Assembly (NCBI GenBank): GCA_001584585.1
Contig: LSYV01000011.1
Location: 2,459,129-2,523,128 of the forward strand
Source: Gonium pectorale
Lineage: Eukaryota; Chlorophyta; Chlorophyceae; Chlamydomonadales; Volvocaceae
Reading direction: 5' to 3'
DNA length: 64,000 bases
Shown one piece after another: positions 1 through 64,000 of this stretch (within the stretch, counting starts at the first letter, position 1; each line of letters begins with the position of its first letter). The position numbers were made by a program, and so were the translations under genes. A model generated the notes under the pieces. That model made no database searches. It was not told where the DNA came from and saw nothing but the letters and a program-made list of their open reading frames with translations.

Positions 1-1838
1 GGGGCGGGTAGCGTCCCTGGCCAGCGTCGGCCCGGAGATGTAACACGACACACGCACACACACGCGTGCGTGCACGCGCTGCGATGGACGTGGGGCGACG
101 TGGGTGGTGCTTGACCGAGGCGGGAAGCGCCGCGGTGGCGAGGACTGTGAGGCGGCAACTCAGCCGCTCAGAGTGCGGGGCTCGCCGTGGCCACGGGTAT
201 GGTGATGGCAGTGTCCGAAATGTCTGAGTCAGCATGCGCACAACGGAGGCGCGAGGCGTGTGGCCGCCGGCAGGTGGTGGCGGGACGGGTCCCCCGAGCT
301 CGGCTGTTGCCCTCGTCCCTGGCGGCGCGAGGCGTGTGTGGGAGCCATTTGCGCGTTGGGAGGCCGTGCGAACGGTGCTCATACATTACCACCGGAAGCC
401 GCCCGCGAGGGGCGTTGGGGTGGGAGCGCTGCGGGCTGTGGCGCGCCTCAGCTGATGGGGTGTGTGCGTGTCCTGAGGTGATGGTAGGGCTGGTGGAGGT
501 GAGCCCGCAAGTTGCGGGCGCGGAGGGGCCGACCCATGCTTGCCGGGCCGGTAGCTGTGCCTCGTGCCGGGTTTTTGACGCCGCACGGCACCCGGCTGGT
601 CGCCATAGGGCGGGTAGCCACAGCCGTCGAAGTGCAGGGGTCCCTGCGGGGCAGGCGCTCGCTTGTGCGGCATGTACTTGATTGGTTGCAGAGAGTGAGA
701 GAGCGAGACCGTTTACTTCAGATTTTCTTTTGCGTCAACTCGTGAGCTTAGCTGACTCTCCTGTCAACATAAATGGCATGCTCTCCGACCGCCGGGAGGA
801 AACCTTGGGCTACTCTCTAGTGGTCTCAAGTGCCTCTTGCACGCCTGTACTGCGTCTTGTTGCAGAGCCACGGCTGTGCCCTCGGGTGGCAAGCGAGAAA
901 AAAAAGAAATCTGCAGAGAAAAAGGGAGCCCGCCTCTACGGCCATACACGCCCAAAGGCGCGACGTTTCCAATAGCAAGCAAGGTTGTCTTACAGTCCCA
1001 AGCCACCGCGCGTTCACCATGCATACGTCACTTTACCCCCCGAGACAGCAAGCTCCTCTCCAACCCACCCCTGCTCACACGTTACGCGTCCGCGCCTTGC
1101 CCCGATGGTTTCACGAAGCCGTACGACCACTTGATCCGCGGTCCACACATGAACGTACCATACCCGATAACGGCGTGCGTAATCCAGAGCCGCATCCTCC
1201 ACCCCGCCGTGCAGGGGTGCGGGTTGACCCGGCAGCAATCTCAGCGCCGGAGCTGCCTACTCCGCCACGTCAGGCACGCACGCCGCCCCTGGCACCCTCC
1301 AAATCGTCGCCTGCTCCGCTGCCTTGCGCTCTCGCTGCAGCGTACCCCGCGGCACACTGCCCTGCACCCTTGGCCCCTCCCCAGTCCCCGCACGCACGCG
1401 CTCAGCCGTTGCTCAGCAGCTGTAGCGACAAACCCCTCTCTCGCCCCTCGTCCCAAACCCGGCGACCATACATCGCTCATACCAAGCAAGCGGACACAGC
1501 ATAGCGCTACCGGCCATGTCGCCGGTGCCGCATCAGCCGCCCGAACAGCTGCTAACCACGTATACGCGGTGTACCCGGATACCTTGCGGCCCCTTTCACG
1601 AGCCCCTACCTCCCCCGTCCCCCGCCCGGCGGCAACGCAGTATGTGAGTGTGCCTGCCATCGAGAAGTGTCGCTGCGCCACTGCCATCTATCGCCGTTCG
1701 TCGCCGGCTAACGGCACTGCCTCCCACGCCCACGCACCACCCCCAGCTCGCACCGGCCTCGCCCTCCGCCGCGCCCCTACCCCAGCCCCGCCGCCAGGCC
1801 TGCCCCAGACCCCATCCCCGCCCAGCTCCCCGCATCCC
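1..1838. other. 3' flank of the threonyl-tRNA synthetase gene; no gene recognised
   Basis: No convincing coding exon was found. The part below 1839 is taken as the 3' UTR and flank of the minus-strand tRNA synthetase gene. Several frames are open for long stretches because the DNA is GC-rich, including a plus-strand frame of 434 codons at 837-2141 that overlaps the last synthetase exon. Its composition is low-complexity Pro/Arg/Ala and it matches no family I know. A CA-rich tract lies near 48-70. A plus-strand TGTAA at 39-43 could belong to a gene off the left edge, but nothing else supports that. Confidence 0.4.
990..994 (-). other. Candidate TGTAA polyadenylation signal of the threonyl-tRNA synthetase gene
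   Basis: Plus-strand ttaca reads TGTAA on the minus strand, about 845 bases past the synthetase stop codon. TGTAA is the usual polyadenylation signal in Chlamydomonas and its relatives. A five-base match is common by chance, so the assignment is tentative. Confidence 0.35.
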
Positions 1839-4800
1839 TTACGCGGCGGCCTCGCCGTCCGCCGCGCCGTCGGCGGCGGCGGGCTTCTGCCCCTTGCCGC
1901 TGAGCGCGCTCTCCTTGGACCTGCTGTCCCGCTCCAGCACCATGAGCGCCCGCACGTCCGCCAGGCTGAACATGCCGTGCACCACGTTGTCGCGGGTGCG
2001 GACGTTGACGGTCTTGGCGGTCTTCTCTGCCTCGCCCACCACCAGGATGTAGTTGTACTGCGACAGCTGCGCCTCGCGGACCTGGCGGGGGCGGGCGAGG
2101 GAGGCGGGGTGTGGAGGAGAGGGAAACAACAGGCTTGGTAAGGACTGGGAGGGGACGGGGGCCAGAGGGGGCGCGGACCTAGGTGGGGGTGCAGCAGGGG
2201 GTTACAAGGAGTCCCCGCAGCGCCGACGTGCCCAGCGCCGGCCCTCCGTTGCCGTTCCCCGCCCCGTGGAACAACCTCACGCTGATGCACCCACCCTGGG
2301 CAGCGGTGCCCCCCCCCCGCCCCGCTCCCCTTTACACTCCCTGCTCTGAAGTCCTGACCTCACCACCAGCATTCCTCCTCCCCCTACCTCCCCTCGCCCA
2401 CGGTGCCGCTCCTCCCATTTCCATGCTTATCCCTGGATCTTACCCACCCCCTTCCCCTTCCCCGCCCCCAACCCGCCCCAGGGGTCCTGGGCGCCGGCTG
2501 CCCTCGCGCCCCATCCGCCCGCACCCCGCCACACCTTCTTCTGCATCTTGCGGTCGCTGGCGTCCACGTCGCAGTGCAGCCCCGCCGCCCGCAGCTCCCG
2601 CCGCACCTCGAACGCGTACTCGGCGCTGTTCTCGCTGATGGGCACCACCATCACCTGGAGGGGGCCGACGGGCGGGCGGGGTTGGCGGGGGTCATGTGGT
2701 CAAGCCAGGAGTGTGAGGAGGAAACATGAGCGGTCTTGGGGCGTCCGCAGACCGGGACGTCACGGCCCTCCTGCAAGCGCGACGCCACGCTGCCACCCCC
2801 CACACGGCGGCGCCCAAAGCCTGCCCACACACGATGGGAATCGCACCCGGGCCGCACACGAGTAGTGCACGTGCTTGGTACACGTGCCGCACCCCCCCAC
2901 CCACCTGGCGTGGGTTGAGCCAGAACGGCCACTTCCCGGCAAAGTGCTCCGTGAGGATGGCGAACATGCGCTCCACGCTGCCCAGCACCGCGCGGTGCAC
3001 GATGACGGGCCGCTCCAGGCTGCCGGCCTCCGAGGCGTACTCCAGGCCGAACCTGGGCGACGGGCGCGCGAGAGGGCGGTTGGCGGTTGTCGGTTGGTGG
3101 GTTTGTGGCTAGCTGTTGCGACAGGTTGGTTTGGGTGCCTTGGGGGCTGGTCATGCGGCAACAGTTAGGGTAAGCATTGGCACGTCCCAAACACATTAGC
3201 TGGTACGCGGTCTGGCAAGCGCCGCCGGGAACCTGGTCTCCATACTTTCTCCCACCATCCCCCGCCCGCCCTCAGCCCAGCACCCCCGGCCCCCCATCCG
3301 CGCACCGGATGGGCAGCTGGAAGTCGAGCTGCACGGTGGCGCACTGGAACTTGCGGCGCAGCGCGTCGTACACCGTGATGTCGATCTTGGGGCCGTAGAA
3401 GGCGCCGTCGCCGGGGTTGAGCACCCAGGCCCTGCGGGTGGGCAGGGTGGGGGCATTGGCGTCGTTACCTTCTAAGAGGCGGCGTGCGCAAGGGCATACC
3501 GGGGCCTTCTAGTGCACAGGGAAAGGACACGGCTTGGCCATCCTTCAACCACCCCACTGAGCCCTAGCTGCCTTTCCACCCCCGGCCCCTCGGCCAACCG
3601 CGTTTCAGGGCGAGGGGTGCCCCCTCCCCCTTACTTAGCTAAGCTCAGGCCCCCACGTCCCGCCTCCCCGCGGTATCATCGCCGATCCACCCATAGCCTC
3701 CCCGGCTTTGACGGGCACCTAGTACCCCCAGTCCAGCTCACCTCCCAGTGCTGTTAAGCGCGTCCGTGAGCGCCTCCTCGGCCTTGTTCCACAGCTCGAT
3801 GTCGCCCAGGTAGCCCTCTGGCCGGGTGGACAGCGCCATGGTATAGTCCAGGCCGAACACGTCGTAAACCTCGCCCAGCAGCTTGAGGAAGCCCTGCACC
3901 TCGCCCATCACCTGACAAGCGGGAGGGGAGGGGAGGGGAGGACGGGCTGGATGTCGGGGTGGGAGGGTGCGTGTGGCGCGGGGTGGTGTTGTTGGTGGTG
4001 GTGGTGGAGTACCGACCCAGCCGCAAGGGGTTGCATTGCTGGGATGTGGGTGGCAGAGTTTGTCAAAAGCCCCCCACCGCAACCCCCGCCTGGTCAGGCC
4101 TGCAGTAGATGTGCGCCGTCTACTCCTGCTGGCCAACCCGATCCCGTCTCGTTCCCAACATCGTCTCATCCGCGCCTCCGCTCCAAACACAGCCCTCGAC
4201 CAACCTGGTCTGGCCGGCAGAAGATGTGCGCGTCGTCCTGCTGGAAGCGCCGCACGCGCGTGAGGCCCTGCAGCGCGCCGCTGAACTCGTTGCGGTGCAG
4301 CACGCCAAAGTCCGCCAGGCGCAGCGGCAGCTCGCGGTAGGAGCGCGTGCGGTTGGCGAACATGAGGCAGTGGCCTGGTGGTGGTGGTTGGGGGGGGGGG
4401 CGCCGGGGCCGGGCGGAGGGTTGGAGGTTGGCCGTGAGCAGCTGTGGCGAGCGCGGGTACTGCTGTGTCATCGCTGTCTGGACCCCTTCTGGGCCGATGT
4501 CACAGCAGCATCCGCGGTTTTCGCACATCTCGGCTACGACCGACAAGACCGCACACGCTTCCCTAGGATTCACACCCACGACGGGTCGCCAACCGCCGCC
4601 GTTCCCTGCGATGACGCCACCCGGGCTGCCTTGGTCCCGCAACCGCACACCCCGGCCCCGCAAACCGGGGCAGGGTCCCGGAACCCTCGGCCCGACCGTC
4701 CAGGCTCGGTCCCGTACAAACAACCCTCCCTCCCAGGGGGGGCCCTACCTAAGGGGCCGCCCGCCACCCACCCACCCACCCGGGCAGTTCATGGGCTTTA

Positions 4801-7800
4801 GCCCGAACTCCTGCTTCTCGATCTCGAACGCAAACATGTTCTCGCGGTAGTGGTCCGCGTGTCCCGAGGTCTTCCACAGGTCAAAGTTGTAGATGTTGGG
4901 CGTGATCACCTCCTCGTACTCGTACTGCCAGTACTTCTCCCTGACGAAGGCCGTACAGCGCATCGTGCGGGGCGCGAGTCGAGTCAACACAATGTCAACA
5001 ATACGCAAAAGCGGCCTGGCTGTCTTCCCCTATCACGCAGCTTGAGGCATTACATTACCTCGCCCTGCCAGCCCCGACCAGGCAAGGCGAAACTCCCGTG
5101 CGCCGCAAGCCGTACAAGAAGCCGCCCATGCCATGTACACGTACGGCGGATGGGGCCAATGCTTCCAGCCCACAGCCTATATGGCCGGCGTCCCCGCTCC
5201 CGGCCCCGCCAACGCTCCCGCACCCATCCCTCACCCCCGCCCCCCGCACCGGATGAAGCCCATGAGCGTGTTGTAGATGCGCGCTCCGTGCGGCAAGAAG
5301 AAGCAGGAGCCAGGGGAGAGCGGGTGGAAGAAGAACAGCTCCTGCTGCACGCCCAGAACGCGGTGGTCGCGCTTCTTGGCCTGCGAGAGGGGGCGGGCAG
5401 GGGGGAAGGGCGGCGGAGCGGACGGCGGGGGGCGGGGCGGGGCGGCGTTGGGGTTCGGGGCGCTGGGACAACCCGGAGAATGGTAAGGAAAGGGTAGAGA
5501 CGGGTCGCCGTGATGGAGGGGGCGTGGGGAGCAGGCGGCGAGGTGTGCGATAGCGGGCGTCCGCAGCAAGCAGGGCGTACCAGCCGGGCCAGTGATCTCC
5601 GCCTTTGCGCGCCATTGCGCGTTTCCATTCCGGCCCCGCACCGTCCCCGTCTCCGCCACCGTGGCTCTGCCCCGTCCGCCCCTCCGCCAGTGGTGACTGC
5701 ATCCCCCACCTGGCCTGCCCGATTGAAAGTTTGAACAGAAGACGTCATAACCATGCAACCAGGCGGTAGTCTTTAGGGACTTATATCAGGCCCGGGCCCC
5801 TCGCCAGTCCCCTCCCAGGGCCCCCTCCATCCCAACGCGCCCGTCCGCCCGCACCTCCTCCATCCTGTGCTGGTACTCCTTGAGCAGCTTGGGCTCCGGG
5901 AAGGTGATGCCGTACACGCGCTGCAGCGGCTCGCGCTTCACGTCGCCGCGCCAGAAGGCCCGGCTCATGGACGTCACGGCGGCGGCCTGGGGGCCGGGTA
6001 GGAGGGCCAGGCGGAGATGGTGGAGGGTCCCGCGAGGAGATAACCCGTGCAGCCATTAGGGAAACAAAGCCACAATCAGCAGCGTGGAGCACAGTACCCC
6101 GGCGGTCCACAACGCCCGAGCAAACACCTAGCCAGCCCCTAGACAGCCCCTGGCTGTTCCCAAGCCAACTTAGCCAGTCATGAACCAGCCCCCAGCCGGT
6201 TGCCAGATCCCTTACCTTGAGGTAGGAGGTGGAGGGCAGATGCGGCCCGCTGCACAGGTCCACCATGGGGCCCACGCGGTAGATGGTGATGGTGGCGTCA
6301 GCCGGCAGGCCCTGGATGATCTCGGTCTGCGGACGGGACGGCGGCGTCGGGGCAGTCGTATGCGGGTCGAAGGGATGGCAACCGTGACTCAGCATGCCTC
6401 GGCTCACCGCAGCCTTGCCTTCCTCCCCGTCCGCATGTGCCTGCCAAGACCCTACCCCACGCGCCCGCCCCCCCGCGCACCCACTGCCACTCGGCAGCGT
6501 GCGTTGGGAGACGCGTCCCTCGCGCGTTCGGTTGAGCCCCGTAGCCCCATCCCCTTACCTTCATATTGCAGCCCCGTCCACGCCTGTCAAACACAGCCCA
6601 GCGTACAGGGCCCCATCGCCTGCGCACCCCATCGCCTGCGCACACGCGCCCCACCCCCCACCCCCCGCACCTTGAACTTGTTCTCCTGGAACATGGACAG
6701 CGCCTCATCCCGGGTGACCACCACACGCTGGAACTTCTGGCTCTCCTTGACCGCCTGCAAAGAGTGAGGGGCCGGGCGGCGGTTGGGAGTTTGGGACGTC
6801 GCGAACGGAACGGCCCGGGTGACGATTGGCAACTTGAAAGGGTGCAGTCGCGGGCGCCGCTCCGTCCCGAGGGGCGTGGGTGTCCAGAACGTTCAGAGCC
6901 CACCCTCAGCCCTCAACCCGCACCAGACGCCACAGGCAGTGCCGAAACGTAAAACCGCTCCTCCCCACCCTCAAAACGCACTGCCCAAACCAGACGCTAA
7001 GAATAGTTGCCGCGACCGGCGCCTGTCTCGTGCACCTCCGCTAGCCGTTCAGACGCAGCCGTATCCAATCCTCCGCCCGGCAGTGTCATAGGTCGCTCTG
7101 GGCCGGCAGCAAACTGGCAAGACCCGCCGCCGCCGGCCGCCCGCCGACCCCGTGCATGACGCCTGACGGCCCAGCCGCCCCTCGCACCAGCCCATGATGG
7201 ACGCCTCCTCCACCCCGCCGCCGCCATACCAGCCTCTCAGCCCACCGCTGGGCGCACCAGCCCCGTTCATCAGGCCGGGGCTGCACAGCTCGGCGCCCGA
7301 GCGCGCAAGTCGACCCCGGGCACGGAGCTCACTCCAGTACGGGTGCCCCGGCAGGGCCCCACAGCCATCGCGTGCCCTGGGACTACCCTACTCGCCCCCG
7401 GCAGCTCCAGGTGCGCTCAGGGAATCGTTTATCCTGTTCAGCGCACGCTGCCTTCCACAGCCCCCGACCCGTCCGTTCCAGCTGCCACAAGGGCACCAGC
7501 CCACCACCCCTCCCGCTCCATCCAATATGATGCTCCCGCTAATGTACGCACGCACACCCCCTGTGCAGCCGCTTCCTCTCCCGGCCACCCACCGACTCGT
7601 AGCGCTTCTCAATGCGCGGCTTCTCCGCCTCGCCCAGCGTGCGGTCGCCCATGTAGCAGTCGTAGTAGAAGCCCTCCTCCAGTGAGGGACCAATGGTCAG
7701 ATCCACGCCGTACTCGAGCTCGAGGATCTGGCCCAGCACGTGCGCGCTGCTGTGCCAGAAGGCCTGCGCGATGGGGAGGGGTGGCGAGGGGATGAGGAGG

Positions 7801-8860
7801 GCTACCTGGCTACTTCGTTCACTGGAGCGGCCTCAGGTGCAGGCAGTTGGAAGCGGAGGGAGCAAGGGCGGGAGCCGGCCCCGAGTATCGGCAAAGGAAT
7901 GTCACGGGAACAGAGGTCCTGCCTGGTTTGGGGAGGGGGGTGCGCAGGGCTTGTCTAGGGCTATGCAGCGCTGCTGGTGTCCTGCTGGTGTTGTCCTGCA
8001 ATCCCCGCAGCCAGGCCCATCGCTGTCGCCCCATAGATAGCACGCGGACTCCGGGGCTGGACCGAACACAGAAGGCCACCCGATGTGTGCGCCGCAAAGA
8101 GTGAGGACGCTAGGGCTGCACCACCGCGCCCTAAGGTGGGCGCCTACGCGCAGCAAGCCGGTTGGGCCGCGAGGCAAATGGTCCTGACCTGAGGGAATCC
8201 CTGATCCGCGGCGCCGACACCCTCCCGCCCCGGCCCCCGCAGACCCGGATACTCGCTCCCACAGCCCTCCCGCACTCCCGTCACGTTCACCACTTCCACA
8301 CGCCACCCGGTCTTGCCCTGCCTATGCAGAAGCCCTGTAACAGCCCTTCATATGCACAAGCTTATGGCTCCTCCACGCCTTCCGGGAGGGCCCTGAGGCC
8401 CAGTCGTCCCCCGCCCGCCGCCACACTGCTAAGAGGGCAACACCCAAGGGGCGCACCCCTCTCCCTCCTCCCCGCAGGGACCCCTCCTTACGTCACGGCC
8501 CTCGGCATCGTCAAAGCTAAAGAGCTTCATCGCGCAGTCGCCCTCCAGCGGGCGCATGAGGTCCCACGGATGGCCGTCCACATCGGCGACGACCACCTTT
8601 TTGGCGAGGCTGGCTGAGATCTCCTTGGCAATGTCCATAGGCGTGGTCACGCCCTTGATGGCCTGCCGCTCCTTGCCGTCGGGCATGATCACCTTAATGG
8701 ACTCGTTGGCGGCCTTTGCCGCCTCCACCTTCGCTAGCTCACGGGCATAGAATTGCTCGAAGACCTCAACACGCTTCTGATAGTAAGGAAGTTTTGCCGC
8801 GACGGGCGAGGGCTCCTGAATAGCGACCGCGGCCATCTTGTCCGCTGCAGCGTCAGCCAT
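1839..8860 (-). CDS. ThrRS: Threonyl-tRNA synthetase, cytosolic type (13 exons, complete)
   Basis: Class II aminoacyl-tRNA synthetase that charges tRNA-Thr. Exons (5' to 3'): 8860-8492, 7763-7593, 6754-6671, 6326-6216, 5986-5855, 5380-5250, 4940-4780, 4374-4205, 3911-3742, 3431-3306, 3052-2905, 2654-2535, 2081-1839; all phases match, giving 711 codons (human cytosolic enzyme about 723). Order: a TGS domain in exon 1; the editing domain with [11 protein letters not shown] (HxxxH) and LCSGPH, which supply its zinc-type site; the catalytic core; and the anticodon-binding domain in exons 12-13 ([18 protein letters not shown]). The three catalytic zinc ligands are visible in [16 protein letters not shown] and [10 protein letters not shown]. 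The start is the first ATG of exon 1 and begins MADAAADK; no organelle transit peptide is evident, so cytosol is inferred. The C-terminus ends in a short Ala-rich tail. Confidence 0.95.
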
Positions 8861-9022
8861 AACGGCCGCCTACGAGTACAAGTGTAAGAATTGATCAGAG
8901 TGGGCCGTATCGGCATGTCAATTGGGCTAAAAACTCGGCCTGCACGACGCCTACGGAACCTGCCTATAATACCTCGGCGCGGGGTGGGCAGTGGATGCAG
9001 GACCTTTTGAATTAAAGTCTTC
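8861..9022. promoter_or_regulatory. Short divergent promoter region between ThrRS and the GNAT gene
   Basis: Only about 162 bases separate the ThrRS start codon (minus) from the proposed acetyltransferase start codon (plus), so both 5' UTRs and promoters must overlap here. A TATA-like stretch, cctataatacc, lies near 8962-8972. The head-to-head arrangement suggests a bidirectional promoter; this rests on spacing alone. Confidence 0.4.
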
Positions 9023-10088
9023 ATGATGCTGTCCGTTTTCGCACAGCGGCTGTATGCCCTGGCTGGGGCCCCGTCCCGCCAGCTGCGCGTTGTAAGGAGC
9101 AGCACATTGAGGGCTGTGGAGCTTCGTGCTGCGGGCAAGGTTCTGCCTTCCACGACCGCTAAGCCGGAGCGCCTTTGCTGGGGCAACGGAGGGCATGCTG
9201 ACGCATGCCTGGACCTCATCGCGCGCGCCTTCATGTCGCAGCCCAGCACGCCCCTGTATCTGTCCGACCCAGATGCTGACGGCATCCGTTTCTGGTAAAG
9301 TATGGCGCAAGAGATTCTCCAGCGGCTGCCGTTCGGAACCCGACCACTGTGGGCGCTACCGTCGGCGTCGCAACCTGAGGCCGTCGCGCTGGCGTACCCC
9401 TGGCGGCCTGGGCAGCCGTTTGACATGCCACAAACGGAGGCGATGATTCGGCGCGATGTGGCCGAGGCTTGGGACGAATGCGGGGAGCTCTGGTGGGTGT
9501 TGGGAGCGCAAACTGCGTGCTCTGGTAGTCGCGTTCAGCGTCGCCTGGGTGTACGCGCCCTAATCGAGGCTTGCGGACAGCCTCGCATGCAGCCCCTGCC
9601 GCGCATTCCGCACAGAACAGTAGTGCCTTACTCGAACAATGGCCAGTGCGTACCGTCTGTTCGCGCTCGAGCACATTGCCGCAGCAAACCCAGGGCTCTA
9701 CTCTGTGGCTTTGATTGCTCTCGTTCCCTCCGAAACCGACTGTGCTTCTCTGCTCGACACACACACACACACACACAGGCATCAGATGATGCTGGACACG
9801 TACGATAAGCACGACGAGTTCATGAACATTGACTTCATTGGCGTCGCGCCGGAGCTGGCCCGCGGCGGCGGCGGCGCCGCGCTGCTGGCGGCTCTGCTGG
9901 CGGACGCCGACGCCGCCGGCCAGGCGGTCTTCCTGGCGGCATGCGGGCACCAGAACCGGAACTGGTACGCCCGCCACGGCTTCGCTTCGATCCGTAGCTA
10001 CAGCTGTCGGGTCGATGGCGTGCCGGGGCACTGCGACCTGGAGTTCATGGTGCGACCCGCGGGTCACCCTCAGGGGCACACGAGCTGA
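9023..10088 (+). CDS. GNAT-family N-acetyltransferase, possibly organelle-targeted; contains an in-frame stop
   Basis: Predicted acetyl-CoA-dependent N-acetyltransferase. The 3' exon (9779-10088) holds the GNAT core: MNIDFIGVAPELARGGGGAA is motif A, with the acetyl-CoA pyrophosphate-binding loop, and NRNWYARHGFASI is motif B. It joins in phase to 9302-9492 through a GT-AG intron (9493-9778) that ends in a CA repeat. Upstream, 9023-9295 is open in the same frame. It encodes an Arg/Ser/Ala-rich leader like a transit peptide, then ADACLDLIARAFMSQPSTPL, typical of the GNAT N-terminus. A TAA at 9296-9298 splits these parts, with ATG 9302 just after it. Either translation starts at 9302 and a shorter protein of about 166 residues is made, or the gene is damaged, or the base calls are wrong. 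The substrate cannot be told. Confidence 0.55.
9757..9778 (+). repeat. CA dinucleotide microsatellite
   Basis: A run of about 11 CA units sits at the very end of the acetyltransferase intron, and its last CAG serves as the 3' splice site. Confidence 0.9.
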
Positions 10089-11160
10089 CGCCGCCATGCG
10101 CTTTGGCTTCGTGAGCGTTGAACGGAAAGCGCTTAGGTTTGTGTTGTGGCTGAGGGTAAAGGAGGCTTGGGACCGTGGGAGTGCGTGTGCCAGGCCATAC
10201 ATCGGCCAGGAGGAAGGGGTTGCTGAGGGCTCCAGAGACGCCGCGGGTGTGCAGGGCTGAAGATTGCCGAGTGTCGAAACGGCTCTCGCTTAGGCCAGAA
10301 GGTGGGGAAGCAGCCGCGGGGACATATCGGGTACATCTGGCTAACTCCCGGAGGCGCCCCGTATGGCGCATGTATTCGCCTGCCAGCGTTGCAACGGATG
10401 TCTGCATGTACTTCGTTCGGCATGTAGTGCAAGTTACGTGGAGACTGATGGACCCTAGTTGTCTTTATCTGTCATTCTTTCATATAAAGCATTTTCCGTC
10501 GTTGTGTGTTGATGCAGCGTAGGGAACGCTAACTCACTACGCACGCTGTGTTGCGTATGTACGCTTGCTTGCATGTCTACGTATGCATTGAGCCGGATGC
10601 GGCATCCCGCCCCTCGGCCATGGGGATCTTGTTTGGCCCCGTGATGGTCGCAGCTCTCACTGCAGGCCTGTGGCCTCGATCCTGCACCTGATGCCGGTGA
10701 TGTTGCGGCGTCGAGGTTGACGCAGCGGCTGATGCAGCGACCGACGATGCTGGCCATGTACAAACAGAAACCATTGTCGGTTGGCGTATGGCCTGCAGTC
10801 TCCTCGGTAGATTGAACATTGTTATCATTTTGGCGGGTGTCTTTTAGCGTGTCTGCGCCTCGTGGGCAGCTTCAGGCAACAGACACCGGGCTCTTTGGGC
10901 GGTCCAACAGACCCATATGGCCCCTGGGCACATAAATGTATGCTCATGGGCGGTTGCGGTCTTTTCCTGGCGGCGGGGCGTACGGAGCTCGTGAGGGTCT
11001 GCAAGCTGCAGCAAGGCGGACATGTATCATTACCGAACGAAGCTTATAGCGCATGGGCTTCGTCAAACCGCCCAGGCAGGTACGCCGGCTACGCGCGAGC
11101 TACCCATGGGCCGCGGCTTGGCGAATGTCATCCACATGTATGCGACGTACAGCCCGGTGT
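10089..11160. other. Intergenic stretch, no gene recognised
   Basis: Downstream flank of the acetyltransferase gene. Only short open frames occur, none with recognisable domains or good splice partners. Base composition is less GC-rich than in the flanking genes. No TGTAA signal was noticed close to the acetyltransferase stop. Confidence 0.4.
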
Positions 11161-11162
11161 TG

Positions 11163-11760
11163 CGTACAGCTTAGGGCGTGTTCGACGTAGGCACCGTTGG
11201 CACAAGGAGATCCCATTGTTGTCTTCCTGATTTGTGTAGTCTGTTTCGTGGGATAAATGCGTGCCACGAGCGTGCGGCAAGCGCTCAACTGCGACACAGA
11301 ATGCGTGCCGTGCATATGCTGAAACATGACGGATTTGTATCACCTAAAAAGCCGTCAGTTTGGGCTGTAATTGGCATTGTAGCTATGAAGCTTACATATG
11401 CCTTACAGGCTCCGTGACTGCGCCCAAATTGCATATGTGGGCACGCCATAAAGTTGGGTACTGTGGTGAGTTGCTGAGGGCTGCGGCGGGTGGGCGGCAT
11501 TCTGCGGTGCATGTGCCGGGCCGATCCATCTACTGCAGGCCTGAAAGGATGGCGCCATGGCACATTGCTACCATTCTCTCCTTATCCTGGCCCAGGTTAT
11601 TGGACTCTTCACAAGAGAGGCGGTGTTTGAAACCGTAGAAGCATGGTGTGTGCCACCGGTCAGCTTAGGCTCTGACGCTTTGCCCGTCACCTAATCGATT
11701 CGTAAGTCCACCTCGGCCTCTAAATATGTTCACAGCGGCCGGGAGATTGCTAACGCGTCG
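11163..11760 (+). repeat. Left copy of a diverged direct repeat
   Basis: By eye this matches 13573-14280 in the same orientation and the same internal order. Shared blocks include cgacgtaggcacc, ctgtttcgtgggata, atgcgtgccacgagcg, tttgtatcacctaaaaag and cagcggccgggagattgc, with small indels between them. Divergence is substantial. Similarity fades past about 11760, although some blocks near 11790 may continue it. The two copies bracket the nuclease-like gene at 12015-13126. Confidence 0.8.
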
Positions 11761-12014
11761 CGGACTAGCACCTCGTGTCCTCGTCCTGCAGCGTTCGAGC
11801 TCTCCAGAAACGTTCTGCAGCACGATGTGCAGGTAGTACATGTGTGCGCTGAGATCGGTGATTTTGTTGTCCGGATCCACAATTTGGTTGTCGGGTCCAC
11901 TTTTAGTTGGTCACTTGTCCTTTTTTACCAAGGCTTCAAGGGGAAACGTAGGCAAGGTCGGTAAGGCAATCGTCAAGGTTCTGAGCCAAGCGGCCCCGGC
12001 GAAATCTCAAATTT

Positions 12015-13126
12015 ATGACAGAGACCCTTTTGCATATACAGAGTCGCAACTCACATTTCTGCAGCAGCATGGAATATGCTGTACGCCACAAAGCGAAAGG
12101 AGCCATTGAATACCTGACGCCGGAAGACCTGCTCCACGAGTATAATTTGTACGCTGCGGATGGTTTCGCAGTGATTTGGGACCTCTCTGACCACATGATC
12201 ACCCCGAGAGTGCTCACCGAGCTCTTCGTGAAGATTGCGGAAAGCGGAGTCGAACTCAAAGGTGGGTTCGGCCACACTGGTTCGGCCACGCTGTTTTGGA
12301 TGTGCATTGTCGCATTATATTCTGTCTGCTCCACGTTGCAGCGAAGATGGCGATCAACCTGGACGCGAATCCTCTGGAAAGCGCAGAGGTGGAGGACATA
12401 AAGGTCGTGCTACGGGTCCTCGCCAAGAAGCCCTACCTCCGAGTTCGCTTCGGGCTCGAAGTGTGCCTGCCCTACCTGAAGCAAGCCATGGGAGAAGCGA
12501 ACATGCCGGACGTCTTCGGCGGGCAAGTCGTCGTGAACAGCCCCTGGACTGACCATAGCCTTAGGGCGTTCGCCGCGGAACAGCGCCGAGCCAACAACCT
12601 CATGGAGAGGCGTCTAGAGAAGCAGGAGGCCAAGGAGAACAACTCTCAGCAGGAAATGCGCGATACGGACGACCGCCTTGTCGAGGAGGGTGTGGCGCGT
12701 GCGGTAGCCGAGCTGCTGGAGGCCGGGCAGGTCGTCTTTGGCACCCGGTACCCATACCAGAGCGCAGTCGGTGACCTCGATGGCCTGGTCGTGGGCCGCT
12801 GGCAGGGGCGTGATGTTGTTGTGCTGGTAGAGGCGAAGCATAACATGGACGCACAAGCCAGAAAGGCCCAGTCCGAGCTCTTCACATCAGTTAAACTCTG
12901 GGAGTCGCTCAAGGGGCTGAGCGCTGAGGAGCGAGAGTCAGACGATACCGTGCTTGCGGACTACGAAGCACTCCACCTGGCAGAGTATGGCGAGCGGGCT
13001 GTCATGCTCGCGTTTGGTGGGAGCAAGTTCTCGGATGGCGTGATGAAGAAGCAGTTCAACCTGCAGTTTCCATGGTTTTACGTGGTTGCCAATAGCGTGG
13101 GGAAGTTCACGGCGCGAATGCCGTAG
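12015..13126 (+). CDS. Predicted PD-(D/E)XK nuclease-fold protein (two exons)
   Basis: Two exons in phase: 12015-12256 and about 12342-13126, joined by a short intron (AAAG|gtgggt to gttgcag|CG). The protein is about 341 residues, or 18 fewer if ATG 12069 is the start. It has an N-terminal helical part (LTPEDLLHEYNLYAADGF), a charged coiled-coil-like stretch (NNLMERRLEKQEAKENN), then the likely catalytic region: EEGVARAVAELL, GDLDGLVVGRW and VVVLVEAKHNMD. An acidic residue followed by a strand with E-A-K is the pattern of PD-(D/E)XK restriction-endonuclease-like folds. That assignment is inference from this motif spacing, not from a recognised family. It lies between two direct repeats, which suggests a mobile or expanded element rather than a housekeeping gene. 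Additional 5' exons are possible. Confidence 0.6.
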
Positions 13127-13572
13127 GTTGCTAAGCGTGCATGGTGCTGAGGAGCGAATGGCAGAAGCCTGAAGGACGAATGCATACTTTGACCCAAGAC
13201 AATGTCTCGTGACAATGACAGGTTCTGGCTTGAGTAGTGCAGAGGCGTATGGACACGTGCTTTCCTCCGTTTCCCCTAACCCGTTTGCTATAATGTTGGG
13301 CTAGGTCGACCTGTCCCTTCACCTGTATATTACTGGCACGTCGGTCACATAGGCCCTCACATCACGATAAGTACCATGAGCGCTGCCCTCAGCACGCTAG
13401 CTGGATACACGACACCAAGATACATCCAATGCGACACAAGAAACAGGAGATATTCACGCAGATATGAAACGTGGGAACCACCAACTGACACGGCGTGCCA
13501 AAGCCAGGATAACCCCAGGCACTAACGGAACCCACGGAACGTACTACATCAAGGAACCTCTTATCTACTGAC
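13127..13572. other. Spacer between the nuclease-like gene and the right direct repeat
   Basis: No gene seen. It holds the 3' flank of the nuclease-like gene; no coding pattern or clear polyadenylation signal was found. Confidence 0.4.
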
Positions 13573-14280
13573 ACGTACAGCTGAGGGCTTGCGTGCTCGA
13601 CGTAGGCACCCTTGGCGCAAGGAACCACTGCGTGCAGATAGTTGTCTTCCAAATAATCTGTTTCGTGGGATAGATGCGTGCCACGAGCGGCAAGCGCTCA
13701 GCTGCGACAGAGAATGCGTGCAGTACATGTGCTGAAACATGACGAATTTGTATCACCTAAAAAGCTGTCAGTTCGGGCTGCAAATTGGCATAGCAGCTTA
13801 CATGTGCCTTTGAGGCTCTGTGATTGCGCCCTAATTGCACACGCGGGCACGCCATGAAGTCGGGTACCGGTACTGTGGTGATTAGGGCAAAGCATACATA
13901 CTAGCAAGTATTGACCCACTGACCCATGGTCGCTGTTTGCTGAAGGCTGTGGCGATTTGGCGGCATTCTGCTGTGCATGCGCTAGGCCGATCCATGCATC
14001 CATCTATCGCAGCCCGCAAGACCGGCGCAATAGCACACTGCTGACCGCTGGGAAACTTCCTCTCTTCAAGTAGCCTGGCCCTGGTTACGGACTCGTCCAC
14101 CAGCGGCGTGATACCCCGTGGTTGAGACCGTAGCAATCAACGTAGTGTATGCCACCTGCTGTCAGCTTGGGCCCCGCAGTAAGTGCCCATAAGCCATAAC
14201 CTAACCGATTCACGAGTCCACCCGGACCTCCAAATGTGTCCCCAGCGGCCGGGAGATTGCCAATCGCATATCATACGACA
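13573..14280 (+). repeat. Right copy of a diverged direct repeat
   Basis: Partner of 11163-11760. Shared blocks occur in the same order and orientation, for example cgacgtaggcaccc, ctgtttcgtgggatag, tgctgaaacatgacg, gcggcattctgc, ccgatccat and cagcggccgggagattgcc. No terminal inverted dinucleotide or target-site duplication was identified by eye, so calling these LTRs would be premature. Confidence 0.8.
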
Positions 14281-14881
14281 GGTCACATTGTAACGCTGAA
14301 CCGCACGCAGCGCCATCCTGCAGCGCGTGCGCTCGCTCCAAGGGTCGCACATTGCTGTGCACAGGCCGGCCAGGGAACGCCATTCGCCCATTAGAGATAG
14401 AGGTGTACACACCCAGCTTGCATCGTCAGCAAAGAGCAGTACTCTGCGCGCAGCATATGTGGTAAGTTAGGCCATGAGAACACTAAGCAATGCGCTTTCG
14501 CGGCCACACAGGAAACGGACTAAATCACACAAGGAGGCGTTCAGCGCCCGCATCCGTGAATCCCACTGGCCCATCGGCATGATGGCCCTTTGGCTGGTAC
14601 ATGGTGCGCGCTGGAGGCAAAGATTAGAGGTGCGCACAACGGTGCATCCTGACATACCCCTAACCCAGTTTCACGACGCAGATATGCTAACGGATCGCAG
14701 AACCTGCCGTGCAGTACGTGCATCGAGACCTGGCCGCTTCTACCGTTCCGGCAAGGAACCGAGCCAAGCGGTGGCCTCCAAGCTCCAGCCATGGACCTGT
14801 GTTTAACAACAAGCAGCTGGCTCAAGCCTGTTCCGCCACAGTCACGTCTTGGTGTCAGGCACATAGGACATGCCGACTGCC
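14281..14881. other. 3' flank of the WD40-ankyrin-channel gene; no gene recognised
   Basis: No convincing gene. A plus-strand open frame at 14474-14806 (110 codons) has no recognisable domain and is probably chance. The segment should contain the 3' UTR of the minus-strand channel gene. Confidence 0.35.
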
Positions 14882-17800
14882 TCATGTGCCTCCCGTGCCA
14901 GCAGGTGAGACGGGGAGCTGTGGCGGCTGCGGGCGCGATGGCAGCTGTGAGGGCAACAGCGGCGGCAGCAACGGCTGCCGCTGTGGCTGAGATCGCGGCT
15001 GTGTAGAAGCAGGCGGTGGCGGCGGCTGCGACTGTGGCGGCTGCGCGGGCGGCTTTGTGTGCACGGTCGCGGCCCGCTCAGCGGACGACATGGCCTCCGC
15101 CAGCCTGGCCACGTCTCCCTGCAGCGCGCGCAGCCCCTCTCCGAGCGCATCCAGCCGCTGGACCAGCTCCTGCCGCGACTCCGTGACGTCCTTGTTCAGC
15201 GCCTGCGGATTGAGGCAAGGCATACCGTGTCAGGCAGACGGGCAACAGGGAGTATATCCGTTGAGCACCTGGCTTTGAGGGCCCCCAATCTAAGTCGATA
15301 GATCCGGGACGTCCTTGCAGCGCTCCCGTCCCGTAACACAGCGCTCCCAAGCCAAAAGCCGACACCGCTTCCAAGCGGCTATCTATCCCAGGCAGCTCCC
15401 AGCGGGGCCGCCCATGAGTGCCGCACCTGGCGAATGGTGGCTCCTCGCACTGTTTCCAGCAGCGATGCTGCCCCGGGCCCCGAGCTGCGCTTCAGATTCA
15501 CGACGTGCAGCCAGCGGGGGCAGCACCTGTAAGGAGGGGAAGGGGACAGCAGGGAGGGGAGGGGGGAGGACAGAGCGGGTAGCTTCAGGTGTTGCCATCG
15601 ACGTGCTCAACCCTGCATACCTTCACGGTTCCCACTAGGTTATGTTGAGCGGTCCCTCTCGTGGGAAGGTGCGCCTGTCCCCATCCTGTTGCCCACGCGC
15701 ACGCCGTGCTGGATTCATGAAACAATGCGCGTCTGCTCTGCCCGCCGCCTGCCGCCTCCCAGCCCTCCGTCCCGCCCATGCCGACCAATCGCGATTCCAT
15801 ACCTGTCCAGATCCTCGAAGAAGCTCCCCGGCAGTTCGCTCTCTATCTCTGCTACCAGCCGGGCCTTGAGCAGCAGCCACTCGCTGCGCGCGTGCTGCTG
15901 GACAACCTGCACAGAACCACAACACGCGGATCCGCATGAGGCACAAAAGAGTAACAAGTAGGGCATAACGGCGTTCGTCGCAACCAACAAAGCCCCGCAC
16001 CCGCAGCAAGCCACGGCACGGTATGCGCCTGCCTGTACGTCTGTCAATCCGGTGGCATGCACGACGGAACGGATAATAATTCATTGAATTGCCCAGAAGC
16101 GGTTCATTGTGGCCTTGCGTACAGAGCAAAGGCAGAAGGCCCCGACTCCCATACACAGCGCTGCCGTGCGGCCCGTGTCGAGGTACGCAACCAGTAACCC
16201 GGTCAGCCCGTGCCCTCGCCGGGGTCTCACGCGCTCAGGCCCTCACCGTGTACGTGTCGGACATGATTGCGATGATGAGGTTGAGCATGATGATGGACAC
16301 CAGGAAGCTGAAGCTGCCCAGCAGCACGTGCAGGTACCACACGAAGCGAGCAGAACCCTGCGAGCAGGAGGGTTGGCGACGCGCAGCATGACTGGCGACA
16401 GTATCTCCACCGATGCTGAAGCAGGAGCCATATGATGTTAGTTGCAAATTTGGGCGGTTTGAAGCTGCCTGCCCTGCATCTAGCGACAGTGGGGAACCCC
16501 GGTACTCATGCGCTGAAACGGGGATTCCCCGGGCTCTTGCGATGCTTTTGTGTTGCTCTCGTCCTGCTGCCGGTCACCCCGCCCCGTGTGACCTCCCCCC
16601 CGCACCCCGCACCTGCGCGTAGGAGCTGATGCCGATAGTCTGGGCAGCAGGGGTTGGGGCAGCGGGTGAAAAGCGGAGAAGCCGATGGCGGCAGAGGACG
16701 GGTGGGCTTGTCAATGGGAAGGTGACGTGGGGCAGGGCGTCACTTCGGGCTCAAGAGGCTCAGGGCTTGGGGAGGCTAGGTTTCAGCACAAGGTCAACTT
16801 CAAGCACCAAATTAATGTATCCGAATGCTGCACTTCGCACGCTCACTTGCAAGCAGACATGGCAGGGCAGACGGGCGCTCAGAGGACAAGACCAACGGGT
16901 TTAGCGTTATGTCCGGATAACCCCTCATGCCCCCACTGTCCCGCCCGCCTTGCCCTCCCCACCCACCCACCATAAAGTAGTAAACGGTGAGCAGGCTGGC
17001 AGGGAACCCGCTGAAGGAGGAGCGGAAGTCCTCAGAGATGCCCTCCTCGCCGGCAACCTGCAGGCAGGCCATGCGGACGACCCGCGGGTTGGTGCGGCCG
17101 AGTCGGCGTGGGCGAAGAAGCCAACTCGTGCACTGCTCACGTGCCCATGCCTGTTACGCGCCATCCCAATCACCCTCGGCTCCCTGATACCGGTAGCTGC
17201 CTCTCGCTCCTCGCCCCGCACGCACCTGCTCGAAGTACACCATGACCTGGCGGAAGGCCAGCGCGTACGTGACCAGTGTTACCGCCACGATGAGCAGGAA
17301 GTAGCGCAGGTCGACCACGATGCGCAGGATGATCTGCACGTAGATGCCGGTGCCCTCAAAGCCTGGGCGTTGGGGACAGAACGGGGCGGTGGTTGGGCGG
17401 CGGATAGGTTGGAGATTCGGGGGCGCGCTGTTGTATCACGCTTACTGACTTAGCATTCCTGTGAAGGGTTCTGAAAAAAAAAGAGAACTCTTCGGTTACA
17501 AGGTTGTTAGTAACTACTCTCAACGGTCGTCGTGACTGTACGATATTGGAATCGTTGCCTTTGGCGCCATGGTAGCTAGTAGCTGCACATATACATTGGC
17601 TGTATATGGTAAGGGTCATACCCTTGCTTGGTCCGTTCTTTTACTTCACTACGCTTCCGCTACGCTTGATATACCTACACGCGCACAGGGCTTCCTAGGG
17701 AAGCCTTCCCTGGATGTGCTGCCCCAGTCAGCGTGCGCCTGAACAGTGAAGCGAATGTACAGAGGGGGCACAGCGGGCGCCACCGTGCCCCCCGCCCTCG

Positions 17801-20800
17801 CCCTGCCCGCTCACCTGACGCCACCTTGATCAGCCGGACGCCCAGCAGCACCGTGCACCCCGACATCAGCCAGCGGGCCTCCTCCACGCTGCCGATCTGG
17901 GGCCACGAATCATCGGAGACACTTCAGACTTGTAGCCCGGCAAGCCAGCAGTGATCAGGGCGTAATGGCATGGAGGTCCGCAACCTATCGAATGCGTCCG
18001 TCGAGGACGGACGCATCGTGTAGCGCACCGCGGCACCAGCAGTAGGCGCCGACCAGTCCCCTGCATTACGGCACCTAGCGCTCGTGCCGTCACGCACTCC
18101 TGCGCGGCCGTACGTCAGGAGCCGGCGTGACGACGCCTGGGAAGCCCCTGTGCTCTTTCGACCATTGAACGTCGCTGGCTGCCCCTTGTCGCCGGCTACT
18201 CTCAGCCCCGCCCGCCCGCCCACCCGCCCACCACCTGCAGCAGTACGATGAGCCACACCATCGACCCCGACACCAGTTCGAGCACGTTCCACAGCCCGGT
18301 GTAGCCTTAGGGGAGGAAGAGGGGGATCACTCAGTCGAGCGCAAGCTGACCGATGACCGTCGCGCATGGAATCGCTGCAGGAAAGGGGGGAGGAGAGAAC
18401 AAGCGGTCGCGTACGACTGACCGCAGGTAGTGGAGGCACGGAGCTCCACTACCCGCTCCCTGTGCCCCGCACTACCGCACCTGTCGCGCCGTCATGATCG
18501 CCCAACGGGTTACGGTATGCCAAGGCATGCCGGGAGCGTCTCCGCGAAGCTCCATGCCGCTCCGCGCACATCCAGCCAGCCATGCCCTTCGAGGAAGCGC
18601 CCGCACCGTGGCCTGACCTTACCTTTCAACACTACTGCACCGGGCAGTGACGGCAATGTTGCTGTTCATCAGGGCCCTTTTCCCTGCCCGAGCGCCCCGC
18701 CTTCGCTTCAAGGACCTCTCCGCCCCGCGCCGCGCTGAGCAGCGCAACCTCATACCCCTCCTGAAGCCCGGCCTGTGCCTCACGCCCACCTAATGCAGAA
18801 CACTAGCCCGTGCCCCTGAAACCCGCCAACCAGGCCCCCAACCTACCCTTGAAGTAGCGCCTCGCCCCGCGCCGTACGAGGCTTTTCAACTCGCCGTACA
18901 GGAAGTACGTGTTGAGCACGAGCACGAGCCCCTCCAGTATGCCGCGGCCCACGGACCGGCCCAACCGGCCGCCGCTACCGCCGTACATGTCCCCCCGGTC
19001 CACGTGCGGGTCCCACAGCACTCCCGCCGTCGTGGCTGCGATGTAGAGCACGAGGAAGACACAGTACTGCCAGGCGTGCCGCCGGTAGATGGCGCCTGCC
19101 GGGCGGTGGGATGGGGCGGTCGCGGCGCGGGCCGGCAGCCGAATGCAGCTTGCACATGTGGCCTTGTGGCGGGGCCGGGCGGCACAGGCGGTGCCATGAG
19201 GCGGCGCAGGAGGGCAAAGGCAGAGCGCCACGGAGCCAACCGAGCCTTCCGATGAGCTGCATCCCCGGGCTTCACTCCCTTCTTCATTTTCGGCCGCGCA
19301 TCGTGGCCGGCCGCCCCAGCTAGCCCCGCCTCGCGTCTCCTCACCCGCAAACGTCTCCCACTTGTGTGACAACACCGCGAACCCGATGTCACTCTCCAGG
19401 GCCTCGCTCAGCCCGTGCGTCACCAGCGCCCCAAAGGGCGTGGCCTCCGGGTCGGGTGAGGCCGCGGCCATGTAGGGCAGGCCGCAGAGGCTCGGCACCA
19501 CAGGCTGCAGCACCGGCGCGGATGGTGGAGGCGATGACGAGGAACCGGGGGGCTGATGATGCCCTCTCATGGCGGCCAAGAGCCTTCGGGGAGGGCCGGA
19601 GCAGAGAGGGTTAATAAGTGACAGGGAGGAGGGAGAGGAGCAAAGGCTCTGCCGCACCGGGGCCTGGGGCCAAGTCAAGGCCCGCATGGCAGCGCCTACC
19701 GGCTGCCGAAAGACGACCCGGCGGTGGCGCTGGCGACCTCCGCTGCCGGGTCCGTGACAAGGTCGTCTCGCCATCGTGCCGCGTCTATTTTGGTCTCCTG
19801 CGGCACAGGGTTAGGCAGGCAGGCTATAAGAAAGTATCAGGGCGAGAGTCAGGGCCGCCACCCCTACCCTTTAGGGGAATGCTCTAGCCTTTGTGGGTCA
19901 GGCGGGGCATGCCTGCTGTGGCAGAACGACCCACACCGCTCACGTCGCAACTCAAGTATCGGGACCCCGTGCTTACCTTCTCCTGCAGCACACCTCCTTT
20001 CAAACCTGCCCCCCTTTGTGCACTCCCTCTCACGCCGTGCACGGGTTCTCCCCGCGCCAAGGTTACCTGGGGTAACGTACCACAACGGTTTCCCGTCACC
20101 CCTTCATCTTGTGAATGTGACCGCGGTGACCCGCACCTGTGACCCCAGCGTCCTCAGCTGCTTGGACCCGTCGCCCGCAGGCACCAGCACCGTGGGCGCC
20201 CCACGTGCGTCGGTGGCCTCCGTCACTGACAGCGCCAACAGGAATCGGGTCAGCTCCTGAGGCATGTGTTCGGCCAGCCGGGACCAGGCCTGTGGGGGGA
20301 GGCAGACGGATTGCAGAAGGGATACAGGAGCCGGGGCCCGGCGTTTAATTAGAGCCCTGCCCGCCCTTTGCTTTCCTCTCTCCGACAGCAGGCTTGCACC
20401 AAGTCCGGACACCCTGTCAGCAAACAGCACGCTTCCCTGACCTCCTCAGACATTGATATACAGCGTGAGCCCGCTCACTGTCTGCACCCTCGACGGCCTC
20501 CCTACTTACTGTACCCCCTGAACCGGCTCCTGAAATTCGCTGCATTGTCCAAGCCCCCGTCGCCCTGCCTTCCCCCTTTGCCCCCACAAACACGGACCTT
20601 CATGACGGCCAGCCGGTGCTGCGGCTGTCGGTCCACCTCGCTGTAAAGCAAAACATCTACACAAGCCAGGCTACCCAGGGAAAGAGCAAGATCCAATGGG
20701 GTGTCGCCCTGGGGACGTGGTGAGGGAACCGTTGAGACTGGGAACATCGCTTGGGGGAGCGGCTGGTGGTTGACGGCAGTGGCACTCGTACGCTGCTGGC

Positions 20801-23800
20801 TCGGCCGCTTGTGCAGAGGGAGCAGCGCACAGACTGCTAGCGTGCGGCTCGAGCTGTTTGTGATCCCAGGCGTTTTCAGCGTCGGAGTGATACGGCCCTG
20901 GTGCCTGGCGGCTGCCTATCGCGTGCCATGCCGTGCGAGAATGGATGCGCATTGCACAGCGTGGGCAGAAACTGTCGCACGGTAGGGTATCCCAGGTGTT
21001 AAGGTCTGAAGCGAATTCGTCGGCCACCCACTCACGTGCGCGTTGGCCGGCAGTGGTGCCCGGGCAATGGCTCCGCCGCTAGTCACGAGCACGCGAAGCA
21101 GCTTCTCATCTCCCCGCTCGACGGCCCTGAGTGGGTGACACAACGAGCAGCAGCCAACGAGCGCGAGCGAATGATTGAAGGCAATATAGATGTTCACGAC
21201 GCGCATCCAGGGTTGTATTAGATGGCATGCGTCACACGGCGGCACCAGTCTGACTGAGATGTGAACGGCCTTATGCGGCATGTGATTTGGCCGTCCAAAC
21301 CACTCAATTGCCACGCGCCACAATGGATGCGCCACGGTTGCTAACCTCACCAGTGCAGCAGCGTATCCCCGCCGGCGCCCTCGGGCACCAGCGCAAGGCC
21401 AGGGAAGGCCCGGGCCAGCGTCGCCACGTGGTCCAAAGTCCACACCCCCTTGACGTACTCATTTCGCACCTGCCGAGGGTCGGAGCAGCGCAGCCGAGGC
21501 GTGGAGACTGACGGAGGCAGCACAGCGCGCATCAGCTGTATACAACAGCGATCGCTTGGACGCTAGCGGCGTGGTTCGCAGGTAGGGTAGGGGCCGCAGG
21601 TGCAGCCCTGCACCTCTCTTCGGCCAAGAATATGTCAGACGGCCAGCGGGTGGCGCACTATCGCAAGCGACCTGCGCACCAGGACGCCTGGCCGCTCACT
21701 GCCAGTTCGGGCGCTTTGGCCAGGGCAGCCAAAGGGCAGTTCCCAGTAGTGTCCCACGCACCTGATGCGGCAGCGGCTGCCTGGGGGCCAGGTTGAGTGT
21801 GAGCACGCTGCCGTTCCGGGTGATGGCGAGCATGCCGGGGAGCTTGGAGCCACCACTGGAGGCGGAGGCGGGCAGCAGCGACAGCTTCTCCGCGGAGTCA
21901 ATCGCTGCCCCCTCGCCGCCGCCTGTCACGGGGCCGCCCACGTGCAGCGGCAGGGACGTGCCGGTCTGGGGGCGCACATTGGGTGGCCACGATTAGACAG
22001 GCAGGTGGAACACGCCGGGGAAGATTGCCAAGAAGGTACCGCCGCGTGCCGTGTGCGGAAGTGGGGAGCCCAGTGCGGAGCCCCAATCGCCGCCTCGCTG
22101 CCCAGCCTGGCGCCCTCGACATCGGCATCCGCGTCCGTGCCCTTCGTCTCTTTCCTCCTACGCCACGCGCACGTCACACCGAGGCCCTCCTCGTTTCCCT
22201 CTCGTGCCATTGGCCCTGTACCCATCCTTCTGACCTGCAGATTGAAGCCCAGTATCCGCCCGTCTCTTGCCGCTCCGACGAGCCAGGTGGGGTGCGCCCA
22301 CACCACGGACGTCACCGTCTGCCCGAAGCCGCGCACCACGTGCAGGCAGGTGGCCTTGGCAACGTCCCACAGCCGCGCGGTGCAGTCGTTGGAGCAGGTA
22401 GCCAGGGACTTCTCGTCAGGGGACAGCACCGCGCAGCGAACCCAGTGCCCGTGGCCAACGAAGCGCTTCAGCACCTTGCCTACGGGTTCGAGGACCGGGC
22501 CGAGAGAGGAACCGTGGTCGCCATACAGGAGTTTGCTGAGAACAACACTGCCTCATAAAATGCTTGACGAGAAGACAACGGGCGCGCCTGTGCAGCAGTG
22601 TCCGGGCCATGGAAAACGCAACGCGTACCGTCTGCCGTGGTCTCTATCCCTGTCATGGTTCCCACCAAGTGTAGCCCCGCCCCTTCGCAACGAGAGCGCC
22701 CTCTCCGTTTGCCGCTCTGCCGCCAGACCCTGTCTCAGCCAGGCCCACCTGTATCGGCCTCGAAGATGGCTGCAGTCTTGTCGCACGCTGCCGACACGCC
22801 CTTGGTGCCATCAGCCGAGAACATTGCGTCAAACACCACCTCCCGGTGCACCGCGGTGTGCCGCGCAATCAGCTGCCCGGTGACTACGTCCCACAGCCCT
22901 ATCCACGCATCCCCGGCGCTGCAGCTGGTCAGCATGCGGTCGAAGGCGGCGTTGAAGCGTGGGCACACACCGTTGTAGCCGTGGCCCGTGTCAATGTCCT
23001 GGGGGTCGGGGGCAGAGGATTGGGACAACTTTGACAAGAGCGGTATTGAGGGACGTTTGAGAAGGGGCGCTGGTCGTGCGCGGCGCCACCCGCCTTCCAG
23101 AACTACTTCGATCTGCAATCACCGGAGCAACAAAGAAGGCTACAAGGGCGGCCGTGGCGTCCCCGGACCCGCCCCGGCAGTATCCGTGCGCATCACTGCT
23201 GCAGGGGCCGGAATGGATGGCCGCGTCGTAAAGACACCCACAGCCGGACGGTCAGCAGAAAGTCTGACCCCCCAAGCGCTTGACTCTGGCCCCACCCAAA
23301 GCACCCCAGCCCAGCCCTTCCTCCGCCCCGCCACCTCCGCCCCGCGGCCTCACCAGCAGCCGACCGCCATTCTGGAGGTCGAAGATGTGCACGTGCTTGT
23401 CCGACAGCGCGGCCGCGGCCTTGCCGACCAGCCCGGCGGCGCCACCGCCGTCAGCCGCTCGCGCCAGCGCCGCGACACCGCTAAGCTGCACGAACATGCC
23501 GTACGTTCCCTCCCGCTCGTGTGGCACCTCCAACAGCAGCTCCCCGGTGGCAAAGTTGAACACGCGCAGCTCGGGCGGCCGTGCTGAGGGAGGGGTCGGG
23601 GCCGTGGCGGGGCGCGGGGCGAGACGCCACCGTGAGTCTCCACAAGCAGCGGACCGCAGGACCGGGTCGTCAGACAGTGGCGCCCAACCCAACCCAACGC
23701 GGCACCCGGAGCCCTCACCTTCACCGTCTCCCGCCTCGCCGTACACGACCGCCACGATCGTCCCGTCGTCCGACACATCCGCGTCGTACACAAGCGACAT

Positions 23801-25969
23801 GCGGTCGTCCTTGGCTAGACCGTCGTCGAATGCGTCTCCGCCCAGGTCGAACAGCCGAAGGCTGCCGTCCGCACAGACCGCACCTAAGCGCGTCGGGAAC
23901 GCCTGGTCAGAGCCAGATCCGGACTCGGAGCCAGTACCAGCTTCAACCTTGAGCTCGGCGCCGGTCTGCGTGAAGCCACTGCTGTCCGATACCTTGTTCC
24001 GGCTGCCCCTACTCCCCATGAGGCCCGGCAACCCTTTGCCGCAGCCCCCATCGCCGCTGGCGGCGCTCGCCGCACTGCCGCTGGCGCCAATGACTCGGCG
24101 GTCACCGCTCGTCGCGTACTGGACGTCATAGTAGCGGCTCTCGAAGGCGGGGTAGCCGGGCGGCTGGCCGTGCAGCGCCACCGGAGTCGCCCCCTTTGCG
24201 CCGACGTGGTCGGCTTCCACTGTCCCGGGCTGCCGTGGCCGCAAGCTGGCACGAGGCGGCTGATCCGGGAGGAAGAAGCAGGACGCAGGCGTGTTGAAGT
24301 CTCCTGGCTCTTGCACGGTATGCACCCGCATTAGCTCCTGGCCGTGCAGCGACTCCACCAGAATCAATTCACCGCTAGCATAGCCGCCTAGCTGTGCGCA
24401 AGGGGACGTGAGGCAAAAGCGAATGTATAATGGGCACCAAACAGGTATGTCAGGGGCTTCAGGTGTTGCAGCGACTGACGGCCTCAAAGAACACCACGAG
24501 GGCCGTCATCTTTACAGCGAGTCGATAACACCCTGCAATGTCAGCCCCTTGCTTGGCAACTCCCCAAATTCGAAACGTCCTCGTTGCTACACGCAAGCCC
24601 CGACCCGCCGTGGCGCTACCAACAACCTCCCCCGTCCTGCCGACAAACCCACACGCCCGCCCACAAGACCACTCCCACCCACCAGCAGGAAGGCGCCGCA
24701 CGGGCTGAAGCGGCAGCAGCTGCGCATGTCCTCGCTTACGGCTGCACTATACAGCAGCGCCCCGCTGTCGCCCTCCCATACGTACAGCACGCCGCGCAGT
24801 CCCGTGGCCGCCACCAGAGTCATCGTCTCCGCCGGTCCTTTGGCCAGCCCGGCCACCGCCGGTCTTGGGTGCTTGGCCTGTGGCCCGGGGCGGCGTCTGA
24901 CGCGGGTGATATCCACCGAGTCCAGGTAGCCGGTGGCCATGTCAGCCTGTACCAGGGCCAGGGGCGGCTGGTTGGCCTCAGGCCGCCACAGGAGCACCTC
25001 GGCCTGCTCCGCCTCCAGCTGCGCGGACGTGACGGCCAGGCTGCCGTCTTCGAGAACCGCAGCGCCGCAGACCTGTTGGGGTGTTACGTAGCGTCACGGA
25101 ATGGGGCGGCTAAGTGGGTAGCGGGACGGCCAATTGCGTTGTGTGCGCGTTGGGTGCAGTGTCACGGGCAGTTGGCGCTGGCTGGGAGCGGGGGAGATGC
25201 ATGACAAAACCGCTCTGGCACCTCGGTACTCGCCTCGCCCGTGTGGCCACGCAGCTCGTCATTCTCGCCCTCTTGATTCCCAAACACTTGGAGGACGGAC
25301 AGCGACACCGTGTCCCACACCCGGACCGTGTAGTCCCGTGAGGCCGTAATCGCACGGCTGCCTCCGTTGAAAACGGCAATGGCGGTTATCTCGGCTGTGT
25401 GCTCAGTCTGCTGGGCCACGGGAGTTGCCTCCCAACCGTCGTCTGTCCTGGGCTGTGGCAGCACAGGGCGGAGGCATCCGTACGCACATGCGGCGGAAAT
25501 AGAAGAGCATGGAATTCACATGCCGAACCCTGCTCCGTGGGCCAGAGGACAGGCAGGAGCGTGCTATGGACCGCAGGCGCCTCACCTCAAGCTTCCACTT
25601 TTGCAGGGAGCCGTCTGAATAGCTGGTGAGGAAGGCCGAGGGGCTTAGCACTTTGCACGAGGTGGCGCTACGCTGCCGGGCAGTTGCTGCCGGCGGGTCG
25701 GCACCAGAATCCGAAACCCTCCATAACAGCCTGCTGTCCGACGCAACCCATATGGACACGTGTGCATTGTGGCCCGTGGCGAGGATCGCCTCCCCGACAC
25801 CCGGCAAGCAGAAGATGTCCGCGCAGGTGAGACCCGACGCAGCCCCCGAATTTATAGAGCGTTGGAAATCACGTGTTGAGCTCGGCCACCTGGTAGTAGC
25901 CATTCTGGGACTGTGCAGCGACGCGGGCAGCTTCAAAGGCAGCTGTTCTCGGCTGTTCGCTGAGCTCAT
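14882..25969 (-). CDS. WD40-ankyrin-TRP/polycystin-like cation channel fusion (23 exons)
   Basis: Exons 5' to 3': 25969-25586, 25452-25222, 25072-24683, 24391-23719, 23583-23354, 22998-22749, 22479-22235, 21965-21762, 21469-21351, 21126-21036, 20708-20598, 20289-20137, ~19504-19345, 19095-18847, 18305-18235, 17896-17815, 17362-17226, 17057-16971, 16639-16613, 16357-16247, 15906-15803, 15526-15427, 15202-14882. Phases agree, for about 1,509 codons. Residues 1 to ~870 hold WD40 repeats (YTVRVWDT, ATCSNDCTARLWDV, DAWIGLWDV). Next come ankyrin-like repeats (GDTLLHWAVERGDEKLL, GDTPLDLALSLGSLACVDVL). Six membrane segments follow, S1 in YCVFLVLYIAATTAGVLW through S6 in VSIIMLNLIIAIMSDTY, with a pore helix near GFPASLLTVYYFM. 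The C-terminus has a predicted coiled coil and a Pro/Gln-rich tail. Likely a membrane cation channel. The first exon and the start of exon 13 are uncertain; ATG 26108 with an extra 5' exon is an alternative. Confidence 0.75.
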
Positions 25970-27940
25970 TGCTCAGCTCGCATACAACATCTGTTCATAT
26001 TTACTCCAAACAACTAGTCAGGCTTTTGAAGCATCCTCAAAGGCTGCGTCCGACATGCACCGTCGACGTCCATCACTCATACCGTCAATCGACATATTCT
26101 CTGGGACCATGATGCAGTAGCTATAACTATGGCAAGCTGGCTCCTGCTTTGGTGCCTCACGCGCACACACAGTACGACACTGTGTTGGCCCACATAATCA
26201 GACTGCGGCGAGAAACCTGCCCCTCCACGCCTTGCAGGGGGTCAGCGCTCACACCAGTTTCAACCAATCGACTCTAGGTTAAACGTATGTGTTGCATCGG
26301 GCCACGATTTGGACAGAGCTGTGTTTTTTTATTAGTTTGGACAATTCAAATCGGCCCGATTCAAGGGCGTTTTCCATTATCAGGGTCGGGGGGTACAACG
26401 CGGTTTTACAAGACAGTCCAGGGGCAGGGGAAATATGCGGATTCCTGGCAAAATGCCCGACGACACCCCAGGCCCTTCGAGCGGGTGGGGATTACGCGGG
26501 CTCCAAAAAACCCTCAGGAAAGTTAGCAAGGCTGATTGGGCACACTGTGTTGGCGCCTCACACTCCCCCCATGGCCTTCTGACCCTACGTTGTGATTTAA
26601 ACCTCGCTTGCATCGCAAACGCATAGCACGGTCTTCCAAACAGGCCTTACACGGGTGCAGCCAAAAGCCATAAACTGAGTCCTTCGGAGCCTTACGGTCG
26701 TGTTCAGTAAGCTGATATGGGCACACAGCCCTCAAAACCCCTACAGCGGGCCCAGTGGGCGCCAGACGAGTCGCTTGTTAGCTGGCCGCTCAATAGAAGG
26801 GTTTTGCGCGCAGGCACACTTGCTGTGCAGCCCGTCCACATCACTATACCCATTCCACTGTATCCACTACGGCGTATCCACTGCACCACGGCGAGAGTTT
26901 AGACGCATTTCGTGTACCACACCAAGAGAACAGCCGCCTCTGTCATCGCACCAGTCAAAGAGAGGGGCACAAGAATTGGCAAGCACCGGCCCAGGCCCTC
27001 CGCCATCTTGCTTGATTTGCAAGGTTAGGCACGGCACGGGAGCAGGCAGATAGACGCCCTGCCCAATCTGTCGACTCCACAACGATAGGAGTAATTTGGC
27101 ACGCCCTACCGCTGTGCCGCATCAGGAGAACAACTCTATCATTGCAGCGTTTCAAGAGAGGGGCATAGCCGTCAGGGAACACCAGCCCAGGGCCTCCGCC
27201 GTCTTCCTTTGCCAACAATCGGCCACACACGAGCCACACATAAGCCATTGAAGAGCCATCCATTGGTTCCCGGCTCACAAACCATCGCAGGTCGCACGCG
27301 CCAGGCAAGGGAAGCGGGCTACCTACTACCACAAGGTGCTGCAGTCACGGCCGGGGCAAAAATGTAAGTTCCATCATCAAGGCGTGAACGCAATCATCGC
27401 GCGCGGGTAACGGGCGGGCGAGTGCAACCGCATGCACCACGTACTTTGACGGACGTGTAACCTGTAACTACGTACTGCATGCAGCAGGGCAAACTCCCCA
27501 CGCCCAACGACCTCCCAAGACATATCGTACTTCTTCAGACATGGACGCCACAACGAACCGAGTTTACCCTGCCCATGTGTGGTGCATTTCATCATCATGT
27601 TCATATGTACATATGTACGGGAGTATGTACACCAGGCATGTACGCATTTGTTTTAATACAAAGGAATGAATGAACTAACGCCGTATGCGGTATGGACACA
27701 CGCACGCCGACCCCTGAGGTGAGACGCCAAGCGGCCGCAACAGTGACCAAGAACGCGGGGCATGCAGTGGCAGGGCATGGCCGCATCAAGCCAACGTTAG
27801 ACATTTGTCGCAACAAGCAGACCGCACCACCTGCAGCACCACAGCGCACAACACCTACGGTGCGAGACATGAGAATGCGAAGCGCGAATCGGCAGCATCT
27901 ATACTGTCACATTGAGCAGTGCTCTCTTTCTCCATCGGGC
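25970..27940. other. Intergenic stretch with an imperfect internal duplication
   Basis: No convincing gene. It should contain the 5' end of the channel gene (up to about 26110) and the 3' flank of the first LPMO gene. Two related segments, about 26930-27010 and 27125-27205, share agaggggca and a block reading ccaggccctccgccatctt in one copy and nearly the same in the other. A run of gtacatatgtac-like motifs lies at 27600-27640. Confidence 0.4.
26930..27205. repeat. Imperfect tandem duplication, unit about 195 bases
   Basis: Segments near 26930-27010 and 27125-27205 align in the same orientation with moderate divergence (the minus-strand translations both contain DGGGPG followed by a similar CAPL/YAPL stretch). 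Function unknown. Confidence 0.45.
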
Positions 27941-30900
27941 TCAAGCCAGGCGCCGCATACGCCGCCCCGCAGGACCTCCATTGCACAAAGCGGCGTAGCT
28001 GGCTGTGTAGCAGCCGTAGGCGTCCCTGCCCGCCCGCAGGCACGCCACGCACTGCTCCGCCTCGCAGGCGCTGCCGGCGCGGCCGGCGCACTCGCCGCAC
28101 GCGTAACCGTCTAGCCGGTCGGCGGCGCAGGTCAAGCACACGTCACGCCGGCCGGCGTCGCCAGCGGACTTCTGCAGATATAACGGTAGAAGGACCAGTG
28201 TAGATAATTGCAGAATTGAGGGCGCGAGCGCAGTTACGACATGCTGTCAGTGGTTAGCGGCGCCGACGGCCTCCCCCGTACGCATTGCACATCCCCTTAA
28301 CCATCCGCTCCTTGACAAGCAATGCCTCAGAAGGCCCAAAGACACGCTAGCTGCTACAGCACCCCAGCACACACCGACAAGGCCACCCACCGCGAAGCAC
28401 TGCTCGCATGCCCAGGGGTTGCCGCTCCGCCGCGCGCATTCCGCGCAGCTGTGCGCTGCCGCGGTGGTGGTGGCCCGGGCGGCGCACACCTGGGAGCAGG
28501 AGCCGCCGCCGCCAACGCGGGCGCAGAGGAGACAGGAGAGAAGCACCGCCTGTCGTGGGGGGCGGGGACAACAGGGGACAAGGGGCCGCCGGGCCGAGGC
28601 GGGTAAAGGGAAAGTTAGGAGCAGGCATCGAAAGGTCGGAACTTGAGCAGGAGAAGCACCAGAAGCGTCGCAGTAGGCCTACAGGATTGCGCGGACAGTG
28701 CCGTCAGCGGGGCCCAAGATCGGTGCAAAAGGGGCCACGCAACGCATCGATTTCGCCGCCGGTAGTGGCTGCGTCACACACAACCGGTCTACGCCCTGCC
28801 CTACGCTGCTGCTGCTCAGAGCAGCGCCCGCTTGCGCTTTCTGCCGTCACGCACCCTATTGGGCGCGGTATTGAAGCAGTTGTGGCAGTCCCAGCCGTTC
28901 GACACGGACCCGGCGCACTCCTGGCACGGCAGCTCCAGGCCGCCGCCCAGGGCAGTGGAAGCCGCGGCGGCGGCCAGGTGGCTGCACTCGGTGCACTTCC
29001 ACTCCAGGGGAGGGCAAACACCGGCCGGCGGGGGAGGGGATGGAGGAGACGGAGGGGCGCGTGGAGCAGGGCTGGGCGGCGCAGGGCTGGAGGCCGGAGA
29101 GGGCGGGCTGGGAGGCGGAGGGCTGGGAGGCGGAGGAGACGGCGGGCGAGGGGACGGCGGCGCTGGTGAGGGAGGCGAGGGAGGCGAAGGCAGGCTCGGA
29201 GGCGGCGATGAAGGCCGCGGCGACGCAAGCGGGGGAGGATTGGGGCTGGGGCTGGGCGACGGCTGTGGTGAGGTGCCATTGGTTGGCAGGACCAGCACAT
29301 CTGGGGCGGTAAGGGGAAGGGGATACGCCGGGGATAACGATGCCTGCATGTATGGCTGCGGCTAGCTATTGGCGCCGTACCAATGAAGGTACGCGGCGGC
29401 TTGCGGCAGTGTCGAGCTACGTGGCTTTTCCAAACCTCAAGCAGAACTAGCTCCTTACTCGTAATGCACATTTACCAAAGGCAGTGGGCGAACGGCGCAG
29501 CTGGGCGACTGCGGTTTTGCGTTGTTTATGATTCAACCCTCCTCGCCCCTCCCGGCTCCCGCCCGCCCCCGCGCTCACCCGCGCAGTTGTTGAACTGCTC
29601 CGTCCGGGTGATGGAGTCGCACTGGCCGCTGCCGTTGACGGACACCCCGCACTCGCCCTCCACGTCGTCCGCGGGGCTGGCGCAGGGCAGGTAGCAGTTC
29701 TGGTAGCCCACCCACCACCTGCACATGGAAGAGGGACCGGGCTGAGGACGGACGCAGGGGAAGACATGCGGGAACGGGTTGCATGATATGACGGGTCGGG
29801 GCGCATGCAGGCCTGGCCGCCGTGAACATCGCTGAAAATTGCCTGGCCTTCAGTCCGACATGGCCTAGGAACGCTTGTAAGAGACACATGGGGGCGCTCA
29901 GTGCCGCTTGCCGGGATGCCTGCCATCGGCGCCCCTTCCGTCTTGGACCCACCACTGCAGTACGCAGCCGCTGGCGCATGTGACGCCCGCGGGCAGGCGG
30001 AAGGTCTGCGTGATCTGCGAGTCACTCGGCTTGAGGTACCAGTAGATCTGAACGGTAGGATAGCGATCACAGCGTGCACGGCAGCAGATCTTTTGTGACC
30101 ACCATGCAGCCAGCAGTTACCGAGTAGCCATGCATGTTATGCGGCGCTAAAGTCTGATGTAGGTGTGCAATACACTCGGAGCGTAAGGTGTCGAATACGC
30201 CAACCCAACAAAGTGAACCTGGAGAGTGTCCGTACCTTTCCGTCGTACTTCGTGCCGGGCGCGACCCTCCTCAGGTGGTTCTGCGGCTGCTCGAAGCAGG
30301 CGGGCGTGATGCTGAAGCGGTCCAGCGGACAGAGACGCATAGCCATGCGGCCGCCGTGGTTGGTGGACAGGTAGATGGTCACGTCCACCGCCTGGCCCGA
30401 CGTCCAGTTTGCCTTGAAGCCGTCAAACCATAGCGACGGGTCCGTAAAGTTCTTGTCCGTGGAGCCCTATTGGGAGAAGGTGACGCGCAACGTTCAGCTC
30501 ATGAAAAGGGCAAGCAGGGGGGCAAAGCACACAGATGGCTGCAGCGGAAAACCAGTTGAAGGAAGGGGCTCGCCACCTTCGCCCTTCGCCACACGCGCCG
30601 GCACGGCTACATGGCTGCAAAGCGGTGAAACTAATGCAGAAGCGGAGTGGCGCGTCCGAATCTAGGGGATCGACCCACACCCTGAGAGGAAGTAGTGTCA
30701 GCAGCACACACGGTGTTTAGAGCTGTAAACCCCGCGAACTGCTGGCCCTTTGACACACTGTTATAACTTGCTTGCCGACACACCTGGAACGGGTTGCCGC
30801 ACACATCAGGCTGCGGCGGGGCATGGGAGAGCGAAGGGTATTCAGACGTACAGAGGACTGGACCAGATTCAACAGCAGATTATTGCGCCACGCGCGACGG

Positions 30901-31441
30901 CTTCATCAGAGGTCAGCGGTTTCGTAGATCCGTATTGGACGATGGCGAGGTCCTGGTAGGTTAGCAAAGCAAGGATGTCTAGGTTTTCGTAAAGGCATAT
31001 CCAGGGTTCAAATATCATAATAGCATTGGTAGGAACGTGGCTGGGAGTTGGACACACGCTTGGCCTAATGAACCAGGGTACAGGAGCCAGGAGCGAAATA
31101 ACCCAGGAACGTATCTGTACTCACCACTCCACCATTGCCCTGTCCGCAGTGCTCGCACCAGAACTTGTTATTCAAACGTGCTGCGTGGTGCGCAAGTGTC
31201 GGGCGGGTAGGATGACCGATCGCGCCAATGCTGATGGGACCCAAAACCGGGTCCCCTTCCAATCATTGTTGAACATGCACCATATTCAATGCCCTTATTC
31301 CTCACCGGCGTAGTTGCGTGAGACCGGCTCCTTCAGATACCCGTGCCCGAACACCGCCCCGGTGAAAAAAAGCAGGGCCATTGACACCAAAGCAAAGGAT
31401 GAGCGAGGAGAATCAAAGCCTAACGCCATGAGCCGCGCCAT
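27941..31441 (-). CDS. Secreted lytic polysaccharide monooxygenase, AA15-like, with Ser-Pro linker and three Cys-rich modules (copy A)
   Basis: Copper LPMOs cleave polysaccharide chains oxidatively outside the cell. Exons 5' to 3': 31441-31306, 31180-31125, 30810-30784, 30466-30236, 30047-29953, 29718-29579, 29300-28855, 28549-28391, 28171-27941; phases match, 506 codons. A signal peptide ends at AVFG so the mature protein begins HGYLKEPVSRN, the N-terminal copper-ligand His; the second His lies in STNHGGRMAMRLCPL. Other catalytic-domain landmarks are FWCEHCGQGNG, the 27-base exon PDVCGNPFQ and CVLQWWWVGYQNC. Residues ~230-320 are a Ser-Pro linker, probably O-glycosylated. Then come three Cys-rich modules of the form CxxC...CxxC...CxxCF, one per exon in the last three exons. 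AA15 fits best; another PF03067-type LPMO family is possible. Substrate unknown. A paralogue follows at 33977-37445. Confidence 0.85.
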
Positions 31442-33976
31442 GGCGCTGGACAAAGACTGACGGCGTAGTGTGGGAGCTCGCTCGGTGTCGCCCCGCCGAT
31501 CACCAATCAACGCATTTCGCAGACATAAGATGTGCGAACTGTTGCAGGTTGTATAGCCCTAAATACCGTAAGCTCGTACAAAAATGGTCATGCACCCGAC
31601 CGGAAGGACCCCGGGCGATGGAGCGAAGGCTACAATCACCCGCGCTCTAGGCTTGGTGACTAGCGGTCGCCTATGCCTGCAGATGTACAGGAGAAACCGG
31701 CAGGGGCGGGCCGGCTGGTGGGGCCCCCTGCTGGCGCCCGACAGGAGGGGCAGGAAGGGTTGGGAAAGAGCACCCGCCGGCACGGTAGGTGTTGAATGGA
31801 TCACCGCTTCATTTACCCTTTTACACCCTTTCGTCCGTGTTCGCCGCGCCGTCAGCGCTACCTGCATCACTTGCCAACGTTTGTTGATACTTATCTTGGC
31901 CGTTGTTTCAAACCTGCTGTTAGAACATGCTGTGTTACAGTCAGGTGGCCCACGCACATGGCGGGGCCCACCGTGGGCCAGCATCCTGATGAATGCGCGA
32001 TGGCGCTCTGCGTAACCCGTAACCCAGATCCCGTCGCATGTCACGACCTCACCACACACGCACAAGCTCGTCGTATGCGTCGTTTCGTTTTAGCCCACGC
32101 ACAAGCACAGCCAAGAAGTAAGCTTGCGCGCGCCGCCCGTCCCTACGTGCGGAAGCAAACCTCGAACGCACGGATTGGCAACGGGCACCCACCGCCCGTG
32201 TTTGTGAGGCGGGGTGCGTACCGTACGGGGCGCGGCCGGTGGCAGGGCTTGCCATGGAGGATGCAAGATCGTATTCCACACGCCCACATACGTGATTTAC
32301 CCTAGAGTGGTCAGTGCCGCGTTGCAGTGGTCCCCAGTTTACGCCTACTGAACATCATGCAGTCCCCGAATTCATCTAGCAGTAGCCACAGCGACTCAAG
32401 GGCTGTGCAGCTCCCTGGAGTTAACGGTAGCAGGGCCTTGCCTCTTTGCAGCGAGCGAGTTCCGTTGAAAGAGGATTAGGTGGTCTGGGGCTAGCCCCCC
32501 GACTGCAGCCATCACCACTTGCACGTACGGTCTATACAGTGTGCTCACTTGCTTGCAGCCGGCCCCTGCAATCCATTGCGATGCACGCGACTCATTGCCC
32601 TTCAGCCCAAGTCACTATAGCGAGAAACTAGTGTTCGCATGCAAGATGGCCAACATGGCGCTACATGGGCGCCGTGAACAGCATTTACAATACCGCAGCC
32701 AGCCCGTAACAAACTGAGCCATACTACAGCGGCTTCAACAGCTTGAAACGCATACGAAACCGGGACGTCGTGTCAAAGGACGCTGCGACACCGCTCATGC
32801 AATGCCGTACCATGGCGCCACGTCACATTATCACGATAAGAAAGGGAGTCACGGCGCGAGCATTGGGTGTGTCCTTTTTGTGGATTGCGGCCCCAACGAC
32901 AGAAACCTCCAGCGCCCCCTCACGAGGATGGAGAACGAGGGGTCCCGAAGGGACCACCCATCCGTCCCATGTACATAAATGCTGATAGCATGAATGGCAA
33001 CGTATGGGAGACAAGGGTCACAGCTGAAAACTGATAATCACGCTCTCTCCCGTCGATAAAAGTGGCTGGACAGGACACGCTCGCTTGCACACGTGGGGAA
33101 AAGGCCCAAACAGCTGCCGCAGCATGACACTGGCAGGTGTGCTGCCTGCCCGCACACCATAAGCAGCTTTCAGGAACCGGCAAAACCACCAGCGGCCACC
33201 AGGCGCCCGCATCAGGCACCCATGTCCTGGACCAAACGGCTTGTTAGGAAAACATAGGACAAGGAACTGTGACCTGCGGGCGAGTGATGGGCGTTGCAGC
33301 CCACCGGCGGCCCCGTACAGCCGGGGCCTTCAGGTCCCAGCCCAAACAGAACTTTCGCTCTCGTAACCGGCGGATACAATTGTGCGCACGCACAGAGCAG
33401 TAACACGGTTTAAGCAAGTACGGAAACGCAACCTAACAGAAACGTAGTGCTACGCCAGAAAGCATTTCTAAGCCTCTGATCTCCAGAGGCGAAACAAGTG
33501 AGTCGGTACACCACGACAACCCTGCATGGCGGCGCCCAGGCGCCGGAGAGAGCCAGCAACCGAGCCGTCCCGTGAGCCGAGGCCGTTGCGTGATTTGTGT
33601 ACAAAAGAAATCAAAAGCGAGATGAATACAAGCAGCAGGTGAGCGATGAATCGGCATCCAGGCGATGCATTAGCGGGCGCAAATGCCAACCCGCACCCCA
33701 CCAGGCGTGGCAACCACACCTGGCGCTTAATTTGGTACCCACAGGGACTCGTGTCATAACTCAACGCAACCCACTGCTCCTGCGGGCGTAAACCGCTCCG
33801 CCAGACCTTACATTCCAAGCGCGCACCACAAAGCCCCTATGCACAGTACCAGAAGCAGCCACCAGTCATGGCGCCAGTGCCGGTGACTCTCCAAAGTCAA
33901 CTGCAGCCGCCGCCTTCACCCTGCCCGCACACGTATCGCACGGGTCGCGCCGCGCGGTGTCTGTCGCCAGACCTAA
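31442..33976. other. Intergenic region between the two LPMO genes
   Basis: No coding exon recognised on either strand. It includes the promoter of copy A (just above 31441) and the 3' flank of copy B. Composition is less GC-rich than the genes. Open frames such as 31559-32065 and 31796-32305 have no domain features. Confidence 0.45.
33808..33812 (-). other. Candidate TGTAA polyadenylation signal of LPMO copy B
   Basis: Plus-strand ttaca gives TGTAA on the coding strand about 165 bases after the copy B stop codon, a normal distance for this lineage. Confidence 0.5.
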
Positions 33977-36900
33977 TCAAATCATCCGCCGCCCTCCCGT
34001 TGCCGCGGCTCCCGTGCACGCCGTCGACGAGTAGCGTGCTGTGTAGCAGCCGTAGGCGTCCCTGCCCGCCCGCAGGCACGCCACGCACTGCTCCGCCTCG
34101 CAGGCGCTGCCGGAGCGGCCGGCGCACTCGCCACATGCGTAGCCGTCCAGCCGGCCGGCGGAGCAGGTCAAGCACACGTCGCGGCGGCCGGCGTCGCCAG
34201 CGGACTTCTGCAGGGCGCATTGGGGGGCCAGGCACTAGTGGATTACAATTTAGGAGGCGCACACGCGCCTAACGTGCGCGTCACGGGACGCATGAGTATT
34301 CCCCCTCAACATGTAGAGAGATGCCGGGGAAGAGAAGGGAAAGCAGGACTGGCGTCCAACGAACCGCCACTTGCAGAACCGCAGCCCTACACAACAGACA
34401 TCAACGGCCGCAGCCATCAATGGCGCCACCCACCACGAAGCACTGCTCGCAGGCCCAGGGGTTGCCGCTCCGCCGAGCGCAGTCGGTGCAGCCACCCATT
34501 GCGGCTTTGGTGGTGGCCCGCGCGGCGCAGTTCTGGGAGCACGGGCCGCCGCCGCCGGCGCGGGCGCAGGACAGGCAGGCAAAGAGTACGTCCTGCGACG
34601 AGGGGAGCAGGCGCGTTGGGCTTAGATAGAAGTGGAAGACCGATCGCACATGCAACGATGAGGACTAAAGCCCGAGCCAGTGCCGTTGTCCACTCTCATG
34701 TATGCAAGTGGACAACTAATACAGGGGTCGCGCCCGCCCCATACAAGCTAAAACCCACCTTGCTTTTTGCAGTATTGAAGCAGTTGTGGCAGTCCCAGCC
34801 GTTCGACACGGACCCGGCGCACTCCTGGCACGGCAGCTCCAGACCGGCGCCCAGGGCAGTGGAAGCCGCGGCGGCGGCCAGGCGGCTGCACTCGGTGCAC
34901 TTCCACTCCAGGGGAGGGCAAACGGGGCCGGGCGGCGGCGGAGGGGAGGGAGGAGGCGACGGCCGCGGCGGCGGAGGGTTTGGCGGGCGCGGGCTCGGCG
35001 GAGGCGGGCGGGGCGATGGAGGGGGGAGAGGCTGGGGGCTGGGAGGCCGCGGCGACGGAGCAGGTGACGGCGGCAGAGGGGAGGAGACAGCTGGCGGCGG
35101 GCTGGGCTTGGGACTCGGGCTGGGTGGTGGGCTGGGGGGCCTGGGGCTGGGAGGAGGGCTGCTGGGCGAAGGCTTGGGTGATGAGTTGTTGGCGGGCAGG
35201 ATGAGGACATCTGGAGGCCGGGCGTGGAAGAGTAACGGGGGCTCAGGGTAATGAACAGACACCCTCACGGTACTTGGAAGTTCAGGCAATGAGCTGTCAT
35301 GGTATGTCATTGCGAATGCGCAAAAAGTGTCGGGCGAGCGCCAGCGGTTCGCGTACATCCTGCAGCCCGCGCGTTAAGCGCCTGGGAGAGCGAGAAGCCA
35401 ATGTTTGATGAGAACGCATCGAAAACAAGCTGCAGTCTCCCGTCCGGCGACCAAGCCATTCTAGTCGGGACGGCAGGGCGCAGGGTCAGGCATTGCAGCC
35501 GGCCACGGCCAGCGAAAGAAACGAGTGTGGCCACCCCAGGCACCCGGACCCCGGGCCTCAGCTCGCGCGGCCCGCCCCCGCGCTCACCTGCGCAGTTGTT
35601 GAACTGCTCCGTCCGGGTTATGGAGTCGCACTGGCCGCTGCCGTTGACGGACACCCCGCACTCGCCCTCCACGTCGTCCGCGGGGCTGGCGCAGGGCAGG
35701 TAGCAGTTCTGGTAGCCCACCCACCACCTGCACGCACGCACGCACGTGATGGGGGGAGCAGGACGGAGGTCGAGGATGGCGGCAGATAGAGCAGAGGTGA
35801 GGCGGTCGCCCTGGTTTCACACGCGGCGGTATGTATCTGCTGGACGCGGGCCGTGCGTATCATAGCATGCTGGGCACGCCGTCGCCGGGATAGCAAGCTC
35901 GGAGAACGCAAGCACGGAACCGGGGATGCTGGGAATGGCATGTAAGGCTCCAGGGCGGCCAGGGCCTTGCAGCACCATACATGCGCACATCTCCGCTGCC
36001 AGGGCCTGAACGCCGAAGCTCGGGGCTCGCAAGGGAGGGAGCGCAACTGAAGCTCAGGCCGCCAAGAGCAGCTACGGCCAGCCTTTCTTTCTTGGCCCTT
36101 TCTGGGCCTTGGAGCCTGACAGCTAGGCATTTCAACAATGCGCGGCGGCGTCCTTTATGATGTCAGAGCATCCGTTCTCCCACGTACCACTGCAGTACGC
36201 AGCCGTTGACGCACGTGACGCCCGCGGGCAGGCGGAAGGTCTGTGTGATGGTGACGTCGCCCGACTTGAGGTACCAGTAAACCTGAGATTAGAGGGGTAA
36301 ATACGAAAGCCGAGGGGGGATATGTGATCGGACAAGGGGCTTCAAGGGGCGCGTGCCGATGCGTGCCGTACCTTTCCGTCGTACTTTGTGCCGGGCGCGA
36401 CCCTCCGCAGCTGGTTCTGCGGCTGCTCGAAGCAGGCGGGCGTGATGCTGAAGCGGTCCAGAGGGCAAAGGCGCATGGCCATGCGGCCGCCGTGGTTGGT
36501 GGAGAGGTAGATGGTCACATCCACCGCCTGGCCCGACGTCCAGTTGGCCTTGAAGCCGTCAAACCACAGCGACGGGTCCGTGAAGTTCTTATCCGTGGTG
36601 CCCTGCGGTGGTGTGCGCACACAGGACAATCACTCGTCGTATGCGTTGTTCCTTTTCAACACAGGACAATGCGGTGTTGTTTGGGCCCATTCTGGACAGG
36701 AGGCTGGCTTCCTGAGCGACCACCGGGAGGGCAGGGCTACGGTACTCCACACGTGTGCGGATGAAGGCAGCCTGGAACGACCATTTGCACAGGGCATGGC
36801 GAAGATGTGTTTCTACTTAGGTCGTTAGAATCCCACTGTCGCACCTGGAAAGGGTTGCCGCACACGTCCGGCTGCAGAGCACACATCGGGTCAAGGGGAC

Positions 36901-37445
36901 GGATGTGGCAAGGGCCGCCTGATTGGACGTGCCTAGCTTTCAGGAATTGTGACGTATGCCATAAAGTAAGAAAAAAGGGACAGGGCGGGCGACGGAGACG
37001 GCAGGTGGGGCCCCATGGCGGAGGACCATGTGCACTCATCGGCCTCACCGGTTTGCCGTTTCCTTGGCCACAGTGAGGGCAATAGAATTTGCCGTTGAGG
37101 AATGCTAGGGTTAGGGAGGGGTCACACCAGGCAGGCAGGTCAGACGGACATGCACTTGGGAGCACACTTGTGACTTGCGGGTGCGTTACATCTCCAACCA
37201 TAAGTCGTTCTCTTATTGTATAGCTTCTAGCGCTTGAAAAACGGGGGCAGGGATTGATGACTGTCACTAGGTAAACCCGCGCCAGCCAGGAAACCCAGGC
37301 TCCGTAGATGTGCGGCCGCTGTAAGTAATATCCTACCTGCATAGCTGCGGGCAGCAGGCACCTGCATGTATCCGTGGCCAAAGACCTTGGTGGCGAAGCA
37401 AGAAAGCGCAACGAGCGCAGCATAATAATAGAGTCTAAAGTTCAT
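33977..37445 (-). CDS. Secreted lytic polysaccharide monooxygenase, AA15-like, with Ser-Pro linker and three Cys-rich modules (copy B)
   Basis: Tandem paralogue of 27941-31441. Exons 5' to 3': 37445-37337, 37104-37049, 36871-36845, 36602-36372, 36282-36188, 35727-35588, 35210-34759, 34592-34434, 34207-33977; 499 codons. Seven of nine exons have the same length as in copy A (56, 27, 231, 95, 140, 159, 231 bases). The signal peptide differs (MNFRLYYYAALVALSCFATK) but cleavage again exposes an N-terminal His, HGYMQVPAARSY. The second copper His lies in LSTNHGGRMAMRL, and the 27-base exon PDVCGNPFQ is identical in protein. Exons 4, 6 and 9 are nearly identical to copy A, while the linker and the N-terminus have diverged, suggesting recent duplication or gene conversion of the middle exons. 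Same module order and the same uncertainty about substrate. Confidence 0.85.
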
Positions 37446-38822
37446 ATTGACGGGATGACGCCAGGTCGCCAGCCCTTGCCCAAAAACTTGGATATGGACG
37501 CCCTGCGCGCTCTCAGCGCTGAGGCTAGTAACACAGTGCGCACGTGCGCAAGCGTGCGCACAACGCTATATGTCGCCGAACTAAAGTGTGCACTGTTGTG
37601 AAGCAAAATCCTCCGGTTTCTGCGTACTGACCGTACGGTTTCGGAAGCAGCTGGTTATGCGTGCCCCTTCCCCTACATCCCTTCCACAGTGACAGTCAAC
37701 ATAACGAAGGCAAAGCAGCCATAGTTGTTATATGTATTATATACATGGCCAGCTCCCGTGTGCCCAGGCACGCACGCAAACCCAGGCCCCGCCAGGTGGT
37801 CACGCCCAGCACTTCGGCCGTGACTTCGGGCCACGCATCAGGAATCTCACCCGCACAACGCCCATCGCCCATGCAAATCTGAGTCTGCAACCGTCCTCTG
37901 TAAACCCAGTTGCCTCATCCAGCACTCCAGCGTCAATCCCCGCGCGCAGAGACACGTCTTGATTACGCTTGCTCGCCACCGTCGTCGTCATCAGGTGCAC
38001 CGCCTGCCAGATCTTGTTATTGACTTTCGCTCAAGGATGCGGCAGGTTCCCCGTCATGGTCCTCGCAACTCAGGACACCACTACCACTAGAGAACGCACA
38101 CGATGTTTTGTCGGTCAAACCAGCCAGCCATGTATTATTGCTTAGATAGGAGAATCGTCAAAGTAAACCGCACGCTTCAAGACGCCTGTCCAAACTTATG
38201 CCCCTTCGCGGTGGGGCACCCACAGGTCTTGCCCGCTTGCCACATATGATTGGCACGTTGGATGCTTCTGTCGCCGACATCAACACTACACTTACAGCAC
38301 AACGCAAACATGACTGACATGACTCTACCGAGGCAATGTGCGGACATGCTTGGTGCGCGAGCAGGCACATCCGCGCGCAGGCGGAACGCAACGGCGCGGG
38401 GCACCGCGGAGAGCAGTTGTAGAATGGCAACCTAAACTGACGCGAAGGCGGCACAGCAGTGGCAGACCCATAAAGAATGCCCATGCAGTTCACCTGGGTT
38501 CATCCCGCTTTGAAATACCACGTAACAGGTAACACGCGTGACAAGCATGCTTGACCAGTACTCGTCAAGCATAGTAGCTACGTTTCTTCTCTAATGAAAC
38601 TTACCGCCAGGGCTTGCCCACGGTACGTTGAGGTGAGAAGGCAGTGCAGTCCTGTAAAGCCCCACGCCGTTTGCCTCCTCCGGTACGGCTAAACCCGTCG
38701 TTTCTACACTCCGCAAGGGCGCTACGCCCTGCACCCGGCCTTTACGCCATGTGAGGCGCTAGCAGCCCTGGCCTCTGTCCCTTGCTCCACCTCACCGTCT
38801 ATCCCCTCGGTACCACCGCCTG
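37446..38822. other. Intergenic region between LPMO copy B and the ARM-TIR gene
   Basis: No gene recognised. It contains the promoter side of LPMO copy B and the 3' UTR of the minus-strand ARM-TIR gene. Small open frames on both strands lack domain features. Confidence 0.4.
38292..38296 (-). other. Candidate TGTAA polyadenylation signal of the ARM-TIR gene
   Basis: Plus-strand ttaca gives TGTAA on the coding strand about 530 bases after the ARM-TIR stop codon; no closer instance was noticed. Confidence 0.35.
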
Positions 38823-41800
38823 TCACCCAAGCTCCGCTGATGCGCTTCCCTGCGCACCGCGGCCCCTGCTCCGCCGGGCCGAGGCTTCGCGCCCGCCCAG
38901 GGCCACCACCCCCACCGACATGGCAGAGCTCCCAAGAGCCCCTCTGACCGGCGACCCCGCAGCGCCTTCGCGCGACCGCGCGGCCCGCTGCTCCAGTCGC
39001 GCCCAGGCGCCTGCGGGGCGGCCCGCCGCGGGTAGTGAACCCCTCGCCGAAGGGCTGGAGTGCAGATGTAGCGACGGCACCAATGGCCCATGACCGCTGC
39101 CGCCTGATGAGCGACCTGCGTCCGCTGACCAAGCCGCCGCCCCATTAGCCGCATGGCCGCTGCTGCCGTGGCCCAGACCAGGGGCATTCCAACTGGCGGC
39201 TACACCGGACCGGACGCCACGGGCCGCATCGTGCCGCGCCTCGGCGGTACTGTCGCCACGCCCGCTGCCTGCTGCGCCGCTGCCTCCGCCTGCTGGCCAC
39301 GCTGGCGACGCTGGCGACGGCTCCCACGAGGGCAGCTGTCGAATGGGGTGACTGCTATGCACCCTGCCGCTGCCGTAGAGCCAGTGGCCCGCAGCGCCCG
39401 GCGCGGCCCCCTCCAGCGACGGTGCCTCTGCAGACCCCGCCGGCTGCTGCAGCGGCGAAGGATGACCCCGCTGGCGTTGCCCCGAGGGAGCGGCGGCCAG
39501 CCCCGAGGTGAGGCTTGCTACAGTGCTGACCAGCTCAGCGTTGGCGGCCTGCATCTGCTGCACCAGCGTCGCAAGCTGCTGCGCCGACGCCTCAGCCACG
39601 GCCAGCCTTTGAGAGAGCTGCGGCAGGGTGGCACACGCGGCGCAGTGGCAGGGAAGGGGCACCGGCTGGGCAAATGGTTTTATCATAATGATGTGCAGCG
39701 CATAAGCCTGCAGGTCCTTTCCTGACTGGTTGTTATGCCCGAGAAGAAGCGGCAACGAAAGGGCGGGTGGCGGCTGCAGAAGGACAAAAGAAGGCAGGTT
39801 CGGCGGTATGGCATGGTACTGATGGTTTTAATGTGAATGTCGGGTAGCATGCTCTATGAAGATGTCGAGATCGATGCAATCCTAGCCCGGCGTCGATGCA
39901 ATCCTAGCCCGGCGTCGATGCAATCCTAGCCCGGCGTCGATGCAATCCTAGCCCGGCGTCGATGCAATCCTAGCCCGGCGTCGATGCAATCCTAGCTGTG
40001 ACCTGTGACCTCTATCCTTGCGGTCCGTAATCTGCCCGACGTCGACTAACTGCGCCAATGAACGCTGCGACCCCCGAACCCCTGCCCACCGCCCGTAGCC
40101 TGGCCCCACACCTGTCTGGCCAGCGCCAGCTCCGTCAGCGCGCCCGACTCCGCAGCTGCCCCACCGTGCGCCAGCGCGGCGGCCACCCTCTGCTCCACCG
40201 TAGCCTCCAACCGCGCCTCCAACCGCGCCTCCAGGGCGGATAGCTCCGCACGCACGGCACGAACCACCTGGTCCCGCACGCTCCCCCGGCCAGGTTCCCG
40301 CGCCCCCTGCAGCTGCCGCGTGCCCATCGCCGCCTCTGCGCCGCCGCTGGGGGGCTCACTGGCACCGGCGGGGCTCTGCTGCTGTTGCTGCTGCTGCTGC
40401 TGCTCCTGCTGCTGGTGGTGTAGGGTCGGGTGCTGCTGCTGCTGCACATCTTGTCCGTCGGGAAACTGAGGCGGTTGCGACGGTTGAGGCGGCATCACCA
40501 TTGGCCAGCCGTACGGGCCAAAGGGCCACATGCCCGAGCCCATCCAGCTGCCCGCGGGGTGCTGTCCACCGCCGGGCTGGCTCCCCGCAGGCGGCCATGC
40601 GGCCAGCGCTGGCAGAGGGCCACCATCCCAGGCTAGCAGGCCCAGGGCGCCCATGCTAGCAGGGTCTACGCTGCCTGCGGCGTGCCATGCGCCGTGCGGA
40701 GGAGTTTGTGGGCCCCCTCCTCCTCCATTTCCACCTCCAAGGGAATGGGGCATGGCGGCCGTGAGTGCCGGCAGTAACCACTGCGGCTGTGGCTGCTGCG
40801 TCAGCGGTGCTGGCGACGGCATGGCGTGCGGCGGACCTGGTGGCGGGAGGGGGCCCTGCGCCGTGCTGTGTGGGGCTGCTGGGCCGGCGGGGCTGGGAGG
40901 TCCGAGCTGCAACTTGATCTTGCTCAGGAGCACCTCCACGAAGGACTGAGTGCGATGGTCGGGACACCGGATGCATGCAAAGGTGTGAGGCAAAACCAAA
41001 ATGTAAAGCACGTAAGTGCGCGATTTGTCGGGGAAACGAGGACACGCAGGAGCGACACAGGGGAGAGCGCGACGGTTTGCGCACGTCACCGTGACTTGTG
41101 TCATCGTAACTTTCCTATGCTTGCCTATGAAAAGACCCTGCGCGAACCCGGGGGCCTGCCCACCCAGCGTGCACGAGTGCATGTCCTACGAACTGTACTG
41201 GACCCGTACCGCAGCACCACCGTACCGCATAGTATTCGTCGCTGTGCTGCACGGACTTGCGCTCGAAGACCTTCTGGGCGTCGGCCGGCAGCGTGCGCAG
41301 CAGCTCGTACGGCGGAAATTCGCACACCTTGTTCCCTTTGGCGTCGCGCCACCTGCACGACAGAGCCAGAGCCCACGGAAGGGGCCGTGAGGTGTAAGTG
41401 GCCGGCGGGCCGTGAAGGGTAAGTGCGGCTTTGTTGCGGTGCACGGCGGGGCTGGCCCGGTCCCGCAGACACCTGGTCTTGCACGCAGCCATACGAATCG
41501 CGCCGGCGGCCCGTGCCTGGCATCCACGATCTACCATGACCAGGAAGGGGTCCACAGCGGAACCCAATCAGCGAGCAAGAAGGTGCCGTGAACGGAGGGC
41601 GTGCGTAGGGGTGCGCATACGGGCACAACACCCAACACCGTCCTCCGAGGTGGCCAATTCGGCCAAATGATGGATAGAGGCAACGAGCCCCTGATGCAGC
41701 CTCCCCCCCTCACCACACTTCAACACACACACGCATACAAGACGCACCTGGATCCCTCCTTCACTACCAGCACTATGTTGACGCCCGCCTGCGCCGCCGC

Positions 41801-44800
41801 CTGCAGCTCCCGGCGGCACCACTCGCTCTCAAACACATGGTCCGTCAGGATAAACACGAAGTTGGTGCAGCGGGCCACGATGTCATCCAGCCGCGACAGC
41901 TCCTCCCGGTACTCGAAGTCAAGGAAGGTGCTGATGCCGCGCGTCACCAGCAGGTTGTACAGCGCGCGCGCAAAGTCCTTGGCGTCGGTGCGCTTGTGGG
42001 ACAGGAACACGTCAAAGGCCGAGGCCGCTGCCGCCGCGGTCGCTGGCGACCCGCTGCCCGCCTGCGGCGGCTGCAGCGGCGTCGAAGTCCCGGCCGTGCC
42101 CTCGCCACTGCCAGCTGCGGACTGCAGGGCCGGCCGCGTTGAGCGGTCGGCAGCACTCTGCGCCGCCTCCTCGGACAGCCCACCGAGCTGCAGCAGCAGC
42201 GCCCTAGCGGTGTCCAGCACCTGTGCCGGGTGCGGATCTGCCGCCAACTGGGCGGCCTCCAGCAGCGCCCGCACCGCCTCCACCACGCCGGCAGAGAGCA
42301 AGGTAGCCTAGCCAGGGTGGGGGCGTGGTCGGGTGTTCAGAGGGCGGCGAAAAGAAAAATGGGTGAAGCGGTGGGTGCGGTGCGGGGTCAGGGCCCCTCT
42401 GCGTGCAGACGGCCAGGTAGCCCACCACTAAAGCTCAACGCAGGTTTGCCACCAACAATGCGCATTGATTTGCTTGCTTGTCTGCCTAGCTACGCTCTAC
42501 CTAGCCCAAGACCGAGCCCCCATCCCCGCACCGTAAGGCCCGGCCGGCACTCGCAGCCTCACGCAACCCCGCCCCGCCCTACCTGCAGCTCCCCCACCGC
42601 CGCCATGTTGAGCAGCGCGGCGCAGCACCGCAGCACCACCACGGCGTCGCTGCACATGGACTTGCTCCGGAGCACGCCCAGCAGCAGCGGCAGCAGCCCC
42701 GCCGCAGCCAGCCCGCGCGCCGCGTCCTCGCTGCCGCCCGCTAGCGCCGCGGCCGCGTGCAGCACCTCGTCCAGCTGCAGACCCAACGCGCCATCCTCGC
42801 GCCGGACGGCGCTCTCCGCCAAGCGAACCACGATGCGCGCGGCACTGTGGCGCGACAGCAGCCGCTGCACCACCGCGCCCTCCGGCCCGCCGTCCGAGCC
42901 GCAGACGTGGGCCAGCACCAGCAGCGCCCGCACTCGCGTGGCGGCAGGCAGGCCGGGGCCGTCCAGCAGGGCCTCCAGGGCGCCCAGCACGCCGGCGTCC
43001 TTGAGCGCGAGCGCCAGGGAGTCCTGCTGCGCGAGGTACAGCAGCGTGGCGGTGTGGGCGGGCTGCTGCGGGGCGTGGCGTGCCATGGCCGTCAGCGCGG
43101 GCAGCAGTAGCTGCGTGGCACGCAGCGCCTCGCGGTTATCGCGCTCCGCCGCGATCCTCTGGACGAGCTCGCAGGCCGCCTCGTGCAGCTGCACCGCGGC
43201 CGCGGCCGTCCGCGGATTGGCGGCCGGCGAGCCGCTCGTGGCCGCCCCCGCAGCGGCGGGCAGGCCGGGTGCCGCCGGTGCGGCGGTGGTGGCGGCGGCG
43301 GTGGCCGCCGTGGCGCCGGCGGGCGCGGCCTCGGCTACTGTGGACAGCAGCTCCAGAGCGGCGGGGCAGCCGCTGGTCTCCACCGCGAGGCGCACCAGGG
43401 CCGTCAGGGCGCCCGAGGAGACGGCGGCTGCAATGGCGCGCTTAGCGGTGGGGCGTGACGCCAGGAGGCCTCCCAGGAAGGCCAGGTGCGCGGACATGGC
43501 GGCTCCAGCACTGGCTTTGGGAGAGGCCATGTAGGCTGCGGCTTGTGAGAGGAAGCCCTTGGTCACCTGCCACCCACGAAAGAAGGCCCGGGGCGTGTGG
43601 AGGTGGGGATGGGCGGGATGCACACGGGCGAGGGAAAACTCTTGGGGGGTATGAGAGCAGGAGGGGGTGGGAGCTACAGCAGCCGTGGACGCGACGACGG
43701 AAGCCATCCACCATCCGCCGTCGGTTCGGGGCTGTACTGGTCGGTTCGGGGCTGAAGGGGATTACCATGCGGGGTGGTCGTGTGGTGCCTCCCGGGGCGG
43801 CCGCCGGGTAGGAGACGGCCAGCAGCCAGCCAACATAGCACGTGCGGTGAGCATGGTCATGATCGGGGCTAGCGGCAGGCGCTGCCCGCGAGGCAGCCCG
43901 CCGGATGCACCACACACACGCGCGCGCACACACACACAGGTGGCGAGCTGACGAGAGACGCGATGGCAGCAGCCCAGGCGGCCCGGAAGCCAGACACCCA
44001 GCCGGCGAGCACAACCCCACCGGGACATCACGCACCCGCGGGACGGCAGCAGCAGGGTGCCGGCACGCCGGGAGAGGCGGCCCCCACTGCTGCGCCCGCG
44101 GGACGGCAGAAGCAGAGCGCCGAAACTCCGGGAGTCGTGACCCCCGCCGCCGCGCCCGCGGAACGGCCGCAGCAGGGCGCCGGCACGTCGGGATTGCCGG
44201 CCCCCGCCGCCGCGCCCGCGGAACGGCCGCAGCAGGCGGCCGGCACGTCGGGAATGGCGGCCCCCGCCGCCGCGCCCGCGGAACGGCCGCAGGAGGGCGT
44301 GGAAACGGTGCAGCAGGTCGCTGGCGGGCACCAGCCGGAGACGGAAGTAGCTGGGCAGCAGGCTCAGATAAGGGCGCTTCCAGCTGACCCTAGGCCCGCG
44401 AGACGGCTTGCCAGCCGGTGCAGCCCTCTCCCAGACGACGACCCGGGGGACAACCTGGCAGCTAACGCAGCCCCGGAGGCAGGAGGGAACCAGGAGCAGG
44501 CAGCAGGGCGATGGCACCCAGCATAGCCAGGACAGCGGGGCGGCCGATGTAGAGGCGCAGACCCAGCGGGCCACGCCCGTGAGGCGCGAGAGCCCCACCC
44601 GGTCTGACAGCCGGGGCCGCCCCCGATCGCCGGAGGCGGCGAGCCCCACCGACGCCCGACCCCGCAAGCGGAGTCAGTCGGCCCCCAGGGTGGAGCTGAC
44701 GGACGAGCAGGTGGCTGAGCTTCTGCCAGTGTACATGAGCCAGTACGCAAACAGCAGCAGCGGCTGGAGAAGGGTAGCAGGGGAGACAGACCGGGAGTAC

Positions 44801-47800
44801 GTGGCGCGCACGCACATCAGGAGGCAGAACATGGACGTGGCCCGGCCGCCTCGGCCGCCAGCCGGCGGGCCAGGGCAGAGGCCCGGAAAGCGGAGGAACA
44901 GCAGCAGCCGAAGCGGGGTCGCAGCGGTGCACGGTCGGCCCTCGGCAGCCGCAGCACCACCCCGGGCACCTCCCGCTCCCGCTCCCATGCGCAGCAGGGC
45001 TCCCACCCCGGACCCTGCGGCGAGCCAGGCAGCCCCGAGACTGCAGCTCCTGCTCTCACAAAACAGCGACGGCGGCCACGACGGCCCCTCAGTCCCGCCC
45101 CAGGAGCCCGCGGCCAATGGGCCGCCGGCGGCGCAGCCATGATGGCCCAAGGGACTCATGGCGGTCCGGCTGCGCAGGCCCGGCCGCTGAGAGTGGCCAC
45201 CCACAACCTGGGGGGGCCTCAGGGTTCAAGAAGGGCGCGCCGCTGCGCGCCTAGAGGCCGCAGTCAGGTCCTGGGCAGAGCTTAAGCTCGATGTGGTATG
45301 TCTCCAAGAGACTCACCATATCAACGCCGAGGACCAGGCTCTACTGCAACAGGCGCTCAACGGCGCCTGTGAACGTCGCCACCTCCCTGGGTGGATAATA
45401 GCAGCCCACTCCTGGTCCAGCGTGGGACCTTGCACGGCGGGCTTTGCCATCCTCATTCGCTCCGGAGTCGTTCCGGCGTCCAACATCCAGCCCATCGCAC
45501 ATTCCAGCAATGTCCCAGCAGGCTGGCTTACGGCCTGCCGACTGCAGTGGGGCGGGCACCAGCTGCAGATCTGCTGCGTATACTTCCCGCAAGCAGGGCG
45601 ACAGGACGCCACACAGCTACGGAAAGACATCTGCGCCAAATGCCTTGCCCCAGCCGCTGCTCAGAGCGCAGCCGATGGGACAGTCCTGCTTTGGGCAGGG
45701 GACTTAATTTTGTCGAGAACCCGGCCCTCGACTGGTCCAGCGCTGGGGTGGGGCGGCCTGGCAATGCCACCACAGCGGCGGACCTCAAAGCCGCTGCAGC
45801 TCCCGCCGAGATGGTGGACAGCTTCCGCGCCCTCCACCCCTCCCGCCGTGACTATACCCATCTGTACCGCGCCCCCAATAATGGAGGCTCCCGCATCGAC
45901 AGGATCTACCTGTCCGGCGCCGCCTCGCCGTACCTCGCCCGGGCCCACATCCATGTGGCGTCACCCTCGGACCACCGCCTCGCAGTCCTCCACCTAGCCC
46001 CCGTCCCCCAGCCGCCACGCCGCCGCGTGCCCCGCCGCGTCCGCCTGAGCTTCATGGCGCACTCGGAGCTCAAGCAGTCGATAGGTGTGTGGCTTGACCA
46101 GCAGGTTGCCACAGCACCGATTGGCTATGATCACCCGGCAGAGACCATCCTGGCCTGGTGGCTGGGCTTCAAGCGGCGGCTGACCGCCAACATCAAACGA
46201 CTGAACCATGAGGCGGAGGCCCGGCGCCGCCGCCCCAGCGCCACGGTACAGCAGCTGCAAACCGCGGCGCAGGAGGCGGCAGCGGCACTGGATGCGGCAC
46301 CGCACGACCTGGGGCGCCTGACGGCGGCGGTGGAGGCCCAGGTGGCAGTCTCTGGGGCCATGCGGGCTGACGCTAAGTCCAACGTTCTAGCCGCCCGCCG
46401 CTCCAGGATCAGTGAGGGCGAGCGCCCGAGCAGGGGCCTCACGAACCTGGTGCACGAGGCCAACGGAGGCGGTGACGGCGGCGGACCCGCCCCAACGACG
46501 CTGAGGGACCCCACCTCCGGCCAACTGATCAGCGACCCCGCCAGGGTGCCGCAGATAATCGCCAACTACTGGCGCGATGTCAGCGCCCTGCCAACGGAGA
46601 CCGAGCTCCCTACGGCAACCAAGCAGGCCGCTCTGGCGGAGGTCATGGCGGCGCTGCGGGCCCATCCACTGCGCCTACCCGCAGATCCTGAGGGCGACCA
46701 GCTAGGCAGCCCGGAGGTATCTAGCGCTGAGGACATAAAGGCACTGCGCGCAACACCCCGTGGGAAGGCCCCCGGCTGGGATGGGCTGCCAGCAGATATC
46801 TACAAGGGTTTTACCAGACAGGTCAGCCCACTCCTAGCCGCCCTCTACACCGCCATTGGCGGATTTGGCACCAGCGGCAGCATGCCCCCGCAGTTCACTG
46901 ATGGCGTCATCAAGGTGCTGTACAAGAAGGGCGACCCTACTGAGCCCGGAAACTACCGCCCCATCACCCTCCTGAACACCGACTACCGCATCCTCGCCAA
47001 AGCCCTGGCAACACGGCTGGGACCCGCCCTCAGCGCCGCTATCTCCGCCGAGCAAACAGCGTTCCTGCCGGGCCGCCTCATTGGCTCAAACATCTTTGCC
47101 TTGCGGCACCTACCACACCTTCACCGGCGCCAGGGCCGCTCGGCCATCGTCGCGTTCCTGGACTTTGCAAAAGCGTACGACATGGTCCACCGCGACTTTC
47201 TGCTGGCCGCCATGGAGGAGCTGGGCGCAACCGAACAGCTCCGCAAGTGGGTCGCCACCCTACTCGCGAACACACGCGCGCAGGCGCTGGTGGGCGGCCA
47301 CCTCTCAACCTCCGTCAGCATGGCCGCAGGAGTACGCCAGGGCTGCCCGCTGGCCCCGCTGCTGTACCTCTTCGTGGCACAGGCACTACTGTGGTGGCTG
47401 CAGAAGAAGGGTATCGGCATCCGCCTTGACCCCACAAATCCAGAGTGTACGACGGCAGTACAGTTTGCAGACGACGGCCAGGTGCTACTGGACGGCGAGA
47501 GTGCGGTTCCGGCTTTTCTGGCGGCTATGCAGACGTTTGCGGCGGCCTCAGGACAACGCCTTAACTGCACGAAAGTGGAACTCCTCAAGGTGGGGCAGCA
47601 CCGCCCTCCACCGCGCCGCCAGCACCCCCAGCACCGGCAGCGCCGGCCGCAGAGCCCCAGGCGGAGCCGCCACCACCACCGCTGCCAGCCCAGGTGCACC
47701 CCCTCCAGCCGCCGCCCGCTCCCCTCATTGCGGGGCTGCGAGTGCTCCCCGGAGCGACGGCATTGGGCATCCGCTTCTCCAACGGCGACCAGCCAGATGC

Positions 47801-50800
47801 CGAAGCCCCCGATACCCTGACCCAGGCCAGACGACGCATGCACCGACTGGCAGCGCTCCCGCTGTCGGTCTTTGGCCGCTGCGCCGAAGTGGGGTCTTAT
47901 GCGTTGCATGCTCCCAATGACGTATCATTGGGAGCATGGTGGCCTGCCCTCCGCTGGCATGACGGCGCAGCTAGAAGGTTGGGCCGCCGGAGTGGCTGAC
48001 AGGCGTGTCAGCCCGCTGGCTCCAATGCACCGCCTCACAGGCATCCCACGGCAGCTGCTGTGCGGAAGCCCGTCAGTCAGTGGCTTTGGACTACTGCCGC
48101 TTGGGGCTCACACCAGAGCTCGAGAGGCAGTCTGGGCAGCACGCCTGGCCTGATCGGCGGGGCCACCCGTCGCAACCCGCCACTCCCACCCATGGGCAAG
48201 GATTACCGGCCTCTGCCTGCGCCAATACCACCCACTGCTCAGCCCGAGCTCCGTGCTGACGGCAGCCGCGCCCGCGCCGGAATTACCCGGCCCGCACGGG
48301 ACCACTCTGCCCTCGGACATCGGGCGCATAGTGGGCGCGCTGGGACATTTGCCGCCCGTGCAAGACGTTGGGAAGGAGCCGCTACCAGCACCAGGGCCCT
48401 GGTGCTACAACGTCCCCCTATGTGGCAACCCGCTGCTCCCAAATACCGCAGCCGCAGCACCGGAGCAGGAAGCGGCGTCGGACAGTGACACTGAAACGGG
48501 GGAGGGGGACGCACACGCAGCAGCCGAGGGCGCGGGAGATCCGGACTTCGAGTGGGACGACACCGCACCCGGGAGCGCGTACGCGACACCACGCCCCGGC
48601 TTTGACCGCCGCCACGCCAGGCTGGCCACCTGCGCAGCGCTGCGCACGGTGGGCGACGCAGTGCGGCTAGGCAGGACAGCGGCGACCGCCCCTCACGGTG
48701 CCGCCCATAGGGGCGAATGGGTGCAGCTGCAGCTGGCGCCCACAGACNNNNNNNNNNNNNNNNNNNNNNNNNNNNNNNNNNNNNNNNNNNNNNNNNNNNN
48801 NNNNNNNNNNNNNNNNNNNNNNNNNNNNNNNNNNNNNNNNNNNNNNNNNNNNNNNNNNNNNNNNNNNNNNNNNNNNNNNNNNNNNNNNNNNNNNNNNNNN
48901 NNNNNNNNNNNNNNNNNNNNNNNNNNNNNNNNNNNNNNNNNNNNNNNNNNNNNNNNNNNNNNNNNNNNNNNNNNNNNNNNNNNNNNNNNNNNNNNNNNNN
49001 NNNNNNNNNNNNNNNNNNNNNNNNNNNNNNNNNNNNNNNNNNNNNNNNNNNGAGCATACCGCCACGCATACATAACACACCTGAAGAGCTTGTACCGCAC
49101 AGGCCGCGCCGCTCCCTAGCATGGTGCGCAGCACGGCGCCCGCGGAGCGGCAAAGCGCGGCGCTGAGCGGCCGCGTTGCGCCCAGTGCGCCCAGCGCCGC
49201 CAGCCGCTCCAATAGGCCCGCCCTCTGCATGGCCGCCAGCGCGTCCCCGTTGTACGACCACACGTTGGCAGCGCCCTCCACCCGGAACGCCGCCAGGCAG
49301 CGCAGGCCCTCTAGGTAGCCCGCGGCGGCTGCCTGGTCCTCCCCAGGCCCGACCCGGGAGACGCAGGCCGCGACGACGCGCGGCTCCGCGCCGCGCAGCT
49401 CTTCCAGCGAACGACGCGCCTGCTCCTTTTCTTTATCCTGCGGTTGCTGCCACGGCGATGCAGCCAACACCTCAACCGCGCCGATGGCCCCAGCCCCAGC
49501 TGCCGCCGCCGGCCCCAGCAGCTGCTGCAGCGCCACCAACATGAAGCTCATCCGTTCCAACAAGACCGCAGCCACGCGGCTGCCGCCCTGCCCCCCGAGG
49601 CAGGCTTCCAGAGCCGCCGGCATGCCTCCCTCGCGCAGCGCCAGGTGCAGAAGCCTCGCGTCCACCAGCCGGCGCTCGTAAAAGAAGCCCCGGGCCGAGG
49701 TCAGAGCGCTCATGACCGCATGCATCGCGTCCGGCGCCAGCGCCATGTTGTGGCCGCTGCGGAGCAGCTCCAGCAGCGAGCGAGTCACGGACCTCAGAGC
49801 GTCGGCGGCGGCGGCCGCCGCGGCCGGCGGGCAGGCCCCGGGCGCGGCACCGCCGCCGCCCGCCGCCGCGCCTGATGTCCCCTCGGCTGCTGACGCGGCA
49901 TCATCGCCGTCGGCATCCTGTTCCGCCGTTGCGGGCCAGGCCAGGCGGTGCAACAGGGAGACTATGTCGACGCTGACGCCGGCCCGGAGGCCGCGCTTGG
50001 AGGCAGCGAGGCCAGCGAGGCGGGGAATCTGGCCCGACTCGTAAAGCCAAAGCACGACCGCGGGGTTGAAGACCACGCTTCCCGCCACAAGGCCGCAGGC
50101 GAGCCATCGGAGCATCTGGAGCGCGCGCTGAGCAACCTCCTTGTTGGAGCTCCAGACGGCCTGGCAGAGCGGCGGCAGGCAGGCCAGCGCCGCTGCTTGT
50201 TTGGCTGGATGGTCCGAGGGCAGGTCCGGCATCTGGGGACGTGGACGCGGCGGGGAGGGTGTCGCGGCGGGCAGGAGGTCGAAGTCAACTTTTGGGGAGG
50301 GGCGGCGATGGGGATCGGTTGATCGGATGACAAGTGCGTGACTGAGTTTAGGGGGCACAGGCTCTAGCCTTGCGTGGGCCCGACAGGTTGAGTTCGGGCG
50401 CAGAATGCGGCGGAGACCAGATGGGAGACAGCGAAGGTGGGGAGCTGACCGTGAGTTGATGGGACGTCGCAAGGGGCCCGATGAGGGTTTCGGAGCCGCT
50501 CCGGTCGCCGGTTGGCCTCGCCTGCTCCGTTTCGAGCTGCATGACGGCCGCCAGTGTGCCGCACAGCGCCTGGCACATGGGCAAGCTGTCGGGGAAGGCG
50601 GCCAGTGCGGCTGCCATGCGCGGCAGGCAACCAGCGCCCAGCAGCCAGCGCAGCATGTCTGGGGATGGCCTGCGCGGCCGCCGGGAGACCAGGGTGGTGG
50701 GGACTGGACTGAGCAGTGGGCACTGTGGAGTGCAGCGTGCGGCCAATCAAGCTAGTCACAGGAGGATAAGGCCCAGATACGGCCGGCGCGCTGTACGCTG

Positions 50801-53800
50801 TTCCTGGCTCAGTCATACACTGGCCCGCGCGTCGATCGGATGGCTTGGGCTCGCCAGGGCGCTGGGGCGAGAGAGGTGGAGTGCGGGGAGCGGGGCCATG
50901 CAGCGACCGAGCAGGGACGCCCCCTGCCTCCCCCCATCTCCTCGTTCGTCAAAGACAAGTCTGGACAAAAGTAGTGGTTGGTGGCCTTTAGGGTTGCGGT
51001 ACGGGTGGCAACGGACGGCCTCGCCCTCCTGCCGCCACACCGTACAGCTGCGGACCTCACGGCACTTCAGGCTCACCTAAACTTCCCAGCGACATAGCTC
51101 CTGCGCGTTGTGGAGGAGGGGCCAACGGCAGGGCAGCCGGGCTCTCAAAGGCAGTCCAGCGCATGGACAGGAGGCGGTGGCACTGGGCGGAGCGCACAGC
51201 TAGCTCGTCCAGGCGATGTTCCCACACACCCACATGCAGTGTGGCCACACACACCAGCCCAGCTCACCAACCCAGCCCGTCACCCCAGAGTTGCTATGCT
51301 AGCTATATCTTGGACCTGTTTTCTGCACTCCGTCACGCATACATAACTCACACACACAGCTCAGCTCAGCTCAGCTCAGGTATCCAGCCCAACCCAGCCC
51401 AACCCAGCCCAGCATTCCAGGGTTAATTTCTTGGGGGCTTCATTTATTTAGTCGGGCGGAGGGTTCTTAGGCTGCCGGCTGCTTTGCTGCCTCGTTTTAG
51501 ACCTTCTGTAAGCATTCCGCCACGCATACGTAACACACACACATAGCAGGTAGATACGCCTCCCCAATACGCGGCACTCCGCCCGCCCTCCCTTACCGTG
51601 TGAAGGATACGATGCCGTCCACCGCCCTTTCCAGCACCATCTGGTCGCTGCTCGACAGGAGCGAGTCCAGCAGCTGCAGCATGCGGGAGCGCAGCGCCAG
51701 CAGCCGCGTCCGTAGCTCTTCGGCATCCCCCACAGGAAGCTCGACCTGCGGCTGTGGTATCTGCTGCTGGTGCTGTGGGTGCGGCTGCGGTAGCCCCGGC
51801 AGCTGCTCTGCCATGCCTCCGTGCGCTCCGCCTTCGCCGTGCTCGTCACCGCTGACGCCACCGCCGCTTTCTGCGTAATGCAATTCGTCGCTCACGGCCT
51901 CTGGCGTCAGCTCCTCCAGAGCGTACTTGATGAGGTAGCTGCGTAGGACGGGTTACCGATCCATGGTTAACAAGGGCGTCTCCCTGTCAGGCGCACGATG
52001 AGCCGACCCGTGATGAATGAAAGGGCGCTGAGCAGCGGTGATCCGCCCATGAGCCCACCCGCCTGCCTGGACGGACACGGCCCCACACGGCGACGCCATG
52101 CGCATTCGTGGCGTTGGGCGTTGCGCAAGGCACACATGCGGCCGTCCCGCGGTGCGCCTTCGCCCTCGCCGCAGTCGATTTTGCTCCTCGTCCGCCGATC
52201 CGCAGTCCGCGCTTGCCGACGCGCAGCCGGTCCCGCGCAGAGGGCTGCATGCGGCCCACTGCCACATGCATCGCCCGATGCCGCGCCGCCCGATGCCACA
52301 CCGCCCGATGCCACATCGCCCAGCAGCTAGGTGCACCTGCCTCAGGTTCTTGACGGCGGAGTCATCCAGCGGCAGGCGCTCCAGGCCCATCTCCAGCGTG
52401 CCCGCCGCGGCCGCCCCGTGCAGCAACCGCAGGTCCACCTGGTGGCCGCCCGAGCCCTCGCTGCGCACCAGACCGTCCAGCAGCGCCACCACATAGCCCG
52501 CCCTCTCGCTGCCGGCGGCGTCGGGGGACGACAGTTTGGCGTGCAGGAGCCGCAACAGTGAGGCACACGCACCGTGCAGCTGCTCCCGCAGCGGGGCGTC
52601 GGGGTTGGTGGCCTGCATGTGTGTGTGGGGGGGGGGGACGATAGGGTTTGGAAGGCATTCAAAGGGGCCGTGGGTGGGGGTGGAGCAGGACGGGTAAGCA
52701 GCAAGGGTCACGTTGGGACCCCTTGAAGAGGGTAGCATTCAGCCTACGGAGGCCCCTGGAGCAAGTGGGGAGGGGTGGCAGCTGCGGGGGTTCTACTAGG
52801 TACGCGGGAGGGTTCAACAGTAAGATGAGGGAGTCTACATGAACAGGCAAAGGCAGGGTGCGAGGAGAGATTGATGAAAAAAGAGAACCAGAAACGGGGG
52901 AGGCAGCCTCTATGGACATACACACCCGAGGGTGTGATGTTTCCAGCAGGGCGCCGAGTACAGGCCATGGCGGGCGAGGTATACGAGCGGACGGGCCCCA
53001 TGCCCATGCGCCATCGAGCGCATGTCCCGGACACCATCACCGCACCACGCCGCCCCGAATGAAGTATGGAATCTTGCCTGGAGGATCCCGCTGAGCAACT
53101 TCACCATTCGGTGCGACGCCATGCTGATGGTGCGGGAGAGGTGGTAGTCGGCGCCTGCGACGGCCACGGCGGCGGGCAAGGCGCCGGCCCCCGCCAGGCG
53201 GCGCAGCAGCTGCGTGTCGCATGTCCGCGCCTGCTTTCCCGGCAGCAGCAGCGAGTGCAGCGCGTCCAGGGTGTTGTGCACCACGCCGGGGGCCTGCCGT
53301 ACCCCCAGGCCGGCGACCAGGTGCCCGATGAGGTGATCCGAGGCGCGCCAGCCCTGGGGGCAATGGGGGCGGCGCGCTGGGATATGAGGGCGCTAGGCAA
53401 TGGCGAGGTAACGACAGGTCAGTAAGGATGGCCTCCCTTCATCCCGCGATAGCAGTTGGCGTAAGGGGGCCACAAACTGACTACCCTAGCAGGCGCGCGT
53501 TCGGCGGCGCATGCACAGCAACGAACCGCAGCCATACCACCCACCCACCCGCTTGCTCTCACGAGGCGCCTCCTCCCTGCCTGCTGCGGCCACCGCGCCG
53601 ATGCCACGCACCAGTCAAGCTATGACCCCACGGCGGCGCCCATCGTACCTGCACTTTGCTGGCGCATGACTTGACCAGCTCAATCGCCGCCTTGAACACC
53701 AGGCCGTAGTGGCGCGCCGGCCGCGGCCCGCACAGCGCCTCCACCATTCGCAGCGCGCCCAGCCGCTCCAGCTCGCGCACCACCTCGGGGTCCGCCACCA

Positions 53801-56800
53801 GCGCTCCATCCCTGCCGCCCGTCAGCATCAGCTTGTCCACCGCGCCCAGCGCTCCCACCGTGGCGTCGGGCCTCACCAGGCAGCCCGCCTCCGCCGCGGC
53901 CGAGTCCAGTACCAGCCGCTCCTGCAGAGCCGCCAACAAGTGCAGCTTGAGCTTCACCGTGGCGGGGTGTATACCGGTACTGGTGCTGCTCCTCGAGGCC
54001 GGTGCAGCCGCCGGTGACGCTGCCATTGCCATTGCCATGGCTGTCGCTGCTGTGCGGAGCACCTCACTAGTACCGTCGGCCCCCGCGGCCAAGGGCGTAG
54101 CTTTAGGGGCCCCGTTGGGCACGGCCCCGGCAGCGCGAGCCCCGGCTGCGGCGGCTCTGCCGCCCAGCGCCCCGGCTGCGAGCTGCTTACCCCCGGCTGC
54201 TGCCGGAACCGCAGCGCGCACCAGCGCCGCCACCCCCGCTACGCAACTGGCGTCTGCCAGCACCTCGGGCCAGCGCATCAGCAGCTCCACCAGCACCTCC
54301 AACAGGGGCACCGCACCGGCTCCGCCGGTTGCCCCAGCACTCCTCGCCGCTGCAGCGACAGCGGCAGAGGCTCTGCGGGCCCCGGCTGCTGCTCCTCCTG
54401 CTGCCACTTCGTCCCGCGGCACCTCGCCGGCCGGGCGCTCCACCCGCCAAAGCAGCATCTCCGCGCCCATCTCGCCCCGGCCCCCGCCCCCGCCCCGGCT
54501 AGCAAGTGAGCTCAGCGCCGCCAGCGCGCGAGTCACAGGCAACGGGTCGAGGGCGGCTTGCATCGCCACCGCCAGCGCCGCCAGCGCCGCCTGTAGTCTC
54601 CCGCGCAGCGCCGTGTACGTCGCCCCCGGGGGCCGCGGCCCCTCCCTCTGCCCCTGGAGCACCTCCCTCTGCCCCTGGAGCACCTGCTGCCCCTCCTGTG
54701 CGGGGTTACCGCCCGAACCCTCACCTTCCCCCCCCTTGGTGCTTTTGTCAATGCCTGCCGGCGCCGGCGCCGTCGGCGGCGGCTGTGGCACGGGATTGGC
54801 CGAGGGGGCGTAGTCGAGTAGCCGCCGCAGAAGTACGGCGGCCGCGTCGATCGCTGTGTCGTACTGACAGCGCATGGCTAGCCCCAGCTGCCTGCTCGCC
54901 TGCAGCGCCGCCAGCGGCCGCCGCAGGCACTGCTCCGCGACGCACCAGATCGCCTCCGGCCTCAGCAGCGCGGGCGCCAGGTCTGCGTCGTAAATGATTG
55001 TACGGGTGTCCTTGCCGAGCGGGCAGGCCAGCACCGCGGCGGTCCTGAGCACCGCTGAGCTGACGGCGTCGCTCGGGTCCGCGCGCAGCACCTGCAGCAG
55101 CTGCGTCAACAGCTGCTCCATCGGGGCTGCAGCGAGCTGTTGCGGGGGGGGGGAGAGTGCGGTGTCAGTACGAGCAGGGCGTCCGGGGAATGTGAATGAA
55201 TCCAGTAAATGGGCCGCTAGGGACGGAGGGGCAGCGGAAACGGCAGCGAGCACCGGGAGGTGGAGCGGCGGTGGTGAGGAGGGGCCAGAGTCTACTGTCC
55301 CGTCTCCATCACATGCCCGTCTCAAGCCCAGCGTCCCAGGAGGCCCCCCTTGTCCTTTCCCCGCCCTGCTTACCCGCTTGCTGCCCCACAGCTCCTCCAG
55401 CAGCGCCGTCACCGCCAGCGTGCACTCCGCATGGCGTGGCGCGACGGCCACCAGCCCCACCAGCCCCTCCATCGCGCCTGCCTGGCCCACCAGCGCCCCT
55501 GCTGCCGCCTCCCCGAGGCACGGGCTGCGCACCAGCATGCCCAGACACTTGACCGCCTGCGCCCTGCGGTCCAGCTGAGCGTGGTTGCGCCAACTGGCCA
55601 ACCCGGCGCCGACGGCGGCGGCATCCGACGCCGTGCCCCCACCTCCTTCCTGGCCGTCACGGCCTTGCGGCTGCCGGTGTGGCACGGGTGCGCCTCCTGC
55701 GGCCGTGATGCACGTCGTCGCCAGTCCTACCAGCGCCGAAACCACGGCGCAAAGGCTGGCGTGCACGGCTGCCGCCGCCTCCTCCACCTCCGCCACACCG
55801 CTGTCCGCCAGGCTGCCCTGGTCCACGTACGCCATGAGCAGGTGGGCCGCGGCGTGCAGGCCCAGGGGCGGCGCCCAGTGCTGCCCGGCCGACGCGTCGG
55901 TCCAGCCGGCGCCCAGCCGAACCGCCAGCGCGCTCACCAGCCCCGCCCGGGCCAGCTCCGCAGCGAAGCGGGGCTCCAGGGCCGCCCCGGCGGAAAGGCC
56001 GGAGAGGTGATACAGGGCCACCGCAGCTCCGCATGCGCGCACGGAGCCATCCGAGTCGTCTTCACTGTTGTCCGCGGAGGCGGTGGCGCGGTCCGCGCCA
56101 TCCCGCGAGCTCCGCGTGGCCGTGGGACCCGCGCCGGCTCTAAACCCGGTGCCCGCGCTGCTTCCGGGGCCAGAGTTAACGCACAAGCCAGCGGCGCCTC
56201 TCACTTGGCCGCCGCTGGCCGCCGCCGCCGCCGGCAGATGGATCATCCCCACCAGCGCTGCGCCCACTTGCAACCGGCATTGGGCCGCGGCGGCGGCGAC
56301 GGACGGCTTGGGGTGCCGGGCGGCGGTGCCGATGAGCCGGCAGGCAGTGCCGGCGGCGCCCCTGCCCCGGCGCGCGAGGCACCGTAGCCAGTCCGGGCGC
56401 GTGGCGGCCTCCGCCAGGCACTGCAGCACCCGCGGCTGGATCAGCTCCTGCACAGACTGCGTGTAGCGCACGCGGCCCTGCTTGGTTGGGCAGGCGAGGG
56501 CCTCCACGAGCAGCAGCGTGGACCGCGCCGCGGCATCGCCCCTCGACTGCTCATGCGGATGTTGCAACTGCTGCGGCTGCGGCTCCTGGGTCCGCCCAAG
56601 CAGCGCCTCCAGCGCCAGTGTCATTGCGACTCCCGGCGGGTCAACCTGCAGCGGCCGATGGTAAGGCGCGGCAAGGGAGCGTGTTAGGTGAAGGGCCGAG
56701 CCGGGAACAATCTAGTACGACGGCTACGCGGCCGACCCCCCTCCCCCGTGGCGGGAAGCCAGGAGCCTTCCCCCACCTGGAGCTCCGGGGACCACTCAAC

Positions 56801-59182
56801 TAGCTGTGAGACCGCGGAGTCCAAGCCTGCGCAGGTGCCGCAGGCGAGCCGCGGGAGCGCCGCCAGCAGCCGGTGCGCCCAGCCGTCCCGCCAGAGCATA
56901 CGCAGGAAGCCCGCGTCCGCGCACTCCGCCTTGCCCCGGCACACAGCGCGCATGAGGGACTGAAGCACTCTGGCGCACCGCGACACCAGCGTGGCATTTG
57001 ATTGCGGGTCCTCCACGTACGACACGAGCGCCTCCAGCGCCGTGCGGAACAGGCCGCGCAGATGCGGGGCTGCCGCACCGATGTCGATGCTTCTGCCGCC
57101 GCCGCCACCGGAGGCGCCAGCCACTCCATCAGCCGCTGCTAGTGCCAGGGGAAGTGGCGGCGGCGGTGCGGCCAGCAATCCAGGGTCCTCATCGAGTTGG
57201 GCTGTGGCGCAGCGCAGCAGCTTTGCAACTGCCGTTATGTGCGGAGCCGCCCTTGCTGTGGCGGGATCGCACAGGGCTGCTATCAGCTGCTCCATGAGGC
57301 CGGCATTGACCTGGCAGGGCAGGCGGTAGGGCGGCAGCGGCGGGGCGCTAGTAGGGCTCGGCATATGTGACCCAACGCAAAGCAAGCACAGCCGGTGTCG
57401 GCCCCAACGCGACACTGAACAACGCAACGCAACTCACAAATACCCCGTTCAACTATCCCCGCTTGTCCCAGCAAGGTGCTGGGCAAGCCAATACCGGCCC
57501 CGCACGCCATCAAGCTACACATTCTCTATCGCAGGGGCAAAAAGATCAACGCTTGAGAACGCGGTGCAACGCACCAAGATGTGCATCGCCATCCAGTTGG
57601 GCAGGAAGTGGTATTGCGTTGATCGGGGGCCGTCCAGCGCGAGGTGCCTGGCCACCACGGCGGCCTTGCCCAGGCGCAGGGCCCGCAGCCTCGCACCCGC
57701 CGGCTCGGAGGCAGCACACGCACCGGCTCCATTGCCGTCACCGCCCGCCATCGCGCCGGCGCCACCACTGGCCGCTGCCGGCACCCGCAGCGCGTCGGCC
57801 CACGCCCGCAACACCACCTCGCAGGGCGCCGGCAGCGGCAGGTGATGCACAGCCTCAGTATCATAGGCCGACGCGCAGCCGCTCCCTCCAGTTCCTACGG
57901 CGACGGTGGTGCCACTGTCGCCACTCCGGCTGCTCCCGTGCGGCTGTGGCATGGGGGGAGTCTGCTGCAGCTTCCGCTTCTGCTGTGCCTGTAGCAACAG
58001 CGGAAACTCCCGGGCAGCGGCCGCCACAGCCTCAGGGGCGTCCAGCAGGCGGTTGGAGTTGGCCAGCAGCTCACCCATCAGGGTGGTGACCTGCGCTAGG
58101 GTGTCAACAGCAGCGGCACTGCCTTCTTCATCGCCACTGCCGCTGCCACTGGTGCCGCTTCTGCTGCCGCCGCTGCTGCCAGCAGCGCAAGCCGAGAAGA
58201 TGCCACTTGAGCCCGCCTGCGCTGCCCCTAACGACGCCAGGCAAAGGTGCGGCCGCAGATGGCATAGCAGCAGGACGAGCTCCTGCTCCGTGTCTCGCAC
58301 AGTGGACTGCTTGTCGACAAGCACAAAAATGGGGCTGCCGCCGCCGAAGGTGCCACCACCACCAGCACCGCTGCCGCTGCTAGCGGCCGCCATTGATACG
58401 GCGTCGTGCGGCAGCTCTTGCTGGTGAGGCTGCTGCACTACAGGGGACCGCAGGCGCCGAACCAGCAGAGGCGCAAGCTCGGGGCCGGCGACATGGTGGA
58501 GGTGGCTGTTGAAGCTGGGTATCTCGCCGGCTGTGCGGCGCAAGAAGCAGCAGGCCGGGCCTAGCCAGTCGTCCAGGTCCTCACCGTATGCCCCCGCTTG
58601 CCCAGCTGCCGTCGCTGTTGGTACCGAGGCACGGGTGTCCGTGCCGAGTACAGCCAACAGGCTGCCAAGAAGCTGCTTGGGCATAAGGCTCTCCCTCACG
58701 ACCTGGACCCATGACGGAAGCGCCTCGCGCCCTGGTGCAGCGGGGAAGAAAGCCTCGCAGCAGAGGGCCAGCGCGGCTGCTCTTATCCCTGTGGACTCAT
58801 CAGGCTGCACGCTCGTGGCCATGATGCGGTGCATGTGGTCCAGAAGCACGCCATGCGTCTCACTGGTAAACATACAGTTGGCCGCTCGGATAAGATGCAG
58901 GCATGCGAGGCGTACGGGCTCAGGTGTGGCGTCCGGACCCTCCGACACAAGCTCTGCGAGCTGGCCAAGCGGAGCGGGAGTGCCGCGGACCAGCATGGCC
59001 ATGGCTTGCACGGGGTTAGCATCCGGCTTGAAAAGTGTGGTGTGTGCATCCTGCAGCACTTTGTATACATCGTCTCTAATTGCATGTTGGTCCCTGGAAG
59101 AGCTCAGAGCGTCCTGTATCCAGCCTAGTAGGCTAGCTAAATTCGCTTTCATAGCGCCACATTCTGAGTCGACATGCTGCAC
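38823..59182 (-). CDS. Giant ARM/HEAT-repeat protein with a TIR domain and coiled-coil tail (about 3,500 codons)
   Basis: Exons 5' to 3': 59182-57521, 57310-56777, 56645-55374, 55136-53649, 53356-53078 (GC donor), 52612-~52340, 51938-51597, a candidate ending at 51077, 50658-50450, 50232-49081, 43566-42583, 42307-41748, 41352-41226, 40945-40112, 39617-38823. The first ~2,800 residues are Ala/Leu-rich helical repeats of ARM/HEAT type (ALTALVRLAVETSGCPAALE, LPPLCQAVWSSNKEVAQRAL). A TIR domain starts at 42016 with FDVFLSHKRTD. It continues through ISTFLDFEYREEL and ESEWCRREL; the Glu of the last motif (41809-41807) sits where NAD+-cleaving TIRs have their catalytic residue. The tail is Pro/Gly-rich, has poly-Gln and two predicted coiled coils (ELSALEARLEARLE; AQQLATLVQQMQAANAEL). 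Weak points: the 52340/51938 and 51597/51077 joins, and an intron holding a retroelement and the gap. Two genes remain possible, split near 50232 where an ATG follows the acceptor. Confidence 0.65.
39871..39996. repeat. 22-base minisatellite, about 5.7 copies
   Basis: Near-perfect head-to-tail copies of a 22-base unit containing gatgcaatcctagcccgg, located inside the last intron of the ARM-TIR gene (39618-40111). Confidence 0.95.
40375..40446. repeat. CTG/CAG trinucleotide tract coding poly-Gln
   Basis: Two ctg-rich runs, about 40375-40415 and 40431-40446, encode Gln-rich stretches in the minus-strand ARM-TIR tail, interrupted by a His/Gln segment. Such tracts are often length-variable. Confidence 0.85.
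43963..45142 (+). pseudogene. Retroelement ORF1-like region, frameshifted
   Basis: Two overlapping frames (43963-44526 and 44408-45142) together read as one Pro/Ala/Gln-rich protein, so a frameshift lies in 44408-44526. The second half is basic and includes RVELTDEQVAELLPVYMSQY. No zinc knuckle was seen. It precedes ORF2 by about 15 bases. Confidence 0.6.
44041..44290 (+). repeat. 60-base coding tandem repeat in retroelement ORF1
   Basis: Slightly more than four copies of a 60-base unit encode a 20-residue repeat of the form ERPQQGAGTSG followed by a Pro/Ala-rich segment ending AAAPA. Copies are 80-95 percent alike by eye. Confidence 0.95.
45160..48160 (+). pseudogene. Retroelement ORF2: AP-type endonuclease plus reverse transcriptase, frameshifted
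   Basis: The endonuclease reads in one frame from 45212 to about 45704, then the sequence continues in another frame (LNFVENPALDW onward) through the whole reverse transcriptase to about 47590. It then shifts again for the C-terminal part (GIRFS, FGRCAEVGSYALH) and once more near 47990 (SGFGLLPLGAHTRAREA). Catalytic motifs of both domains are intact within their segments. The FADD in place of the more common YADD box is acceptable in some LINE families. Confidence 0.8.
47907..47938. repeat. Perfect 14-base inverted repeat with a 4-base loop
   Basis: Arm catgctcccaatga, loop cgta, then the exact reverse complement of the arm. It lies in the C-terminal coding part of retroelement ORF2. Confidence 0.95.
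48748..49051. other. Assembly gap (N run)
   Basis: 304 unresolved bases lie between the 3' part of the retroelement and the splice donor of the ARM-TIR exon at 49081. The true length is unknown and the element's 3' end may be inside. Confidence 1.
49052..49080. repeat. Copy 1 of a repeated motif of about 29 bases
   Basis: Contains ccgccacgcatacataacac. On the minus strand it begins exactly at the exon donor (GTGTGTTATG). Related copies are at 51324-51352 and 51512-51542. Confidence 0.7.
51324..51352. repeat. Copy 2 of a repeated motif of about 29 bases
   Basis: Contains ccgtcacgcatacataactc; followed by CA repeats and an agctc pentamer run (51358-51379). Confidence 0.7.
51512..51542. repeat. 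Copy 3 of a repeated motif of about 29 bases
   Basis: Contains ccgccacgcatacgtaacac, followed by a CA run; lies in the intron just past the ARM-TIR exon ending at 51597. Confidence 0.7.
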
Positions 59183-61450
59183 CGGGCTTAGTCAACCCCG
59201 TGTTACGGGGAAGCAGAAACCTACTCAGCGGAAGCAGGACGGCGGTACGGAGGAGGTCACTGCGGCTACCATGATACAATAATGAGGCAAACATTGGATT
59301 CAAGTTTGGAAATGGATGGACACGTACGGGTGGAACCGTGGAGCTATGCGGCGGGAAACATTATTCGCTAGTACTGCCCCCCGGTGTAGGATGATCGGTT
59401 GGCACAAGCAAGCAAGGACATAATTATTCCTATACCTCTCAAGCAAGCCGGCATGGTATTCAAGGCTTGCGCGATAGACGCAAAGACATTCAGATAGGTA
59501 ACTCTATGGTGTGGAAGCTTGGCGAGGCTCGGCGAGGTTCATGCTCACCTAAGGCCGTGCAAAAAGAGTACAATTTAGATCGTCAGCGTAAGCTGCGGCC
59601 GCGCCCGTGGCCGCGCAGGGCCGCGAGCGCCGCGCCTGCCGTGCCCACCTACCCATCCAAGCCCACCCGCCTTGCCCTTCGAGAGCTGCGAACAGAAGCA
59701 CCCCCATGTCTGCTACGGCAGCCCTGTATTTGGGACGTGCAGCATATACCGGTACCCCAGCTGCCAGGGGAGAGCTCCCCTGCCAGCTGCCCATACATCG
59801 CCTGCATTTGGACTATTTGGACCACCGATTCTCCACCGGTCTTCTGCTGTCTAGTACCATCCCGCCGCCCAAAGATACAAGGACTCACCGCTGCGCCTTC
59901 GCGGGAAGGAGTGCCATACGCCGACGCGAGCGTTCCTGCCAAACCTGCTGAAACTGTCCTTACACAAAGCACATGCCAAGCCTCGTATGCCAAGAAATTC
60001 CGCGCCGCCGCGGAGCGCCCCTATCCAGTCTCCCCGCGGGTACTGGCCAGCCTCCTGCTTCCTGTACCTGTCAGCCTGAGAGATGCCGACGCCCCAACCG
60101 CGCCGGGGCGGCACCGACCGCTCCCCTCCGACCGGCCCCTATCCCCTCTGCGCCTCGATCCCCGTCCGCCCCCACACGTCCGGCCAGCGCGGCGCCCCTG
60201 CCCGCCGGTTCGTTCCAGACGCGCCCTGCCACCGCCGGCCCTTGGCAAGCTGGATCGGACACCTAACGGCATCAGCAGTGTGCCGCCGGCCGCCAGCCGA
60301 CCGCCTTCAACTAACCGCCGGCTCTCACCCCCTGGCCCCTGCGCCTCCAGGCGCCTCCTCAGGCCACCCGCAGCCGCGCCCCGGCGACTACGGAGGAGAA
60401 TGCGGTGGAGGCAGTGGAGCTGTCGGCGCGCACCTATCGCTAATGGGAACGGGCATAGACATGGAGACAGTGAATTCCCAACGTCAAGGCGGACTGCTAC
60501 GCATGGTTCAGCGTTCGTGTATGGCAAGTAGTTCGGGACAGAGCCTGTTCAGGATCCGGCCTGGGCGGGGCGGGGATCTAACCTGCATACACAAGGCCCA
60601 GTCAGGATTCCCAGGCCAGGGGACGTCCCGACCGGCTCAAGCCCTTTGCGACACAAAGCCGGATGGCCACCCCCACCAGCGCCGCAGCCCGCCGTGCCTG
60701 CTCGCGAGACGGCGCTGCTCCTTCGGTACTGTTCCTTCAGGCGCGCGCGATCGCTGGCTCTACGCTTTGCTGCAGCGACACCTAGCGCTGGCCGACACCC
60801 GATGCTCGGCGGGCGGGGAGACGCCTTTGCAGCACCTCCACGCAAAGTGCGCTCCCATACCCTCCTTAACCTCAGTTCTCCAAAACGCAAGGAAAGCCAC
60901 GGGCCCGGCCTCCAGTTCGTGCCAGTCAGACTTGGCCACCGCCAACACGAAACCCAAGCCTCTGCCTCCACCACGGCAGCTTTAGGCGGTGGCGCCCGCT
61001 GCCGCCTGCTCGGTCTTGACCGCCCTTCGGCGGAACTGCACGGGCACGCGCTCAAAGGCGGGCCCTCCCTCAACGCTCAGCGCCAGGCCGATGCCCTGCC
61101 AGGGGCCTGCGGAGGGAGGGAGAGAGGGAGGAGGGCACCGGAGAAGCTGAGAAAGGGGTGCTAGAGTTTAAGTAAGTCGTAACAAGGTTGCGGGAGGGAG
61201 GACGGATGTAGGCATGGAGCGGACGCAGCTGGATTTGGGTGGGGGGGGCTTAAGAGGGTTTCGCGATCGGGCGTGACAAGCGGGAAGTAGTTGTTGGGGA
61301 AGGTGGGAAAGAACCGAAGAGGCAGGGCGCGAGGCGGGCAGATGGCGCGGAGCTGGGCAAAGTGCTGATCGGCGGTGAGTGAGAGAAAACGATCCCGCCC
61401 CTGTTCCTCCGTTTCTCGCGGCCTCGGTCGTCCTCTCCTGCCTCACTCAC
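59183..61450. other. Region between the ARM-TIR gene and the beta-propeller gene; no gene recognised
   Basis: The first part (59183 to about 59450) is the likely promoter and 5' UTR of the ARM-TIR gene. A plus-strand open frame at 59467-60531 (354 codons) is rich in Pro/Arg/Ser and matches no family I know. The stretch may also contain the last exon or 3' UTR of the minus-strand beta-propeller gene, because its exon ending at 61451 has a clear splice donor and no stop codon. Confidence 0.35.
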
Positions 61451-63537
61451 CTGTGCCGCTCTGCTTCCGGCCCCCGTAGTACAGCCGCCAGCGGCCCGCC
61501 GACATGGACACCGCGCAGGGGCTGCCCACGTCGCCGCCGTCCCACGCGCCGGGAGCGCTGCCACCCTCCGCCTCAAGCACCGGCGCGCCGTACCGCCGCC
61601 AGCTGGTGCCGTCCTTGCTAACCGCCAGCCCGATGCTGCGACGGTTGTCCGCGGCAACCGCCTCGTAGAACATGAGGAACTGGCGGTTGTCGATGTCGCG
61701 TACGACGCTGACGGTGGCGGCGCCGAGGGCGTCAAAGGCGGCGGCGGCGCCGCCGGCGTCGTTCTCGTCGTCAGAGGCGGCGACGACGGCGGCGGGCACG
61801 GCGGCGGGGTCGAACACAACGCCCTTCTTGGTCCACTTGAAGCCGTCGGGGGAGGTTGCTAGCAGCACGACAAACCGCCGGCGGTTGACATCCCAGCTGG
61901 TGTAGTACATCCGCATGTCACGGGGACCAACCGCCAGCACCTGTGTGGGTGAGAAATGCACATGAAGCGATGGAGAACCTCTGTTCAAGGTGGCAGGGTA
62001 AATGCTTGTTGCCACATGTGCACACTCACGCGCCCCGTATCCGTTGTCCTCGAACGCCAAAGCCCCTGACAAGAGGCACAGCCAAGCCCACAACGCGCCT
62101 CCAGTCCTCCGCTGCAGAGCTGCCTGTTGCGCCCCGTCCCCATGCTACTCAGCTCCCTGCCCGTGGCCTAGGTGCTGAGCCCCGCAGTTGCCGATGACGA
62201 CCTGCAAAGCAGCCCTCCCCGGCCCTTAACTCAATGCGCCCACCGCCCGCCCGCTGCCGGCCCAGACCCCCTCATGCCATGCGCACCTGCGGGCTGCGCA
62301 CGAAGAGCGAGTCGGGCTCTCCCTCCTTGCCCACGTCGAACAGCGCCCCCGTGTGGTGGTCCGCCTCGATGCGAGCCCAGTTCTTGCCGTCCTGCGCATT
62401 CACACGTGACAGATGTAGTTTGACAGGGCCGCTGTTTCGAGCATCGTTTGCGAAGTCGCAGTAACGCAGGCACAACGCGCAGTCGGCTGAACCATGCTTC
62501 TCCAGGGCCCATGATTTTCTCATGCGGGGGGCTAGTGCGTCCCACCCCCCACCAATATAATATGCCTCCTTCGCCGCCCATTCTCCCGCCTCCAGGACCC
62601 CGTGCCCGGGGATTGCGCCACGCCCCGGACAAGGCGCCTCTCATCGCTGTCCTCCTCCTCCTCCTCCTCCCCCTCCTTCCCCTCCTCCTCCTCCAGGCCT
62701 CGCACCCCTCCCCTTTCCCCGAGGGGTCCCGCGTTCCAACCCGTTCCACTCCTCCTCCCCCTCCTCCTCCTCATCCCCCTTCCCACCAGCGCGCGGCGCA
62801 CCTGGCTCATGGCGAGGCCGGGCCGCATGCGCAGCCCCTCCACGCCCTGACCGGGCGCGTCCGGGTAGCCCTCAGGCAGCGCCACCGCCTCGTAGTCGCC
62901 GCCGCTGTAGAACATCCAGTAAACGCCCACTCCGCCGCTGACGGAGCCATTGGACAAGACCTGGGGGAAGCCATCGCACGGCGAGGCGGCGAAGATGGGA
63001 GGCGTGTCGCAACACGCGGCGAGTGTGGTGGCGCAGTGAGGGTGGTAGCGCTTGCGGCGGTCTAGACGCGGTGGCAGTGCACAGTGGGGGGGGAGGGGTA
63101 AAAGCGGTCCGGGTAAGCGCGGTACGCCTGCCCTTGCAGCTCCACGCGGCACCCAGGCACCCAACCGACACCCTCCAGACGCATGCGGCCTTGGCATCCG
63201 TCCTGCGCAGCTGCTCCGGTCCTGACTCGTCAGCGGCGCGCCCATGAACGCACGAGCGAGTTCCCCCGCTCGGGGCACGTGGGCGACCCGCCAATGGCAC
63301 ACGCGCGGGTACAAACCCGGCCACCCGGCGACCCAAGTCTCCGGTTGGGAGCACCCGCTCCCGGGCGCGCGCCCACCTGCACGTCGCCCGGCGCCAGGTG
63401 GCAGGTGTCGAAGGTCCACCAGTCGCCGTTGGGCGTGATGCAGGCGCCCACGTCGGCGGCCGCCTCGGCGCCGCGCGAGCCCGCGATGGCGTCCGACCCG
63501 CGGGTCCAGTGGATGCCGTCGCGGGAGATCGCCACGC
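61451..63537 (-). CDS. Glycosidase-like five-bladed beta-propeller protein (partial)
   Basis: Four exons in phase: 63537-63377, 62960-62802, 62391-62287, 61940-61451, giving about 305 codons. Repeated blade motifs of the form S-x-DG-x-x-W are visible: VAISRDGIHWTRG, LATSPDGFKWTKKG and LAVSKDGTSWRRYGAPVLE, with GVYWMFYSGGDYEA, RMYYTSWDVNRRRF and GRWRLYYGGR as strand segments. This pattern is typical of the arabinanase/levansucrase/invertase propeller fold (GH43, GH32, GH68 and relatives). The exact family, the catalytic acids and the substrate are not identified. The first exon shown opens in phase 1, so at least one 5' exon is missing, in 63540-64000 or off the right edge; the 3' end after 61451 is also unresolved. 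Confidence 0.6.
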
Positions 63538-64000
63538 CTGGTTGGGCGGGGGGGGGGGTAGAGTACAGGGCGAACCGCCCTTGAGGCGCCGCGGGGATGG
63601 CAGATGCGTGTCCGGACGACCCAGCTAGCCGCCCCCGATAGCGTGACTGCCCTCCCAGGCCAACATAGCCTAGGACGCCCGCCTTCCGCTGCCGACCGTA
63701 CACATGGAGTGCACCCGCCTCAATGTTATCCTATCCGTCAGTGGTCAGTCCACTGCGGGCTGTCGCCCCGCTCCAGGCGCGCAGGTCGCCCTCCAAGTAG
63801 TTGGACCCGCGTGCCGCCAGGAGCCGCCGCACCAGCCACGGGCCGGTGCATGCCCGGGGCGATGGCCGTGCGCCGGTCGCCGCCCGTCGGTTCCCTCGAG
63901 GCCGCCCCAACAGATCGCCAGGTTGCAGTGCGTGGGCGCCGCCTCCCCGCGCCCACGTGCGCCCACGCCGCTCGCCCGCAGGTCTGTGCCGAGAGCACTA
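63538..64000. other. Upstream region of the beta-propeller gene; exon content uncertain
   Basis: Probably an intron plus a further 5' exon of the beta-propeller gene. Open frames exist on the minus strand (for example 63745-63966) but no splice choice could be made that joins in phase 1 to 63537. Confidence 0.3.

Follow-up and report, generated by a model that had tools for sequence, protein, structure and literature searches.

The volvocine green alga Gonium pectorale (Chlamydomonadales) encodes an ARM-TIR protein in which a predicted armadillo (ARM) superhelix precedes a SARM1-type TIR domain, and which, judging from sequence and structural models, we consider with moderate confidence to be most likely an auto-inhibited NADase switch. 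In animals, SARM1 destroys NAD and thereby kills nerve fibres that have been damaged. The order of the domains, the predicted folds, the catalytic glutamate, the conservation among algae and the lack of a SAM match are shown by the analysis. Because the SAM and C-terminal-TIR features of SARM1 fail in this protein, we do not file it as a SARM1 member but as part of a conserved, uncharacterised family of chlorophyte ARM-TIR proteins, a type already present in sequence databases.

SARM1 is usually treated as an animal protein with a TIR domain of bacterial origin, and a 2026 preprint notes, in one sentence of its available text, that green algae have a few SARM1-like TIR sequences (PMC13142454). 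Seven chlorophyte TIRs are counted, within a mixed group, in the excerpted part of a 2020 survey (PMC7075850). The preliminary description of this DNA knew of no characterised algal protein of the kind, which agrees with the literature that we searched (many journals lay outside its coverage), where no characterised algal ARM-TIR protein was found.

Gene Structure

The window, that is, the whole 64,000-nucleotide stretch of DNA analysed, lies within contig C11 of the G. pectorale assembly (128.9 Mb, 352 contigs). On the minus strand, between 59152 and 38823, 15 exons (E1 to E15) can be combined into an open reading of 3563 residues with a single terminal stop; some junctions were picked among alternatives to fit phase, and the final junctions were set by hand. 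Two published proteins, GPECTOR_10g1110 (1801 aa) and GPECTOR_10g1108 (1092 aa), were found at 100% identity with part of this spliced reading as the query.

E1 (57575-59152) begins at an ATG at 59152, and the NCBI start lies further in. E2 (56777-57310) and E5 (52337-52612) are found in both the joined reading and the NCBI model, and several in-frame pieces of the long E3 (53649-56645) are treated as introns by the latter. GC donors close E4 (53078-53353; donor at 53078) and E9 (50522-50658), whose NCBI ends are 27 and 24 bp earlier, respectively. The 5′ end of E6 (51597-51925) is uncertain, at 51925 or 51938, and NCBI keeps only its last part. Phase fit placed the 24-bp E7 (51077-51100), whose residues SYVAGKF are present in GPECTOR_10g1110, and phase fit only placed the small, tentative E8 (50821-50861), which is not in that protein. 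The helical E10 (49081-50232) is part of GPECTOR_10g1110, and its join to E11 is putative.

The armadillo-repeat exon E11 (42583-43566; 5′ boundary uncertain) gives residues 2449-2776 of the joined model and includes an Ala-rich insert. E12 (41748-42307) holds the last ARM helices, a linker and the first part of the TIR domain, which starts at 42016, exactly where the preliminary description had placed it. E13 (41226-41352) continues the TIR domain to HSDEYYA, as set by the family alignment, and E14 (40112-40945) supplies its last helix (to 40901), a Pro/Gln-rich linker and the start of a coiled-coil region (40234-40184). E15 (38823-39665; NCBI start about 48 bp later) contains heptads at 39617-39510 and a Gly/Ser/Arg-rich C-terminus with the stop.

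The ARM-TIR Core

The ARM repeats stand N-terminal to the TIR domain in one protein, with the exons in phase and the order kept in relatives. A family ARM profile from which the window was left out matches the ARM part at 132 bits (E 2.5e-40), and Pfam recognises the TIR part both as TIR_2 (2e-12; 48.1 bits, cut-off 28) and as TIR (2.9e-8; 34.2 bits, cut-off 21.3). The SARM1-like order proposed in the preliminary description is thereby borne out by sequence profile, and likewise by predicted structure and by conservation in other algae; of the ARM, HEAT and TIR matches that it expected along the spliced protein, the ARM core (by the family profile) and the TIR domain were recovered, and the upstream half gave no ARM/HEAT Pfam match.

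Among PDB chains, the single TIR exon frame found AbTIR at the top (6.4e-7), with other bacterial, plant and SARM1 TIRs below it (SARM1 at 0.0025), and a profile of 12 algal TIRs found SARM1 at the top (E 1.6e-8, positions 2-140 of 144). The same profile aligns with plant TIRs over about its first 80 positions and with C. elegans tir-1 over 2-88. This alignment pairs the W and E of the algal motif WCxxE with those of SARM1 WVHKE, and we take the aligned glutamate, whose codon in the window is at 41809-41807, to be the counterpart of E642 of human SARM1. E642 is named as the catalytic glutamate of human SARM1 in the text available from PMC7688312. The glutamate is invariant in all 12 aligned algal TIRs, and 30 of the 33 retrieved proteins contain the WCxxE motif, the others being two that end before it (P0028 and P0029) and one without a TIR domain (P0031). 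The window TIR carries the family motifs FLSHKR, SxWCxxEL and an HSDEYY-like motif, and its last helix, SFVEVLLSKI in E14, matches that of relatives (e.g., AFVDNMLKKI). GPECTOR_10g1108 skips the first part of E14, so that this helix is missing from the published model. The best TIR matches in NCBIfam, below the cut-off, are bacterial anti-phage TIR proteins, which, like the AbTIR ranking and the short tir-1 alignment, speak against the SARM1-like reading.

Foldseek with the AlphaFold2 (AF2) ARM-TIR model placed SARM1 among the best matches, which upholds the resemblance drawn in the preliminary description; the query-normalised TM-scores are low (0.13-0.18; rmsd 20-29), so that the algal model arranges the domains differently. 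The best 50 VIA-align matches are filled by other ARM proteins, so that the absence of SARM1 among them is uninformative, and the ARM part of a single relative gave one match only in the PDB, at E 0.34.

The Region Beyond the TIR Domain and Comparison with SARM1

In the available portions of the literature, SARM1 is described as a protein whose ARM domain packs on the TIR domain and whose SAM domains build an octamer, in which deletion of ARM frees the NADase and the balance of NMN and NAD+ at ARM sets the state (PMC7688312; PMC9780360); the allosteric NMN/NAD+ pocket of ARM is given as W103, R110, E149, Q150, R157, H190 and K193 (PMC9780360, in part). The Gonium protein resembles SARM1 and C. 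elegans TIR-1 in carrying ARM N-terminal to a TIR domain with the catalytic glutamate, and SARM1 is at once its top TIR-profile match and among its best Foldseek matches. SARM1 carries a pair of SAM domains in the ARM-to-TIR interval. Pfam detected none in the algal proteins, whether in 8 scanned at E≤0.01 or in 6 at E≤0.1, and the spacer joining ARM to TIR in the AF2 model is only about 40 residues, mostly with pLDDT below 50.

The TIR domain is at the C-terminus in SARM1, as the preliminary description had supposed here too, but in the joined model about 540 residues, long helices included, lie downstream of it, and long post-TIR tails are also found in relatives with complete ends. The AF2 model of GPECTOR_10g1108 has post-TIR helices at 608-644 and 653-704. 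By a simple home-made measure, rather than a dedicated coiled-coil program, the heptad score of the window C-terminus is 1.18, compared with a maximum of 1.15 in 500 shuffles of the same stretch; only the window sequence was shuffled. Among 12 relatives, 11 exceed 1.0 and the remaining one has a score of 0. A further difference from SARM1 would be the possible N-terminal extension of 2,450 residues in Gonium. The algal ARM and TIR domains may have been joined independently of SARM1, since a combined ARM-TIR profile retrieved no SARM1 chain among the best 60 of its 126 matches.

Plant TIR-NB-LRR receptors such as RPV1, RUN1 and Roq1 have the TIR fold and the glutamate region in common with the algal protein, but they align only with the first half of the algal TIR profile, and neither GPECTOR_10g1108 nor GPECTOR_10g1110 has an NB-ARC or LRR match (Pfam, E≤0.1).

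Relatives in Green Algae

A search with the ARM-TIR piece retrieved 29 proteins, of which the 11 with species names are all from green algae: Chlamydomonas reinhardtii, C. schloesseri, C. incerta, Tetrabaena socialis, Volvox reticuliferus (two) and Dunaliella (five). In C. reinhardtii CHLRE_06g278186, C. schloesseri HYH02_005818, C. incerta HXX76_008083, Tetrabaena TSOC_001876 and the Dunaliella proteins, the ARM, TIR and post-TIR helices are ordered as in Gonium, and the TIR domains of these relatives are 57-70% identical to that of the window. They are listed at 328-985 aa, some of them fragments, and are without the long upstream half of Gonium.

A second Gonium ARM-TIR gene (G000:C5:1287596-1294394; L016 and L017) has a long N-terminal half and is a relative of C. 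incerta HXX76_009223. Together with V. reticuliferus Vretimale_11344 and Tetrabaena TSOC_002822, these form a clade in the TIR tree (support 99/100), which we call type 2. Type-2 proteins have the same ARM-TIR core, with a long N-terminal extension in HXX76_009223 (2885 aa), so that a large ARM-TIR protein exists independently of how the window is read; they differ from the window gene in their separate TIR clade and in an N-terminal half that shows no homology to E1-E10 in profile searches. The tree is useful only for the type-2 clade and does not place the window gene; P0019 and SARM1 are on very long branches, and P0001, P0030 and P0031 were left out, along with sequences whose TIR is too short. 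The search that found HXX76_009223 scored only candidates sharing most words, and a full-length search for giant TIR proteins gave none, a weak null given that it overlooked HXX76_009223, which has both the size and the TIR domain.

Five other Gonium loci match TIR_2 above the cut-off (G000:C4:1642458, C2:4444706, C14:500480, C99:304942 and C99:16510), none of which matches the ARM-TIR family; the C14 locus and both C99 loci are closely alike over the matched stretch, and both C99 loci have an MGNAASKS frame. A pattern search of genome contigs for a bacterial origin of the algal TIR gave 13 matches, none of them confirmed. The viral fold library gave nothing at E≤0.001 for the ARM-TIR model. 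Its best match, a weak one (E 0.014), was a TIR/WD40 protein (A0A2P0VP16, BFVD) of Tetraselmis virus 1, which is named after a green alga.

One Protein or Two Genes

The about 2,450 upstream residues, roughly GPECTOR_10g1110, have a near-even chance of belonging to the same protein as ARM-TIR. Between the two halves, within the E10-E11 interval, lie a plus-strand LINE retrotransposon (44031-48747; 5′ boundary approximate, 3′ end missing because of the gap) and an assembly gap (48748-49051; 304 N). The LINE encodes a reverse transcriptase (RVT_1, E 3.6e-30) and an endonuclease-like domain (E 0.0026, below the cut-off), starts with a 60-bp tandem array (44031-44299), and has copies 86-97% alike over long aligned pieces on C7, C70, C81 and elsewhere on C11. 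Because other LINE copies remain alike for about 1.4-1.6 kb past the gap start, the real size of the gap may exceed 304 bases.

The preliminary description saw a protein several times larger than SARM1. Its ARM-TIR order and TIR domain stand, as described above, but the giant size hangs on one unproven splice over this LINE and gap, no homology links the halves, and the nearest full-TIR relative, Tetrabaena TSOC_001876 (70% identity), has a listed length of 904 aa. The last two of these points favour two adjoining genes, an upstream helical one (GPECTOR_10g1110) and an ARM-TIR gene of normal size (the 5′ part of GPECTOR_10g1108; E11-E15, about 1,115 residues) with the LINE between them, a reading that we place a little short of an even chance. 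The published models are indeed split between E10 and E11, but the annotated end of GPECTOR_10g1110 is built from sequence beyond the gap, within the LINE. The E11 acceptor is weak (44% of AGs score equally well), but the E10 donor at 49081 is strong (within the top 0.7% of GTs) and its phase matches that of E11. Codon usage in the 46 codons preceding E11 is of the non-coding kind (-0.23 vs. +0.33), and automatic runs gave no exon between E11 and 44036, the start of the LINE repeat array, both of which argue against two genes. The family ARM profile stops before E10 (E10 alone, -0.4 bits), and the joined reading scores 132.1 vs. 136.3 unspliced and 139.3 for the best of 200 E10 shuffles, in line with two genes. 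The large type-2 family cuts both ways: no homology to E1-E10 was found in its N-terminal half, but it shows that a sister type has a large N-terminal extension. The introns elsewhere in the gene are short, 13 of 14 being 131-496 bp, which counts for the single protein, in which the E10-E11 intron (49080-43567) would be 5,514 bp.

A first Viterbi gene-finding run was rejected for predicting too many introns. Further runs, with three different intron penalties, recovered the majority of the main exons. They nevertheless carried the gene through the antisense LINE or broke it (within the LINE at two settings, in the 51593-50656 interval at the remaining one) and placed the start of E11 at 43541 or 43510, vs. 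43566 in the hand-chosen reading; for these reasons they give no verdict on the E10-E11 link, although their different E11 starts weigh against it.

The upstream half has no Pfam match at E≤10 and no ARM/HEAT match in the PDB. E10 is all helical in its AF2 model, with low confidence (pLDDT 42.6), and a search of the Gonium genome for paralogues of it found E10 itself alone. Three candidate homologies were rejected. A likeness of E1 to the type-2 N-terminus, suggestive by eye, was outscored by the best of 200 shuffles, its own best piece giving -3.0 bits; the profile of the entire type-2 N-terminal half found nothing in E1-E10 (best piece -1.2 bits); and the family ARM profile extended into E10 gave 1.7 bits across the junction, which is not significant and no gain over the unspliced and shuffled controls.

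Possible Function

We infer catalysis, auto-inhibition, ligand, oligomerisation, NAD+ sensing, cell death and the outcome in general from the features of the ARM-TIR core. In the mechanism that we propose, ARM would pack on the TIR domain and keep it apart from neighbouring TIRs, and would free it in response to stress or infection, possibly when the binding of NAD+ or NMN by ARM changes. The C-terminal helices would then gather the TIRs, in place of the SAM octamer of SARM1, and the assembled TIRs might cleave NAD+, leading to a signal or to cell death.

Scaffolding is the role of many animal TIRs, and those of plants produce signal nucleotides. A TIR domain that acts as a scaffold or makes small signal nucleotides, instead of being an NAD+-depleting executioner, is therefore the other reading of the core, and we regard it as rather unlikely: the invariant glutamate and a profile closest to SARM1 point to an enzyme, although they do not specify its product. 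It also counts in favour of a scaffold or signalling role that, according to the part of the preprint available, TIR likeness does not fix biochemical function (PMC13142454).

The conserved algal family, with its genetically tractable C. reinhardtii member, makes a repeated origin of ARM gating of TIR NADases testable, as well as programmed cell death or antiviral suicide of algae by NAD+ destruction. We advance only tentatively the broader proposal that green algae have an old or convergent family of ARM-gated NADases that would act as SARM1 does but oligomerise by post-TIR coiled coils in place of SAM, would bear very large N-terminal sensor scaffolds in certain lineages (Gonium 10g1110 plus 10g1108, C. 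incerta HXX76_009223) and would provide single-celled and colonial algae with a tunable NAD+-collapse switch for cell death or antiviral defence.

Minor Features of the Locus

That the gene is a copy broken by the LINE and on its way to a pseudogene is improbable, as, despite the large insertion and gap within the putative gene, the joined reading is open, GC3 is 0.72-0.90 in the six long exon stretches tested, and the ARM and TIR core retains its conserved residues.

Faults in the public Gonium model include, besides the dropped TIR helix, an apparent fusion to a downstream gene. GPECTOR_10g1108 runs past the coiled coil into a Cys-rich protein at about 36.7-37.4 kb of the window (minus strand), probably a false fusion. 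The first residues of that protein, PDVCGNPFQ, fall in minus frame 36737-37441, and AF2 gives this part pLDDT values that are mostly under 50. The intron before the last exon contains a perfect 22-bp tandem repeat of 5.7 copies (39871-39996). Short similar intron stretches (gtgtgttatgtatgcgtggc and variants, by eye) occur near 49060, 51530 and 51360 on the minus strand, and are perhaps the ends of a small mobile element.
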